Origin: Thysanoteuthis rhombus
Taxonomy: Eukaryota > Mollusca > Cephalopoda > Oegopsida > Thysanoteuthidae
DNA: 64,000 bases
Reading direction: 5' to 3'
Assembly: GCA_963457665.1 (NCBI GenBank)
Contig: OY735202.1
Coordinates: 52,117,281-52,181,280 of the forward strand
Part shown: one piece after another, positions 1-64,000 of the stretch
Layout of the letters: each line of letters opens with the position of its first letter
Position numbering within the stretch: the stretch's first letter is position 1
Made by a program: the position numbers and the translations under genes
The notes under the pieces: model-generated
What the model saw: only the letters and a program-made list of their open reading frames with translations
The model's database searches: none
What the model was told of the DNA's origin: nothing

Positions 1-830
1 CATCAGTGTATCTTAGAGTTTTGCATCTGTTGCAAGTTTGGATAAATTCAACAGCTGACCAGTGCACATATTCAAAACCTGTTGGTTAAACATGATTTTC
101 ATACTGGAAATTATAAACTGTGGTTCCCAACCTGTATGGGCGTGGACCCATAAAGGTCTACAAAGTTATTACTAAAAAGGGTGAAAAATATTTTCAAGTT
201 TCCTCATTTATTATATGGCCAGAAAATTTGCTGATTACTCAATTTATTTGGTATTTCAATTTACAACTAAAAGGTAAATTTTTGCTTGAAACTTATTTCT
301 TACCTAAAACCAAATAACCTTTCCTTTTTTTGATATCTTCTAATCCTGATTCAATCTAGAAATCAATTTGAAAGTGTGGAAAAGATGCATTGATTGAATA
401 GAAAGATTCAAATTGGTATGTGATGAGAAAAAATAATGTCTATGATAAAGTTAATGATTTTAAACATTGCCACACAAACTCACTGAAAGAGAAGCTTTGA
501 CTCAGTGGTGGAGTTCTGAACTAAAGACAAAGGCACATGAGATTTATATAATGTAGTGAACATAGCAAAAAGTGAGGTTGAGGTTTGTAATCCACTTGCT
601 TGAAATGATTGCTGTGCAAACTGAAGGACCAATTAGACCCAAGATTCAAGACGTTATTTATAAAACAAACACACTTATTTGTGTGCATGCTCACAACTCA
701 TTTAGAAATGCTCAACCAAAGTAAATTCAAATAATATAGCAAAATTCAACTGTAAACAATTTAAAAGCAATTCATATAAAAAAACTAGAAAGCACTTAAA
801 GAGTGTGTACATCTTCTAAAGCCATTGTTG
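1..830. other. AT-rich stretch, no gene seen
   Basis: The only open frame is a 65-codon one at 120-317. It has no recognisable domain and no supporting signal. I see no repeat structure that I can name. This is probably unconstrained intergenic or intronic DNA. Confidence 0.5.
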
Positions 831-837
831 GGGGGAA

Positions 838-1998
838 AAATGGTGCATAGATCTGCCCCCAAATGGAATCAATCTTTCTAGAGCCTATTGTCTACACTTC
901 CACAATATCATTAAAATTCATTGAGAATTTTTTCAGATATTATGTGGGCAAACATGAAATTATGGCAATATTATGTAGTTTAGTCATTATACTACGATGT
1001 AGGGGAGATAATCGCGCATGGAATCGTTCAAAAATTTGATCAATTTTCCTGTAGCCTATTGACCACACTTCCAGAGAATATCATTGAAATTCATTGTGAA
1101 CTTTTTGAGATATGAGGATGGTCATGAGCATGTATATAAATGTAATTGGAAAAAATGGAAAAATACCTCACAAGCAGAAAAATATTCCTGGATCTGCCCC
1201 CAAATTTTACCATCTCTTTATCACTCCATTGCCCACTTTTTTTGCAAATTTTCATTGAAATCCATTCATTACTTTCAGACATATTGTGTGGACAGACATG
1301 GAATTTTTGCAATATTATATGGTTTGGACATATAATTACAATGTAGTGGTGGTAATTATGAATGGATCTGCTCCAAAATTTAATCAGTTTTTCCAAAGTC
1401 TATTCCCACTCTTCCATAAAGTCTGATTGAAATTCATTGATAACTTTTGGTGATATCTTGCAGCCAGGAAAAAATATTGGCAATATTACATGGTTTTGAC
1501 GTATGACTGCAACATAGGGGAAGTAATTAGGCGAGAATCCACTCCAAAATTCAATCAGTCCTCCCATAGCCTATTGTTTACCTTTTCACTAAGCTTCATA
1601 GAAATTCATTTAGAACTTTTGGATTTGTTGTATGGACAGACATGAAGTTTTGCTGATAATACATGGTTTGGACATATAACTACTATGTAGAGGAGGTAAT
1701 TATGTATAGATCTGCTTGAAAATATAATCAGTAAATCCATAGTATATTGTCCATCTTGCCACAGAATATTGTAGAATTTGAGTGTGTACATAAATGTAAT
1801 TAAAAAGATGGTAAAATATCTCTATCAGGAAAAATTCCTGGATCCATCCCCAAATTTTGCCACCTATTCCTTATCCCATTGCCCACCCTTTTACAAATTT
1901 TCACAGAAATTTGTACTTTCGGAGATATCCTGCAGACAGATGACACAACCAAATATATATATGCCTTTTTTCAACTTTGTTAACAGAGGTAAATAAAG
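838..1998 (+). repeat. Degenerate tandem array, ~165-176 bp units, about 6 copies
   Basis: Successive units share the order 'GATCTGCcCCaAAatt', 'CAaTcttTCC..AGcCTATTG', 'TTCATtGAAATTCATT..GAACTTTT', 'GACAGACATGAA..TTTTGC', 'TATGGTTTGGACATATAA' and 'TGTAGGGGAGGTAATTA'. Unit boundaries marked by the last block fall near 1000, 1340, 1513 and 1692. The final partial unit ends at 1965-1995 in the block CAACTTTGTTAACAGAGGTAAATAA, which recurs at 6309-6334. The core resembles a repeat I recall as very common in marine invertebrates, usually as single copies; here it is multiplied head to tail. Short open frames on both strands are by-products of the repeat. Confidence 0.75.
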
Positions 1999-1999
1999 A

Positions 2000-3400
2000 G
2001 TAATTTATTATTAAATAAATCTAGTTTGAAAGAGATACATCAAATTAATATACCCTGATTTTTAAAATGGTTCAGAACTACCCAGTGTGCCAGTCATCTA
2101 TCTTCAATTAATTAGAATTTAATATATATTGATTGTTTTTTTAATATAAAATATTTGATTCAAAAAATCATAACCATATTTTATGTTTATTTAGGTGTAA
2201 ATGTATACTATTGTATGCATAAGAGAGAGCTGAGAGTGTGTGTACTGTATGCAAGCCCATATACTTGTATGTATGAGTACATCAATTTGCACATTCATTT
2301 TATAAGAGTTGTAATGCTAGAATATAAGCTCCAAGTAAGTATGATTGAGTATTTTAAAGAAATCAACCGATCAATTGTGCATTCAGCAAATACAAAGAAA
2401 CACAACAAGATATTAGTTACCACAGTGGAGACAATTGACAGTGTGACTTACCTGATGAGATGTGCAGCCAAAGTAACAAATTTCTTGCTAGCTAACTTTT
2501 AAACAAAACCAGTCCTGGGATGGTGCACACCCTTTAAGTAAGGGTTTCAAGTCTGGTCAGGAGACAATTAAAAAGAGCTGAGATATTTCCTATGTATATT
2601 GCTATAACTAGCTATTGACTCTAAATCATGCTCTCACCAATATTAATAACAATGGAGCTGTTTGTACCCTGAGAGTCTAATCTGAAATTTGCAAAGTATT
2701 TCTCTACTCCATCATGAAAAATAGATATGAAATTTGTGACTGGATATTAATATATATCTCAGTGAAATAGACTGATTAAAGTTCATTTGGTGCTGTACAA
2801 CATAGTTGTTCTGATCAAGACACTTAAAGGGTAACAGTGGGAAATGCTTCCATCCAGATTTGGATATCTGGAGGTGTGGCTATTAAATAATGAAACTAAG
2901 CTCATGTAAGTCAAACCACAGCGCGCATCCATGAACCCTATGGTGTGCAGTGATCATTGACAAGCTGTCAGGGGCACACCCAGTGCCAGATTTAAATTTG
3001 TCTGGCCCTCATCCATATTAAGCTTGGAGGCTCTGTGTTAGAAAATTACACCAGATGGTCTTACAAAACTTGAAAACATATATGTCTTTTGAATTCTTTT
3101 AGGCCCTTGAAGATTGTTAGGGTCTAAACTGTAGCCTATTTTCCTTATGCATAAATCCAGCCCTGGGCATACCCATGCACACACTGTGCGACAGAAAATG
3201 CTGAGAGATCTCCACCAAATTTTGCTAGATGATGACGATGTGTGAACATATTCAGATATACACACATACAGCAACACATGCACATTTATAGATGCTCAGA
3301 AAAACACAGTGATATCAGTCCTATGTGTACCCTGCATTTTTGAGCCAAGTTGCAGTTATGCCCAGCACATGTAAATACATCATCTCGATATTATATCAGA
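2000..3400. other. No gene recognised; possible old repeat fragments
   Basis: A 115-codon frame at 2155-2502 is the longest open stretch. It is low in complexity and shows no domain. The segment 2940-3200 is less AT-rich and reads like an old dispersed repeat, but I cannot assign it. Confidence 0.4.
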
Positions 3401-3416
3401 TGCTTTGCTAGCCAAA

Positions 3417-3540
3417 CACAATTTTTAACTAGTATCTATTTCATCTTTAATTTAAGTTTCTTTTCATTGCAACTACTCAGGCCCTCAGTCAAGGGTAGTG
3501 AAGAAACAGTACAGATCAGAAATAAAGAATAAGCTTCCCT
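3417..3540 (+). repeat. Dispersed ~110-bp module preceding a LINE 3' fragment
   Basis: This segment is similar to 53790-53925 and, over its first ~55 bases, to 4375-4426. All share a run close to AATTTTT..ACTAGTAT, then a TTCATCTTAATTTAAGT-like block and CTTTTCATTGCAA. The copies here and at 53.8 kb then run through a CAGTCA..GTGAA block and ACAGCACAGAT..GAATAAAGAAT, and both are followed directly by the 3' part of an RTE-type LINE. Confidence 0.55.
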
Positions 3541-4205
3541 CAGGGAAAGCTGGTCAAGTTGGCCTTCACATTAACTTCAGCAAAACAAGGGTCATGTACA
3601 ACAAACATGTTGGAAATAAACATACAACAATGAAAAATTTTTTTTTTAATTTTTTAAATGAAAATGCAAAGCTGGAGAAAGTAGACTACATCTAACTAGG
3701 ACAACAAATCTCCATGGAATCCTCAAAAGAAAAAGAGATCAAGTGAAGAATCACTCTAGGATAGAATAAGCTCAACCATCAAGAACAAGAAAATCCCATT
3801 AGTCCTTTAAAGAAGAGTACATAACCAATGCATCCTCACGATAGTCATCTATGGAACTGAAACATGGAAGCTAACCAAGAGACAGACCCTCAAACTGAGG
3901 AATATGCAATGGGCACATGAAAGAATCATCCTCAACCTCACATGGTGAGACCACAAGACAGTATAGTATATCAAGGAAAAAACAAGAGTCCAATACATTA
4001 TAGAAACCATTAGGAAACTCGAATGGCAATGGGTTGGTCATGTTAGTCATAGCAGACATCAAATGTGGAACCGAGACCAACAAAATATGAGATGGCGAAA
4101 CAAACTGGATAAATATATGCTCCACAACGCCCATGATAGAGAGGTATGGCAAATTGTGGGGAAGGTGTATGTCCAACAACAGACAATAAAAGACTGATGA
4201 TGAAA
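3512..4205 (+). mobile_element. RTE-type LINE, 5'-truncated 3' fragment
   Basis: The conceptual translation, interrupted in several frames, matches the C-terminal part of the reverse transcriptase polyprotein seen in the copy at 55.6-58.3 kb. Recognisable pieces are INFSKTRVMYNKHVGNKH, then a segment like ILTIVIYGTETWKLTKRQ, then ERIILNLTWRDHKT, then KLEWQWVGHVS. The element ends at about 4195-4205 in AGACTGATGATGA, the GAT-type tail typical of RTE LINEs. The reading frame is broken by stops and indels and by a T-rich insertion near 3638-3656. There is no endonuclease and no catalytic FADD box, so this is a dead, 5'-truncated copy. Confidence 0.85.
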
Positions 4206-4374
4206 CCTAACAGTTAGCAGAAGATCAAAGCTAATCTTTAAACCTACACTTTATTTTCCCCTTATCTCTCGGCACCATATTTCTTATTGTTTTTGCACTT
4301 AGTAGTATTAGTAACAGAAATATAATTGTCATTTATTTTTGATTAGATGAGGCATTGTTAACCATTAACAATTT

Positions 4375-4426
4375 TTGACTAGTATTTTCTTCCATCTTAA
4401 TTTAAGTAGCTTTTCATTGCAAGCCG
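4375..4426 (+). repeat. Second copy of the pre-LINE module, downstream of the LINE fragment
   Basis: About 50 bases resemble 3417-3478. The LINE fragment therefore sits between two direct copies of the module. They are far too long and too diverged to be a target-site duplication and more likely reflect nested or tandem insertion. Confidence 0.5.
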
Positions 4427-4835
4427 TCCGTCCATAGCAGTGAGTAAACAGCGTGGACTTCAATCCAGTCTATAGAAAAGAGCACATGGCTGTGTCGTCA
4501 CACATCTCCCTGGTATTTCTGCTGCACCAATCTTTGCATTTCTCCTCAAGCTGAACTTCTGATTTCCTATCTTCTTTTTTTATCCTTTTCCAGCTTTACT
4601 GGTTTTTCTTTACCTTTCTGATGGCTTTTCTTATCTCTGACTCACACAGTTGTTCACTCTGTGGAGTCGACTTAGTGGAGTTAGTTTGGCACCATAGAGA
4701 CTAACACTATAGCCATGGTCATTCTGGAAAGGGTATGTAAAATATGTGCATGTTCCAGCGGATATGTGCAGATAAGCGATGGATAGCTGTCCTTAGTAAT
4801 GTCCAAAGTGATATATATAAATATGTATATATATG

Positions 4836-5198
4836 ATTTGAAATGACCTCCTGTTGTTAAATGGAAAACAAGTCACTTGGCCTAGACAGCATAAACAGAA
4901 ATAAACAATTTAAGAAAAATGGGACTGCTGCAGGAATCAAACCTGCAACAGGTAGTCACTTCAATGTAGCATTGCTCTTACCATTGAGCTAAACAGCCCT
5001 ATGGAAAGACAGAAGCCCTAATAACTGCTTCATACCTACTGCTATTGTCTTGTTCATTCTCAATGTCCATGTCTAAACTGTTCTGTTTTTAATGCTGACA
5101 GTCATATTTTCAAGTGAATGTTTATTTCTATTTATGCTGAGGGACTTATTCTCAGTGTAACAACAGGAGGTCATTTCAAGTAGAATTTCAAATAATAT
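4836..5198 (-). mobile_element. TIR-flanked element with tRNA-like core
   Basis: The left end TTGAAATGACCTCCTGTTG (from 4838) is mirrored by CAACAGGAGGTCATTTCAA at 5161-5179, giving terminal inverted repeats of about 20-25 bp. Between them lies a tRNA-like segment on the minus strand (about 4922-5003). It has an A-box-like TAGCTCAATGGTAAGAGC, a B box GGTTTGATTCC, and ends GGGCTG and CAGTCCC that can pair as an acceptor stem. It resembles a tRNA-derived SINE head but is enclosed like a MITE. Related copies lie at 22416-22664, 23730-23975 and 36944-37137. No protein is encoded. Confidence 0.7.
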
Positions 5199-5199
5199 A

Positions 5200-6085
5200 A
5201 GACATTGATAAATATTATCAACATAATTCAGTGGTGAATAATACCAATCACGTAGACTGAACTTTATAAATTTCAGATGAAAATTTAGTTAATGTCTACA
5301 GGTCAGGTCAAGCAGTGAATTTATTGATCCTGTGTGTATAGATAGATATTGATATCATATAGCAAATTTTTAAAGTATACTGATTTAGCTTTTTTTAAAG
5401 AAGAGAGATTGGGTGATCGATTCTAAACCAATAATAATCTCTATTAATTAAAGTTCAAGTTTTGCAAATTCAAAATTGCTTTCATTTAAGGATTATTTGC
5501 AATTTCACCACTGATTCTAAGCTTCAACTTTAAACAATTGAAAACAAAATTTGTGCACCAAAATGAAGATTTCAAGTCAACAATTGTGTAAAGAATAAAA
5601 ATTTCTATCAAATTTTCACCAGTTCTACAAAGAAAACTTTTGAAAATATTTTCTATAAACTGTTGAAATGTCAATGACAATTAGAATAAAGTGATGATTA
5701 TCCACTGCTATCTCACCTTTAGTTCATGCAACTAAAGTCCATCAAGCTGACACCTAATTGGTAGTGACATGAGCTGACAGTTTTTCTTACTAGTCAGTCT
5801 GTTAGTACCTGAAAGCAATACACATCAGCCACTAGGCACCTTTTTTATCGTCAGCATTGTAATCTTATCCTTAAAATCTACCTTTCTATTATCTAACTGT
5901 TGGGTTTCTGTATTCATTTATGTTAAATAAACAATTTACATTTATTCAGCCTGATATAATATTTACTATTCATCTGACATGTTTGTTTGTTTTTCATCTT
6001 TCTTATGCTAGGAGATTATCAAGAATTAAGTCTGAACAATTCAATTAGATATCATAAATTATCATCATTATTCAGACATCTGCAT
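5200..6085. other. AT-rich, no gene seen
   Basis: There is only a 64-codon minus-strand frame at 5486-5680 with no recognisable domain. I see no repeat structure that I can support. Confidence 0.4.
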
Positions 6086-6089
6086 GGTC

Positions 6090-6285
6090 ACACTAGATGA
6101 CAAGTGGTCATTGCTAGAGACTGAGTGATAGCAAGTCTCCTCAAGTCTCCAGCCCCCCTATCAACATACCCACCATTCCCAGCAGTATTGTTGTTTGCAC
6201 TTTCTCACTAAGATATCTGGTGGTCATTGCTGAAGGCTGAGTGAAGGTAATCTACTCAGATTTCCAGCCCCCCTCTCAGCTCCTT
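6090..6285 (+). repeat. Two-copy tandem repeat, ~116 bp period
   Basis: ACTAGATGACAAGTGGTCAT at 6092 and ACTAAGATATCTGGTGGTCATTGC at about 6207 begin two similar units. Each continues through GACTGAGTGA/GGCTGAGTGA and ends in CTCCAGCCCCCCT/TTCCAGCCCCCCT. The block is followed at 6301-6334 by the same CAACTTGGTTAACAGAGGTAAATAA end found at the array terminus near 1995. Confidence 0.6.
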
Positions 6286-6390
6286 GTAAATGAATACATG
6301 TACCTCTTTTCAACTTGGTTAACAGAGGTAAATAATCATATGACTTGAGAATTGAAAATGTCACTTCTATATGAAATCTTCAAGTTTCAC

Positions 6391-6775
6391 GTATGAGATC
6401 TGTCTAGAAAGTATTCAGCCGTTTGATATTAACAGAAAAAATAGCCTACTTTGGACAATGGCTCTCTAATTCCTTCAAAATACTCCCCATAAAACATCAC
6501 ACAATTATCCCAGTGTCTCCTCCATTTTTTAAAACTGTATACAAAGTCCATTTTCAAGATGATCTGCCTCATCATGCTCTTCTTGACCTCGTCCATGGTC
6601 TGAAATCTCTTTTCTTTCAGCAGTAAAAAGTAAGAAGTCATAAAGAGTCACATCTGTACTGTAGGGGGACTGACAGACCTGAGTGATGCGGTTTTACTAA
6701 AAAAAACCTTGCATGGGACATGAAGAATGGGCAATGGTCACACAGTACACAAACTCAAATTGGCCTCTTATTCAT
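6391..6775 (-). mobile_element. mariner-type transposon relic (3' part)
   Basis: The open frame at 6429-6641 on the minus strand ends in FKKWRRHWDNCVMFYGEYFEG. This corresponds to the conserved C-terminus of mariner transposases (pattern F..W..RW.KCI...G.YFEGD). Just upstream, in another frame, is SPYSTDVTLYDFLLF, a decayed match to the SPDLAPCDFFLF motif that carries the last catalytic Asp of mariner DDE/D enzymes. The sequence GAGATCTGTCTAGAAAGTAT at 6395 is where the 3' terminal repeat is expected. The N-terminal DNA-binding region and the other end are missing. It is a dead fragment. Confidence 0.75.
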
Positions 6776-6779
6776 AATC

Positions 6780-7580
6780 ATAAAACATACATTTCAAGGA
6801 TTGAGAAAAAAAGAGATTATTGGACAAACAGTCGATATCTAGTTATATGTGAAAACTTTTAATCTGATTTCTCAACATTCTTTAATTTTTTTTGCTGTTT
6901 TTGTCCTGAAATAGAGACAAGATGTTTGAATCTTGATAATAATCATTTTTCTGATTTCTTTGTGTCAGAAATGTATGGAAAAATATGTTCATTTGTCTCT
7001 GTATATTGTTCACTTCACAAGTCATGTGATTTTCTATCTTTCCAGTGTCTAGATTTGAACTTCATGGGACATTATTTCAGCTTGGGAACAGACAGAATCA
7101 TAAAATAGATGCTTCAAGGCTAAGAAAAAACTGGTATCAGAAAAAAATCAAGGGGTTTCTCATAAACCTACTTTTTTGACTCTACTAAGCAACTAATGAA
7201 TTGAAAAAATTGTATGATTCAGTGGGAATGTAACAAAAAACAGGACACCAACTTTCAAGCTTTTTGTGTTATATATTCATGTTCACATCTGTACAGAGTC
7301 AATGCCAAAACTTGCTAAAACAAATTTTGATTTTAAAAAATGAGAAGTGTGGTGCTTTATTAACAATTTTTTCCCTTCTATCACTTGAAACATTGAGATT
7401 GTGCAGAAAATTACTGAAGCTAAGCAGGGAGATAATGGAGTAGCAGTGAACTCAGTGGATAGAGGTAAGAAAATTCAGAACCTTGCCAATATAAGCCAGG
7501 TTCAAATGCAGTTGGTGCTAGAAAAAAACAACCATGATTATTGTTCCATTTTTTCCCCCCACAACCAGCTTTTGCCATGT
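6780..7580. other. No gene recognised
   Basis: Short open frames at 6926-7108 and 7401-7601 have no domain. A block near 7060-7130 (CATGGGACAT .. AATCATAAAA .. TTCAAGG) resembles 6712-6800, so the mariner flank may be partly duplicated. Confidence 0.4.
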
Positions 7581-7584
7581 TGCT

Positions 7585-7945
7585 ACATATGTGATCATTA
7601 GAATGAATAAAATTTTTGACATATTTGTTTAATAAATCCCACCCATTATATATGTGATCAATAGAGTGAATGAGATTTTAGACATATTTATTTAATAAAT
7701 CCCACCCATTATATATGTGATCATTAGAGGGAATGAAATTATTGACATATTTGTTTGATAATTCCCATCCATTATATATATGATCATCAGAGTGAATGAG
7801 ATTTTAGACATATTTGCTTAATAAGTCCCACCCATTATATATGAGATCGTTAGAGTGAATGAAATTTTCGATGTATTCATTTAATGAATCTTACCTGTCA
7901 CATGTAATTATTCAAGTGAATGAAAGTTTTGAGATATTGGATAAC
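7585..7945 (+). repeat. 63-bp minisatellite, about 5.7 copies
   Basis: The anchor GTGATCATTAGAGTGAAT recurs at 7591, 7654, 7717, 7780 and 7843, exactly 63 bp apart, with a decayed sixth unit from 7906. Each unit continues GA(A/G)ATTTT(T/A)GACATATTT and ATAAATCCCACCCATTATAT. The exact period with point differences between units shows true tandem duplication. Confidence 0.9.
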
Positions 7946-8350
7946 ATCAACCAAAACTGTCAATATAGGTTCCTTCAGTTTTTTAGTTGGTCTGGCTGGC
8001 TATCTATATATCATGCATACAAGATGCACCAATGGAGCTAGATGTATGAAAATTCAAAACATTTATCCCTTATTATGTCTATTATAAAAAAACATTTTTC
8101 TTTTGATTTTTAAAAAAATTAGCCCCCAAAATAGGTTTTAAGTGGGGATATCAATTTGAAATGTAAGTTTATGCTAAATTAGTTCCTGAGTTTATGTAAA
8201 GGAGTACTCATACTAGTTTTTTGAAAATTCAGACTTTTACAGTGATCACTGCTCAACAAAAGGTGAGAGAAGTAACTGATTCATTGATCACCTCCTTTTC
8301 CAATTTTTTAATTGATCACTCCTAACATGGTATGCTACTTAAACACATTG
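7944..8350 (+). repeat. Dispersed ~450-bp repeat family, copy 1
   Basis: Shared blocks across the family are CAACCAAAACTGTCAAcATAGG, TTGGTCTGGCTGGCTAT, TTACTCCTTATTATGTCTA, a run like TAAGTTTATGCTAAATTGG, AAAATTCAGACTTTTT, GTGATCACTGCCCAACAAAA, and a run like TGATCACCCCTAACATGGCA. Other copies lie at 18042, 33648, 41288 (this orientation) and at 15462, 44600, 60465 (reverse). There is no obvious ORF, RNA-polymerase III box or TIR, so the class is unknown. This copy starts where the 63-bp minisatellite stops. Confidence 0.75.
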
Positions 8351-9600
8351 GCCCTGTGGTGCTTTTTATTGTTTTTTTAATATATTCTACCTTTAATATC
8401 ATGGATTACCTAAATAGGCAGAAAACTACAGATTGAAAACATTCTAAAATCATTCAGAATTCAGCTGTAACTTAGAGAGATTTTAGGGACAAATAACTAT
8501 GTAAAAAATCAAATAATGCTGTTCAGATCAGATCTATTTCAGTTGTTTTTGGCATCAAGTTTAAGCTCCCAAAAGATTATAGAACTTCACATAATTTATA
8601 TTTGTGTTTGAACCTTTCTCAGTTTGCTCAAAAGAGACCAAAATAAAATCTATTTGTACAACTCTATTAAGAGCTATCAAAGCCTAAAATAAATTTTGTA
8701 TATTCACATCCAGGATGTCTGTTTGTGTCCTTCATCTCACCAGTAAACTTATATATTCAATAGCTACTCATCAGGTCTTATGGCATTATTGTGATGGACA
8801 GTATCCCTAGAATACACAAAGAAAGTTTTTAGTAAAACTAATGAAATTAGGTGCAATTTATAGATAAAGAATTTCCAGATGATATAGGAAGCTCTCATTT
8901 TAGAGTGTTGTACCTGGAGAAGGCTTTAAAACATTAAGGAGGAAAGCTAACTGTCATAATAACTAATTTTTTTATCTAAAATTAAAATCTATTATTCATG
9001 TCTCTTGAACCTCGAATGAAAAAGTGATTGTGATTGGGGTTTAATAGATGATGAATAAGTAAAACTCCCTTTATCGTGATGATATAATTGTGTATCAATA
9101 TCTTCATCTTTGTTATATAAGATATGTTTCAGCTGGTCTACTCTCCAGCTGTCATCAGTGAAATGTTATATCCAGTGACTTTCAAGAAGCTTTTATTTAA
9201 CTCATGCAAGGATGCTGTTCTATTCCTTTGTTTTCTCTCAGCTGAAACCAATTTTATGCCACTCTTTGCTTCACGTTTGTTTGATATTGGTATTTATACT
9301 ATAATGGAGATATGAGCAACATGCATTTACACACACGGCTAAAACTTTATAGACTGACTATATCACCCTTTGGTACAATGAAAATTTAATTGAAAACCTC
9401 CAAAAATCTTTAGTTATTCAATAAATTGACTCAATAGGATACATAATGTTTTCAGTACAATTCAAACCTGTAATTTCTGGTTTATAAGACCAGTGATCTA
9501 AATCTTGACCCAATAGTGGCGTATGAAATAGATAAAATAGTATTGAAGTTTTTTTCCAAGGAGGATGTAGGCAGTCCTCCAGGATTGGGTGGAACCATTA
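8350..9600. other. No gene recognised
   Basis: A 63-codon frame at 9124-9315 lacks any domain. The base composition is uniformly AT-rich. Confidence 0.4.
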
Positions 9601-9604
9601 AGAA

Positions 9605-9660
9605 GATGTTTACCCAGCTAAATTTGGTCTGGCACAAGGCCATAATTGAAGGATAACATG
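9605..9660 (-). mobile_element. SINE tail fragment
   Basis: The block CTGGCACAAGGCCATAATTG with an upstream AGCTAAATTTGGT resembles the tail shared by the tRNA-like elements at 10110-10215, 11155-11275 and 47285-47395. Only this end is present. Confidence 0.45.
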
Positions 9661-10085
9661 TTTTTCATTTCACCAGATGTGCACAAAAACTCAGCCTTTT
9701 TACTTGTTCATCACTTTCCATAATTTCACACATGAAATGAAAATCTTTTCTTCTTATTATATTCATATTTTGACAAGACCCTTAGGGCAGTTTAAATGTG
9801 CATTTGATCAGTAAAAAACAAAGGCTGTTCTTTACTGAATCTAAATCTGATTTCTTGTTCTCTTTGCCTATGTTTACTTGTACACAGAACTTGGCATTTC
9901 CAGACTTCTAGAATTTCCCTTGAAGTGTAAATCATACACTTTCATTTTGCTAATGCACATGGTAACGTTGTTAGTGGTATCATTTTATAGTGTTGATTTT
10001 ATTGCATTGAATTAAAGAAGAGTGTTTTGCTTTCAAAATCCAGCTCTATTTCTCAAGACAATAACTGGTTCACCAACTACTTGAG

Positions 10086-10215
10086 CACTCAAAAGGGAAT
10101 CATTAAGCTTAGCTTAGTATGGCACAAGACCACAACTGAAGGGAATGCAGTGGGGATCACTCTCTACAGTAAAACTATCTCAATAACCAAATCTTCATGG
10201 TGAGATGACCAACTT
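10086..10215 (-). mobile_element. tRNA-derived SINE, degraded
   Basis: It contains the AGCTTAGTATGGCACAAGAC tail block, then GGGGATCACTCTC (a decayed B box on the minus strand) and a CTCAATAACCAA segment where the tRNA head would lie. It is the same family as the copy at 11155-11275. Confidence 0.5.
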
Positions 10216-10230
10216 ATTGATTATATATAC

Positions 10231-10432
10231 AAGATACTGCTCAAAAGTTTTAGGAATTTGACTGAAAAAAATGACTCAACACTTTGTTTCCACCATGTCC
10301 TTTGAAATAGTCTCTTTGGGCATGTTTAGAATAATCTTGTGAAGGATACTGATCACAAATTACAGATGCAGAAGTCTGTAATACATACAGTGTGCGCAGG
10401 CTGTTGAAATTCCCTAAACTTTTGAGTAGTAT

Positions 10433-10435
<3 letters not shown>
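10231..10435. mobile_element. 205-bp MITE with Tc1/mariner-like TIRs
   Basis: The left end AAGATACTGCTCAAAAGTTT and the reverse complement of the right end AAGATACTACTCAAAAGTTT agree at 26 of 30 positions over 30 bp. A sequence like TACTGCTCAAAAGTTTTAGG is a familiar terminal repeat of Tc1/mariner-class elements. The interior has no coding capacity, so this is a non-autonomous element. Both flanks are TA-rich (TTATATATAC on the left, a (TA)n tract on the right), in keeping with TA target choice. Confidence 0.8.
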
Positions 10436-10490
<55 letters not shown>

Positions 10491-10498
10491 TATATATA
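10435..10498. repeat. (TA)n microsatellite
   Basis: It is an almost pure TA tract of about 64 bp and directly abuts the right TIR of the preceding MITE. The repetitive Ile-Tyr open frames on the minus strand here are artefacts of the repeat. Confidence 0.95.
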
Positions 10499-10630
10499 AT
10501 TATTAGATTGCACAGTTTATGTCCAACAGAATGTGATGATTGTAGAAAATTTACTTGGAAACATATGGAAATAACCAAGTAGCAAATCAAACTGCCAACC
10601 ACGTAAATGAATAAAGAAAATAAACACCAT

Positions 10631-10704
10631 GTGCAACTCGAACTTGTGCCCACCAGGAAGCACTCTTAGCATGATTCTGCACTATCAACTGAGCTAAAAA
10701 TGCA
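10631..10704 (-). mobile_element. tRNA-like SINE head
   Basis: On the minus strand there is an A-box-like TAGCTCAGTTGATAG near 10683-10697 and a B-box-like AGTTCGAGTTG near 10633-10643, about 50 bp apart as in a tRNA. Arm pairing is imperfect, so I call it a SINE head or tRNA pseudogene and not a working tRNA gene. Confidence 0.6.
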
Positions 10705-10976
10705 GAAAAGAGAGATGGGCGGTTCAAGTGTGCTATTTCAAACTCTTGCTTAGCAAAAGCCTTGTTGAATTCATGCTTTTCTTCAAGTACATTAATGCAA
10801 AAGTGATATAAGTCTTAAACATACATAATTTAGATTAAATGTATACATCAAATAATTTGAATAATCTTATAATATTTTTATTTTTGTATGATATGATTCA
10901 TTACATCTATCACTAGTTGTTCATTTAACCTGTGATATCATGGGTAGGACTTATTGAACAACTTTTATTCATTCTA

Positions 10977-11130
10977 ATGCGCAGTGGTGCAGAGGTAGGA
11001 TACCGGCCTCCGGGTCTGAAGCGAAGGTTTCAATCCTACCTCACGGTACTGGATGGGATTATGAATAGTCTATAGCCACACTGTTGAGTTGTAATACAAC
11101 AAAACAACTGTCTTTGGATGACACAATAAT
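10977..11130 (+). mobile_element. tRNA-derived SINE
   Basis: There is an A-box-like TGGTGCAGAGGTAGG at 10985-10999 and a B box GGTTTCAATCC at 11026-11036. A non-tRNA body follows to a (TA)n tail near 11130-11145. The GTAGGAT..ATCCTAC pairing around the core shows a folded tRNA-like head. A CCTCCGG segment lies where an anticodon loop would be, but I do not assign the source tRNA. Confidence 0.7.
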
Positions 11131-11154
11131 ATATATATATATTTCATAGGTATT

Positions 11155-11275
11155 TACCAAACTTAGCTTAGTCTGGCACAAAACCACAAGTGCGGGACAC
11201 CCAGTGAGGATCAAACTCCCTACAAAGAAGTAATGGTCTGCTTGACTAACTTGCTAACCATTATCCCTTGATGAG
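11155..11275 (-). mobile_element. tRNA-derived SINE, minus strand
   Basis: On the minus strand, GATAATGGTTAGCAAG (about 11245-11262) fits an A box and GAGTTTGATCC (11208-11218) fits a B box. They are followed by the tail CTTGTGGTTTTGTGCCAGAC. The tail is shared with 9605, 10086 and 47285. Confidence 0.65.
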
Positions 11276-11439
11276 GTGCCCTATGTCTAATTATTATATG
11301 TGGCTGGCAATAAGAATTGTCATAATAAAAATGTAATTTTTAAAAAAGCTTATATCAAAGCAAAATGAATACAAAACTTTAAAAAAATTTATACTGTATA
11401 AAAAAAACATTTTCATCTGAGCTGGATTATATGACTTTC

Positions 11440-11535
11440 ATACCCTGAACTAAGGATTGAACTCACAACCACAAGGTAACTAGATGCACTTAACCAACAC
11501 TTTTATCCACTTGACCTATAAGAAAATTGAATGGA
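11440..11535 (-). mobile_element. tRNA-derived SINE, minus strand
   Basis: On the minus strand, TAGGTCAAGTGGATAAAAG (11501-11519) is A-box-like and GAGTTCAATCC (11454-11464) is an excellent B box. The intervening length fits a tRNA. The body downstream is short or lost. Confidence 0.65.
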
Positions 11536-11539
11536 CTAT

Positions 11540-13105
11540 AACAACCAACACTAGTCTGAATAGATCAATGCATACTCTATATGCGAGTATATACGATAGA
11601 CATTTAATTTTTTTCAAAATTTGCCAATAATACACTGCATCGAATGTGCTGCTATTATGATTTAGATGGATTGTCATGATTATGGTATTATTTTTTTTTT
11701 TCTTTTGCTATTTTCTTTTCTGTCCTTTTCTTCTTATCAAGTCTGTCTAGAATAAGTTATGGATCTTTCACAGAGCTACTGCCAACAATGTTTTATTATC
11801 TCCCGTACAATGATACTGCCTCCAAGTAAAACCAATGATTGTACTGGAGACATGAAACAATAATCAAAGAAAAATTGCAAATTATTTTTCAATGTTTTTT
11901 TAGATTTTTCAGAACTCTTCAGATATATGTTGTGTCCCCAAAGCTCCTTCCCCCACATTTGAAGCTGTAAAACCCTACATTAACACCTAGTGATAGTCTT
12001 GCAAAAAAAATTAATATCATTCCTTCTTAATTTCGATAAATAGTACTTTCTCTGCTTTCCATTTGTTTCTATGCGTGTGCTGCTAAATGTTTGTTTTAAA
12101 AATAATTTTTCATTGCTATAATTAATTTGACATTTAGCAAATTGATAAAATGTTTGGAATTCAAATAAGCTGTAAACATATCCGATTTTGTGAATATTAA
12201 TTTTTATCTTTTTCATTTATTTGTTTACCTTTAGTCACCCTAAGCAAAGCCTTGCAGCACTTTTCACATCAAAGGGTTAATCAAGAATGAAGTTATTTAT
12301 GCCATAGAATTAAGATTAGCAAAAAAAAAATGTTTAAAAAGCCTATTGATGTTAAAATTATGAATTTGGAAACACTGAATGTTGGAAATGAAAACTTGAA
12401 AGACTAACTTTAGATAAGACACTTGTTCACTTTTCATTCGAAAATGTCAAGATTGTATTTGCCAGGAAATCATTAAGAAGGGAGTTTATTTCTCACAGCA
12501 TATAATCTTGTGAAGAAGCTATTTGGATGGAACTTGCAGTGAGTCCTTGATGAATCTAAGAGTATGGATGTTCCTTCATTGCAAACCGAGTTTTAACTAA
12601 AAGTTTGCAGGTAGGAGGGACTAAGGAATGTGATTCATCTGAACACCTTCCATGGAAGCAACTGCAGGAAAGAGCTAAACTTACTGTGGTTGGAGTGTGG
12701 AAAAAAGCTCTTTACCCACTTAACCATGCATTTGCGTCTGAAGACAAGCCCACTCAAAAATGTGGTTTTTGAAAACAAATGTTTTTTTTTTAAAACTAAG
12801 GGATAAATTATAATGTTTGGAGTTAAGTATCATTAACTCTCATTTGATATGTTGGCTAAATCTCATAATTCCAGCAACAACATGATAATGGTAAAATTTT
12901 TGAGAATTGACTGTAAGTACGAATTAATCTTTGTTTGACTTGGTAATTTGCATATGAATTAAAGTCCACTCTGTCAACCAATGACAGGCAACCATTGAGT
13001 AACTCTCTTGAGTATAAAACTTTAGCCTTGAGAAGGAATCAGAAGGGAGGAGGAGGATACACAGCAAGTTGTAGGAGCAACCAGAACGAGTCAACAGTAT
13101 TTCTA
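11540..13105. other. No gene recognised
   Basis: The open frames (11776-11958, 11980-12216 and 12924-13139, all minus) are short, AT-driven and domain-free. I see no repeat that I can support. Confidence 0.4.
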
Positions 13106-13110
13106 AGCCT

Positions 13111-13240
13111 GTGTGGTGTGGCATAATGGTTACTGGCACTAGAAATAGAATCTATGAACTGAATTTTGAGTTTTTACCTTGGCTACTTGTGTCAACTTCA
13201 CACTAATGCCCTTGGAAAAGGCATGAACTCATTTCTCTTC
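13111..13240 (+). mobile_element. tRNA-derived SINE (family shared with 14.8 kb)
   Basis: It has an A-box-like TGGCATAATGGTTACTGG and a B-box-like TTTTGAGTTTTTACCTTGG. The body TTCACACTAATGCCCTTGG and AAAGGCATGAA is nearly the same as in the copy at 14762-14885. Confidence 0.65.
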
Positions 13241-13259
13241 CCAGCTGTGGCAGTCAATC

Positions 13260-14755
13260 TAAGAGAATGTTATTCAGACAGAAAAAAAACTGCAGTTTGG
13301 GTATGAAGTTAGCAACTCCACCCTGTAAAAACTTAGTTGCTATTGAAACAGCAAAAGTGACCCTATGGTCTATAGAAATAAAAAAGCCCTGTAACAAGTG
13401 AAAATATTGCATCTATGGCTACATAATTGCTATGATTACTGAATGATGTTGTATCCTTATGATAGTTTTTTACTTCTACTACTGCTACTACATCATCATA
13501 ATAATAATGTAACATTACATAATAATAATTTATCTTATATAATAATGACTAAGCTATTTCCCTGTCACCTTCTTCCTATCCCCTTGTGAGTTGTATTTAC
13601 ATCTCTGTCACAAGACACGAGAAAACAACAAACTCTTTAGATGTGGGATCCATGTGGGAGCCATAGTTTGCATAGTTGCTGAAGGCTATTCAATTCTTTG
13701 TTCTAGAATGACCAGTCATCATATTTTTCAAGATTCCCAACAAAAATCAGCTTAAGTAGTTTGTTTTCCTATTGAAATGTTTCACACTTTGACATTTGTC
13801 ATCAACTCATTTTCTACGACATGTTTTATTTTCAAGTATTTATTATGAATTCCATAAATCTCATAGGTAATCTTGTAGATGAACATAGTTATGATTTCGT
13901 TAATATCTATGCGATTTTTCTTCATATTTTGATGCATATTCTTCCATGTGTTTATACTATTCTGAAGATATGAATAAACATCAAAATATTAGCAAAATTA
14001 TTTATTCAATTCTCTTTGATTGGTTTATGTTAATGAGTCAAACAGACTTGGCACTTGAGATGAAGTTTCAAGCATCAATTCAAATTACAAGTACTAACGA
14101 CTGTAGCAATCATTTTGACTACAGCAATACTCTGTTGATTTTGGGGGGTACTGGGAATGTAAGCTTTGGTATCTCCACCCTCTTTTCAAACATTTTAGCT
14201 CTGCCAGTAAGTACAGAGCTAAACACTCTGTGAGTGTAATTTGCAACAGAACAGGTAGTACAGGGACTGTTCTCTAAATTAGAAGGGTTTTCCTCTTCCT
14301 GTCAGATTGTAATAACAAAATCAATCCAAGCTGACATTTAAGACCAAACCTTTTGATCTTCAGGTCTTTCCTGTATTATTCAAGCAATATCAACAAGTAC
14401 CAGATTTTATCCCGGAGAATATTGCAGATTCTTCCAGCACAAGGCTGATAACAAATAGGATCTTTTCAGTCAGTCCATAATTAGAAGTTTTCCACTCATA
14501 AATAAGTTTTGTGGTGAGGAAGATAATCAGCATTTCAAATTGACCATTAAGTCATTCCACTACTAACTTGATTCTTAGAGGTGGAAGAGAATTTATTTTA
14601 TCACTTATTGATTTCTGTATATTGAAAATCAGAGTTTGCAAATGCTCTAATGATCTAAGAACAATGAGCTTGGAGTATCAAAGACTTTTTATAGGCAGAG
14701 TGAAGAATCAACATTCAATCAGATGAGCCTACACCTTTATGCAAGTAATTCTATC
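13260..14755. other. No gene recognised; unusual shared-frame stretch at 13946-14233
   Basis: A 95-codon plus-strand frame at 13946-14233 is the longest here. Its composition is plausible for protein, but I recognise no domain and see no splice or promoter context. The stretch 14250-14550 is less AT-rich and may be an old dispersed repeat. Confidence 0.35.
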
Positions 14756-14761
14756 TCTAAT

Positions 14762-14885
14762 AAGAGGTGCAGAGTGGCATACCAGTTACTGGAAAACAGA
14801 ATTGGTGAACCATTTTCAAGTCTCAGCTAAAGTAACTTATGTTCATTCTACACTGATGCCCTTGTGAAAGGCATGAATCCACCAA
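14762..14885 (+). mobile_element. tRNA-derived SINE (second copy of the 13.1 kb family)
   Basis: It shares GTGGCATA..CAGTTACTGG, then TTTTCAAGTCTCAGCTAAAG at the B-box position, and the body TTCTACACTGATGCCCTTGT with GAAAGGCATGAA. It is more decayed than the copy at 13.1 kb, and its B box has been lost. Confidence 0.6.
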
Positions 14886-15461
14886 TGCTCTCGTAAAATG
14901 TAAGGGTAAATATCAGGGCTTCAGCTCTGTCAGGTAGTTCATCTAACAACATGGCAATCACCATAACTGATCCCAAGTGAAGTTGAGAAATAAGGTGGGT
15001 TGAGCATTGACTCAATACTCCAGCTTCATAAAAATCCACTATTGCAGTAGAAATAATGAATAAAGAATTTCCAATAGAGACAAAAACCATTGCCCAATGT
15101 TATATTGGAAGACCTATTATTATCAAGTTGGCATAATTTCTATCTTTCATATTTGATTCATTCCCATTCATGAGAAGACCAACAAATCCAGTACTGATTA
15201 CAAATCCATAGCTGCAAGAAATAAACTGATGACATTCTTTTGTCCAGGTGTCCCCAATCTCCCAAGTGATCTGCTTGGGTTTCCGACTTCATTCTATTTT
15301 GAAAATCCAATTTATTTTGCACTCAGCAATAACTTTATTTTTCTTCAGCATTTTCAGGGGAAACCCATTGTCCAGAACATTTGAGAAGATTGACGAGCTC
15401 GATCTTCAATTTCTTGTTCTAGACCCTGTGATATTAAAAATCACAAATTCAATCAGAAACA

Positions 15462-15760
15462 GGTCTGGTTAGCGACTTAATAGAAACAGTCACAAGACCA
15501 ATGCCTTCTGGCAGCATACCCTGTTGGGGGTGATTAATTCAAAAACTGGAGAAAGGGGTGATCAATGAATAAATCATTTCTCCCGCCATTTCTTAGGCAG
15601 TAATCACTGAAAAAGTCTGAATATTCAAAGAAACAAGTGTGAATGCTGCTGGACACAAAATAAGGGACCAATTTAGCATAAAATTACATTGCTAATTGAG
15701 CTCACCATTAAGAACTTATTTTGGGGCTAAAATTCCAAAAAACAAAAACATAATGAGTAA
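15462..15760 (-). repeat. Dispersed ~450-bp repeat family, copy 5 (reverse)
   Basis: Read on the minus strand it shows the family blocks: TTTAGCATAAAATTAC complement, the ACTTTTTCAGTGATTACTG equivalent, and the TGATCACCCC..AACAGGGTATGCTGCC end. It retains the GTTTCTATTAAGTCGCTAAC end, which some other copies lack, and lacks the far 5' part. Confidence 0.7.
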
Positions 15761-15799
15761 TGTTTCTCTGAATTTCGTTACTTCCCCACACCTACCAGA

Positions 15800-15875
15800 T
15801 GATACCTGATGAAGGCTGTACAGTACAACGGCCGAAACGTTGTATGAAAAACAACTAAGATAACAACCGAATAAT
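15800..15875 (+). other. CTGATGA-stem-GAAAC motif (hammerhead-core-like)
   Basis: CTGATGA (15806-15812) is followed by a GGC/GCC stem closing a 14-base loop (15814-15833) and then GAAAC (15834-15838). This is the order of the catalytic core and helix II of a hammerhead ribozyme. A GTTGT..ACAAC pair follows where helix III would lie, but the expected G before the cleavage-site U is missing and helix I is not evident. Penelope-like retroelements are known to carry such motifs. It is probably a decayed retroelement end. Confidence 0.35.
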
Positions 15876-16186
15876 AATAGAAATAATAATGAGTAGTGTT
15901 CAAGTTTTCAGCTCTCTAGATCCATTACCTAGGCCTACAAGCATGATACATATATACACACACACATAGCTAATCCTCCGGTCACACTAACTTGAAAATT
16001 GAAGAAAACAACATTGGCAGTTTGGGTTGACGGTTTCTAATACTTAAAATTAAAAACAAAATAAATTTAAAAAAATGAAAACAACTTTATTCCAGGTAAA
16101 TGTTATTTCTCTTGTGGTCATTCTAATAGTTGTGAAATTCCATTGTACATACTAAGTCCAATTATCAGTTTTTAATCATGGTGATT

Positions 16187-16750
16187 TATCATCATCATCA
16201 TCATCATCATCAGTCTTTTAACGGCCGTCGTTGGACATAGACCTTCCCCAGGATTTGCCACACTTCCCTATCATGGGCATCACGGAGCCAGTACCTCCTG
16301 AACTTGTCTAGCTCGTCTCTCCATCTAACATTTTGCCGGCCTTGGTTGCGCATGTGGTCTCAGGGGATCCATGTTGTGAGTCGCGGTCCATCGATTGTCT
16401 GCCATTCTTGCAACATGGCCAGCCCACCGCCATTTGAGATTTTTTATGGATTCTATGATGTCCCTAACTCTTGTCTTTTCTCGGATGTACTGTGCTGTTT
16501 TGTGGTCTCTCCATGTGAGGCCCAGCATTATTCTTTCATGTGCACGTTACATGGTTCTCAATTAACGGGTCTGTCTCTTGGTTAGGTTCCATGTTTCAAC
16601 TCCATAAGTAACTATTGGGAGGATGCATTGGTTATACACCCTTCTCTTTAGGATCAATGGGATCTTTTTGTTTTTGAAGGTTGAGCTAGCTCTGCCAAAG
16701 GCTTGCCATTCCAGTATGATTCTTTGCTTGATTTCTTCTTCTTTTACTGT
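16187..16750 (-). mobile_element. RTE-type LINE, 3'-end fragment
   Basis: It begins at 16189 with a (CAT)n/(TCA)n tract, the complement of the GAT-type 3' tail, and runs in parallel with the first ~550 bp of the LINE at 55617-58337. The minus-strand frame 16325-16528 reads MLGLTWRDHKTAQYIREKTR and then LKWRWAGHVARMADNRWT, the conserved C-terminus of RTE-type polyproteins. The copy is truncated upstream near 16750. The C-terminal frame is better kept than at 3.5 kb. Confidence 0.85.
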
Positions 16751-16759
16751 ATTCTATAT

Positions 16760-18035
16760 TGCAATTCAGCCATTTTTAAATTTATGATCCTTTTATTGAA
16801 TTTCTCTACTTGGAAAAAAAATTTGGGAAACTTTCACACATGAATTCTTGTGAAAAAAAAGCAATAAATATAAAAAATTATTTTATGATTAATATTTCCT
16901 CATTATATACAATAATAGGATTGTTTGAAACAAATGCTAACACTAGAGTATTTGTATGAGAACCTTGTCATAAAACTTACTGTCAGAAAGCCACCTAACA
17001 AGACTTTCTGTTCTATTCAAAGGTATTTTTTGTCCGTATTAAAATATCACAATTTTCTGAATTTATTTTCCAATGATCTTATAACAATCAAAATTTCAAG
17101 ATGATGAGAGCTTACGATGGGGCCTATGAGAAAGAGAGAGAAAAAGTATTTTTCATTGATGCATTCAACTTATTTGGCAAGGTTTTCATTTTTTGTAAAG
17201 ACCTTGGCTGAAGGTCAGCCTTGAAGGATTTCTTTTCTATTTTGAGAAAGAAAATATACATTAGTTTGTCTTCCCCTGTAATCCCTCTGTGCTTTTGGGA
17301 GTTGTAGGGACAAATCACTCAGCAATGTTGTATAAAATTAATGTTCTGTGCCAAAAGTATTCAGTGGACAGTCAATTTAAATGGCAAAACATTTTATTTG
17401 TTGTATTTGTTAATCTTTAGGTGATGCACAAGAAAGTAGCTAAAGAAAGCTGTTCAAAATCTATTTATATGTAAAATGGGTTACTTAAATAGTAGTACAA
17501 TGATTGCGATGAGAGAAGGTATATATTTTGTGAGGACAATTATCTGAAGTCCCAAGATATCATTTCATGGAGAAATAATGTGATAGCTTATTTTTCTTTT
17601 TTCCTTTTTACAATACTTTGTCTGATCAGTCTTATAACCTTCTATAGGTGAATGCAACATACAGTGAACACTTATCCATTTGAGGTATTAGAAATGTTAT
17701 GAATTAATCAATTTTAAGACTACCCACTAGGCTCATTTGCCACAAAGCTAGAAAACTGACCAGCTGGAACTTAGGTAAAAGCAATTGAGAAAAAGGTAAA
17801 GTCAATTGAGAAAGGGGTTATTCCAATTAAGAAATGCTGTACAAATTAATTATTAATCTCACAATCTCTTGACAGAAGTTCTAATCTTGACTGGATTCTC
17901 CATGAATTTAGCCTCGTGCTGGAGTTAACTTAATCTAGATAAATCAAAATGCTCTATCAACCATCTTTCAAAATAATCATTTTCCAGGATTATATTTTAA
18001 ACTTGCTAATTTCCTTCAATCCATAAAATGAATGA
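16760..18035. other. No gene recognised
   Basis: There is a 64-codon minus frame at 17124-17318 without a domain. Around 17770-17815 the phrase 'CAATTGAGAAA..GG' repeats two or three times, a trivial local duplication. Confidence 0.4.
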
Positions 18036-18041
18036 AAATCA

Positions 18042-18485
18042 GAAACTGTCAACCAAAACTGTCAACATAGTTTTTTTTCCAGTTTTCACATTGTATGCCT
18101 ATGTATGTACATATCAGATGTACAGGCCATCCTAATGGAGCTATAGGGCTGAAAATTTAATAATTTCCTCCTTATTATGTCTAGAAGAAACACTTTTTTT
18201 TGTTTACAGAAATTACCCCATGGCAGGTTTCTTGAGGAGGGTAAGATTTGTAAAGTAAGTTGATGCTAAATTGATCCCTTAGTTTGTAATCAGCAGCATC
18301 CATGCTTTTTTTAGTGATCACTACCCAACAAAATGCAAAAGAAGTAACTTATTCAGTGATCAACCCTTTTCTAACTTTTTAATCGATAACCCTAAACATG
18401 GCATGCTGCCAAAAAATGTTGATCAAGTGATGGTTTCTGTTCAGTGACTAATAAAACCTGTAGTTTTATGGTCCATCAACTCCTA
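18042..18485 (+). repeat. Dispersed ~450-bp repeat family, copy 2 (most complete)
   Basis: It runs from AGAAACTGTCAACCAAAACT through to GTTTCTGTTCAGTGACTAAT and AAAACCTG, so it shows both presumed ends. The ACATGGCATGCTGCCAAAA block lies near 18397. Confidence 0.75.
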
Positions 18486-18489
18486 CATA

Positions 18490-19500
18490 ATGATCACGAT
18501 CTCTGAACATGCGCTTTGACAAACTAGCAACATTTATCTTTCTATCTAACTTTACTAATACAATCATTTTTCTGTTACCTTTTATGAACCTACTGACCAG
18601 ATGAACAAAGGTGCTCTAAATCATATTGTGACAGCTCTATAATCACATGATATGATTGACCAATCACAGGACTCTAGTGTCGTTGAAATGTCATAGTGGA
18701 GTTGAGTTGGGAATCACATAATCCACTCCTGTAAATTTATCATAAGTCACAATGCAGCAAAACTTTTGTATCTTTCAATCATATGCATGTAGACCATCAT
18801 TGACAACTGACCAGAGATTATTCCGCTGATATACATTTATGAATATTAAAGGTCAGAGAGACTTAATTGTTGGCAGTTGCTTAGAAGTCGGGTGAGGATT
18901 ATTGCCCAGATGAGATGAGGTAAAAAATATTATCATTTTTTGACGTATAAATATATTACCCCCATAGAAGGTTTTAATTGAGGACTTATATTAATACATA
19001 TATATATATAGAGAGAGAATAGTTAAAAAAAACATTTCACGGAGAGCAACAAAACACAAGATTCTCAACAAGAACACAATTAACATGTTATAGTTGTATG
19101 GAAAAAAATCAAAAATTATGATAATCAGATAAACCAAAATGAAAAATGCAATCGCAGAAGGCCGCAGGGATGTAAATTGAGAAAAAAATGTCCAAGATCA
19201 GAAACAATATCCTGGGCAAAGGTTTCCACACTGGAAAATCTGAATGAATCAAAATTTTACTTAGGAATTTCACAAACCCTCTTTAAAACTAGACTAGGTA
19301 ACTACATAAAAGTATAGGAATGGCACTTGTCTCTCCAACTTTTACTAGAAACTCAAAAATAGGGGAAAAACACCAACTGTGAGGTGGAAACTAATAGGAA
19401 AAACAACCACTTACAAAAGCCTATTCTGAAAATGTCTTCTATGTCTCAAAGAGAAATTCAATATGAAAGAAACAAATTACTGAATTATAAATCAGAAATA
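18490..19500. other. No gene recognised
   Basis: The region is AT-rich, with a short GAGAGAGA run at 19010. No supportable feature. Confidence 0.4.
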
Positions 19501-19935
19501 GTGGTAAGGTGCAGACATAAATAGAAATTTATTATTCATTATTGCACAAGTAAAATTGAGTCAAAAATCATCTAAAAACAGAAATAGAATTACCTGCATT
19601 GATTCTATCACTGAGTTATAAAATTGTGATTATAGCATTTGGCTTTCTTATTTGTAAAATTGAGTAAAAAAAATATTAAAAAATAATAAAAGACAAGAAA
19701 GCTAAATAGCAGTATCTCATGTATAGACGTAAAAATTAAATAAAAATGTGGCTTTTTTATATTTAAAACTGATTATAAAAAAGCTCAAAAACATAGAAAA
19801 AATGTACTTGAAATAACAAAATCTATAGCAATATGAAATGTATAGCCATCAACATGTAAAATTGAGTCAGAGAAACCTAAATATCAACATCTGATGTGGA
19901 GACATAAAAATATAATCGAAGATAAATAATATAAA
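19500..19935 (+). repeat. Degenerate tandem repeat, ~93-109 bp units
   Basis: The phrase TAAAATTGAGTCAAAAA or a variant recurs at about 19551, 19655, 19764 and 19857. It is accompanied by GACATAAAAATA/GACGTAAAAATTA and CTAAATAGCAGTATCTCATG/CTAAATATCAACATCTGATG blocks. The units are strongly diverged. Confidence 0.55.
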
Positions 19936-19939
19936 CAGC

Positions 19940-21425
19940 TAATTGTGAAGAACTGTCTTAGTCAAATTTTTAATTATTGCCCGTGACTTTTTCAATAGAA
20001 AACTTAGGATGCAATTATTTTAGAAAAGATTGGATATGGTAGCATTCACAGCAATAACGTGATGATCTGTTGGGTCGCTTCCTTTCAAAAGCTGACTTTC
20101 CAACCCTCAGCAATTGAAGATCATATAATTCTTGGAGAAAAAAATCTAGAAAACAGGAATAGAATTACCTCCCTTGATTCTTTCACTTCTGAGGAAAAAA
20201 ACATCTAAACAGAGGAAATACACGGATGTTTCATTGGATATTAACCTGTAGGAAAGCCTGAACTGAGTTTTCTTTGTTTATACATCATTGAAGGATTTGT
20301 GCCAAGAAACAGTTAAGAAACAGTGACGTTGCTTCAAGACAAATAACCAAATAAACAATCTCTCACACTTATTATATAGATATATATTTTTTAATGTATA
20401 TTGCTTCATTCTGGCAGATTGTTTCATTCATATTTTCATCTTTTCAAGTCATTGAATGCTTTAATATTTAGAGCACTCCGTATTATTGACAAATAAACAA
20501 AAACATAAGTATATTCATGCATATGATTATTGATAGTTTCTAATTTTATTGCATGAATTGCACTACAGCTTGGCCTGTTGCTATTATATTTACTCTTCCT
20601 CTTAAGAAGCCTCTATTCAACTCTAAACACTTTTTTTTTGCTCTCTGTACACTATCCTAATTATAGCCTTCCTTCTCTCTTTGGTGTTAAAATCCCAAAA
20701 ACATATTGTATGTACAATATCAGTGAGGGAACAAAGATTGTCCCAATATATCCATGAGTTCAAGTGTTAAGCTTCAGTAAAAAATATAGTACTATGTTGA
20801 GTGTATTTGCAAAATCTAATCAATATCCTGGGTAGTAGGCATAAAACATTAATTAGGAAAAAATATTCAACAATGGAATGGTGATAATTCAGCATGGGGA
20901 ATATATCAAACTCCAATTTATATTATTTCTTAATTTCAATGACTTCTTAGACTATCAAAGACATTTTGATTTCTTTTATGAATGTTTGACCTATAAATAA
21001 AATTTTCTTTCAAAGCTGAATAGTTATGAAACATGTTACAAATCTTGAAATGATGTTATATACTCTGTGGTACTGGAAAATATAGAGCTCTCCCAAACTT
21101 TTGGAATGAACATTACCGGATGCAAATAAATGCAGATCATCTATAATTATGCAATATTTGTACTGCAAAACCCTAATGGAAGTTTTTTCTTTCAGCTATT
21201 TTGTTAGACTTTGTTGTGATAACCTGAGGATACTGTCTGTATTATTTGACAAATTACTTTCCATCATTTTTTCTCTTTCTTGTTTATTCTGAAATATTAT
21301 CATGACAACCATTCAGAGTATTCTTGAACAAATATTTGAGTTATTGCCAGGATTGGGATCAGGTATAAAAAAAAAGTAAAGAAAAATTAACAATATCATT
21401 GTCCCATTACATCCATTTGTTGTCA
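19940..21425. other. No gene recognised
   Basis: I see no coding frame of note. The motif TTACCTCCCTTGA (reverse of TCAAGGGAGGTAA) is at 20165-20177. Confidence 0.4.
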
Positions 21426-21429
21426 TGAA

Positions 21430-21860
21430 CCCAAGTGTGTGGATTAGAGAGTGGGAAAGTCAGGAAAATCAATTGGAAAGGATGTAGAAAATGCAAGATG
21501 TAAAAGAAAGAATTAAGAGGGGTAAAAGAGAAAGATGAAGATAAATCATAGAAAAGGAAAGAGAATGAAATAGAAACTGCTGCTAGAAATGGCAGCTATA
21601 GGGAGAGATAGTTGAGTGAAATGGAAGATGAAGAAAATTATAAAACAGAGAGTGAGCAGAAAAGTGCCAAGAAAAAGACATATGTGTGAAGATATGACAA
21701 AGAGAGAGGGGGGAGCAAGCGGAAGAGAACCAACTTTGAATTTTCTTTCTCTTGCAAATGAGAGAGTGTGGCTGAAAGGCAAGAGAGAGAGAGAGGAGTT
21801 AAGAGAAATAGAACTGTGGAATCAAAGAAAGAGAAGGGATAAGCAAAAGAAAGGGCCTCA
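21430..21860 (+). repeat. Polypurine (GA-rich) low-complexity tract
   Basis: The plus strand is dominated by G and A for about 430 bp, with short GAGAGAGA runs near 21785. The 165-codon frame at 21616-22113 is driven by this composition (Lys/Arg/Glu-rich) and shows no domain, so I do not call it a gene. Confidence 0.7.
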
Positions 21861-22415
21861 ATTCTACACATTGAGTTGGATAAACATACTCTTTGTATAC
21901 ATATTCACTTCAATTATTTTTTTCCTTTCTTCCTTTACAAACTGTCTCCAAGATTATTCCCAAAGGAAACACCGAAACCAGGAGTATAAAAACGTAAAGC
22001 ATACAAAGATACAATCAAACAAAGACATGAACATTTATACATTTTTGATGTACACTTATATACACATAGGTAAACACAAACATGCAAATTACATACTCAT
22101 AAGTGTGAATTAAATATATGTACACAAATGATGCTTTTTGTATCAAAAATTACTTTCTGATATATAGATATTATATACACACACAAACACACATACACAT
22201 GTATTCCACTGGATGGAACAGAGAATTCTCACCATAAATTGGACACTAAACTCATTGTAAATGATATTCATTAGCTCTGTATAAAAATATTGAGCACTCT
22301 AGAATAAAGAAATTTGTAATGTATGTTGTCTTCTATGTATATCTATCGCTACATATATATCTATGCATTATTAAGAAATGGATATATAATCCAACTGAAT
22401 GATTATAAGTTACGT

Positions 22416-22664
22416 TATATTATATTGAAACTCTTTTTGAAATGATCTCCCGTTATTATCAAACAGCTGCCTGTAATGCAAAGTCTCAAATAACTCGATG
22501 GTAAGAGTAACGCTACATAGTGACAACCCTATTGGATGCAAGTTTGATTCCTGCAGCAGCACAATTTTTTGAATTGTTCATTCTATCTACATTGTCTAGG
22601 CCAAATGATACATTCGCCATGTAATGACAGGAGATCATTTCAAATAGAGATTCAATATAATATA
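22416..22664 (+). mobile_element. TIR-flanked element with tRNA-like core, best copy
   Basis: The left end TATATTATATTGAAACTC then TTTGAAATGATCTCC is mirrored by GGAGATCATTTCAAAT and GAGATTCAATATAATATA at the right end. The inverted repeats span about 40 bp with few mismatches. The interior has CTCGATGGTAAGAGTAACG (A-box region) and AGTTTGATTCC (B box, about 22541-22551). A CAATTTTTTGAATTGTTCATT body follows. Left of 22416, GAATGATTATAAGTTACG resembles flanks of the copies at 23.74 and 36.93 kb, so the true left end may lie a little further out. Confidence 0.75.
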
Positions 22665-22919
22665 GCCCAACTAATAATCATAAATATATATGTATATGAA
22701 TAAGATAAGTTGAAATTTTGAAATCTATTTTACTTCCCAGTAACTTGTTTAAACACATTGATGTATTTAATAATTATGTTTTGGTACATTTGTCTGTCAT
22801 TCTGAAGGGGAAAAAACCTTTTTTGCTTAAATAATGTCTGTTAAAGTGGTTTTCTTGAAGTAGAGCAGACGGAAATGGGTATGATGAAAGGTTGAGGAGC
22901 AGTTAGGTTAGCAGACAAT

Positions 22920-23165
22920 TTTTTTTCTGGGATGCAACTCAGACCCGGACTCCAGACTACTACACTGTCAGGTACCACTCCAAGGGGTTAGCAGACCCTT
23001 ATAGTCAGCACATATCTACTAATTTTGGATTGTCTATGATTTGTGCCTAAAGTTACAGACCAACCATTACTATCCTGTAAATCTGTGCCTGAAGTTGCAG
23101 ACAGCAGTACTGTCCTGATTCACCTCCAAGGGGTCTGTAGAACTCTATAGCCAGCTTGGCATCTA
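22920..23165 (+). repeat. Imperfect two-copy direct repeat, possibly SINE-derived
   Basis: CCACTCCAAGGGGTTAGCAG near 22976 and CACCTCCAAGGGGTCTGTAG near 23122 start similar runs that both go on to TATAG(T/C)CAGC and an ATCTA(C/A)TAAT block. A smaller internal duplication (TTGTGCCTAAAGTTACAGAC and CTGTGCCTGAAGTTGCAGAC) lies between. Confidence 0.5.
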
Positions 23166-23644
23166 ATAATTATGTAATATTCCCTTCCTGTGGTTCAATT
23201 AACTGGTCAACCTAACTGTCAGAATATTCCAACAAAGGGGCAGCAAAGGGTTAATCCTGAGCAAGTTGCACTTCATCTTAAAACTCCATTGCATGAAGGC
23301 CGTGCTATTGATGGTCCTACTGCTGTGTCGAACCCTTCCAAGAAATCTTTGTTCGCAGAGCAATGCCATCGTATATATACACATATAAACATACATGCAT
23401 TAGATACCTCCGTAAGTCCATAGTCCAATGATAAAAACACATTTATTTCACAAGACAAATATCTACTTTTCATCATAATCTCATTCCTTATCTAATAACA
23501 TGATTTAATGCTTCTCCATGGATTACCTACATTGAATATCATAGAGCTGTAATTTCTGATCAAAATTGAGCTGCTGTGTCAGGCTGTGGACTTGTTGATC
23601 CACCCTCATCTATATATATATAGATATATATGTATATATGTATA

Positions 23645-23740
23645 TATCCTTTCAACCCAAATTCTCATCTTGTTCATTCTCGGTCTATTTGGTTTTTTTT
23701 CAACATGACAGTTGTGTATTAAAAAGTATGTGATCCGACA
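23645..23740 (-). mobile_element. Fragment of the TIR/tRNA-like family (body only)
   Basis: TTTCAACCCAAATTCTCATC, TTGTTCATTCTC and CAACATGACAGTTGTG follow the same order as the body of the copy at 5030-5105. A near-copy of its first part, TTTCAACCCTCATTCTCATC, occurs at 23973, so two partial copies lie side by side. Confidence 0.5.
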
Positions 23741-24005
23741 GAATGAATTATAAATTGTATTACATAATATAGAAACCAATTTGAAATGATCTCCCATCAT
23801 TAAGCAGTTTATGTATCACTCACCCTTGACAATATAGATAAAATAAACAATTAAAGAAAATGGGGCTGCAGCAGGAATCCAACCTGCCACCGATAGCGTA
23901 GCCACTTCAACATGGTGATGCTCTTAACATCGAGCTAAACAGCCGCCAGTAATGCAAAGGCCCAAATAACTGCTTTCAACCCTCATTCTCATCTCGTTTA
24001 TTTGA
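23736..24005 (-). mobile_element. TIR-flanked tRNA-like element, right end lost
   Basis: The left end GAATTATAAATTGTATTACA then TTTGAAATGATCTCCCATCA matches copies at 22.4 and 36.9 kb. On the minus strand the tRNA-like core has A-box-like TAGCTCGATGTTAAGAGC and B box GGTTGGATTCC (about 23877-23887). The ends GGCTGT and GCAGCCCC pair as an acceptor stem. No matching right-hand inverted repeat is seen. Confidence 0.65.
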
Positions 24006-24289
24006 AAAAAGCATTTTCTTGACTCAACAAATGATTTTTCAACATACTCTCCTTCCTTGTCGATACACTCAATCCAGTTGAAAATATCTATCTCACCTCA
24101 ATCATTTTAGTTTTTCCTTTCACGTTCATATCTTTTTTGTTGACCCTTATCCTCCCCCCTTTTTCTATCTTTTTGGCTATTCTTGTCTGACTCAAGTCCA
24201 AGTTGGAGTTGATTTTATTTCCCTCAAAAATACAATCCTCACCAAATTTAGGGGAGTAAACTCTTCACTGCTTGTCTATCCTGTCATGA

Positions 24290-24400
24290 TGAACCAAACT
24301 GATGGATAAAATTAACTATACACCTTCCGTGATTTGAAATCATGACCTAATAATAGCTCAGCAGCTCATTTACTAACTGATCCAAACTGACAAGTCTTAT
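24290..24400 (-). mobile_element. tRNA-like SINE, degraded
   Basis: On the minus strand, GGATCAGTTAGTAAATGAGC (A-box region) and CATGATTTCAAATCACGG (B-box region) are spaced as in a tRNA. The B box resembles the one at 50485-50500. Confidence 0.5.
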
Positions 24401-24479
24401 TTTTTTATGAGTTTATTTATTATATATACATTACAAAAGTTGCAGTAATCATCTTCAGGAATAGAAGTAGGAGTGGAAT

Positions 24480-24840
24480 TTGATACTACAGCAGCCAGGC
24501 TTGTCTTCATCTTTTTTCCTCTTTACCTTTCCTTTCAACTTCCTCCTTTTCCTGATGTGGTCTTCACTTGTCATTCCTGTTTATCAAATCTTTTCCATTT
24601 CCATTTTTCAAATCCCTTCTATTCTATTCTTCTTCTCTTTCCTACTTCATATCTCTTGTTTATTTTTTCATTTTGATTTCCCTTTCATTTTATCATCTCA
24701 TCCCTTTGCCTATTTTTGATGTATTTTCCCTCTTTTTCTATTCATCTTGGTCATCTTTTTTTCAAGCTCTTTTTATCTTCCTATTTGATAACACCTCCAT
24801 TTTGTCTTCTTTCAGCATCAGTATTCTTCCATCATAATCA
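24480..24840 (+). repeat. Polypyrimidine low-complexity tract
   Basis: The plus strand is dominated by C and T for ~360 bp. Overlapping open frames in all three phases (Phe/Ser/Leu-rich) follow from composition and are not called as genes. Compare 52560-52970 and 58680-59045, and the purine tract at 21430. Confidence 0.7.
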
Positions 24841-24999
24841 ATAAAGACATCATGAGAAAAGCAATTTCTCCATTTCTCCAGGAGTTTTCATCATTTTTAA
24901 TTGCTAGCCATTACAATTGCGCGAAAAAATTACTGACAGAAATAAACTAACCTGTACTTAATCGGTAGTAACTTGAGAAAAGAAATTCTGGCATTTCGA

Positions 25000-26360
25000 G
25001 TTGAGGCTAACATAGATTATCTCCCTTGAAGATCAGATTTCTCATATCGATACTATCCCTAATTAGTGCATAGAATAGAAAACTAAAAACAGGAATATGA
25101 AAGAAATTTCTTGTGGATTTGGACTGAAGATCATTAAAATCTCACAAACATATATAAATTATTTAAAATGTGGATTATCGTCTATATCTACCTGGTAAGA
25201 GGTATCTCAATTGATAAAGAGAACCTCTGTATATTATTACTCTTGTCTATATTCACTTACACACTTATGTTTTGCCAAATTGGTTATTTAGCAAATCATA
25301 AATACATACATGGTTTTGATTTGATCAAAAGTTCATTTAATCAAAACAGGGATACAAAACAAATATTTTTCACAATCAAAAATTTTTGTAATGAAAGTGA
25401 AACAAAACTTTTTAACAAAAAATAAGTAAACTTCACTATTAAGGTAATTTCACCGATTCCATGTTAAATATTGAGACATTATCCAAAAACATTATCTTCT
25501 GCCAGTTTTTTTTAATATCATTAATTGTTTAATTAGGTTATTGGCATGCAAAAGCTCAAAATCATTCAATACAATGCATAAGGCCTAAGACTAAAACTTT
25601 TAATATGATTGCTAGGTACTTGATATTTGTTACATTATTTTTACATTTTTTGGACAATTGTCAGTTGAACCACTCCTTTTTTAATCTTTTGACTCTATCC
25701 AGTGCCTAAAATGGGTCAACTAGGCCCAAAATGGTTGCACATGTGTGCAAAATTCACATATGGTTTTCCCTTTCGCAAAATAATCTGTGTGGTCTGCAGT
25801 GGCTCTCACCCTGATAATAATGATCTGATTTCCATCTATTTCTATAAAATGCTAAAAGTCTGATTCACCCAATCCAATCTGACATGCATACTCAATGGAC
25901 CTTGGGGAAGGTTTTAAAGTCAAGTATATATGACACCAAAAGGCAAACTAATAACCATTATTGAATCACTTTCAACTTTATTTCGCTTCTTTTCATAGTC
26001 ACAACATTGAAAAATATAAGAGACTAGTTTGACCAATTACTGAAGAGTACCAAATTTGTAAATGAGTAAGCAACTATTTATAACTGCAAATTTTTTTTTT
26101 TCTGAATTTATAAAATGGGTCAATTAATTAGTATTTTTTTCTTGAAATACCATCTGCTGTGACTATTCAAATTTTACATTTTTCATAATTTTACAAGCTT
26201 AAATGGATTTTGTCAAATTCTGCTTTGGTTCTGGGATGTGATTTATGTAATTAGTGCTGCAGCCGAGGAGGTGAAAGAGTGACCAACCCCTACTTGTGGT
26301 AGATTGAAATGAAACTGGTCTCAGATGTAAGGTATGGCTGTCTATTATTAGAATATTGGG
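25000..26360. other. No gene recognised
   Basis: An 85-codon plus frame at 25168-25425 has no domain. The TTATCTCCCTTGAA motif is at 25017-25030. Confidence 0.4.
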
Positions 26361-26367
26361 TTTGTAC

Positions 26368-26900
26368 TTATCTAAAAAGTGCACAATCATGCATCTTAAC
26401 CCCTTTTCTACTAATGATCAATTACTTTTAACCACAATTCCATTATGCTTTTCAAAAACATAACTTTTTGTTCTTATCTAAAGAAGGCACAAACTTACAT
26501 TTTATCCCTTTTCCTCTCAATGAGATGTGGCTTGCTTGAAAATGGTATATTGACATTTTGTCCTCTTCTATCCCAAGATAATTTTTGTATTTCACTGTTA
26601 TGCTTGAATTTCTCACAATAGGACAACCTAAACAAGACATGATGGGGGGCTAAATTACCATATTGATAATTTTAGGATGGCATTTTGGACATTTACTGAC
26701 AACTTTTCGAGAATCTTTTGTCATTTTTCTATAGAAATGCTCTATTTGCCACTGTAAGGCACTGTTTTCCATGAAACTATTGATATTATTGATACATCGA
26801 TAATTACAAAGCAATACAAGCCCATCAATATGGAGAGGTCAGGTAACAGAGAGGCTCATCCATAAAAATATTGGTTTGGGATGAGTTGGTGTAATAATCA
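26368..26900 (-). repeat. Left arm of ~0.5-kb inverted repeat
   Basis: The reverse complement of this arm matches 31340-31835 at very high identity over long runs. Examples are ATTATCAATATGGTAATTTAG, CACAATAGG..CTAAACAAGACAT, and GGATAGAAGAGGACAAAATG on the other strand. It carries the block TTAGATAAG(A/T)ACAAA twice near its outer end. Inner similarity fades towards 26900. It brackets the decayed coding region at 27.2-30.2 kb. Confidence 0.85.
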
Positions 26901-27204
26901 TTCATTTTCCACTTTCTTTTCTATCATAAAAATAATAAATTACCCATCAATGAAATCACCTCATGTAGTAGTTTTAAATGAATCATGTTTTTAACTAAAT
27001 TCATTATGATAAATGTAAAAGTGTTTTTTTTTCAATAAGTGATAATTATTCTTAATGTGCAGATATCAGTAATATCAATGTTTCATCTCAGTCCTAAGAA
27101 TCCAATAAACAAGATGGCTCATTTCAACAGTGTTCACATTTGAGTCCTGCTTGGACATATGCTTGATTGGAGACTTGTTTACAGTCACCATCTTTTAGTA
27201 TAAA

Positions 27205-30150
27205 TGAGTGATGTCTCTGGTGGATGTTGTTTCTTGGGTCAAGTCCAGGGGTTTCATGGAACCATCTACAATTGGTTGGTTCATTCAATGCTGGCTTAGT
27301 GACACCAAATCAATGACTGGTACGTGGCTCTGTGAGCACACTATACAAAGGCATCCTCTGAGGGAGGCAGCTGCCTTATCTTTAGTAGTTGCATAGAAAT
27401 GCTGTAATTCGTCTAGTGTCTTACACCTTTTCCTTAGTCATCATTCCTTGGCTACAATAGCAAAGAAGGATCACCCGGACATTTGCCTTATCATACCAGA
27501 TGATTGTTTGCCAATACTCAGGGGCCAGATGTACTGCATGCAGGACTATTCTGGCTACCTTCTCGACAGCTGAAATAATCATTGATATTCTTAGGACCAT
27601 CAGAAGATACCATAACCACTCTCTGACTATCTTTGAACCCTCCTGCAAGTATAAGCAACTTTCCGCTTAGGATGCAATCCTTGGTAATGCCCACCACGTA
27701 TATGCTAACCAATTCTGCCAAATATGGTTGGTTTCCAGCTCATTTCAAAAATTGTCTGAAGTGTGGCACTGTCCCGTCTTCAATGATACAGTGGTATTGG
27801 GTTGTGAGCATGTCTGTCGCTAAGGCTGCATGACACTAATGCCCATCAGACCTAATTGATGAAACCCATACATGTGAAACATTAGTATGAGCATGCTGAC
27901 TTGGTAGGTATGATTTTTCAAAACTCAAATCAACCTTTTTGTGATTATTTCTCCCAGATCATTGAAAGTTTTGAAGTGATTCTTATTCAGGGTTTGAAAC
28001 ATGGCCATTCTATCAACTATGTTGGCTGAGTTGGCATTGTCTTAGCCAGATAGTAGATGAAGAATCTCATTGGTTATTGATTTTAGTTTCTTTGCCAAAT
28101 CTGCTTTTTTGGTCTTCCTCCAGCACCATCATCATTAAAGAGACATGGAGGGATGCATGGTAGCTCATATGAGAGCACCTTTTTTAGATTAAAATCCCTG
28201 ATCCTAGCAACTGCCATCAAGTGTCAGAAATGCAATTTTGTATTTGTGATCTTTTTCTCCTTGTCAGAGCTTAAGCGCATCTTCATATCTGCAAATATGA
28301 AGACCAATTTCTTTGTTATAACTCTGCTTTTCTACTACAAATCTTTCATTGACAAACTTTTTAATTGCAATTGTTCTCTTCACTGGTAGTGAACAGAGTG
28401 ATTCCTTGACCACAGCTGAAGCCGCTTGGTCACTGATGATATTTACCAGCCATTCTGGAACTTCTGTGAGGTTCAAATGGAGCCTGGCAGTAGTCCAGGA
28501 TGAATCCTTCTTCTTTAGATACATCGGTTGCATCCTTGGTCATCCTCACATTCTCCAGCTACTCATGCTCCTTCCTGCTTTGTTTTGAGATGCACAAGCA
28601 ATTGAATGCCCCTGCATATTCGCAGGTTACAAGTTATATCAGTAGCCATCATTCCAAAGTCATTATCACCTTTAGCTTCTCAGTTTATGATCTACTCTAA
28701 GGCCTGGTCTGTTGAGACACGGTTGAATGTGGTTTCATTCTTTCTTTTAATGACAAATCTAACATTCTTCATGTGCTGATACCTGGCACGATGAGTTGAT
28801 TCCAACTTCTTCATCTCAAGTACATAGACAGGGGTGTACCTGATGTAGTTGACACTCCCATCTAAAAAAAAAGAATGGCACCATCTTCAAAACTGAATCA
28901 AGATGCAGCCAAAAGTCTGCCTCATGGTCTGCTGTCATCAGTCTAAGCAGTACTCATACAACTTCAAGGTAATTGTCCTGAAAAGCAAAAGTAACTGATT
29001 GATCCCTACCATCTTCTTAGAACCCTGTTATTGTACCCAACATCACAGACATTTGATCTTCAATTTCTAGAAATGTAGCTTTCACCATTGCTGAGTCCTT
29101 CTTGTGGAAACAAACATGATGAGTCCAATGGTTTTGTTATCAACCTAGAGTAGCACATTGACTCTAGCATTTATTTCTGCAGAGATCTGGTAAAGGTGCA
29201 TCAATGCTACATGTACTATCTTCACTTAACAAAGTGCCTGTGCGTAATGCTTTCCTTGAAGCATTTGGATTAATGATGATGTTGGAAAAAGCCCGGAAGG
29301 AATAATCTCTTGAAGGTCACCATCACTGAATAGTTTACTTATTGAAATAATGAATGTCATGATCAGATGCATACAACCTAATCTCATAGTCAGCTTACCA
29401 TCAAGCTGTTCTAGATTGCTCCATAGTATATGCTGCACCTTGCTATAAATTGCCATATCTACTGTCACAAGGATATGTTCTTGTTGTAATCAACACCAAT
29501 TTCAACAGTATTGTGAAAATGGTTGAAAAATTAGATGGTGGTGCATGACTGAATGGCAGGTATCTGATAGTAGTCACTGAATTGTAAATGGAAACATAAA
29601 GTATATTAAACCCACTCTATCTCAGAACAGATGACTTCTCACTCTTCAATTTCTATACTCCCATATCAAGTCCTTCAACTGAGATAAAATGTAGTTCTCA
29701 TCTTTTTGTGTCTCGGATACAGAGATATTGGATGCCCTTGGTAATTTTTCTTTTTTTTATTGAATTCGGTATACTGTTGTATGTTAGGTACTTCATACTC
29801 TGTCACATCCAACGACTTATCTCCAGTAAGTGCTGGTGAAGAACAACCACCATGCAATGGGTAGAGGATTTGCCATCTATTATATCTTCATTACAATCGA
29901 ATATGTCAATTGCTGCATCTTTAGTCAAATCAAGTCCTCACTGTCAAATAGTTATATACGTAATGGAATGTAAATTTCTGACCTGGATAGCTGATCTTTT
30001 GCTACTGAAGTAACAAAACACAAAGTTTCATTATACAAAACAGTGTAACCAATATTCATCAATGTGTTCTGATGCGTGAAAGGCATTAATGTACACCGAC
30101 AAACAAAATCAAGTAATATGGCTGGCACAAATGCTTTGTATTAATCAATC
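27205..30150 (-). pseudogene. Decayed copy of a multi-copy uncharacterised protein family
   Basis: Segments in order along the minus strand, in changing frames, are: VTTIRYLPFSHAPPS (about 29.55 kb), DMAIYSKVQHILWSNLEQLDG-like text followed by KLTMRLGCMHL (29.33-29.46 kb), MTADHEADFWLHLDSV (28.9 kb), YIRYTPVYVLEMKKLE (28.8 kb), LHLNLTEVPEWLVNIISD (28.45 kb), ILAGGFKDSQRVVMVSS (27.62 kb), ARIVLHAVHLAPEYW (27.53 kb) and QLPPSEDAF (27.35 kb). I recognise this order from a large family annotated only as 'uncharacterized protein' in cnidarian, mollusc and arthropod genomes; its function is not known to me. The E..ARIxLHA and YDxANVxVxLL parts recall the acidic motifs of PIN/FEN-type nucleases (inference). 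The copy has many frame breaks and cannot make the protein. No introns are evident, which suits a mobile or retrocopied origin. Confidence 0.75.
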
Positions 30151-31339
30151 TTAAGATGTCCACTCAGTAAATACTCAAGTGGAAAGATTTTCCTTCAACT
30201 ACCTTTTTCAAAATTCCTGCTGCTCTGTAACACTGCCTTCTTTCAGTTTTGTCTATATTTACAAAACTTACACACAACATAAACCAACAAAGAATAATAA
30301 TCATTTAATCATATATTTAGTGGATTGGGAAAATAGCAGGAATAAAATTTTAAAAATTAAAACAATCAGAATTTGTGATACACTCCGTAATTTTTATCAA
30401 CTAAAATGAAAAAATTCAGTCAGATCTAGAGAGATAGCTTATTTGGCAACCCAATCCATGAATACCATCAAAAACAATTTGCTATAGAGTTTATCTCTGT
30501 GCCACCCTAGACTTTACGAATCCACTCCCTCAACTTGGTCTCTTCAGACAGTGATACAAAGTAATACTTGGGTTATCAAGATCGAAAGGCGCCAACTCAT
30601 GACCTGGAGTTGTCAATTTCAGATGGAGATGGGTTACCAAACAAGTACGACATAATGTATCTCAGACAAAGCATAGTTGCCAATATAGCTCTTTTTGGAG
30701 CTAGATCTAGCTACTTTTTGGTACATTTGATTTTCAAGTCTGTAACTAGCTCTTAGCTTCTTTTCAAATTATTGAACATTTTTCTTAGTATATTTTCCTA
30801 TTTATAAAATGATTTATTAATTCATCAATTTTGATTAAGATTGAAAATTAAATATATTTTCGGCTACTTTTGCTTGACTCCCTGACAAAGATCTCCCACT
30901 GCAGAAGAAGTGTTATCAGTCATCCCATGTCACCCCATCAACCAATATCATTGCACACCTGCAAACCCACTCATGAGAGGTGATCAAATTGCATATCCCA
31001 TGCAAAACTGACCCATTCATGTGATCTCAACTTCTAGATGGAAATTTTCTAAGCCACTAACATCTGTTTCCACATGGGCTGACTCTAGGGGTCATCCTTT
31101 TCAGCTGTGCAGATGTTACATCTAAGTATTATTGAACTCAGGACCAGCTATTCACACAAATATTTCAAATTTAGCTTTTAACTAGCTTGAAAAAACCCAT
31201 TATATAGATTAATTCTTTTTGCATTTGTTAAAAGATTCAATTCAATTTTAGCCAAAATACCATAACAAGTATTCTACTTTTTTTTTTTTTTCTACAAATC
31301 TTCTAAGACACCTCTGTACTTGCTGTATATTGGTATAGT

Positions 31340-31835
31340 GTACAATATCCATGGTGTCACAATTATCTGACTTCTCATCTAGAGATCCCTCAAAATTGAT
31401 TGATTTTTATGGCTTAGTAATTATCAATATATCAATAATATCAATAATTTTACTGGAAATATTACCTTACAAAAGAAAATAGAGTATTTCTATGAAAAAA
31501 TGATGTCTAAAATGCCTTCCTAAAATTATCAATATGGTAATTTAGCCCCCCATTATGTCTTGTTTAGGTTGCCCTATTGTGAGAAATTCAAGCATAACAG
31601 TGAAATACAAAAATTATCTTGGGATAGAAGAGGACAAAATGTCAATATGCCATTTTTAAGCAAGCCACAGCTCATTGAGAGGAAAAGGGATAAAATGTAC
31701 GTTTGTGCACTTTTTAGATAAGAACAAAAAGTTATGTGGTTGAAAAGCATAATGGAATTGTGGTTAAATGTAATTGATCATTAGTAGAAAAGGGGTTAAG
31801 ATGCGTGTTTGTGCACTTTTTAGATAAGTACAAAA
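31340..31835 (+). repeat. Right arm of ~0.5-kb inverted repeat
   Basis: It is the partner of 26368-26900. Near its outer end, a ~115-bp unit is duplicated in tandem: TTTGTGCACTTTTTAGATAA at about 31702 and again at about 31808, each followed by G(A/T)ACAAAAAGTTATGTGGTTG. The left arm has a similar but shorter duplication. Subterminal tandem repeats of this kind are common in DNA transposons. Confidence 0.8.
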
Positions 31836-32284
31836 AGTTATGTGGTTGAAAAATATAATGCGTTTAAAATCTTATTTTAGTCAATATAAACAGCAAAAAG
31901 TTTTTGCAAAGATCAAATTATGGTTAAATTTAACTGCTTCAAACCTAGTATCCATACCAGCTTACCATTTACTTAATTGCTTTAAATTCCTTAGACAAAA
32001 TAAAAACAAAGTTCAAAGTATTTAATAATATCTATGAGCTATGAGAAACAGGGTAGTAGCTGGAGATTTGAGGGCTAGTGGGTGTTGGTTCTTTCAGGAT
32101 TCTCTCCAACATTTAGTGAGATCTGCTCTTGTATAATGTTAGTAGGAATACAGTAGGGGAACTACTATTCATTAAGTTTTTGTCCACTTTTCCATTTGCT
32201 TCCCACTCCCCATATTTAGCTAATACCTCACTCTGAGACACAACATTCATGCATCTTCTGAAAAACAGGAAGAATAATATGAAT

Positions 32285-32575
32285 TATTATATTATAGTGC
32301 GAAATAGAGCATTTCTAGGAAAAAATAACAAGATGTCCTTAAAAAGTGGCCAATGAAGGGTTAAAATGCAGTCCTAAAATCATTAATATAACAATTTAAC
32401 TCTCATAGTGTCTTGTTCTGGTTGTCCTATGAGAGAAATTCAGACAAAACAGTGAGATGCAAACATTAATGTGGGATAGAACAGGACAGAATGTCGATAT
32501 ATGATTTTGAAGAAATCCATGACTCATTAGTAGAAAAGGGGTTAAAACGATTGTTTGTACACCTTAGATAAGCAG
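32285..32575 (+). repeat. Third, diverged copy of the inverted-repeat arm
   Basis: GAAATAGAGCATTTCTAGG, CCTAAAATCATTAATATAAC, GTGTCTTGTTCTGGTTGTCC, GGGATAGAACAGGACAGAATG-like text and ATTAGTAGAAAAGGGGTTAA follow the arm order in the same orientation as the right arm. It lies alone, with no second coding region beside it. Confidence 0.7.
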
Positions 32576-32589
32576 AAATCCAATAGTCC

Positions 32590-32985
32590 ATTGATGGACA
32601 ACCACACCTTTCATTTTTCTAAGGCTCTTTTTGAAGCATGGCTGATGCACTGAATTAATAGGAAGCATTGATTGAGAATGAAGAAGCTTAAGGAGTCAGC
32701 GTGTATTGTCTTGTCAGTCAGGTGCATGCGTCAGGCTAATATGAATGTTAGCTCCATGCAGTTTTGATTAAAAAGGTGTTAGGGAACTTAATTTGGAATT
32801 GCCTGGGTACATAGATGGTGGTATGGTTATGTCTGTGTACCTAGTACTGCTGAAATTGACTCATTTAGTTGGTATATCCATGATCATCTTTTTCTGTAGC
32901 AATTTTCAAGAAGAAATATGCATGCCTCAGGGAGGTGTAATGGTTAGAAAGATAGTCTTGCAGTTTTCCATGTATCTATCTATAT
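32590..32985. other. No gene; weak tRNA-like A box near 32935
   Basis: GGAGGTGTAATGGTTAG at 32933 resembles a SINE A box, but I find no B box at the right spacing. No coding signal. Confidence 0.35.
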
Positions 32986-32999
32986 AGTACTGAAAGTCT

Positions 33000-33275
33000 G
33001 ATTCCATTTATCTGTATCCTGAACTATTGTGTCCCAGCCAAATACGTTCTTGTCACTGGCATGCCTTGACATTTGTGTCTGGTGTTTCTCTGAGTCCCAC
33101 TCATTTGTGTCCCACCATATCTAACTATTTAGCTCATGTTATAATTGTAGCAAATGGGATCTTGTCCAGCATGCAATATAGTGGGATGCAAATAAACTGT
33201 ACACCCAGTCTAGGCATGCCAATTACTGGGACATATTTGTCAGGAACATAGTTGTCAAGAACGCAAATGGCCTGC
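33000..33275 (+). repeat. Short-period degenerate repeat (GTGTCCCA / GGGACATA type)
   Basis: There are multiple variants of a ~15-20 bp phrase: TTGTGTCCCAGCCAAATACG, ATTTGTGTCCCACCATATC, ACTGGGACATATTTGTC, AGGAACATAGTTGTCAAG. Both orientations of the GGGACA/TGTCCC core occur. In style it resembles the minisatellite at 62835-63035. Confidence 0.45.
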
Positions 33276-33647
33276 CACATTACATTAGATTTTGGCAATG
33301 TCCACAACTACAACTGCACATTTGATTTTTGTACAGGTTTTTTACAAAACTGACTTTTAAGTGTCTAAGGTATGGGAGCCCAAAATTGGTATAATTATTT
33401 GTAAGGAAATCTGGATTCTGTTTATTGATGAATATCCAGAAGTTCCTACACATTCTTCAGAATGACAATGCAAGCACACAGTAAGTACTATGTACTTAAG
33501 TGTAGATCAAATCATTTGGTTGGAATATCTTGCTATATCCTCCCAACTCAAACAGCTTTGCACCTTAACATTCCCATGTAATCAGATCACTAGAACATTT
33601 TATTATTGGTAAAATTTTTCAAGTAGGGAAGAAATCAATTCAGCATT

Positions 33648-33970
33648 GTTAGAAACTGTCAACCAAAATCATCACCATATGTTTCTTCAGTTTTCAAGTT
33701 GATCTGGCTGGTTAGGTATGTATCATGCACACAGGAGAGACCAATGGAGCTAAATACAGAAAATTTACACATTTACTCCTTATTACACCTAGAAATTTTG
33801 TTCTGTTTTCCTTCAAAATCCCCCCCTATAAGTTTTCATTGGGGTCAATTTACAATGTAAGTTTATGCTATTTGGTTCCTTAATTTGTGTCATCATTCAG
33901 ACTTTTTTTTTTTTTTTAAATTCCGACATTTTAAATGATCGCTGCTCAACAAAAGGCAAGAAAAATATCA
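33648..33970 (+). repeat. Dispersed ~450-bp repeat family, copy 3 (3'-truncated)
   Basis: It starts AGAAACTGTCAACCAAAATC and runs through TTACTCCTTATTAC and a poly-T insertion to ATGATCGCTGCTCAACAAAA, then stops. The terminal TGATCACCCC..CATGGCATG part is absent. Confidence 0.7.
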
Positions 33971-33974
33971 GAAT

Positions 33975-34795
33975 TTTTGTCATCTAGAATTCTACATACT
34001 TCTAATGAGAAAAAAATGCTCCCTTGTTCACAGTGGGTTTTTGTCATTACAAGTATTGTTGATTACGTTCTCAGCAAATTAAACTTTTGCAACATTTGGG
34101 TTTGTATTCCACTCCACTCTTGTGGCTTTCAATCCTTCTCTTTTTAGGCGTCAAAAAAGAAAAAAAAAAGGAATTGGATGGGTTCCTGATTCTTTCACAT
34201 GTGAATGGATGGAATCAGCAGTCAATTCTAAATTCAGACACACCCTCAGGACTGGTGTTTCTCAAAGAACTGCAGAGTGTTATGAATACTTATGCAGCAT
34301 TCTTCAGTGTGTTGCTTTCTCTTTCTTTAGGCAGGACTGGATTTCAGATCTGACTATTTACTGCTTTTTGGGATTTGTCCGCACTATCTTACAATCTTTT
34401 TTTCTACCCTACAAGTTTCATTGCAGTGTTTTTCACTTTTCATTTTATTTCAGCTTTCCACATTACATCAACATATCTACCTTTAGTGGATTGATATTTC
34501 TCACAAAGACATAACACAATCTGAGAATTAGTCAGGGATGTTTGATTAGACCAGAGCTTTGACTTGGATATTCAGAACTTCGATCTTTGGGTAATATCAT
34601 GATTGAACAATTTTTCAAAATATCCCATGGTTTTTTGTTTCACTTTCATTTAGTTAGTTTTGAATACTTCCTTATGTTTTTTTCTTAATTTTTTGTTTTT
34701 CCATTTTTTATGCATCTTATTTCCATTAATTTCCATTTTTTTGGTTATTTTTTGTTTGTTTAACTCTATCTTAATTCAATGTTAATCTTTTTGTG
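33975..34795. other. No gene recognised; 130-codon open frame noted
   Basis: A plus-strand frame at 34122-34514 includes the more protein-like run GWVPDSFTCEWMESAV and RTGVSQRTAECYEYL before turning Phe-rich. I recognise no family and see no second exon or promoter. It might be a transposon relic. The rest is T-rich filler. Confidence 0.3.
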
Positions 34796-34802
34796 ATATT
34801 TA

Positions 34803-34838
34803 CTCTCTCTCCCTCCCCCTTCTCTCTCTCTCTCTCTC

Positions 34839-34897
<59 letters not shown>

Positions 34898-34924
34898 GTG
34901 TATGTGTGTGTGTGTGTGTGTGTA
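34803..34924. repeat. Compound microsatellite (CT)n(TA)n(GT)n
   Basis: A CT-rich run (34803-34839) passes into (TA)n (34841-34893) and then (TG)n (34895-34923). A copy of the TATAAAAACATCTACCAA phrase follows at once. Confidence 0.95.
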
Positions 34925-35514
34925 TAAAAACATCTACCAACATTATATTCATAGCCAGATAAACAACACACATCCACCAGATGAATAGGAATATATATTT
35001 TTCAAATACTGTTAGTTGGTCCTATTGATTAATGGACTCATACGTTTCAATCCAGGAATCTGATTCATTCATTAAATAACAGTAAAATAAATGTAAATAT
35101 AGTAATGTAAATAAATATAGATGAGTGGAAGTCAGACAAAAGAGAATACAAATATCCTAAATTAAATTTTAATGTTAAATACAAATGAGATGGTTGTGTC
35201 TGATCAACACAGCTTGGAGAAGCCATGGTAAAATGCCTGAACTGTTTTTAATTCCCCCAAACAGATTTGAGGTTAAACAGTTGATGATCTCCAGTATTAT
35301 ATTCAACATACTACATTAGAATCCAAAAACAAACAACATTGATAAAATTAAGTATTTTGTGTATCACACTAACAGTGACCCGAAAGTAACTGATGTGCAC
35401 GACATGACATCATAGGATGATATGGAGGACTGTTCTATGAAAAGTCTGAAATTACTAAACAACTATTCTTTTTCAGATAGAATTTGAAGTTTATGACTAT
35501 ATTCTCACACACAC

Positions 35515-35545
35515 ACACACACACACGCGCACACACACACACACA

Positions 35546-35577
<32 letters not shown>

Positions 35578-35578
35578 T
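35515..35578. repeat. (CA)n microsatellite
   Basis: It is a CA tract with a single CGCG interruption near 35527 and one AT interruption. It ends in ATATATTAATTATA, followed by the AAAAATATCTACCAATAAA phrase. Confidence 0.95.
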
Positions 35579-35586
35579 ATATTAAT

Positions 35587-36660
35587 TATAAAAATATCTA
35601 CCAATAAAATACACCTCCCGACACAACTAAAATTCTGGAACTACATGAAGATATGTGGATTAATAAACTTGAAACTCTCTCTCTCCTAACAGACTCAACA
35701 CTAAACCTAACAACCTTAACCCCACCGAGCCCTAACCCCATAATACTCCCACTCCTATTTGCTTACCATACTTACCTACTCAGTCTCTTTATACCTACAC
35801 CTAATGCTACACTTCTACCGTGGCCCATAAATGTGCTTGATAACACCCCTACGCCATAACACATCCCAATATACATATACTTTTATTCTCCACAATAGCA
35901 CCACCGATACAATCTGAACCCCAACCTACATTAATTATTGTTACAAACTTATCTTACCGTAACCATACCTAACTCTTTTTTTATGTATATCAAACATTGG
36001 GAACATCACACATAATCACCTAGACCCCTACCTACTGACACCTGTGTATGGTTCATTTTACTTGTACTACTCCAAGCTATCTGACTTTTCACAACATTTC
36101 CAATGACCAATAAGGTTACAGAACATGGATTTCCTAACTGATACTTGATCATACATTACAAGAACCCCCTTTAACTTATATCCCACCACCGTGAAGATTA
36201 CAAGAGATAGCCTTGACCCCATAACCCACCACTGGAATACTCTAAAATCATATCTAACAATTCACCTACATTATTACCAAACCCCCACCGTATACACGGA
36301 CATACTATTAATACACCTGCAATTCTTCCCCACCACAAATATCCAATCTAATAAGGTTATGTATGCACCTATGGGCAATTTAAAACATAAACATATTTAT
36401 GCAAGGACTCTATATCTCTTAACTAAGTACCTAAATAGGTAAACACTGGATCATGACCAAGATTTCCATGGCAACCAATTCTCAAGAATTCCCACCTGTC
36501 TGACCAATACAACCAATAAAATACTGATAACTGCTGCAACTATTTCCAGCAAACCACTCAAGATCCCTCCACATTCATAAAACGGTCCAGACTCACCACT
36601 ATGGCCTCCCATGGATTTCCATTTTTGATTTCCATTTTTGCTTTCAAAGCAAAACATCTG
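35587..36660 (+). other. Strongly C-over-G skewed segment, no gene recognised
   Basis: The plus strand is rich in A and C and very poor in G: 35701-35760 contains 26 C and 2 G. Open frames at 35653-35859 and 36191-36442 are Pro/Thr/Leu-rich and have no domain. The segment starts with the ATAAAAATATCTACC phrase that recurs at 37147 and 37187. It ends near a CCGAAGATGGGAA..TTCCCAAAAC motif (36718-36742). I read it as one unit of an unidentified retroelement-like repeat. Confidence 0.4.
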
Positions 36661-36717
36661 ATGCTAAATTTGTTTTCTATGGAAACATTTTAACCACTAA
36701 AAGGTACACACATGCTA

Positions 36718-36745
36718 CCGAAGATGGGAACATTTCCCAAAACTT
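36718..36745 (+). other. CCGAAGA-stem-AAAAC motif
   Basis: A TGGGAA/TTCCCA stem lies between CCGAAGA and AAAAC, the same layout as at 15806 and 47696. It is weaker as a hammerhead core (CCGAAGA for CTGATGA). It is followed 75 bp later by a (TA)n tract. Confidence 0.3.
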
Positions 36746-36819
36746 GTATAGCATAGTAATGAATAAACTTGTAAATTAATTAACCAACAAATAAAGTCTC
36801 CATATACTTTTACTCCATG

Positions 36820-36841
36820 TTATATATACATATATATATAT

Positions 36842-36927
<86 letters not shown>
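36820..36927. repeat. (TA)n microsatellite, slightly interrupted
   Basis: It is mostly TA with three C interruptions in the first 35 bp and then ~70 bp pure. It abuts the left flank of the TIR/tRNA-like element at 36928-37137. Confidence 0.95.
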
Positions 36928-36930
<3 letters not shown>

Positions 36931-37137
36931 TTATAAATTGCATTATATTATATACAAACTTATTTCAAATGATCTCCCATCGTTACACGGTTAATATATG
37001 TTGAAGCAGCAATCCTATCATTGGCAGGTTCAATTCCTGTGGCTACCCCATTTTGTTTTATTATTTATTCTATTTACGTTGTCTAAATTGAATGATATAT
37101 TAACCATGTAACAATGGGATATCATTTCATATGTATA
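36928..37137 (+). mobile_element. TIR-flanked element with tRNA-like B box, short copy
   Basis: The left end TTCAAATGATCTCCCATCGT then TACACGGTTAATATATG is mirrored by CATATATTAACC-like text and ATGTAACAATGGGATATC at 37095-37125. That gives inverted repeats of about 33 bp with four or five mismatches. The core has B box GGTTCAATTCC (37027-37037) within TTGGCAGG..CCTGTGGC; the A-box half is largely deleted. The outer left flank GAATTATAAATTGCATTATA matches the copy at 23736. Confidence 0.7.
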
Positions 37138-37206
37138 CATACATATTATAAAAATATTGACCCATGTCATGTATATATACATATATTATAAAAATATCTA
37201 CCCATG

Positions 37207-37207
<1 letters not shown>

Positions 37208-37257
<50 letters not shown>
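37208..37257. repeat. (TA)n microsatellite
   Basis: A pure TA run of ~50 bp. It is preceded by two near-tandem copies of ATTATAAAAATAT(C/T)(T/G)ACCCATGT at 37146 and 37186. Confidence 0.95.
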
Positions 37258-37259
<2 letters not shown>

Positions 37260-37260
<1 letters not shown>

Positions 37261-40200
37261 CTAATCTCTCTTTTCAATCTTAGCTGTAACACAATGTTTT
37301 GACTGATTCATTTAATGGCCTCCTTCAAGTATGATAATGATGGGAAGAAGAGACTGAATTGTCCAAACAATAGAATGTTAATGACTCTTCCCAAAGTCAC
37401 GGACAATAGTTATACCTAATACTTGAATAAAGATAGAGTATTTTTTTAAATTTTCAATCTTACAGGATTCTTCATATTCCAGTTGTCAATCTTTCATCAA
37501 GGTGAAAATCTAAACAGATTTGATAGGTTAAAGAATGTTGGCATTATTCCTCATAATGTAGAACAGGGCTTCTCAAAGTAGGGCTCAGGACCCTTCCAAG
37601 GGGTTGCTTAAAGATTATTACTGGTTACAGAAATATTTGAAAATCTTTTTTTTGGAATGATTCTGTAACTCAAGTTTCTTTTATTATCTCTTTACAAAAA
37701 TGTACTCCTCCTGGTGGTTATTGTAAAACATCTCAATGCTATTCACTCATTTTTTTAAAACTAAATTTCTTTTTGTTACATTTTAGTAATCTATTTCGAA
37801 GTTTTTTTTCTTCAAAAAACTTGATATAGTTTATAAATAATGCTGAGTGAGTGAGTGCAAAAAAGATTGTCCAATCAAAATGATGATGTCTTAAAATACT
37901 GTTTTTTTCCTGACTCTCATCATATATATCTAAATGCTTTTTATAAGAAAATTGTTTGCCTTCAATATTTGGCAACTGAAGGAGCATGATCGCAGGAAAT
38001 GCATAGCGTTTGATTTGAAAGCCTGTTGGTTTATCCAAGGTTTTAGATTAGAGGAAAATTACAAGCAGTGCATAAATCCTCAACTGATTCGTTTTATGTG
38101 TATCTTGAAATACTGTAAATACTTTTACAAACTACAATCATCAGAAGAAATGAATTGGGAAAATGGTATTGGGAGTGTTTGATCAAAATGCGTCCTTCAG
38201 AACACCAGCGATTTCATGTGGGAGTAAACGGCTAGAGACCAAGAGTTCTAGAGAGTGATCAGAGAGAATCATATGCATCCCTGCGTGAAGGCAAGGTAAA
38301 GAAAAGTTGACTTAAAAGGGATTCTTTTTTTGGGTCATTTTTTTTATATCGGTGTTCACATTGAGCATTAGATCATTTGAGATATTTTTTACTTTGCATA
38401 CACAGATATGATGAGGAAAAAAGATATAGAAAGTAATTGATAGCATGGATATGAAGATTTAAAAAAACAACATATCAGGGCTTTTGAAAATTATGAGAGA
38501 GTATTATCAATATATTGGGAAGTATAAAATATATAATCTGGAATTATATCAAAGTAATTTACAATGGGATACACCTCTCTTGTCTATTTCACTTGGGAAA
38601 AAATTAGTTTTGTCAGCAATGTTTCACTTAATATTGCAAATGTATAATTTATATTTCATACAACCAAAGTTAGGTCTAAGCCTTTTTTCATATAAATCAA
38701 TTTGGTATAAAAAGTGCACTTGTAATCAAATTGATTTTCTCGGAACCTTCTTAGTTATTTCTTTGTGGGGGGAAGGGTTCATGCCTCTAATTAGTCAACA
38801 ATAATTTTTAGTTGATTGGGGAGACAGGCCTCAAATTTGCTGATGAAGTTTTTAGGCTTACTGGGATCTGTTGTTGCTAAGGACACTCACCTGCCAATTG
38901 ATAACCAATGTATTTTTGTTTTTGGAAACTGGAAAAAAATGACCATTCAAACATTTCAATCATGTTTTCTTTACAAAAAATATGAGTTTGAGTGATTTTT
39001 TTTGGCTCTTTGTTCAACAAAAAAATTAATTATTTTGATATTATTGTCTTTTTTGTGAAATATTGAAAACTAAGTTTTTACTTATTTCTGGATATATAGT
39101 GAAAAATGCATTTATTTACCAGGTGGAGTTATGACAAGACCTTTAAAACTAGGGAAGAGATCAGTTCAGCAGTATCAGATTTCTTTTTGATAAGAATCCC
39201 AGATTCCTTCAACAAGGAACAAAAGAATTGTGATAAAATTCTTGGCAAATAAATCTCTTTTTTTGATGCATTCAAACATGCTTTTAGTATGTTTCCAAAA
39301 ATGTGACATTACTTTTCAAACAACCTTATCAGTTCGAGTGTGAAATCTTCATTCAATACTCCAGGTCAATGGCCTTGTATCAGATTTAGTTTAATCTAAA
39401 TAAATAGGTTTATCTGAATGGTTGCAAACTTGCCTACTGGTGTTGAAGTTCAGATAAAAACAGGTTTCAAGTACAGAATTTGATGGGAGACTGGTGCTTC
39501 CAAGAGAACATGACTGTGGTTGAATTCATTAAATAACCTGATGTATTAACTGGTGGATCAATCAATGTACTCATGTTCCTACCAATCTACAATGAATTTG
39601 AAACAATTTGCAAACATTAAATCGCTAGTAAATGTATGTTGATTATTCAAGATGATATATGATATAATAATATAGTTATAGTCAAATAGTTGTATGTGGT
39701 TGTGCATAGGAATCGCAATAAAGGTATCAAGTAAGTAAGAATGTCATAGATATTACTTGAGTAACAATGATTTACAGGTTTAGTGACAATAGAATACATA
39801 ATTGAATGTGCCGATACAGGGCCTTTATAGTGAGTTGTTAGCATATATGATACGTACCAATTGTCAGTGAGTTTAGTAATAAGCTTTTTTTTCCAACAAG
39901 TAGTAGAGGTAATGTATCAACTATCCAACAGAAGGTTGTACGAAAAAAGAGAGAAGAAGAGAAATTGCTTACTATACATGATAAAATATGTGGTTTGAAA
40001 TAAATATTCTAACAAAATTGGGTCTAAAATAGAAAAGGCAATTTTCTTTGGCAGATTCTGTCAGTTTTTAGCTGAAAGTGGATCAAGCAAATGTCTTAGA
40101 AGAAATTTATCTTCTGTCTGTCAAAAATGAAAGATTGACTCATGGCATATTTACACTTGCATAGTAGACATAAAAAATCACAGGATTATTTATGTGTGGA

Positions 40201-40355
40201 TTGGTATTCTGCCTATGATCAGAGTTTTTTTGCTCTCAGCCTAGGATCAAAGTGTTGCTCCAAGTGTAGTATCTGTGAGCTCTGCCTGGAATCAAAAGAT
40301 TGCTCCCAGGTACTTCAGCTTAGAAGCAGAGTGCAGTATTTGTGTGCTCATTGAA
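37260..40355. other. No gene recognised; possible hAT-type end at 37565
   Basis: CAGGGCTTCTCAAAGTAGGG at 37565 resembles hAT-element termini (CAG..TTCTCAA), but no matching right end or transposase was found. The minus frame 37739-38038 (99 codons) and plus frame 38484-38804 (106 codons) show no domain. At 40200-40340 a ~50-bp phrase (GGATCAAAGTGTTGCTCC, GAATCAAAAGATTGCTCC) is loosely duplicated. Confidence 0.4.
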
Positions 40356-40359
40356 AAGT

Positions 40360-40361
<2 letters not shown>

Positions 40362-40447
<86 letters not shown>
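40362..40447. repeat. (TA)n microsatellite, ~86 bp
   Basis: A pure TA tract passing into GGGAGAGAGAGAAAG. The Ile-Tyr frames across it on both strands are artefacts. Confidence 0.95.
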
Positions 40448-40449
<2 letters not shown>

Positions 40450-40450
<1 letters not shown>

Positions 40451-41280
40451 AGAGAGAGAAAGCAAGCATTTTATATATGTGGATTAATTTAATGGTAGGA
40501 ATGTTGTGGGATAAACTTTTCACATATCTAAGCATTTCTCTACACCCCTACTGTCATGAGTTTTTTTTTCGCTCTCAACAGATTTGTTATTGGTGAACTT
40601 CAACAAACATACCTTCAGCATATTTTAGTATTCCTATGACAAACATTTCTCTTAAGTATATCAGTCTAGTCACACTTACCAAAATTGTTAACTTTCACAA
40701 ATTTTTCACTGAGCACTAATGATTTTATTGAGATGAAAGAAAAATCTATCTTTATTAAATGATTATAGATAAAACTTATGCCAAACTTTCAACAGCATTG
40801 ATTTATATAAGCCATCACCAGAACTTAGCCATAAACAAATTGATGCCCGTGAATTCATTTCATTTATCAACCATTTCCTTCAACTTTTCCACAAGTTCTG
40901 ACCAATGTAGGACTAAGCTACCTTTACCTTTTGAGCCATTTTGAGGGGAAAAAGTGGGGTCTTATGCGCTGTCAATAACAGTACTTTTTCCTCAGCCTAG
41001 TCTATACTTTATGCAAAATTGCTGACTGACCATGTAACTAATATTAATAGTTGGTCACTTACCTATTCAGCAATTACTATGATTGTCTGACCCCCTGCAG
41101 ACTGTCTACCCTGACTCCTTTCCCACTTGGCTACATAATTAATGACCAACTACTTGACTTACCAATATTTTGATGTAATTGACAGCTTGACAAGTGTTTA
41201 TTGAAATTTTTGTAACCGAACAAGGTCACAAATATGTTGAGTTCAGCACTCTGAAAGATTAGGAATTGTGTCTGAAGCCA
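40450..41280. other. No gene recognised
   Basis: A 61-codon plus frame at 40759-40944 has no domain. No repeat seen. Confidence 0.4.
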
Positions 41281-41287
41281 GTATTAG

Positions 41288-41640
41288 TAACTGATAGCCA
41301 AAAACATCACCCAAAATTTCAACATAGGTTTCTTCAGATTTCAAGTTGGTCTGGCTGGCTATGTATGTGTGTATCACACATATCGGCTGCACTAATGGTA
41401 GAGGGCTGAAAATTTAAGCATTTACTCCTTATTATGCCTGAGAGAGATTTTTCCACCCTCCCCCATCTCCATAGATTCACTTTTCTTTTGAAAATTCAGA
41501 CTTTTTTTCTGTGATCACTGCCCAACAAAAGGTGAGAGGAGTAATTTATTCGTTGATCATTTTTCAAAAATAAATCATCCCAACATGGCATGACAGTTTC
41601 TATTGGGTGACAAACCAGACCTTTTAATTCTTTCTTTCCT
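41288..41640 (+). repeat. Dispersed ~450-bp repeat family, copy 4
   Basis: It shows TCAAGTTGGTCTGGCTGGCT, TTACTCCTTATTATGCCTG, AAATTCAGACTTTTTTTC, GTGATCACTGCCCAACAAAA and ACATGGCATGACAGTTTC. An internal deletion removes the TAAGTTTATGCTAAATTGG block. Confidence 0.75.
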
Positions 41641-41644
41641 CTTT

Positions 41645-44410
41645 CTGGATCAGTAAAATAAATCATTAGCCCCATAACATATCATGGCTGCTACTGATAC
41701 TATGTGTGATAAACACAGCTATTATCATATCTATGATTTACCAAAGGACTCATGACTGAAATTATTTTCATTTCTCTTTTACAAAGTAAAGAAAATATAC
41801 TACCATTCTTCAAGTATCAATCCTGACAAATAACTCTCTGACAATTATATGATAAAATCTGATTGTATTAGCCATTGCATCTAACTATTTGATTAATTGA
41901 ATTAACATTGGTACTTAATTATTTAACGGATAACTATTTAACAAATCAAGAATTGTTTTCAAGTATTTTACTGTTGACAATTTTATTGAATTTATGACAT
42001 TTGTATTCAACATTTGTTGTGATTATCCTTTATTTTTTTAAAAATTGAACAACTGTCATATCTTTTTATTTTGTCCTTTTTCACAAGTTTATTTTCAGGT
42101 TTTTTTAACTTACCTTTTGACTTATTTTCATTATTTTTAGCAATTCCTCTTAAGCTTTTGCCCAAAAATTAAATAATCAACAAATTAATAAAACCAATCA
42201 GAAAGTTGTACCCTCTGGCATTAGTTTCTCCCTACTTTCTATTTGCAATAAGGTTTCTTCTGTCTCTAAAATATTTTTAAAGGAATGATACTACAGGTGT
42301 TTCCTGATATAACACAGTTTGTTGTAGTGTGGTTTACAATAAAAGGTAAGTGGTTACTGAACCACAACTTTTCTTATATCATCATCCAGTTGTCCAGAAA
42401 ACTGTGAATAAAAACAGAATTTTTTTTTGAACCAGTAAAAACAGTATAATATTTAATTCCTGTACATATATTTTCGGGTGGAGCACTATTTTACTACATT
42501 GTAAGCACATTTGATGACAGAAGTATCACGACTCCCACTTCAACCCACTAAGAATTATATTTGACTCGCACTGCCAAACATCTTGTAAAAATGAAATGAA
42601 TTGGACAAAAACATTTCAGTAGTCAATTAACAAAATTTTTTATCAACACTTTCAATTCTACTTGCTTTTTACAGTTATACTCTTTATTGTACTACCCATT
42701 TCCTTTAGACCACCAATGAGGCAAGAAACTGGTTCATTCAATTACATACAGTTAAAATCAAAATCTTTGTACACAGCAGTTTTGACTAAGGAAAGCTATC
42801 TATGAAGATCTTTCTTGTTGAAAGCACTGAAGGCACTGCTGTTTACAGGTTGAAAGAGTCAAGTCATTGATGTAAAAATGTAATTATTTTATTTTTAAAT
42901 AGTTTGGTAAACTTTGTAATATATTGTGGTTATTTTGGTGGTATTATTAAAAAACCAAACACTGAAGAATGCCATTTTTTATTTGTTCAAATCTCACTCA
43001 GTTTCTGTAAAATAGACAATGTTCACTATCTTTCATCTATCACCCACCCTTAAATAACACCCTTACCAATCCCACAGTTATCATGGAAGTTATAAAAATA
43101 ATGGTTAGAGCAATTTATTCACATACTTTCAACTTAGTATTTAATAACCCATTGAGTAATGAAAAAAAGGAAAAATTGGCAAAGTTTGTTCTCATGTAAG
43201 AAAAATCCATTGAAGAATATAAAAATATAATCAGATTAAATTCTGTTTATGGCGTGACTGTTTTTTTTCTACTGAAAAGCATCTTAAATAGAGTAAAAAA
43301 AAAATCTGGAAAGCTCTAGATTCTGGAGAATTTAGAAATGTTGCAAACAAAATTTACTGAAGTGTAAAAGAAAACGCGTCTTGAACAATCTCTAGCATAA
43401 AATATGTAAGGAATCTTTGCACTTTTTTATTGGAAAATCCTGTGTAATTCTTGCAGGTCATAAAGAGTAATTGCATGTCTATAAATTCTGTTGCAAATTG
43501 GCAACTGATTTTTTTTTAATTCAAAATCTTTATCAGCTTTTTCCAAGATGATTAAAAAATGAATAGTTATAATCATTAGTGATTCTTAATTTAACCATTT
43601 ATCGCATAGGATAAAAAGTAATGGAAAAACAGTAATGATTATGGTTAGGAAAAGAGTCATAGGAACTCATAAGTTTGACTCAGAAAGAAAAGTAAAAAGA
43701 AAAAAGAAGTCAAAATTTTGGTTTCTGACAAGGGATTAAGTCATCAGAAAAAGTCATTTTTAATTTATAGAAATTATATCAACTGATAAAAAAACTTCTG
43801 TACTGAGAATGTCAAGTATGTGGGTAAGTATGTATGCATGTACTTATATAGTCAGTAGTTAGTTGGTGAGCTATTGGTAAGCCAACTTTTAGGCTTACAC
43901 TAACCAGGAACAAAGTTGATGTAAAATATTATTGAGCTATCAAAGAACACTCAAAAGAAAAGCGGAAATATCAAAAAAAAGAAATCAAATAAAATGGAGT
44001 AGTAGCAAGAAAGTTTGAATGTAGATTGCTGGGAAGGAAATGATATAAGTTTACACTTAGTCCTGACCTAATCAGATTCACTTGCTTAGATCAAGTGGTG
44101 ACAAAATCAGAAAACTTTTTCGGTTTTATTGGAAGATAGTGACACCAGACAAAAATTCCTGTTGATTCAATTTGTGCCCAGTAAATTAGTTAAAGAGTTG
44201 TGTTGAGTAGAGTTGCCAATTTAGATTTTTCAATTTTTCAATTGGAAAGTGGAAGTCACTCTCAAATTTGAAAAATTGAAAAAAGAAATATCTGAATAAA
44301 CAACACTAGACTTCAAAACATGAAAAAATCTAAATTTTTCCAACAATATTCGTAAAAATGAAACAAAAAAATCATTTAAATAGGCATCCCTGGCATTGAA
44401 TATAGTATGA
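41645..44410. other. AT-rich, no gene seen
   Basis: No open frame of 60 codons or more is found on either strand and no repeat structure that I can support, over about 2.7 kb. Confidence 0.5.
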
Positions 44411-44417
44411 TTTCAAG

Positions 44418-44568
44418 TCAAGGGAGGTAACTCGTCATTGCACTGATCAATTTTCAAGCAAAAATTCGTTTGATGGGGAAGTAACTACTTGCTTCTTGAT
44501 CACATAATGTGAAATTTCTACTGTCAAGGGAGGTAAAAAAAAAAGAAAGGAGATTACCTCCCCTTGAA
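44418..44568. repeat. TCAAGGGAGGTAA motifs, including a hairpin
   Basis: TCAAGGGAGGTAACTCG lies at 44418. At 44524-44567 TCAAGGGAGGTAA is followed after an A/G-rich 17-bp spacer by TTACCTCCCCTTGA, forming a potential 13-bp stem hairpin. The same motif occurs at 20165, 25017 and in the palindrome at 46183. Confidence 0.7.
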
Positions 44569-44599
44569 ATTTGAACAAAAATTCTTAACTAGTCTAGTT

Positions 44600-45045
44600 A
44601 GTCCATCAGCAGAAACCAGCACATAACCAACGTTTTTTTTGCAGCATGCCGCGTTTGGGATGATCAATTAAAAAATTCGAAAAAAGGATGATCAGTGAAT
44701 AAGTAACTTTTGTCAATTTTTGTTGTGTGGGGATCACAAAAAAAGTCTGAATTTTCAAAAAACAAGCATGAACACAAACTAAGGGTCTGATTTAGCATAA
44801 AATTACTGGACCCTACTTAAAATCTATTTCGTGATTATTTTTAAAAAAACCCAAAATATTTTTTTCTTGACATACTAAGGACTAAATGTTTAAATTGTCA
44901 GACCTCTACCTCAATAGGTGTGGCCTCTATGCATAATACATACATAAATAGCCAGCCAGCAAACCAGCTAGATCCCCTTAAAGATTAAGAAACAAGTTGA
45001 TGTTGACTATGTTGATAATAACAGTTTTGGTAGAAGGTTTCTAAG
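44600..45045 (-). repeat. Dispersed ~450-bp repeat family, copy 6 (reverse, near complete)
   Basis: Read on the plus strand, GCAGCATGCCGCGTTTGGGA, GATCAATTAAAAAATTCG, AAAAAGTCTGAATTTTC, TTTAGCATAAAATTAC, CATAAATAGCCAGCCAGC and AACAGTTTTGGTAGAAGGTT are the family blocks in reverse order. Both ends are represented. Confidence 0.75.
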
Positions 45046-45254
45046 AATTCATTGGTCAAACAAGATTTTTAAATGATTGGAACAAACAAACTCTAAGATA
45101 ATTTATTGGGAAAAAAATATCTAAAACATGTGGATACAAGCCAAAAAAAGGTTGCGACAGATAGTTGATTTTTTGAATGAATTTAGCAAAATTTTTATTT
45201 GTATTAGAGACATTTATGTTTTTTAATTTTTTGTTGATTTCATTTGTATAAGTA

Positions 45255-45330
45255 TTTATTAAAAATTTGTTCCAGTATTTTTTCGAAGTTTGTTCCAGTA
45301 TTTATTAAAGATTTGTTCCAATAAATCATT
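45255..45330 (+). repeat. Three-copy ~25-35 bp tandem repeat
   Basis: TTTGTTCCAGTATTTTTTCG, TTTGTTCCAGTATTTATTAA and TTTGTTCCAATAAATC occur in succession from about 45267. Confidence 0.65.
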
Positions 45331-46182
45331 TTGCTTAAATTCATTCCAATACTCAAATCATTGATTTAATTTTGATTCTATGAAGTACAGAAAAGCTTGA
45401 TATGGTGTGCAAGATATATCCCAGGCCAAGAGCATGCAGGGAGAATGCATGGAACATTTTCTTACTAAGATTCAGTAGAAAACTAAGATCCCAAGCTTTT
45501 TATGTGTAACAGAAATAATTCTATGTTATCAAAATTCATCTTAATGTTGGCAAAAACTTTAATTTTAAAAATTTCTGTTTGATTTTGATAAAGCAGATGA
45601 AAAAAAAATTGCTCTCAAGAAACATGTACATTAGCCTGAGTTGTGCAGTGTAACCAAAAAATATTGAATAGTATCAAAACTTTATGAGTATCTTACTGAA
45701 ATAATAAGATTTGACAGAATATGAGTTTCACTATTATTTCATTTATTTGTCATGCAGATACTAATTGCAACTCAACTTAGTGTCAAAGTTGGCCTTAAAT
45801 ATTTTGTATCATCCTCTTATATATCCAAAGCCATTGCTTTAAGGTTCTTTGCTGATTTCAAAAACCTTAATAGTTTTTCTAATTTTTCCTCTATTTGAAT
45901 CTGCATTATTTGACGGAAAATCCTGGTTAACAAACAGTTGTCTAATAATGGAGTGATTTAAAATGTTTAGATAGTGTCTTGCTAAGTGAAGCATGGATAC
46001 CATACTGTTCAAAGCAGCGGTATGCTGTAGCCAGTATTAGAACAAATTTTTTGCGTGTACTTCTAATTATACAAATGTGCTAGTGTGGTGTGTGGTACTA
46101 GGCTTTCCTGTATTTAAAATTCTATTTGTTCCAATAATTCTAAAATTTTGTTCTTTACAATAAGTTGAATTTTTTTGTTTGA

Positions 46183-46240
46183 ATTATCAAGGGAGATAAT
46201 TTTCAAGTTTATTGAAATTTTTATTACCTCCCTCGACAAT
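46183..46240. repeat. 58-bp near-palindrome (fold-back) with GGGAGRTAAT arms
   Basis: The arm ATTATCAAGGGAGATAAT at 46183 is complementary to ATTACCTCCCTCGACAAT ending at 46240. The centre TTTTCAAGTTTATTGAAA is itself close to self-complementary. The whole could form one hairpin. Confidence 0.7.
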
Positions 46241-46434
46241 AGGAATCTGAGACGGATTTTAAACCCTTCAAGTAATATTTACTAATTATTCAACATATAT
46301 TTGATTGTGGCATCAATTTTCCCAAAATTTGTAGTGAATTCAAAGGATTAGCAGAGACAATTCTGAGATGGGTTTTTTTTTTCCAAGAAACACTGGTTAC
46401 TGGTACTCTCAATTTGTGATAGGTGAGGCAATAA

Positions 46435-46560
46435 GTATCGCTGTTAGTGAAAAACAGGTGGCAATAGTCTCAGCGAATGAAGCCAGAGCTCTGGTTTTAA
46501 ATTCGAGCCAGTCATGAGAGTTATTTTGCTTATTAACCATTTGCAAACATAATTTATGAC
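46435..46560 (+). mobile_element. Possible tRNA-like SINE
   Basis: GATAGGTGAGGCAATAAGTA and, about 50 bp on, GGTTTTAAATTCGAGCC suggest decayed A and B boxes. No other copy was found in the window. Confidence 0.35.
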
Positions 46561-47284
46561 TAGAATCTGAGAATATTAAATGCATTGATACACAAAAATG
46601 AATTTCTGTGTGTGTTGTGGTATCAATATTTTTTGTTACAACCATAAGTAAGGTATACTTATAAAAATGTAATTTTTATGGTTGGTTTTTGATAGTTAAA
46701 TTACCCAAGAGTCTGAATCTCATAGTATCGTCTGCATAGTACATTAAAAAAACTTATTTATGGCCACTGAGTTTTTTTAGGTTTTAAATAAATCAGTATT
46801 TAAATAACATTTTTTTGACAAAAATTCTTTAAATATTGATGTATTACTGAATAGACAAATTACTTTAACAGATAGAAAATTGACAATTCTATGATTAAAC
46901 AATGATATTCAATTGATATTCAATTGATATATCTTTGTGTGCAAGGAAATCTTTTAAACCCTAAAATAACGGGAAAATGAAGTTCGAATATATGTGAGGC
47001 TTGTTACACAATTCACACTCAGTATTCATTGATAAAATCCAACTGAAAATCGATTTGTTGACTGTGACAGAAAAGTAAAGAGAAATTCCAATAAAAAGAA
47101 CGTTTTACAGGTATTTTATACGGATTTAAACTTCCATCTATTGGCTCGTGTTCGTAATTATTCAGTCGCTTGTTGGTACCGCAGTGTAAATAATCATCAT
47201 CTTCTCGGCGTACATATTTGTTGAGTAATCTCCCCTACATTGGGAAACTCAATTGAAACAGCTCTGATAGAAATTGACGGATCA

Positions 47285-47395
47285 TTACACAGCACTAGTC
47301 CACAAGTGCAGGGTATCCGGTCAAGGTTGTACTCACTGTAATAGCAGTGGTCTACAAGACCAGGTTGATAACTACTGTCCCAAAGCCAAGCAATT
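47285..47395 (-). mobile_element. tRNA-derived SINE, degraded
   Basis: On the minus strand GGACAGTAGTTATCAACCTG (A-box region) and GTGAGTACAACCTTGACC (B-box region) precede CTTGTGGACTAGTGCTGTG. This corresponds to the tail of the copy at 11155-11275. Confidence 0.5.
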
Positions 47396-47593
47396 AATCA
47401 ATGAAAGTTTACGTTAATGGAAAATATGATCTATATAATTTATACCATAAATGGCTATATTGGCCAACAGCATTCACTACAATTTTCAAAAATGAATTTG
47501 ATATGTTTGAATTGTATTGTAAAAAAAATGGTCTTTCGGTGATACAAAACTTTAACACAGCCATAAATAGAAGAGGAAAAAGTTTTAAACTTT

Positions 47594-47598
<5 letters not shown>

Positions 47599-47683
<85 letters not shown>
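47599..47683. repeat. (TA)n microsatellite, ~85 bp
   Basis: A pure TA tract. The 133-codon frame 47401-47802 runs through it only because TA repeats encode Tyr-Ile, so it is not a gene. Confidence 0.95.
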
Positions 47684-47686
<3 letters not shown>

Positions 47687-47693
47687 GACATTC

Positions 47694-47850
47694 GCCTGAA
47701 GAGGCCCAGAGAGGGCTGAAACATGAACTAGTTTGTGTAGCGAATCCACATTCTACTATTTATTTCCAGCTCTACTCTAGAACAACTCAACTTCGAGAGT
47801 AAAATGTCGTATGTATCGAGCACTCTATGAAATAAATCCAATACATTTCA
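47694..47850 (+). other. CTGAAGA-stem-TGAAAC motif with conserved-looking tail
   Basis: CTGAAGA (47696-47702), GGCCC/GGGC stem (47703-47716) and TGAAAC (47717-47722) repeat the layout seen at 15806. The following ~130 bp ends in ATAAATCCAATACATTTC. It begins 11 bp after the (TA)n tract. I infer a retroelement end, possibly Penelope-like, but see no coding part. Confidence 0.35.
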
Positions 47851-47921
47851 GAAGTGGCTTTATATTATTGATATATAATTATATTATGTTATACTGCTAG
47901 CCTAATTTGTACTACATATAC

Positions 47922-47925
<4 letters not shown>

Positions 47926-48010
<85 letters not shown>
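47926..48010. repeat. (TA)n microsatellite, ~85 bp
   Basis: A pure TA tract with a TTAAGCTTG flank. On the minus strand it lies just after CTGATGAGTGTCAGAAA (48039-48023). Confidence 0.95.
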
Positions 48011-48013
<3 letters not shown>

Positions 48014-48059
48014 AGCTTGTTTTTTCTGACACTCATCAGACGATGTCTTGTCAGAAAAA

Positions 48060-49280
48060 TGTTTAAATGTGTCGTATGGAAAAAAAACATGTTGAATTTT
48101 TTCCCTCCCCTTTTTTTGCTTCATTATGCATCAACTAATTACGGCAATGAAGAAGGAGAGTCTTTATCTTGATTTTAATCTTTTTTAACTGATTTCTAAT
48201 CATTAAAAAGATAATATTTATTTAAATACATGAATTATTTCGTTGACACCTTCTGAACAGTGGACAGATAAGGCTTACATTTCTTTTGTGCCCCTCCTTC
48301 ATCACCATTATCACCAACAGGGTATTTTGCTCAGGGGAAATAACTCTTAATAGCGAAATCCAACAAATACGTAGTAATTAACGTTGGATATTTGGAATAC
48401 TAATGACAATGAACTTCCTTATGCATCAAGTGCAAAATCTGCTGGCTTGACCGTTATATGATCGGTGGTTACAGTGTTCTCTTAAACGTTGGAGGAATTT
48501 TTTGGACAGATTAAAAACACGAATAAAACACTTAAAAAATCTGATTAATCGATTTAACTAGAACGCCCAACTAAGAAAAGACAAAGGTTGGCATCTTGTG
48601 AACCTGATAACCTACATCAGATCTGACACTTACCTAAAGACCAGTAGCTATCGTGGTTTCCATGAATATTTTGATGAATGTTATGTTTTGTACATAAATT
48701 ACAATGACATAAACCTAGATTTTTACTTAGTCGCCCCGGCTTTATGATAATAAATAGGTTATGCCACAGAAGAGAATAGTTAGAGAAAATTTTGTCTAAG
48801 GCTTTGATTTGGTCTGACCTTGTCCCATTCTCCTTATCAACGTGTAAATTTTCCCAGCGTCTCGTACTTTTTCCTGACAATTAGTTTATCAAACTCAAAA
48901 GAATGAGACTATTCCTCTTCAAAATGACCTCCTTTCTCAGAATACCACGTTTTACCATCTTATCGACCCAAGAAAGATAACAGTTCATCAAATCTAACAC
49001 GACAGGCTTCATACTAGATACGTTGATGTTATTCGAAGGTTCTTGTTTGGTTGATATCCAGAGTGTCTCGTAAAAATACATCAACATTCTGTTTTCTTAT
49101 TGCTGCTTTAGTTCTTAGATAAAAGTTAGATAGACTCTTCCATACGAAAGACTGAAAATAGAATGAAACATGTGGACTTTCGTAAAAGTTCAAGTAATTT
49201 TTAGGTAAGAACCAGAGTAGCTATTATCAAACAAAATGTAAGTACATTATTTTGAGATAACCAGTATTTTAAAAGTACAT
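48060..49280. other. No gene recognised
   Basis: Two abutting minus-strand frames (48881-49087 and 48617-48880; 68 and 87 codons) give a nearly continuous protein-like stretch, but I recognise no domain. AGGAGGTCATTTTGAAGAGG on the minus strand near 48925 faintly resembles the TIR of the tRNA-like family and may be coincidence. Confidence 0.35.
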
Positions 49281-49285
49281 ACATA

Positions 49286-49886
49286 CACTGATGAGCCAAA
49301 ACATTATGACCTGTGAGATATGGCCAGAATGACAGCTAATGTCTCATAAGAACTGTGCATGTCAGGGTCATAGCTATACAAACAAGGAAGCTGGCCTCGC
49401 AATCATGGACAAGAAGAAAGTTGAGTGACTTTAATAGTGACCAAATAGAAGATTAGGTTACAGAATTTCCAAAAAAAGCTCTTGTTGAGTGCTCACATTC
49501 AATTGTGTTGAGAACCCACTGAAACGAGGAGGGGAATATGACCAATCGCTGACAAGGCATTGGGCTGCCAAGACATCGATAAGGGAAGTAAACGTAAGTT
49601 TTCATGTCAAGTATAACAGCCAACAGAAGGGCTACTGTGGCCGATACATTCTATCAAAGTGAAAGAATGAATGCATCACGACACAGTACATCGATCTTTG
49701 TGGCGTATGCAGATAAGTCAGTGTAGCCATGCTAACTAAAGTCAATCACCGAAAGCGTCCTCAATGGGCATGTAAGCATTATTCAGTGGAAGCAATGGCA
49801 CATGATTGGGTAGAGTTTATTTTGCAGAAACGCCGAGAACTAACACTAAATTAAGTAACTGGCCATGATGTTTTGATTCATCGGTG
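49286..49886 (+). mobile_element. Tc1-type transposon, internally deleted, both TIRs present
   Basis: The left end CACTGATGAGCCAAAACATT then ATGACC and the reverse complement of the right end CACCGATGAATCAAAACATC then ATGGCC agree at 21 of 26 positions. TA dinucleotides flank both ends (49284-49285 and 49887-49888), as expected for this superfamily. Inside, plus-strand fragments HDTVHRSLWRMQISQC and HRKRPQWACKHYS correspond to the region joining the HTH and the first catalytic part of Tc1 transposases. The catalytic core is deleted, leaving 601 bp. It is non-autonomous and degraded. Confidence 0.85.
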
Positions 49887-49889
49887 TAT

Positions 49890-50420
49890 TCAAACAATTC
49901 AAACTTTATATCTGTTATGTTATTATCTATTATGAAGTCTGCAAACAGCTGACAAGATTAGGGTTAAAGAAGCATCTGAATAGTTCTCTTGAAAAATTGG
50001 AGTCGGACTGCAATAAAGAACTGTTGGTTCTTCTTGGTTAATATTTACGCAATAGTCAATATGCTTAGAACAATTTCTGCATTGCACCAAGGTACACAGA
50101 AAAAAATCTCGCCATTACACGTGTAGTGACCTATATTTTGTATGATTTTTGCCATAGTTTATAAATACATAAGTAACTTTTATACAATTTCCACGGCATT
50201 TCGAGTAATGAGTCTCATACAGTATACATATCAAATGCATGGACGTTTTCATACAAAATACAGCCAGATAAGTTTTATATTGAAATCACAGAAGCAAAAA
50301 TGAAATTAAGAGGGAACAAGCCAGGTTGCTGCAGGATCAAACTCCTCTTCTTTTTCTATTCGAACTCAAGATAATTACTACAACTTTTGTATTGTATGTG
50401 TGATGAATAAATTCGTAGAT
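49890..50420. other. No gene recognised
   Basis: AGGAGTTTGATCCTGCAGC on the minus strand near 50340 is B-box-like, but no A box supports a SINE call. Confidence 0.4.
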
Positions 50421-50424
50421 GTGT

Positions 50425-50520
50425 AAGACTTGCCAGTTCAGTTCAGTTAGTGAGAATCGTGTTGCAATCTTTTGGTCGTGATTTCAATCACGGTAAGAAA
50501 TGTTGATTATATATATCGGT
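50425..50520 (+). mobile_element. tRNA-like SINE head
   Basis: CAGTTAGTGAGAATCGTG (A-box region) and GTCGTGATTTCAATCACGG (B-box region, about 50477-50495) are spaced as in a tRNA. The body continues with GGTTTAATGGGGTGAGATAG. It is related to the minus-strand copy at 24290-24400. Confidence 0.55.
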
Positions 50521-50524
50521 TGGG

Positions 50525-51178
50525 TTTAATGGGGTGAGATAGACGACTAGTGGAGATTTCACTCCCCTGAATTAGGTTTTCCTTATTATGGGGGGAAAAG
50601 TCCAACTTGGACCAAGTTTAACAATTCGAAATTTTGCTGCTACTGGCAAAAGGTTTTGAAACATATAAGTTGCTTACAACTACGTCTGCATCTTTTGTAA
50701 ACAAAGAGACGTGCAAAAATGGTTTTTTTTACTCAATTTTCACCCACTGTTCTGGTCAAGTGCTGCCCCTCCATTTGTAGGCGATTAAAATTGATTAAAT
50801 TGTTTTGCTGACGTAGTATACTTTTCTTGATTCAACGTTTGCAATGCAAAACCCGTATGCCAAATGCAAAATAATCTCTGGAACACTTTCAGGCGTTTGC
50901 ATAACAAACCTTTTGAGTTCAAATGTCAAATGCCTTATACCGAGACTTCTATAGTCTTTTTGAAGCTAAGTATCGCAATTGTATGTGAATTGGTTCATGT
51001 TAACTCTATTGATCACCAGCGTGAGAATTCACCAACACGCATAAAATAACCAAATCACTTCACATTTCTCAACATTGATGACCAAAAATCACCATACCCA
51101 CAAAGGAAACATGGTGAGCATTGTAGAATTCATCCTTTCATACGCACACATCTGGCACACAGACACCTACATACATTC
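50525..51178. other. No gene recognised
   Basis: A 61-codon frame at 50864-51049 has no domain. Confidence 0.4.
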
Positions 51179-51181
51179 ATA

Positions 51182-52566
51182 CAGTGGGTGCAATAAATAT
51201 TCGTACGGTAAGAAAAATTGAACGTTTAATCTTATCCCTTTCTCTATAAGTGCTCAACTAAGTTCAAATTATGCCTCAAAAAAGATACAACATGGATGAT
51301 GATGCACACAAAATATGAAGTAAATATTGAAGGAGTTTTGTTACAATATTTTTCAAATAAACGAACGAAGTACTGGTACAGCATTAACATCCCATGAAGA
51401 ACTGAGCTTCAGTAATCATTCAGTTAATATACTTTCGCCAAATGTTCCAGGTAGTTATCCAAATACTTTTGGCAATTTGCGACGGAAATTTACTACGTTC
51501 TTCTCTACTGCTAAAATGTTCTTTAGATTTATTTTCCAAGCATTCATTTCTGATTCACACCATAAATTTTCAATTGGAATTAGAACAGGTGATTACGAAG
51601 GCCATAGAAAAACACCAATCTTTTCTTTTTTCTAATCGTTTCGGTCACCAGCTTTGACTTATGTTTGGGAACATTGTATCGTTGGAATATCCAACTTCTT
51701 CTCATGCGGAGATTTCGAGTTAAACTCCTCGCTATCTTTAAGAATATCCCGAAGTTTTCTTTTTTTTTAAATTATCTTTCGATCTGCACAAGATGGCCAA
51801 CGCTTTTTGCACTAAAGCAACCCCATCGCATAATGGAACTTCAATATTTTATCCAAAAATTCTTCATCTTTGTTTTGGTGCTCCTTAGCTTTCAAGTACA
51901 TTGGACGCAGTGAAGGTTTTTCCTTTCAGTCCCACACGGCGTAATATATACTTTGCTGTACTGTAACATCCACACCGTATGATTTCAAAGTATTGTTCTC
52001 GTCTTCCCATATCATTCGTAGATCTTTACCAACGTCACTGATTATCTTATGTATGAGTCTTGGTGAAACCTCACGAGGACAACCAACTGGCAGAAGATTT
52101 TTCACGTTACCAGTCATTTTGAATTTATTTACCATGGACTGTACCGTTGATTTTGCAACAATTCTTGGAAACATTACCATATGCCTTTCCTATCTCGTGC
52201 TTATTAACAATTAATCGCCTTAAATCGATACTGAACTCCTTTGTCCTCGCCATTATGGAACAAGTTGAAAACAATTTCTGTATGAATAATATGAGGCTCG
52301 AATAATGAAATGAATAAGATGTGGCTCGACGATGCAATGTTGCATGCTGCCAAAAATATTGATTAAGTAAGTTATTCAAGTGCGCCAAATGATTCAATGA
52401 AAATGGAAGTAAATTAATAACTGCTTGCAGGATCCGTGGAAATTCCTCGAATGTTGACAACTAAGATTATCTTCTCATTCTTTTCCAATTCTTGTTGTCC
52501 GTCTCTGATTTTTCTAAACGTTATACAAACAGCAATTAGTTTCATTTGCGTAAATTTTCATACACC
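51182..52566 (-). mobile_element. Tc1-like DNA transposon, full-length but decayed
   Basis: The left end CAGTGGGTGCAATAAATATT has the look of a Tc1-family terminal repeat. The reverse complement of the right end, GTGTATGAAAATTTACGC, is a plausible but diverged partner. The ~1.38-kb span and the single minus-strand transposase fit a complete element. It lies directly upstream of a pyrimidine-rich minisatellite that starts at about 52560. Confidence 0.75.
51320..52253 (-). pseudogene. Tc1-like transposase pseudogene
   Basis: The start ATG at 52253 opens MARTKEFSIDLRRLIVNKHE, the N-terminal homeodomain-like HTH. After a frame change, AKSTVQSMVNKFKMTGNV and a GCPREVSPRLIHKIISD run give the first and second HTH, with WEDENNTLKSYGVDV after it. 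Further on come GRFRGxKGK-like remains. Near 51500-51600, SPVLIPIENLWCESEMNAW matches the SPDLNPIENLW motif before the last catalytic Glu. Length and order fit a ~340-residue Tc1 DDE transposase. Several frameshifts and stops prevent expression. In this copy the D of SPDLNP has become V. Confidence 0.85.
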
Positions 52567-52970
52567 TCAATAAACTACCTAAGTTTCTTTTCTGGCCTCT
52601 CCCTTGTCATCTTCCCAATAAATTTTCTTTTTTGCCCTCCCTCTCTCTCTCTCTCTCTCCACCTATTCAGACACTACGAAACTTTTTCCACCTCTCTCTC
52701 TTCCTTCCCTCTAATTAATCTACTGAACCTCTTTCTTACCCTCATTAACTACATTTCTATTCCTCTCCTATCTTTTCTTTCCCTCATTAAATTGACTCTC
52801 TCTTCTTTCCCTTTCTATACCCTCCATAAACTCTCTGACTTTTTCTTCCCCCTCTTTTCTTCCCCTCTTATTAATCTGCATAATTTCCCTTTCTCTCCTC
52901 TCTCTTCCCACCTCTTCAGTAAACTCCCTAAAACCCTTTTCTCCCCTCCGTCTTCCCCCTTTTTTTAAGT
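52560..52970 (+). repeat. Pyrimidine-rich minisatellite, ~30-50 bp degenerate units
   Basis: CCTCAATAAACTACC (52564), CTCTAATTAATCTACTG (52710), CCCTCATTAACTAC (52739), CCCTCATTAAATTGAC (52783), CCCTCCATAAACTC (52819), CCCTCTTATTAATCTGC (52863) and CCTCTTCAGTAAACTCCC (52911) are variants of one anchor in a C+T background. The 140-codon frame 52546-52968 is a by-product. Confidence 0.65.
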
Positions 52971-52974
52971 ACTC

Positions 52975-53590
52975 AAGTCAAGTTTGGGGGGAATAATTCC
53001 GACCCCATACTTATGTTTTGGTTCGGAGAGAGATTAATTCCGGATCGCACATATATATTAGGGGGGCTCAATTTCGACTTTATTTAACCCTAATCCATAT
53101 CTCGAGATCATCTTTTCTGAACCGAATCTGATCCTGAACCGAGCCAATATTTGGAGTAGGAATTGGAATAAGGCTTGGACTAAAAGATTCTACCGTACAG
53201 TCAGATTGTCATTCGTGGAGATCATACACTAACCCTCCAATCAGGGTTGCCAGATATCTTTTGCTGCACAAGAACAACTTTGAATGCTCAAAATTCTAGA
53301 TTAAGTGGCTTCAGTACCAAAATAACAAAGTAACTGAAAATCTATAAGGCTAAGCTTACAAAAATTAAAATAAAATAAATAAATGAATAGATTAAAATAC
53401 ATATTTTTTATTTATTGATTAATTGTATAAGATGAAGTATTGTAAATCATTAGCTATATTTTTTGCTACTATTTACCTCCATCTCAATTTTTGTTGCTTC
53501 TTATTTCAAGTAAACTTTGGCCAGGACCGAAAAATTTTCAATGCAGATCGCAACAAAAAATAAGTTTTGGATAAGAATCGAAATTGCTAC
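52975..53590. other. No gene recognised
   Basis: Around 52983-53090 a loose phrase (GGGGGGAATAATTCCGACC, GAGATTAATTCCGGATCG, GGGGGGCTCAATTTCGAC) repeats about every 50 bp. The stretch 53460-53530 resembles the start of the pre-LINE module at 53790. Confidence 0.4.
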
Positions 53591-53595
53591 CCACG

Positions 53596-53700
53596 AGGCC
53601 GGGGAGTGGCTCAGTTAACACCCGACCATTCTTAATACTGAGGAACAGGAATCAGTGGCCAACGTGGGTCCAAATCAAACACTTGATTTGATCCTGTATC
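53596..53700 (+). mobile_element. Possible tRNA-like SINE head
   Basis: AGTGGCTCAGTTAACACCCG fits an A box. GTGGGTCCAAATCAAAC, about 60 bp on, is a weak B box. No second copy was seen. Confidence 0.4.
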
Positions 53701-53789
53701 TCAATGCGCCATGTTTATTATTTACTGGTTGTTCGGGATCGCTCATCAAATTTATTCCTTTTTTTAGATGAAGTTTTGTCAGTTACGGA

Positions 53790-53925
53790 TAATAATCATG
53801 ATTATTAATTTTTGCCATTATTTACTTTCATTCCAATTTCTGCTGCTCTTTATCGTAACTGCTTTCCTTCGGCAGTCAGTGAATGAATTAACAGCACAGA
53901 TTGGAATAAAGAATGAATTCCGGGT
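53790..53925 (+). repeat. Pre-LINE module, second complete copy
   Basis: It is similar to 3417-3540 across its length, including the GGCAGTCAGTGAATGAATTA and CAGCACAGATTGGAATAAAG region. A LINE 3' fragment follows within ~40 bp, as at 3.5 kb. Confidence 0.6.
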
Positions 53926-53964
53926 GAGGATTGAACTTACGAATAAATAAATTTATTAAGAGCT

Positions 53965-54435
53965 TGAAAGCTTCTTTGGGGGAAATGACTGGGAGAGAAT
54001 GGGAATAAACATAAATGGAGAATATTTAAACCACTTAAGATTTGCTGATGACATTTCCATGGTGTCAGAAGCATTGGAAGATTTACAAAACATGTTAACT
54101 GATCTTACGGATGCGAAACATGAAAATGAGCACAACAAACTGAAGACCATCTTGGAATCCCAGGGTAATGGGGAAAAGATCATCATATAACTGAGGGAGA
54201 TCTATTATTATGCGAATAATAATAACAGCAAAAGTGATGAGGGGCTAGACACTTAACGAGAAGAGATGAATCACTGATGAATACCCGATTGGTGCCCATG
54301 GGACAGTGAACAGTAGAAAAAGACAAGACACAAGATGAAGGGATGTTGAACGTTTCGCTGGTGAGATACAGCAAAGGTTAGCACAATCACGCTTGTCATG
54401 GAGAGAGGTGAGAAAGGTGTTTGCCCAGCAATGGA
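53965..54435 (+). mobile_element. RTE-like LINE fragment with FADD box
   Basis: The frame 53999-54190 reads GININGEYLNHLRFADDISM followed by VSEALEDLQNMLTDLTDA. This is the palm-domain segment around the catalytic F/YADD of LINE reverse transcriptases. Downstream, in other frames, GARHLTRRDES and a CHGER..ERCLPSNG end recall the C-terminal R.DGRWT..W..Q.W region. Its sequence differs clearly from the other LINE copies in the window, so it is a second RTE-like lineage. 5'-truncated and frame-broken. Confidence 0.75.
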
Positions 54436-54443
54436 CTTACAGT

Positions 54444-55150
54444 GGCTTTATTTATCCAAACCCCCAACGGAGCGAAATGCGGCACAAGGTCAAGCTTAAG
54501 GTGGGAAAATGGAGCACCCCATCAAAAAACAGGTCCAGCCAGCGCGACTGAGGTTGTTCAGGCAACTGTGGTTGCCAAAGCAAGTGAGGTCGCGAAAGCG
54601 TCCGGACGAGCCCGACCTGTCCCTCTTGGTGCAATGGGACAGCATCGCCCCGGGGTGAACTTCTTCCCCACCGCTGAGCCGAGAAATAGACGAATCCCAA
54701 GGTTTCCAATGCACTTAGCAATGTGCCCCCTCATTGGCTAATGCATTGCACCTGCACACTCAGTCTTTGATACTCACCACAACACCATCTCTGGCCCATT
54801 CGTCAGGCTTTATTTATTTGCACCCCAACGTAGTGAAAGGCAACACAAGGTCATGCTTAAGATGGGAAAATGGAGCACCGCCTACGAAAATAGCTCCAGC
54901 CAACGCGACTGAGGTTGCTAAAGCAACCGTGGTCGCTAAAGCAACCGTGGTTGCTAAAGCAAACGAGGTCGTGAAAGCATCAGGACGACCTATTCCTCTT
55001 GGTGCAATAGGACAGCGTCGCCTCGCAGTTGGGCCGAGTAATAGAAAGAAAGCCTAAGGACGGGTCCAAAGGCTCCTGATTCGCTTAGCATTGCGCAGCC
55101 TCAGTGTCCCCTCATTGGCTAACACATCGCACCCGCGCACTCAGCAGGCA
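54444..55150 (+). repeat. GC-richer tandem duplication, two ~362-bp units
   Basis: Unit 1 (54444-54805) and unit 2 (54806-55150) both open GGCTTTATTTAT and share AAGGTCA(A/T)GCTTAAG(G/A)TGGG, AAAATGGAGCACC, GCGACTGAGGTTG, CCTCTTGGTGCAAT(G/A)GGACAGC and CCCCTCATTGGCTAA. Both contain an 18-bp-spaced series of GGTTGCTAAAGCAACC-like palindromes. The composition (many CpG) differs sharply from the surroundings. Open frames at 54421-54741 and 54734-55057 are parallel and share a 6-residue repeat (VVAKAT), so a coding reading is possible but unsupported. Confidence 0.8.
54913..54982. promoter_or_regulatory. X-box-like palindrome series
   Basis: GGTTGCTAAAGCAACC (54913-54928), GGTCGCTAAAGCAACC (54931-54946) and GGTTGCTAAAGCAAAC (54949-54964) are spaced by exactly 18 bp, then a decayed GGTCGTGAAAGCATC. 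They fit the GTTGCC..GGYAAC-type site bound by RFX factors. Unit 1 has three diverged equivalents at 54552-54603. Each unit also ends in an inverted CCAAT (ATTGG). The regulatory role is inference. Confidence 0.3.
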
Positions 55151-55154
55151 AACA

Positions 55155-55610
55155 CCTGTACTAGCGCTTCAGAATATGCTGTGGTACATATACAACACTT
55201 CAATCCATGCCAAAAGGCCAGAAAAATGGCAGTGACTGCCGATGATCACGATTGAAAACAGGAATGCTATGTCACATGGTTTTTAGTGACTTTTGTGGTA
55301 AAATAAAGGAAAATTTCAAATTGAGTTAAGATTCATGAAAAAAACAAAGTACAATCATAATATCGTTTAAAATTGCAAACAGAAATTAACGCTTTGTTTC
55401 GTGAGAAGAACAGTCCGCAAAGGAGACATTCCGATTTGGAACACCACTGTTCTGATGGTACAATCATAAGCTTTACCGTTCAACTCGAATCAATGCTTGA
55501 AATATAAATTTATGAAGGTTATAATTATCTTTTATGATTTGAACTACTCGTGAGTACGTTTTTTAAAGAAATCATGACTTTAAAATAAAAATTCATGCTA
55601 AAAAATCAAT
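55155..55610. other. No gene recognised
   Basis: Mixed composition with no supportable feature. Confidence 0.4.
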
Positions 55611-56096
55611 TTCCCAAGATCATCATCATCAGTCTTTCAACGTCCGTCGTTGGAGATAGAATTTCCCCAAGATGTGCCACACTTCTCTATCATGGGCGTC
55701 GCGGAGCCAGTACTTTCAGAATCTGTCTAGCTCGTCCCTCCATCTAATATTCTGTCGGCCTCGGTGGCGCATGTGATCACGGGGGATTCATGTCGTGAGT
55801 CGCGATGTCCATCGGTTGTCCGCTATTTTTGCAACATGTCCAGCCCACTGCCATTTGAGTTTTTTAATGGATTCCATGATGTCTCTGACTCTAGTCTTTT
55901 CCCGGATGTACTGTGCTGTCTTGTGGTCTCTCCATGTGAGGCCCAGCATAATTCTTTCATGTGCACGTTGCATAGTTCTCAGTTTGCGCATCTGTCTCTT
56001 GGTTAGGTTCCATGTTTCGTAAATGACTATTGGTTATACATCCTTCTCTTTAGGATTAATGAGATCTTCTTATTTTTAAAGGTTGAGCTTGCTCTG

Positions 56097-56582
56097 CTAA
56101 AGGCTAGCCATCCTGGTGTAATTCTTCGCTTGATTTCTTTTTCTTTTAAGGGTCTCATGGAGATTCGTTGTCCTAGGTAGATATATTGATTTACTTTCTC
56201 CTGTTCTGTGTCCTCGATTTTGATCTGTGTTTTTATCTCCGATGCGGTTGTTACACATGATCTTTGTCGTGCTGAAGTTCATGTGTTGGCCGACTTTCTT
56301 ACTCTCTTCATTTAATTCATCTAGCATTAGTTGGTGGTCGTGTAGGTTCTCTGCGAAAAGGGCAATGTCGTCTGCAAATCTGAGGTTGCTCTGATACATG
56401 CCTTTGATTCTAATCCCTTTACCCTCCCAATCTAGCTTTCTGAAGATCATCTCGAGGCAGGCTGTGAAGAGTTTTGGTGAGCTGGTATCACCCTGTCTTA
56501 CTCCTTTCTGGAGCTGAAAGGGGTCCGAGTTTTTATGTAGCCTGATAAAGAAGCTGCTGTGATTGTATATATGTTTCAGCAC
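56097..56582 (-). pseudogene. LINE reverse transcriptase, C-terminal half of RT domain
   Basis: This 161-codon open stretch contains GVRQGDTSSPKLFTACLEM (RT motif 4, canonical RQGDPLSP with P changed to T), then NLRFADDIALFAENL carrying the catalytic F-A-D-D, then MNFSTTKIMCNN (the K-T..M motif of the palm end). It continues in other frames to RKLRTMQRAHERIMLGLTWR and LKWQWAGHVAKIADNRWT at 55788-55991. Non-LTR retrotransposon RT copies its own RNA at a nicked chromosomal target. The catalytic residues are intact in this piece but the full polyprotein is not. Confidence 0.85.
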
Positions 56583-56677
56583 TTCGACATATACTGGATC
56601 TATACCTTGTCGTGTGATGGCCTCAATGACCTTCGGAATTTCTACTGAGTCGAACGCTTTTTTGAAGTCGATAATTG

Positions 56678-57715
56678 CTACGGCGAGTGGTAGTTGATAT
56701 TTGCAGCTTTTTCTTTGAGCTGATTTATCGAATGCAGGTGGTCCATGGTCGAGTAGCTTCTTCTGAAGTTAGCTTGCTCTCGTGGTTGGTTTTCATCGAG
56801 AGTTTTTGTGATTCGGTTAGTGAAAAGTTTGTATACGCAGTTGAGTAGGCTTATAGGCCTGTAGTTGTCGAGGTCTTTCGGATTTCCTCTTTTGTATAAA
56901 AGCATTGTGATAGTAGTGTTCCGGTCATCTGGGACTTTATTGTGTTTTAGACACAAGTTGAAAAGGACGGCCAGTTTCCTGGTGATGATCTTACCCGCTT
57001 TTCGGAGTAGGTCAATGGTGATGTTGTCTGGTCCAGAGGCAGTTCCTTTCTTCGTCTGTTTAATGGCTTCTTTCACCTCCCACGGGGTTACTTCTGGGAA
57101 GTCATCGAGTTGATTGCTCACGTCTTGCGTATCCTGTTTATTGTTCTGTAGTCCTTGTTTTGACGAATAAAGTTTTTGGTAGCATTTTTTGGCACGTTCG
57201 ACAATCCTGTCTCTGTTTGTTGTTAGATTTCCATTTTCCTCGAGTATGCTAGTTATTTGCTTTCGTACTGAGTTGAGGTCTTTGTTTATAGCTTTGAAAC
57301 CCCGACCTCTTTCAAGATTCGATTCAATGACTGCCGTCGTGTATCTCCTTCTGTCTTCCTTTCGTTTTTTCTTGATTAATTTGTTTAGTTCAGCCTCTTC
57401 AATTTTCTCTCTTGTTGTCGGTGGCTCGAGGTTTCTGCGTTTTTCCATAATATTTCTGGTTTCGTTTGAGATTTTAGTAATGGGTTGTGAGCTCATTGGT
57501 TTGAATATAGTAGCGACTTCTATCGTAGATGCTGTCATTTGGTTAAGTTCGTTGATGTTGGTATCGTCTCGTTCAGTAAAAATTCTGAATCTGTTTTTCA
57601 GTTCGAGCTTGAAAGATCGAGCGTGCTCTTTTGGTATGTTTAGAGGTTGCGGTTTTGTGTGGAACATTTTCCTGCGTTCTTTGTTGGTGTTCACTTGCAT
57701 TTTACATCGTACCAT
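56678..57715 (-). pseudogene. LINE polyprotein, end of endonuclease through RT fingers
   Basis: This is the longest open frame in the window (345 codons). It starts within the last endonuclease motif (..GSDHRMVRCKM), passes through a ~170-residue charged linker (EKRRNLEPPTTREKIEEAEL, KKKRKEDRRRYTTAVIES), and enters the RT domain at EVKEAIKQTKKGTASGPDNI. It then has KRGNPKDLDNYRPISLLNCV (RT motif 2) and EQANFRRSYSTMDHLHSI (motif 2a/3). It ends by a frameshift near 56690; beyond it, another frame reads AIIDFKKAFDSVE with the first catalytic Asp. The start Met is not a true start, as the protein begins in the upstream endonuclease. Confidence 0.85.
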
Positions 57716-57729
57716 TCTGTGGTCGCTGC

Positions 57730-58337
57730 CTACATTGACTTAATTCAAAACTTGGATGTCCTTGATGATATCGTTTTTGTCTGTTAAGATGTAGTCTATT
57801 TCATTCTTTGTTTCGTGATTGGGGCTCTTCCAAGTCCATTTCCTATTGGGTCCCTTCTTGAAGAAGGTGTTCATAATTTTGAATCCATTAGCCGTTGCAA
57901 AGTTTACAAGATCTTCTCTCTTGTTCCGTACTTTGTATTCGAATTTGCCGACGCGATCTTCATTTTCATTTCCTTGTCCTTACCTGTGCGTTGAAGTCTC
58001 CCATGATGACATTGGAGTGTTTTCTGGTGTCTTGGAGTAGGGAGTTCAAATCATCATAAAAGTTGTCGATTTCCTCTGGCGAAGTGGGAGCTTAGACTTG
58101 GATTATATTTAGTTTGTATCTCTTTGAAAGTTGTATGGTGACGCTAGCTACTCGTTCAGATATGGCTTTGAAGCCGGTTACATTGTCTTTGAGGTTCTTA
58201 TTGATGAGAAAGTCTATTCCACTTTGTTTTACTTTCTCTTTTCCGTAGCTGTAAAGAAGATGCCAGCTTCTCAGTTCAATTAGTTCTTCTCCGGGTCTTC
58301 TTACCTCGCTAATGCCTATGATATCCCACTTGACATT
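57730..58337 (-). pseudogene. LINE apurinic-type endonuclease domain, partial
   Basis: Minus-strand segments are DIIGISEVRRPGEE (catalytic E of the EEP fold), YAPTSPEEIDNFYDDL (metal/phosphate-site region), NVIMGDFNAQ (the GDFN motif) and KNEIDYILTD followed by VNVGSDHRMV (catalytic SDH). This is the target-nicking endonuclease of RTE-type LINEs. It is interrupted by stops and a frameshift and lacks the N-terminus. At its 5' break the plus strand shows a T-rich run (58335-58350). Confidence 0.85.
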
Positions 58338-58339
58338 TT

Positions 58340-58675
58340 TTTTTTATTTCTTCCCAAAATGAGGGATTGATTTATTATTTCAAGTGTCACTTTGACGAAT
58401 TGAAGAAAAAAAACTTTTAAAAAGTCATATACATTTGTGTTAGGATTTTATTAATCATGTTTTTCTTTTTCCATCGAGTTTCAATTTAAAATTACGAAAC
58501 CAAATTCACAAATATTTTTCGAAGTACATAAACATACCAAATAAATGTAAAATGAAATATTTGTGAAATTATACAAATTTTGATCATAATCTAATAATTT
58601 GTAAAATAAAACAAATTAGGCGAGTCTTTCTTCTGTACAATTGATGAAAATCAGAACATTCCACTATTTCAAGTG
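58340..58675. other. AT-rich, no gene seen
   Basis: No frame or repeat of note. Confidence 0.4.
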
Positions 58676-58679
58676 TTTT

Positions 58680-59045
58680 ATCTTCACTTCCTTTCCTTTT
58701 CCTTCCTTTCCTCCTTCCTCTCTCCCTCTATCTTCACTCCCTCCTTTCTTTCTCCTTTTTTTTCCATAGCTGATCACACCTGACGTATCTCCCTCTTTAT
58801 TTCCAAACCTTTTTCTCTCTCCTTCTCTTTCTCTCGTTTTCTATCTTCTCTTCGTTTCTTTCTTTCTACTTTGTTTCTTTCGTTCTTTCTTTCTTATCAT
58901 TTCATAGAAGTAAAAGAAAACGCCTATGGCGTAAGAATTTACAACTCCGACGCTCCGCTCAGCATTTCCTCCTCCTTCCTCTCTCCCCACATTTATTTCA
59001 TATTAATTCCCCTTTCTGTCTTCCTCTGTTCCTTTTATATCAACA
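58680..59045 (+). repeat. Polypyrimidine low-complexity tract
   Basis: C+T-rich for ~360 bp with TTCCTTTCC, CTCTCTCC and TTTCTTTC runs. The 95-codon frame 58871-59158 includes a short non-repetitive middle (ENAYGVRIYNSDAPLSI) but no recognisable domain. Confidence 0.65.
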
Positions 59046-59049
59046 TTCA

Positions 59050-59925
59050 AGTTCCGTCTCCCTTTGTCTATCGTGACACTAATAGATTAAAACTTGAGAA
59101 GAGGTCTGTATCAGTGTCACTGCCGTGTCTTAGTTATGGCGTAATTCAAACTCAGTAGAGCACGTATGAAGGTTATTGGGTGAAAGGTGGAATTTTTCAC
59201 ACCGAGCGAATACTTGTGGTCCCTACTTAACTTGAACTATGAAACTTTTCCAGAATATCATCCCATATGATTCGCATATGAACTAATTGTAACTCTTACA
59301 TCTTATTGGCAATATTGCCTGTCCGCCTTGTAGTGTATCTTTTTTGTTATCAGTCTTTGTAAGACTTTACGAAAGTTTCCGAAATCTCGAAGAAATACTT
59401 TAGAATTGTCACCGTTGCCACAGCATGAGTCTTCCAATTTGTATCAGCGAGGGATTTTGATAAACTTCCATTTCCAAGACTAACTTCAAGAATTTTCTTC
59501 CGATCGGTTGTGGCTGGAAAAAGTATATAGAAACTGTACTATTGAGGAAAAATCACTGCCACTTGACAGCAGTCAGTCACAATATGGACAAGCAGATTTA
59601 GTTAACGGACTGCACCTAGCACATAAATGGCACATTTTTCCCCCAAATCTTGCTGTATCTCCATGTAAGGCCCAGACGTGTGAGCAGCGATGTCCTTTTG
59701 AACAATTTCATTTTCAAATGTGATGTAAGTTCTGCAACACCTGGTCTGACACCTAGTGTCACTTCCTATATCTAGAAATGTAATAGATTACTCAATAGGT
59801 AGCCCAACTTTTATGTGTAGAAGTAGGACATTCAACTGATCTATCGCCTGAACCAACCTGTAACACACAAATGTCAAAATAGAAAGTCTGATCACATTTC
59901 TCCTAAGAAAGCTCTCAAACTCTCT
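59050..59925. other. No gene recognised
   Basis: A 71-codon plus frame at 59508-59723 has no domain. Confidence 0.4.
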
Positions 59926-59929
59926 CAAA

Positions 59930-60011
<82 letters not shown>
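59930..60011. repeat. Compound (CT)n(TA)n microsatellite
   Basis: About 24 bp of CT pass straight into about 58 bp of TA, the same order as at 34803. Three CTCTCAAA steps precede it. Confidence 0.95.
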
Positions 60012-60013
<2 letters not shown>

Positions 60014-60014
60014 T

Positions 60015-60460
60015 TCACAATTCATTTGGCATTTTTATTCTAAAGGGGTTTCATTGACCCCCTTTGAATGAGCAACTTATGACGATTCCCTTTGCCAGGA
60101 AAAGTCTGATTACTGCAGTCATTTCGTTCATAAAATTTTCCGAACTGATCCAAACCCCACAATTCAAGGTTTTATTATATTTTAATGCGTATTTTCCAGC
60201 TTATACTTAGTTACATTAATTTGTACTGCAAAGCTTCAACCATATAACTCAAAACTGCTCTATTCAAGGTATTCCTGTGCAAGGTAATTTAATGAATGAA
60301 AAACCCAGGCACCTTCGTATTACTCCACGCAATCCGCATGGCACCAGACGTTAGAACAGACACATCGTGTTGATACTGCAAAGATCTGGGCGATGACTGA
60401 GAGGCGAAGGGATAAACCTAAACTATTTCGGATATTCAGAAATGCCTTTGAACGCATATA
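60015..60460. other. No gene recognised
   Basis: No coding frame or repeat that I can support. Confidence 0.4.
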
Positions 60461-60464
60461 CAAT

Positions 60465-60790
60465 TAATCACTCAATAAAAACCGTCACATGACCGATGTC
60501 TTTTGGCAGCATGCCGTGTTGGGGTTGATCAATTGAAAAATCAGAAAAAAAGGGTGATCAATGTGCAAGTTACTTCTCTTGCCTTTTGTTGGACAGGGAT
60601 TACCAAAGAGAGTGACGATTTTAAAAAAAACAACAAGCCACTGCTGAACGAAAACTAAGGGACCAATTTAGCATAATCGTATATTGTAAATTGAATTCCC
60701 CCCCTGGAAGAATCTTTTAAAAAGTTTTTTTTTCTATACATAATACGGAATAAGTGTTTCGATTTTCCATTAAGTCGAATCATGATCTCT
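60465..60790 (-). repeat. Dispersed ~450-bp repeat family, copy 7 (reverse)
   Basis: AACCGTCACATGACCGATGT, TTGGCAGCATGCCGTGTTGG, TGATCAATTGAAAAATCAG and AAGGGACCAATTTAGCATAA are the family blocks in reverse. It fades after ~60770, so the TGGCTGGCTAT half is missing. Confidence 0.7.
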
Positions 60791-60794
60791 GGTG

Positions 60795-61600
60795 AATCTC
60801 TGGTGATACCCCTCTCTCTTTTGGTACCTACTAGCACGTGCTTATTTTGCTTAATGATTAATCTAGCCCTGGCAATATCGTGGGGTACAAATTTAATACT
60901 ATACAAACGACGAATATTTATTTATTTACTTGCTTGCCATTATTTTTATCGCTGGACAAACGGTTGTACTTTAGGGGTTGTAACTATCTCTATAAGGCTA
61001 ACTTGACCCTAGGATTAACGTAGGCTAGGTGATGCTGGCCAAGAGGTTCATAATGGTCATTCTAGGATCAGGTCAATTTACAGTCCGAATTACAATTTTG
61101 ACATATTTTTAAATAGAAGGGAGGCAAGTGATTTTTCACCAAATCAATTTAGTTATCTCTTTTACGTTTGTCTTGAGTGAAGTTTTACGTATATATATAT
61201 ATTTATTAATTTCAACGCTTTCATTTCATAATTGTGGTTTTAATATTTGCTTTCTAGATAGTTTCAAGAGAGTAGTGTGCGTGGCCGACAGGGTATGTGG
61301 GCGAGCACCCCCCTTTATTTAATTCATGACATTCACGAAAAGGAAGGGATTGAATTAACTTCTATTTGCCCGACTGGGGGAGGGGGTGAGTGCACCCTCC
61401 GCCTCTTATTCATTTATTTATTTATTTTCATGTAACTTTTACTGCTCTCCAGGAACTTGTATCATTTTTTGAAATCTCTATAAAAAAAAATCACTTGCTC
61501 TCCCCCATTGTTATATTTGATGATTTATACCGGGCAACGCCGGGTGCTCCAGCTAGGATACCCATAATTTCATTTATTTTTCAGGGTTAATCTCATTCAA
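60795..61600. other. No gene recognised
   Basis: Short frames only. 61270-61410 contains several G/C homopolymer runs (GGGGGAGGGGG, CCCCCC) and a TTTATTTATTTATTT run. Confidence 0.4.
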
Positions 61601-62834
61601 ATAAACACAATTTTTACACAAGCGAATTTGAATTTGCACGAATACACTAATGCATTGTCTGAGTGTCAGTTTTGTACTCTGCAAGTGACGCCACTGAAAG
61701 GGGGCGTAATTGTCCTTTTTGTATTTTTGCTGATAGTTGTTGTTCGCAGCAGTATCAGCTTTATTAATGATAATAATAATAATATGATTGTGTAGCATCC
61801 TTCTTTTTTTGGATAAACTTTGTCTTTGAGCTCGGAGGATAAGGAGAAAGTCTAATTGCATGACTGCATATATTTTTTGTGGGAGTTGAGATTTTTTTTC
61901 TTTTATCATGTTTCCCTAATCACTTCGGTTGGATCTTGTTTATAGAGTTTCTTTTGCTTATATTTGTTGTATAGACTTCTTTTCTCGACTTTCCTTGGTT
62001 GTTTCGAAGTGTCTTGATCAGATGCTCTTTATTGGGGTATTTAGTCTCTTTTTTCAATCCGTGTTGGAAATTGGAAACTGTTTTCACATTCTTGGTTGTG
62101 TTTGTGTTATTTCTATCAGAATTCAAGCCTTTCAGTTGTGGATTGAAGATATGTTACAGGTGACAATCGAATCCGTGTGCCTTTTGTTTTCGAAGCAAGC
62201 TGAAGTTTATCTTCTCCTTTCATCTACACTTTTTAATTTAGTGTTAGAGTGTGGTTTAGGAAAGTGCTCAGAAGTTGCAAATTTAAACGTGGTTTAAATT
62301 TCTTCATATTTCTTATCATTCTGATAAAAGTCTTGCAAAATTTTAGTCTTCTTACTGATTCGGGAAATTTGTTTGGTCTTCCCATGTTGGTAGATATCAA
62401 CAATGTTTTCCGCTCCTTTTGTTATGAGACTTCCTTCTTGATAGCATTAGGAGATTTGTAAATAATCTAGTCAGTAACTAGTTTCTCTTTGATGTCAGAA
62501 TTATCCTTTGAAATTGCCAGACGATGTTATTCTGAAGAAGTAGACGTTAGGATGTCGTTACCTCTGAGTAGTTCGGAAGAGACTTACAAAGATATTTTGT
62601 CTGAATACCTAAGAATCTTTGCAGGTCTTGTTTGCATCTTGACAGTAACGTGATAGCTTCAATTTTGGATGAATTGAGTTACCAGGTATGTGATTTGAGA
62701 TTGAGCAAAGAGGAAACTGGGGTTTACCAAAATCTGTTAGCAGCATCCAGTATTTTGGACCATGCATTTTGGAAAATATTTCATCAGCACTGGGAAATAC
62801 TCTCGTTTTATTGTCCCGTTTAAATCACGTGGGT

Positions 62835-63035
62835 CTAGACATAGGTCAAAACATCATAAAAGTCCAAAAGCAATGGTCCAAGTACATAATGTCCGTTGCA
62901 ATTGTTCCAAAGATGAAATGTCCAAAATGCAAAAACGTCCATTGTTAATACATCCAATGCAAAAGGGTCAATGCAATAAGGGCCAATAATGCAAACACGT
63001 CCAATGCAATGAGGCCCAAGACTCAAAGGGCTAAT
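62835..63035. repeat. Short-period (14-18 bp) degenerate minisatellite
   Basis: About a dozen variants of GTCCAATGCAAAAA follow each other: GTCCAAAATGCAAAAAC, ATCCAATGCAAAAGG, GTCAATGCAATAAG, GGCCAATAATGCAAACAC, GTCCAATGCAATGAG, GCCCAAGACTCAAAG. The minus-strand frame across it is a five- to six-residue repeat and not a gene. Confidence 0.75.
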
Positions 63036-63179
63036 GCTAATTAGGACGATTTATACATATATAAACATGTTACATACGCACATATGTATATGTACACGTG
63101 CCTCACACCACCCTCACGAAGCATTCATTAAAACCGCTTCTCTGGTGTCGCTTAAATTGTGATTTCATGTGTAATGAAA

Positions 63180-63600
63180 AGTTTTTTTTCAACTGACTTT
63201 GATGTTTCAAGTGGCTCGTTCTTTTTTATCGATGAAATTGCCATTTACAAGATTTTTTCTTAGGTGTGAATGTAGTTTTGAATTTTGGCAAGTTTTTAGT
63301 TATCAGGTCCAGATTGGCAATTTGAAATGTTTCTAGCGCCTCTCTATCTGGATTGACAGCTACATCAATATTTTGAACTTCTGCTGAGGTGACTAAGATC
63401 TCAGCCTGACGTCTTGTTTCTTCAGTAGCATGTCTTGTTCGGATGGCCTCGTCTAGTGTAGGTTCGAGTTCCCTCAGAGGACGTTATCTTAGACAGGAAT
63501 CCGAGATACCATATGTTAAAATATATCCGAAAAGACAGAAATATCTCTCAATTCGCATTGTGATGATCTGTGGCAGAGTTCAGTGACAAGAACCCTTGTC
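63180..63600 (-). pseudogene. Gag-like fossil of a Ty3/gypsy-type element
   Basis: On the minus strand, a run beginning RELEPTLDEAIRTRHATEE and ending in a Lys/Cys-rich segment resembles the C-terminal capsid-to-nucleocapsid part of Ty3/gypsy Gag proteins, where LRE..LTLDKAIEICRASE is typical. The match is from memory of the family. Only this portion is recognisable. It is treated as an inactive fossil. Confidence 0.4.
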
Positions 63601-64000
63601 AATCTGTTTGCTCGTAAGCGGAGAATTTGAGTTGAATTCAACTAATACTGTCAACCAAGAGAGAAGTTGAATTCTTTCTCATTTTTTAAAAATCTGGTAT
63701 TGGTGTTCTTGACTTCTCACACGATTTTGTATATTGATGGATACTGTATGGATGAGTTGTGATTGGATTAAAATGGTCTATAAAGAAGACACAAGAACTA
63801 CATTGGGTTTAGATAGAAGACATCTTTGATACTTTGTGTTGTGCAGTTAAGTGACGTCAAAGTAAAGGGGGGTAATTGTCTTTCTAGTATTAGTGCTATT
63901 AGTTGCTGTTAGTAGCAGCTTTGTTAGTAGGAGTATTAATATGATTATGTAGCTTTCGTGACCTACTAACATTTATTCTTATGATTAATTTAGCGACCAG

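Follow-up and report, generated by a model that had tools for sequence, protein, structure and literature searches.

A decayed gene lies between inverted arms

The window analysed here, a stretch of 64,000 nucleotides from Thysanoteuthis rhombus (contig OY735202.1), contains a minus-strand gene relic bracketed by inverted arms at 26361-26692 and 31503-31834. A sequence-only reading of this DNA had proposed closely matching inverted arms of about 0.5 kb around the gene; the arms are 332 nt long and 95% complementary, with an extension of 120 nt at 78% (26721-26840 and 31384-31503). That reading had placed the ends of the element at 26368 and 31835, but tip-model matches at both ends put it at 26252-32652. 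The features are as follows, all gene pieces being taken from the window reading frames.

26249-26251: left target-site duplication (TSD) AAT, directly before TAGTGC; matches AAT at 32653-32655
26252-26840, plus strand: 3' terminal arm (terminal inverted repeat, TIR), tip TAGTGCTGCAGCC... then arm body (tip-model match 26254-26364, E = 8.6e-23; arm-model matches 26362-26417 and 26468-26839)
26361-26417 and 26467-26523, plus strand: two subterminal units of the 3' terminal arm (unit scan)
26361-26692, plus strand: probable gene-conversion tract shared with 31503-31834 (95% versus about 78% just inside)
27127-30140, minus strand: relic of a protein-coding gene, interrupted by stops and frameshifts (frames read in the window; homologous pieces in the same order in other copies)
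30140-29955, minus strand: most N-terminal gene piece
29937-29806, minus strand: gene piece AAIDIFDCNEDIIDGKSSTHCM
29489-29229, minus strand: gene piece VTVDMAIYSKVQHILW...
28953-28819, minus strand: gene piece after the VTVDMAIYSKVQHILW piece
28886-28695, minus strand: gene piece NYIRYTPVYVLEMKKLE...
28539-28267, minus strand: gene piece before the nuclease-like start
28128-27928, minus strand: nuclease-like start, SANIVDRMAMFQTL
27739-27424, minus strand: nuclease-like middle
27437-27288, minus strand: gene piece between the nuclease-like middle and the C-terminal piece
27309-27127, minus strand: C-terminal gene piece
31384-31860, minus strand: inner 5' arm, tip-less, with two units (31672 and 31778); likely conversion partner (arm-model match, unit scan)
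32239-32652, minus strand: outer 5' terminal arm (TIR) with tip, reverse complement CAGTGCATCAGCC... (arm-model match 32239-32576, E = 1e-86; tip match 32576-32650, E = 2.1e-9)
32653-32655: right TSD AAT, matching the left AAT

Both 332-nt arms carry a unit of 57-83 nt duplicated at 106-nt spacing (families D2 and D3), in agreement with the subterminal tandem repeats noticed earlier. Among the arms scanned, this duplication occurs in the window copy only; the others have one unit or none detected, with the exception of the L055 arm, in which two units lie 69 nt apart. The tip common to the copies is TAGTGCAGCGGCCAGG, and the tips follow the pattern YAGTGC..GCACTR, mostly as TAGTGC or CAGTGC. 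Tips are present at both ends in nine host-genome copies, identifying the arms as terminal inverted repeats of a repeated unit, and were found only on the outermost arms.

A further arm copy, 74-76% alike, lies near 32292-32565, and had been taken to show that the arm itself is mobile or recombinogenic. It provides no evidence of separate mobility, because it is the element's own 5' terminus, and an outer tipped arm with an inner tip-less arm on the 5' side of the gene is also found in L006, L008, L017, L018, L021, L023, and L034. The recombinogenic half of the claim fits both the probable conversion tract in the window and the 125-bp satellite array that has arisen from an arm of another copy.

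Gene and arms recur together in the host genome

The host genome searched totals 2.73 Gb, divided among 514 contigs of which, judging by their lengths, some 48 appear to be chromosome-sized. With 40 of 189 candidates scored, the arm gave at least 45 matches there; for an 87-aa piece of the gene, all 69 candidates were scored, giving 39 matches. Of 36 arm loci, 15, among them that of the window, have a gene piece at most 6 kb away, versus 0.01 expected; the other 21 have no gene piece among the matches listed. Gene places for this count were the 39 matches of the 87-aa piece and 28 same-family picks from a second set of 98, with identities from about 43% upward, after removal of duplicates and weaker matches. 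Examined from the gene side, an arm or tip is found within 1.5 kb at 23 of 30 loci (the best 30 of the 39 matches), and 53 of the 55 arm or tip features at these loci point toward the gene, the exceptions being L024 and L037. The other seven of these best 30 loci, among them the window's own gene, have no arm within that distance. The control for this test gave one match in 85 kb, on L047, itself listed as a 43% match to the family. Since both arms and gene repeat genome-wide and recur together, chance is unworkable as an explanation. One short copy, L007, has facing tips (tip matches at 1212 and 1967) and no gene piece.

The element is flanked by 3-bp target duplications

Target-site duplication was assessed in the nine elements that showed both tips and allowed an end to be positioned. 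For a length of 3 bp, 17 of 27 positions match versus 7.0 expected (p = 0.0002). The duplication is exact in three of the nine pairs, including the AAT/AAT of the window; of the other six, three match at two of three positions, two at one, and one at none. The test excluded L007, C13:10.96M, and C10:5.46M, in each of which one tip is truncated, and C42:35.08M, which lacks a tip. One end of each of C1, C15, and C140 was placed by eye, on the base that precedes AGTGC, and omitting these three leaves six pairs (p = 0.0014); the six retain C46, whose right end was shifted a few bases from the model position to an exact CAGTGC string and which counts against duplication. Without the window copy, p is 0.0004. 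With nine pairs, p falls to 0.018 at a length of 7 as well, and stays at background level for lengths of 9 (0.45) and 10 (0.81). Additional complete element pairs were sought for this test, and none turned up. Together with the inverted arms around most gene loci examined, the 3-bp duplications support the earlier suggestion that the family moves as a DNA element with long TIRs.

Some copies of the relic gene show nuclease-like motifs

The decayed minus-strand coding region reported from sequence is indeed present between the arms: its frame, from 30140 to 27127, is scattered over three minus frames and includes the quoted peptides, such as VPEWLVNIISD. None of the scored copies of the element is intact; the genome holds several diverged lineages of the family, and each copy that was scored or read is broken.

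A FEN/XPG-like motif order, judged against FEN1/XPG motifs, was pieced together from several copies, no single copy having all motifs in one frame. The motif YIVDGMAMIQAL is found in the majority sequence of the copies and LILVFDRYDCV in L039; the next reads FSFQEEANTRIVLH in L041, YFICQDEANTKMVL in L039, and NSHEDADTR in L027. L027 also has TIIWTDDTGILVILL and LTGCDTTNSL, and L028 has GCETTNSLFEIRKKTAL. Part of this order is seen in the distant lineage L042 (LILHAAYATENGASSIMLHSPGADIFVLA...ALSGSDNTTC). Conserved acidic residues appear, by eye, in a plausible D...D...E order, and the frame is broken within the nuclease-like region in the copies read.

In Pfam searches with raw window pieces, other-copy pieces, and majority pieces, no model reached the cut-off; the best matches below threshold, L043 with IFT52_GIFT (E = 0.0016) and a window piece with IP_trans (E = 0.005), were taken as chance. 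No viral Pfam family reached the cut-off on pieces of the relic gene, and a search of viral contigs gave no relatives. A PDB sequence search returned one chance-level match (E 0.83) and no convincingly related solved structure; eight weak PDB matches, the best to an Ssu72 protein (E 0.018), were not believed.

The arms appear to recombine, and one has grown into satellite DNA

The high-identity tract of the window's 3' and inner arms is sharply bounded (tract versus inner flank, Fisher p = 8e-7, with counts rounded from percentages). The comparison covered six further elements that have both a 3' arm and an inner one; in five the two are only 67-77% alike, and C10:5.46M, aligned over 18 nt only, falls outside this range. 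Because the same arms are so much less alike in these five copies, the 95% match is best read as the product of later gene conversion. In one other copy (C11), an arm has expanded into a roughly 39-kb satellite array, whose 125-bp unit derives from the arm body, beside a gene relic. The arms are a worked example of transposon ends seeding tandem and satellite DNA.

Discussion

We conclude that the window element is probably an old, broken copy of an autonomous cut-and-paste DNA transposon. Its closest counterpart would be AcademX, a lineage of the Academ superfamily, because its one long protein appears to consist of a transposase half, a FEN/XPG-like nuclease domain, and, last, a Cys-containing tail, as predicted from motifs. 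The transposase would have bound the inverted arms and cut at the YAGTGC tips, with insertion into a 3-bp target that would thereby be duplicated, and the nuclease domain may have been active. After insertion, the arms presumably went on recombining, and in the window copy conversion would have homogenised the 3' arm and the inner arm.

It is possible, but on balance doubtful, that this TIR transposon belongs to another superfamily, or to one not yet named; its protein would then not be homologous to Academ transposases, and its nuclease-like motifs would be convergent or misread. All Pfam models stay below cut-off, and three-bp TSDs are known in Harbinger and EnSpm too, as excerpted from PMC12730594; however, the YAGTGC tips are unlike the CAC that this source gives for EnSpm, and the motif order repeats in several copies and partly in the distant lineage. 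Far less credible is an origin as a normal host gene family that segmental duplications have multiplied, with incidental repeats as arms: the many copies and the homology reaching past the gene would suit it, but homology ends at a common tip in the arm ends aligned, the 3-bp duplication fits, and L007 pairs facing tips without a gene piece. We rejected host-gene duplication on tips and TSD and consider it close to negligible.

The arms might instead be a separate foldback-like mobile unit that brackets the gene by chance, the third arm being an independent insertion. The arm loci at which no gene was detected and the arms in tandem favour this view, yet the 5' layout repeats in seven copies and tips occur on outermost arms only, where the 3-bp TSD fits, making it improbable. 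Equally hard to sustain, and if anything slightly more so, is nesting in place of gene conversion, with 26361-31834 as a young element inside an older one. In its favour, both arms are 95% identical and in the two-unit state, but homology to other copies continues across both edges, as tip plus arm on the left and, on the right, as inner-arm flank, which by eye resembles the arm flank at the C11 copy, and identity drops to 78% just inside the tract while homology carries on.

The protein family, for which no Pfam model reached the cut-off, can now be linked to a mobile element whose ends and target duplication are defined, and many gene models of the same type now called "uncharacterised" could therefore be relabelled transposons. 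More speculatively, and we think improbably, the protein may define an animal DNA-transposon superfamily outside Academ (transposase plus FEN/XPG-like nuclease), whose inner and outer arms would repair and re-copy one another readily enough for single insertions to become conversion hot spots and satellite arrays. If true, the large "uncharacterised protein" family would consist mostly of transposon proteins.

Comparison with known systems

The AcademX lineage of the Academ superfamily was reportedly described by Kojima in 2020; its nuclease is an XPG domain. Neither doubled 5' arms nor satellite growth is, to our knowledge, known from Academ elements. EnSpm/CACTA elements have subterminal repeats.

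Excerpts of PMC10045372 describe AcademX as nuclease-encoding, with TSDs of 3 or 4 bp, a range that includes the 3 bp found here. Long TIRs, the 3-bp TSD, and the nuclease-like motifs are compatible, by description, with an AcademX-type transposon, of which the window element is a candidate member. AcademH has the superfamily name and TIR architecture in common with the AcademX-like window element, but the same excerpts give it a helicase and 9 or 10 bp TSDs, lengths that are at background here. EnSpm/CACTA resembles the window element in its 3-bp TSD and subterminal repeats, but its termini, CAC..GTG in the excerpted account (PMC12730594), differ from YAGTGC..GCACTR. KolobokP, as excerpted from PMC9587614, is a DNA transposon with an accessory nuclease and long, recombination-prone terminal repeats, and is in these respects like the element here with its nuclease-like motifs; its repeats are direct, whereas those of the window element are inverted. 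Finally, according to excerpts of PMC4079207, tandem repeats inside the TIRs of Tetris, an apparently non-autonomous foldback element of Drosophila virilis, give rise to kb-size satellite arrays. Its repeats are of about 220 bp, as opposed to the 125-bp arm-body unit beside a gene relic here, but in both elements TIR-internal repeats are the source of satellite arrays.

Element ends and arm order

In the window (C5:52117281-52181280 of a 2.73-Gb eukaryotic genome), the analysis confirmed the paired arms, the decayed gene between them and the third arm copy that the sequence-only reading had described:

26361-26692 and 31503-31834: inverted arms of 332 nt that are 95% complementary and continue into a weaker extension
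27127-30140, minus strand: relic gene, its reading frame broken across three minus frames (30140 to 27127)
31384-31860: inner arm without a tip, 5' of the gene
near 32292-32565: third arm copy

Homology among 26 aligned arm ends continues beyond 26361 and stops at about TAGTGCAGCGGCCAGG. The tip model (YAGTGC, the outermost arm end) matches both ends of the window element, at 26252 on the left and 32652 on the right, the right tip being part of the third arm. This places the element at 26252-32652, a length of 6,401 bp, and makes the arm at 31384-31860 an inner, tip-less copy. These tips overturn the ends proposed earlier (26368 and 31835), and the third arm, previously read as a sign that the arm itself is mobile or recombinogenic, carries the element's own right tip and does not speak for an independently mobile arm. 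The same 5' order, an outer tipped arm followed by an inner tip-less arm, was found in seven other copies (L006, L008, L017, L018, L021, L023, L034); L003 has both arms and lacks the gene piece, and in some copies, for example L041 and L054, the 3' side carries two arms.

The window also holds other repeats. On the minus strand at 56097-57739 is a LINE-like reverse transcriptase that has an FADD motif and runs over two overlapping frames (223 and 353 aa). Sequence next to its end, 55619-56148, is repeated at 16200-16746 and in inverted orientation at 3687-4203. A 63-bp tandem repeat occupies 7521-7898, seen as five overlapping matches of 126 nt, spaced 63 nt apart and 61-89% identical to the reference copy. 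Copies of a dispersed repeat, whose core resembles GTGATCACTGCCCAACAAAA, occur at 8217, 18289, 33910 and 41486, and inverted at 15541, 44671 and 60537; the left flank of the C10:60.32M insertion has a similar core.

The arms travel with the gene family

The left window arm has at least 45 matches in the genome, a lower bound because 40 of 189 candidates were scored. An 87-aa gene piece has 39 matches. A second one, taken from a different copy, has at least 98, based on 150 scored candidates out of 238; about half of these matches form a distant class of roughly 26-38% identity. At 15 of 36 arm loci, counting the window's own, a gene piece lies within 6 kb of the arm, versus 0.01 expected. Reciprocally, an arm or tip lies no more than 1.5 kb away at 23 of the 30 best gene loci. 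Of the 55 arm or tip features near these loci, 53 point toward the gene; family members therefore do not generally lack arms. The 85-kb control for this gene-locus count returned one match, on L047, a 43% match to the gene family in the second-piece search. The seven loci without an arm or tip at this distance include the window's own gene, which has its arms at a greater distance. It is common for an arm to have no detected gene: the match lists hold no gene piece for 21 of the 36 arm loci, and none was seen in the fetched flanks of C1:49.29M and C17:29.24M. Some gene-less copies have the appearance of non-autonomous elements; L007, for example, has tip matches at 1212 and 1967 that face each other.

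A 3-bp target-site duplication

Taking the base before AGTGC as the element end, we compared lengths 2 to 10 in nine elements with both tips, against a null obtained by shuffling. For length 3, matches occur at 17 of 27 positions, versus 7.0 by shuffling (p=0.0002). The window element, flanked by AAT at either end, is one of three with an exact duplication (AAT, TCT, ACC; p=0.004); of the remaining pairs, three match at two positions, two at one and one at none. Such imperfection is expected because the copies are old (mean K2P of 0.235 from the consensus, 17 arms). The signal persisted without the three pairs having an end placed by eye (13/18, p=0.0014) and without the window copy (14/24, p=0.0004). 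Lengths 2, 4, 5, 6, 8, 9 and 10 were at background level, and p=0.018 at length 7 is taken as chance among nine tests. Tips, 3-bp duplications and arm-gene linkage together bear out the suggestion that the gene family rides on a DNA element with long terminal inverted repeats.

The relic protein and placement of the element

Protein pieces of different copies align in one order. Conserved acidic residues of the N-terminal half could form a putative DDD/E core. The C-terminal half has, in this order, YIVDGMAMIQAL in the majority sequence, followed, each in single copies, by LILVFDRYDCV, by QEEANTR, DEANTK or HEDADTR, by TDDTGILVILL, and by TGCDTTNSL or GCETTNSLFEIRKKTAL; no single copy has all of them in one frame. 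We take these motifs to correspond to the acidic motifs and helix-two-turn-helix of FEN1/XPG nucleases. Since Pfam gave nothing above cut-off for the protein pieces (best sub-threshold E=0.0016 and 0.005, unrelated families) and a PDB sequence search no supporting match, we only infer a FEN1/XPG-like nuclease domain. The longest open frame among the matches listed in four gene-piece searches is 265 aa (from the L043 query), whereas the relic spans some 1,000 codons; thus none of the scored copies looked intact.

Distant lineages of the protein family (L042 to L046, about 26-33% identity) occur in the same genome, all broken in the stretches read, and these arms were not seen in the 3.5 kb fetched per locus. 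L042 retains part of the same C-terminal motif order; L043 as query gave at least 149 genome matches (150 of 463 candidates scored), and the nuclease-like start of its lineage 49.

In the mechanism we propose, a gene-encoded transposase would bind the arms, make its cuts at the tips and join these to 3-bp staggered target cuts, and the nuclease may have helped process the ends. The putative nuclease combined with the 3-bp duplication makes AcademX the best placement, and the element is probably AcademX-like. According to a paper on another superfamily, the differing duplication lengths of AcademX and AcademH seem tied to their differing enzymes (PMC10045372). In a mollusc survey, the Academ elements that have long open frames came from bivalves only (PMC10294476), and a text search for 'Academ' in an Octopus vulgaris repeat paper (PMC13282606) matched only a publisher's name in the references.

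Probable recombination between arms, and tandem DNA derived from them

The element owes its interest to a protein without a family model above cut-off and to unusually recombinogenic arms. Identity between the window's 3' and inner arms is 95% over 332 nt and drops to 78% in the adjoining 120 nt, where homology continues (Fisher p=8e-7, counts rounded from percentages). The same pair is 67-77% alike over 198-222 nt in the C15, C13, C46, C7 and C18 elements; in a sixth, C10, it aligned over 18 nt only. A unit duplicated at an interval of 106 nt is common to both window arms; other arms scanned have one detected unit or none, save L055, with two at 69 nt. Gene conversion after insertion, between these two window arms 4.8 kb apart, would be the simplest explanation of the tract.

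On C11, the arm of one copy, apparently the inner 5' one, has turned into an array of a 125-bp unit:

C11:21241081-21279795 (L098, L076, L065, L077): array, partly read and partly probed

It is unbroken within the stretches read (21241081-21247000 and 21268500-21279795), was detected at probes 21247000, 21255000 and 21262000, and was absent at 21238000; if unbroken, it spans about 39 kb and some 310 units, which are on average 96% alike in one 9-kb stretch. It lies 5' of a gene relic, ending about 250 bp before the gene piece at C11:21280048. Among the genome matches listed for two array units, only a ~220-bp fragment at C11:21464513 is equally similar (96-97%), the others reaching 74-84%; 39 of 113 candidates were scored and the C11 array itself was not listed, so these counts are lower bounds. 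Another gene-bearing copy contains a 61-bp tandem repeat (L037:2300-2628, 5.3 copies) derived from about positions 253-318 of the arm model, a different part of the arm from the 125-bp unit. Tandem arrays of this kind are already known: the Tetris element of Drosophila virilis likewise gave rise to them, from tandem repeats inside its terminal inverted repeats (PMC4079207).
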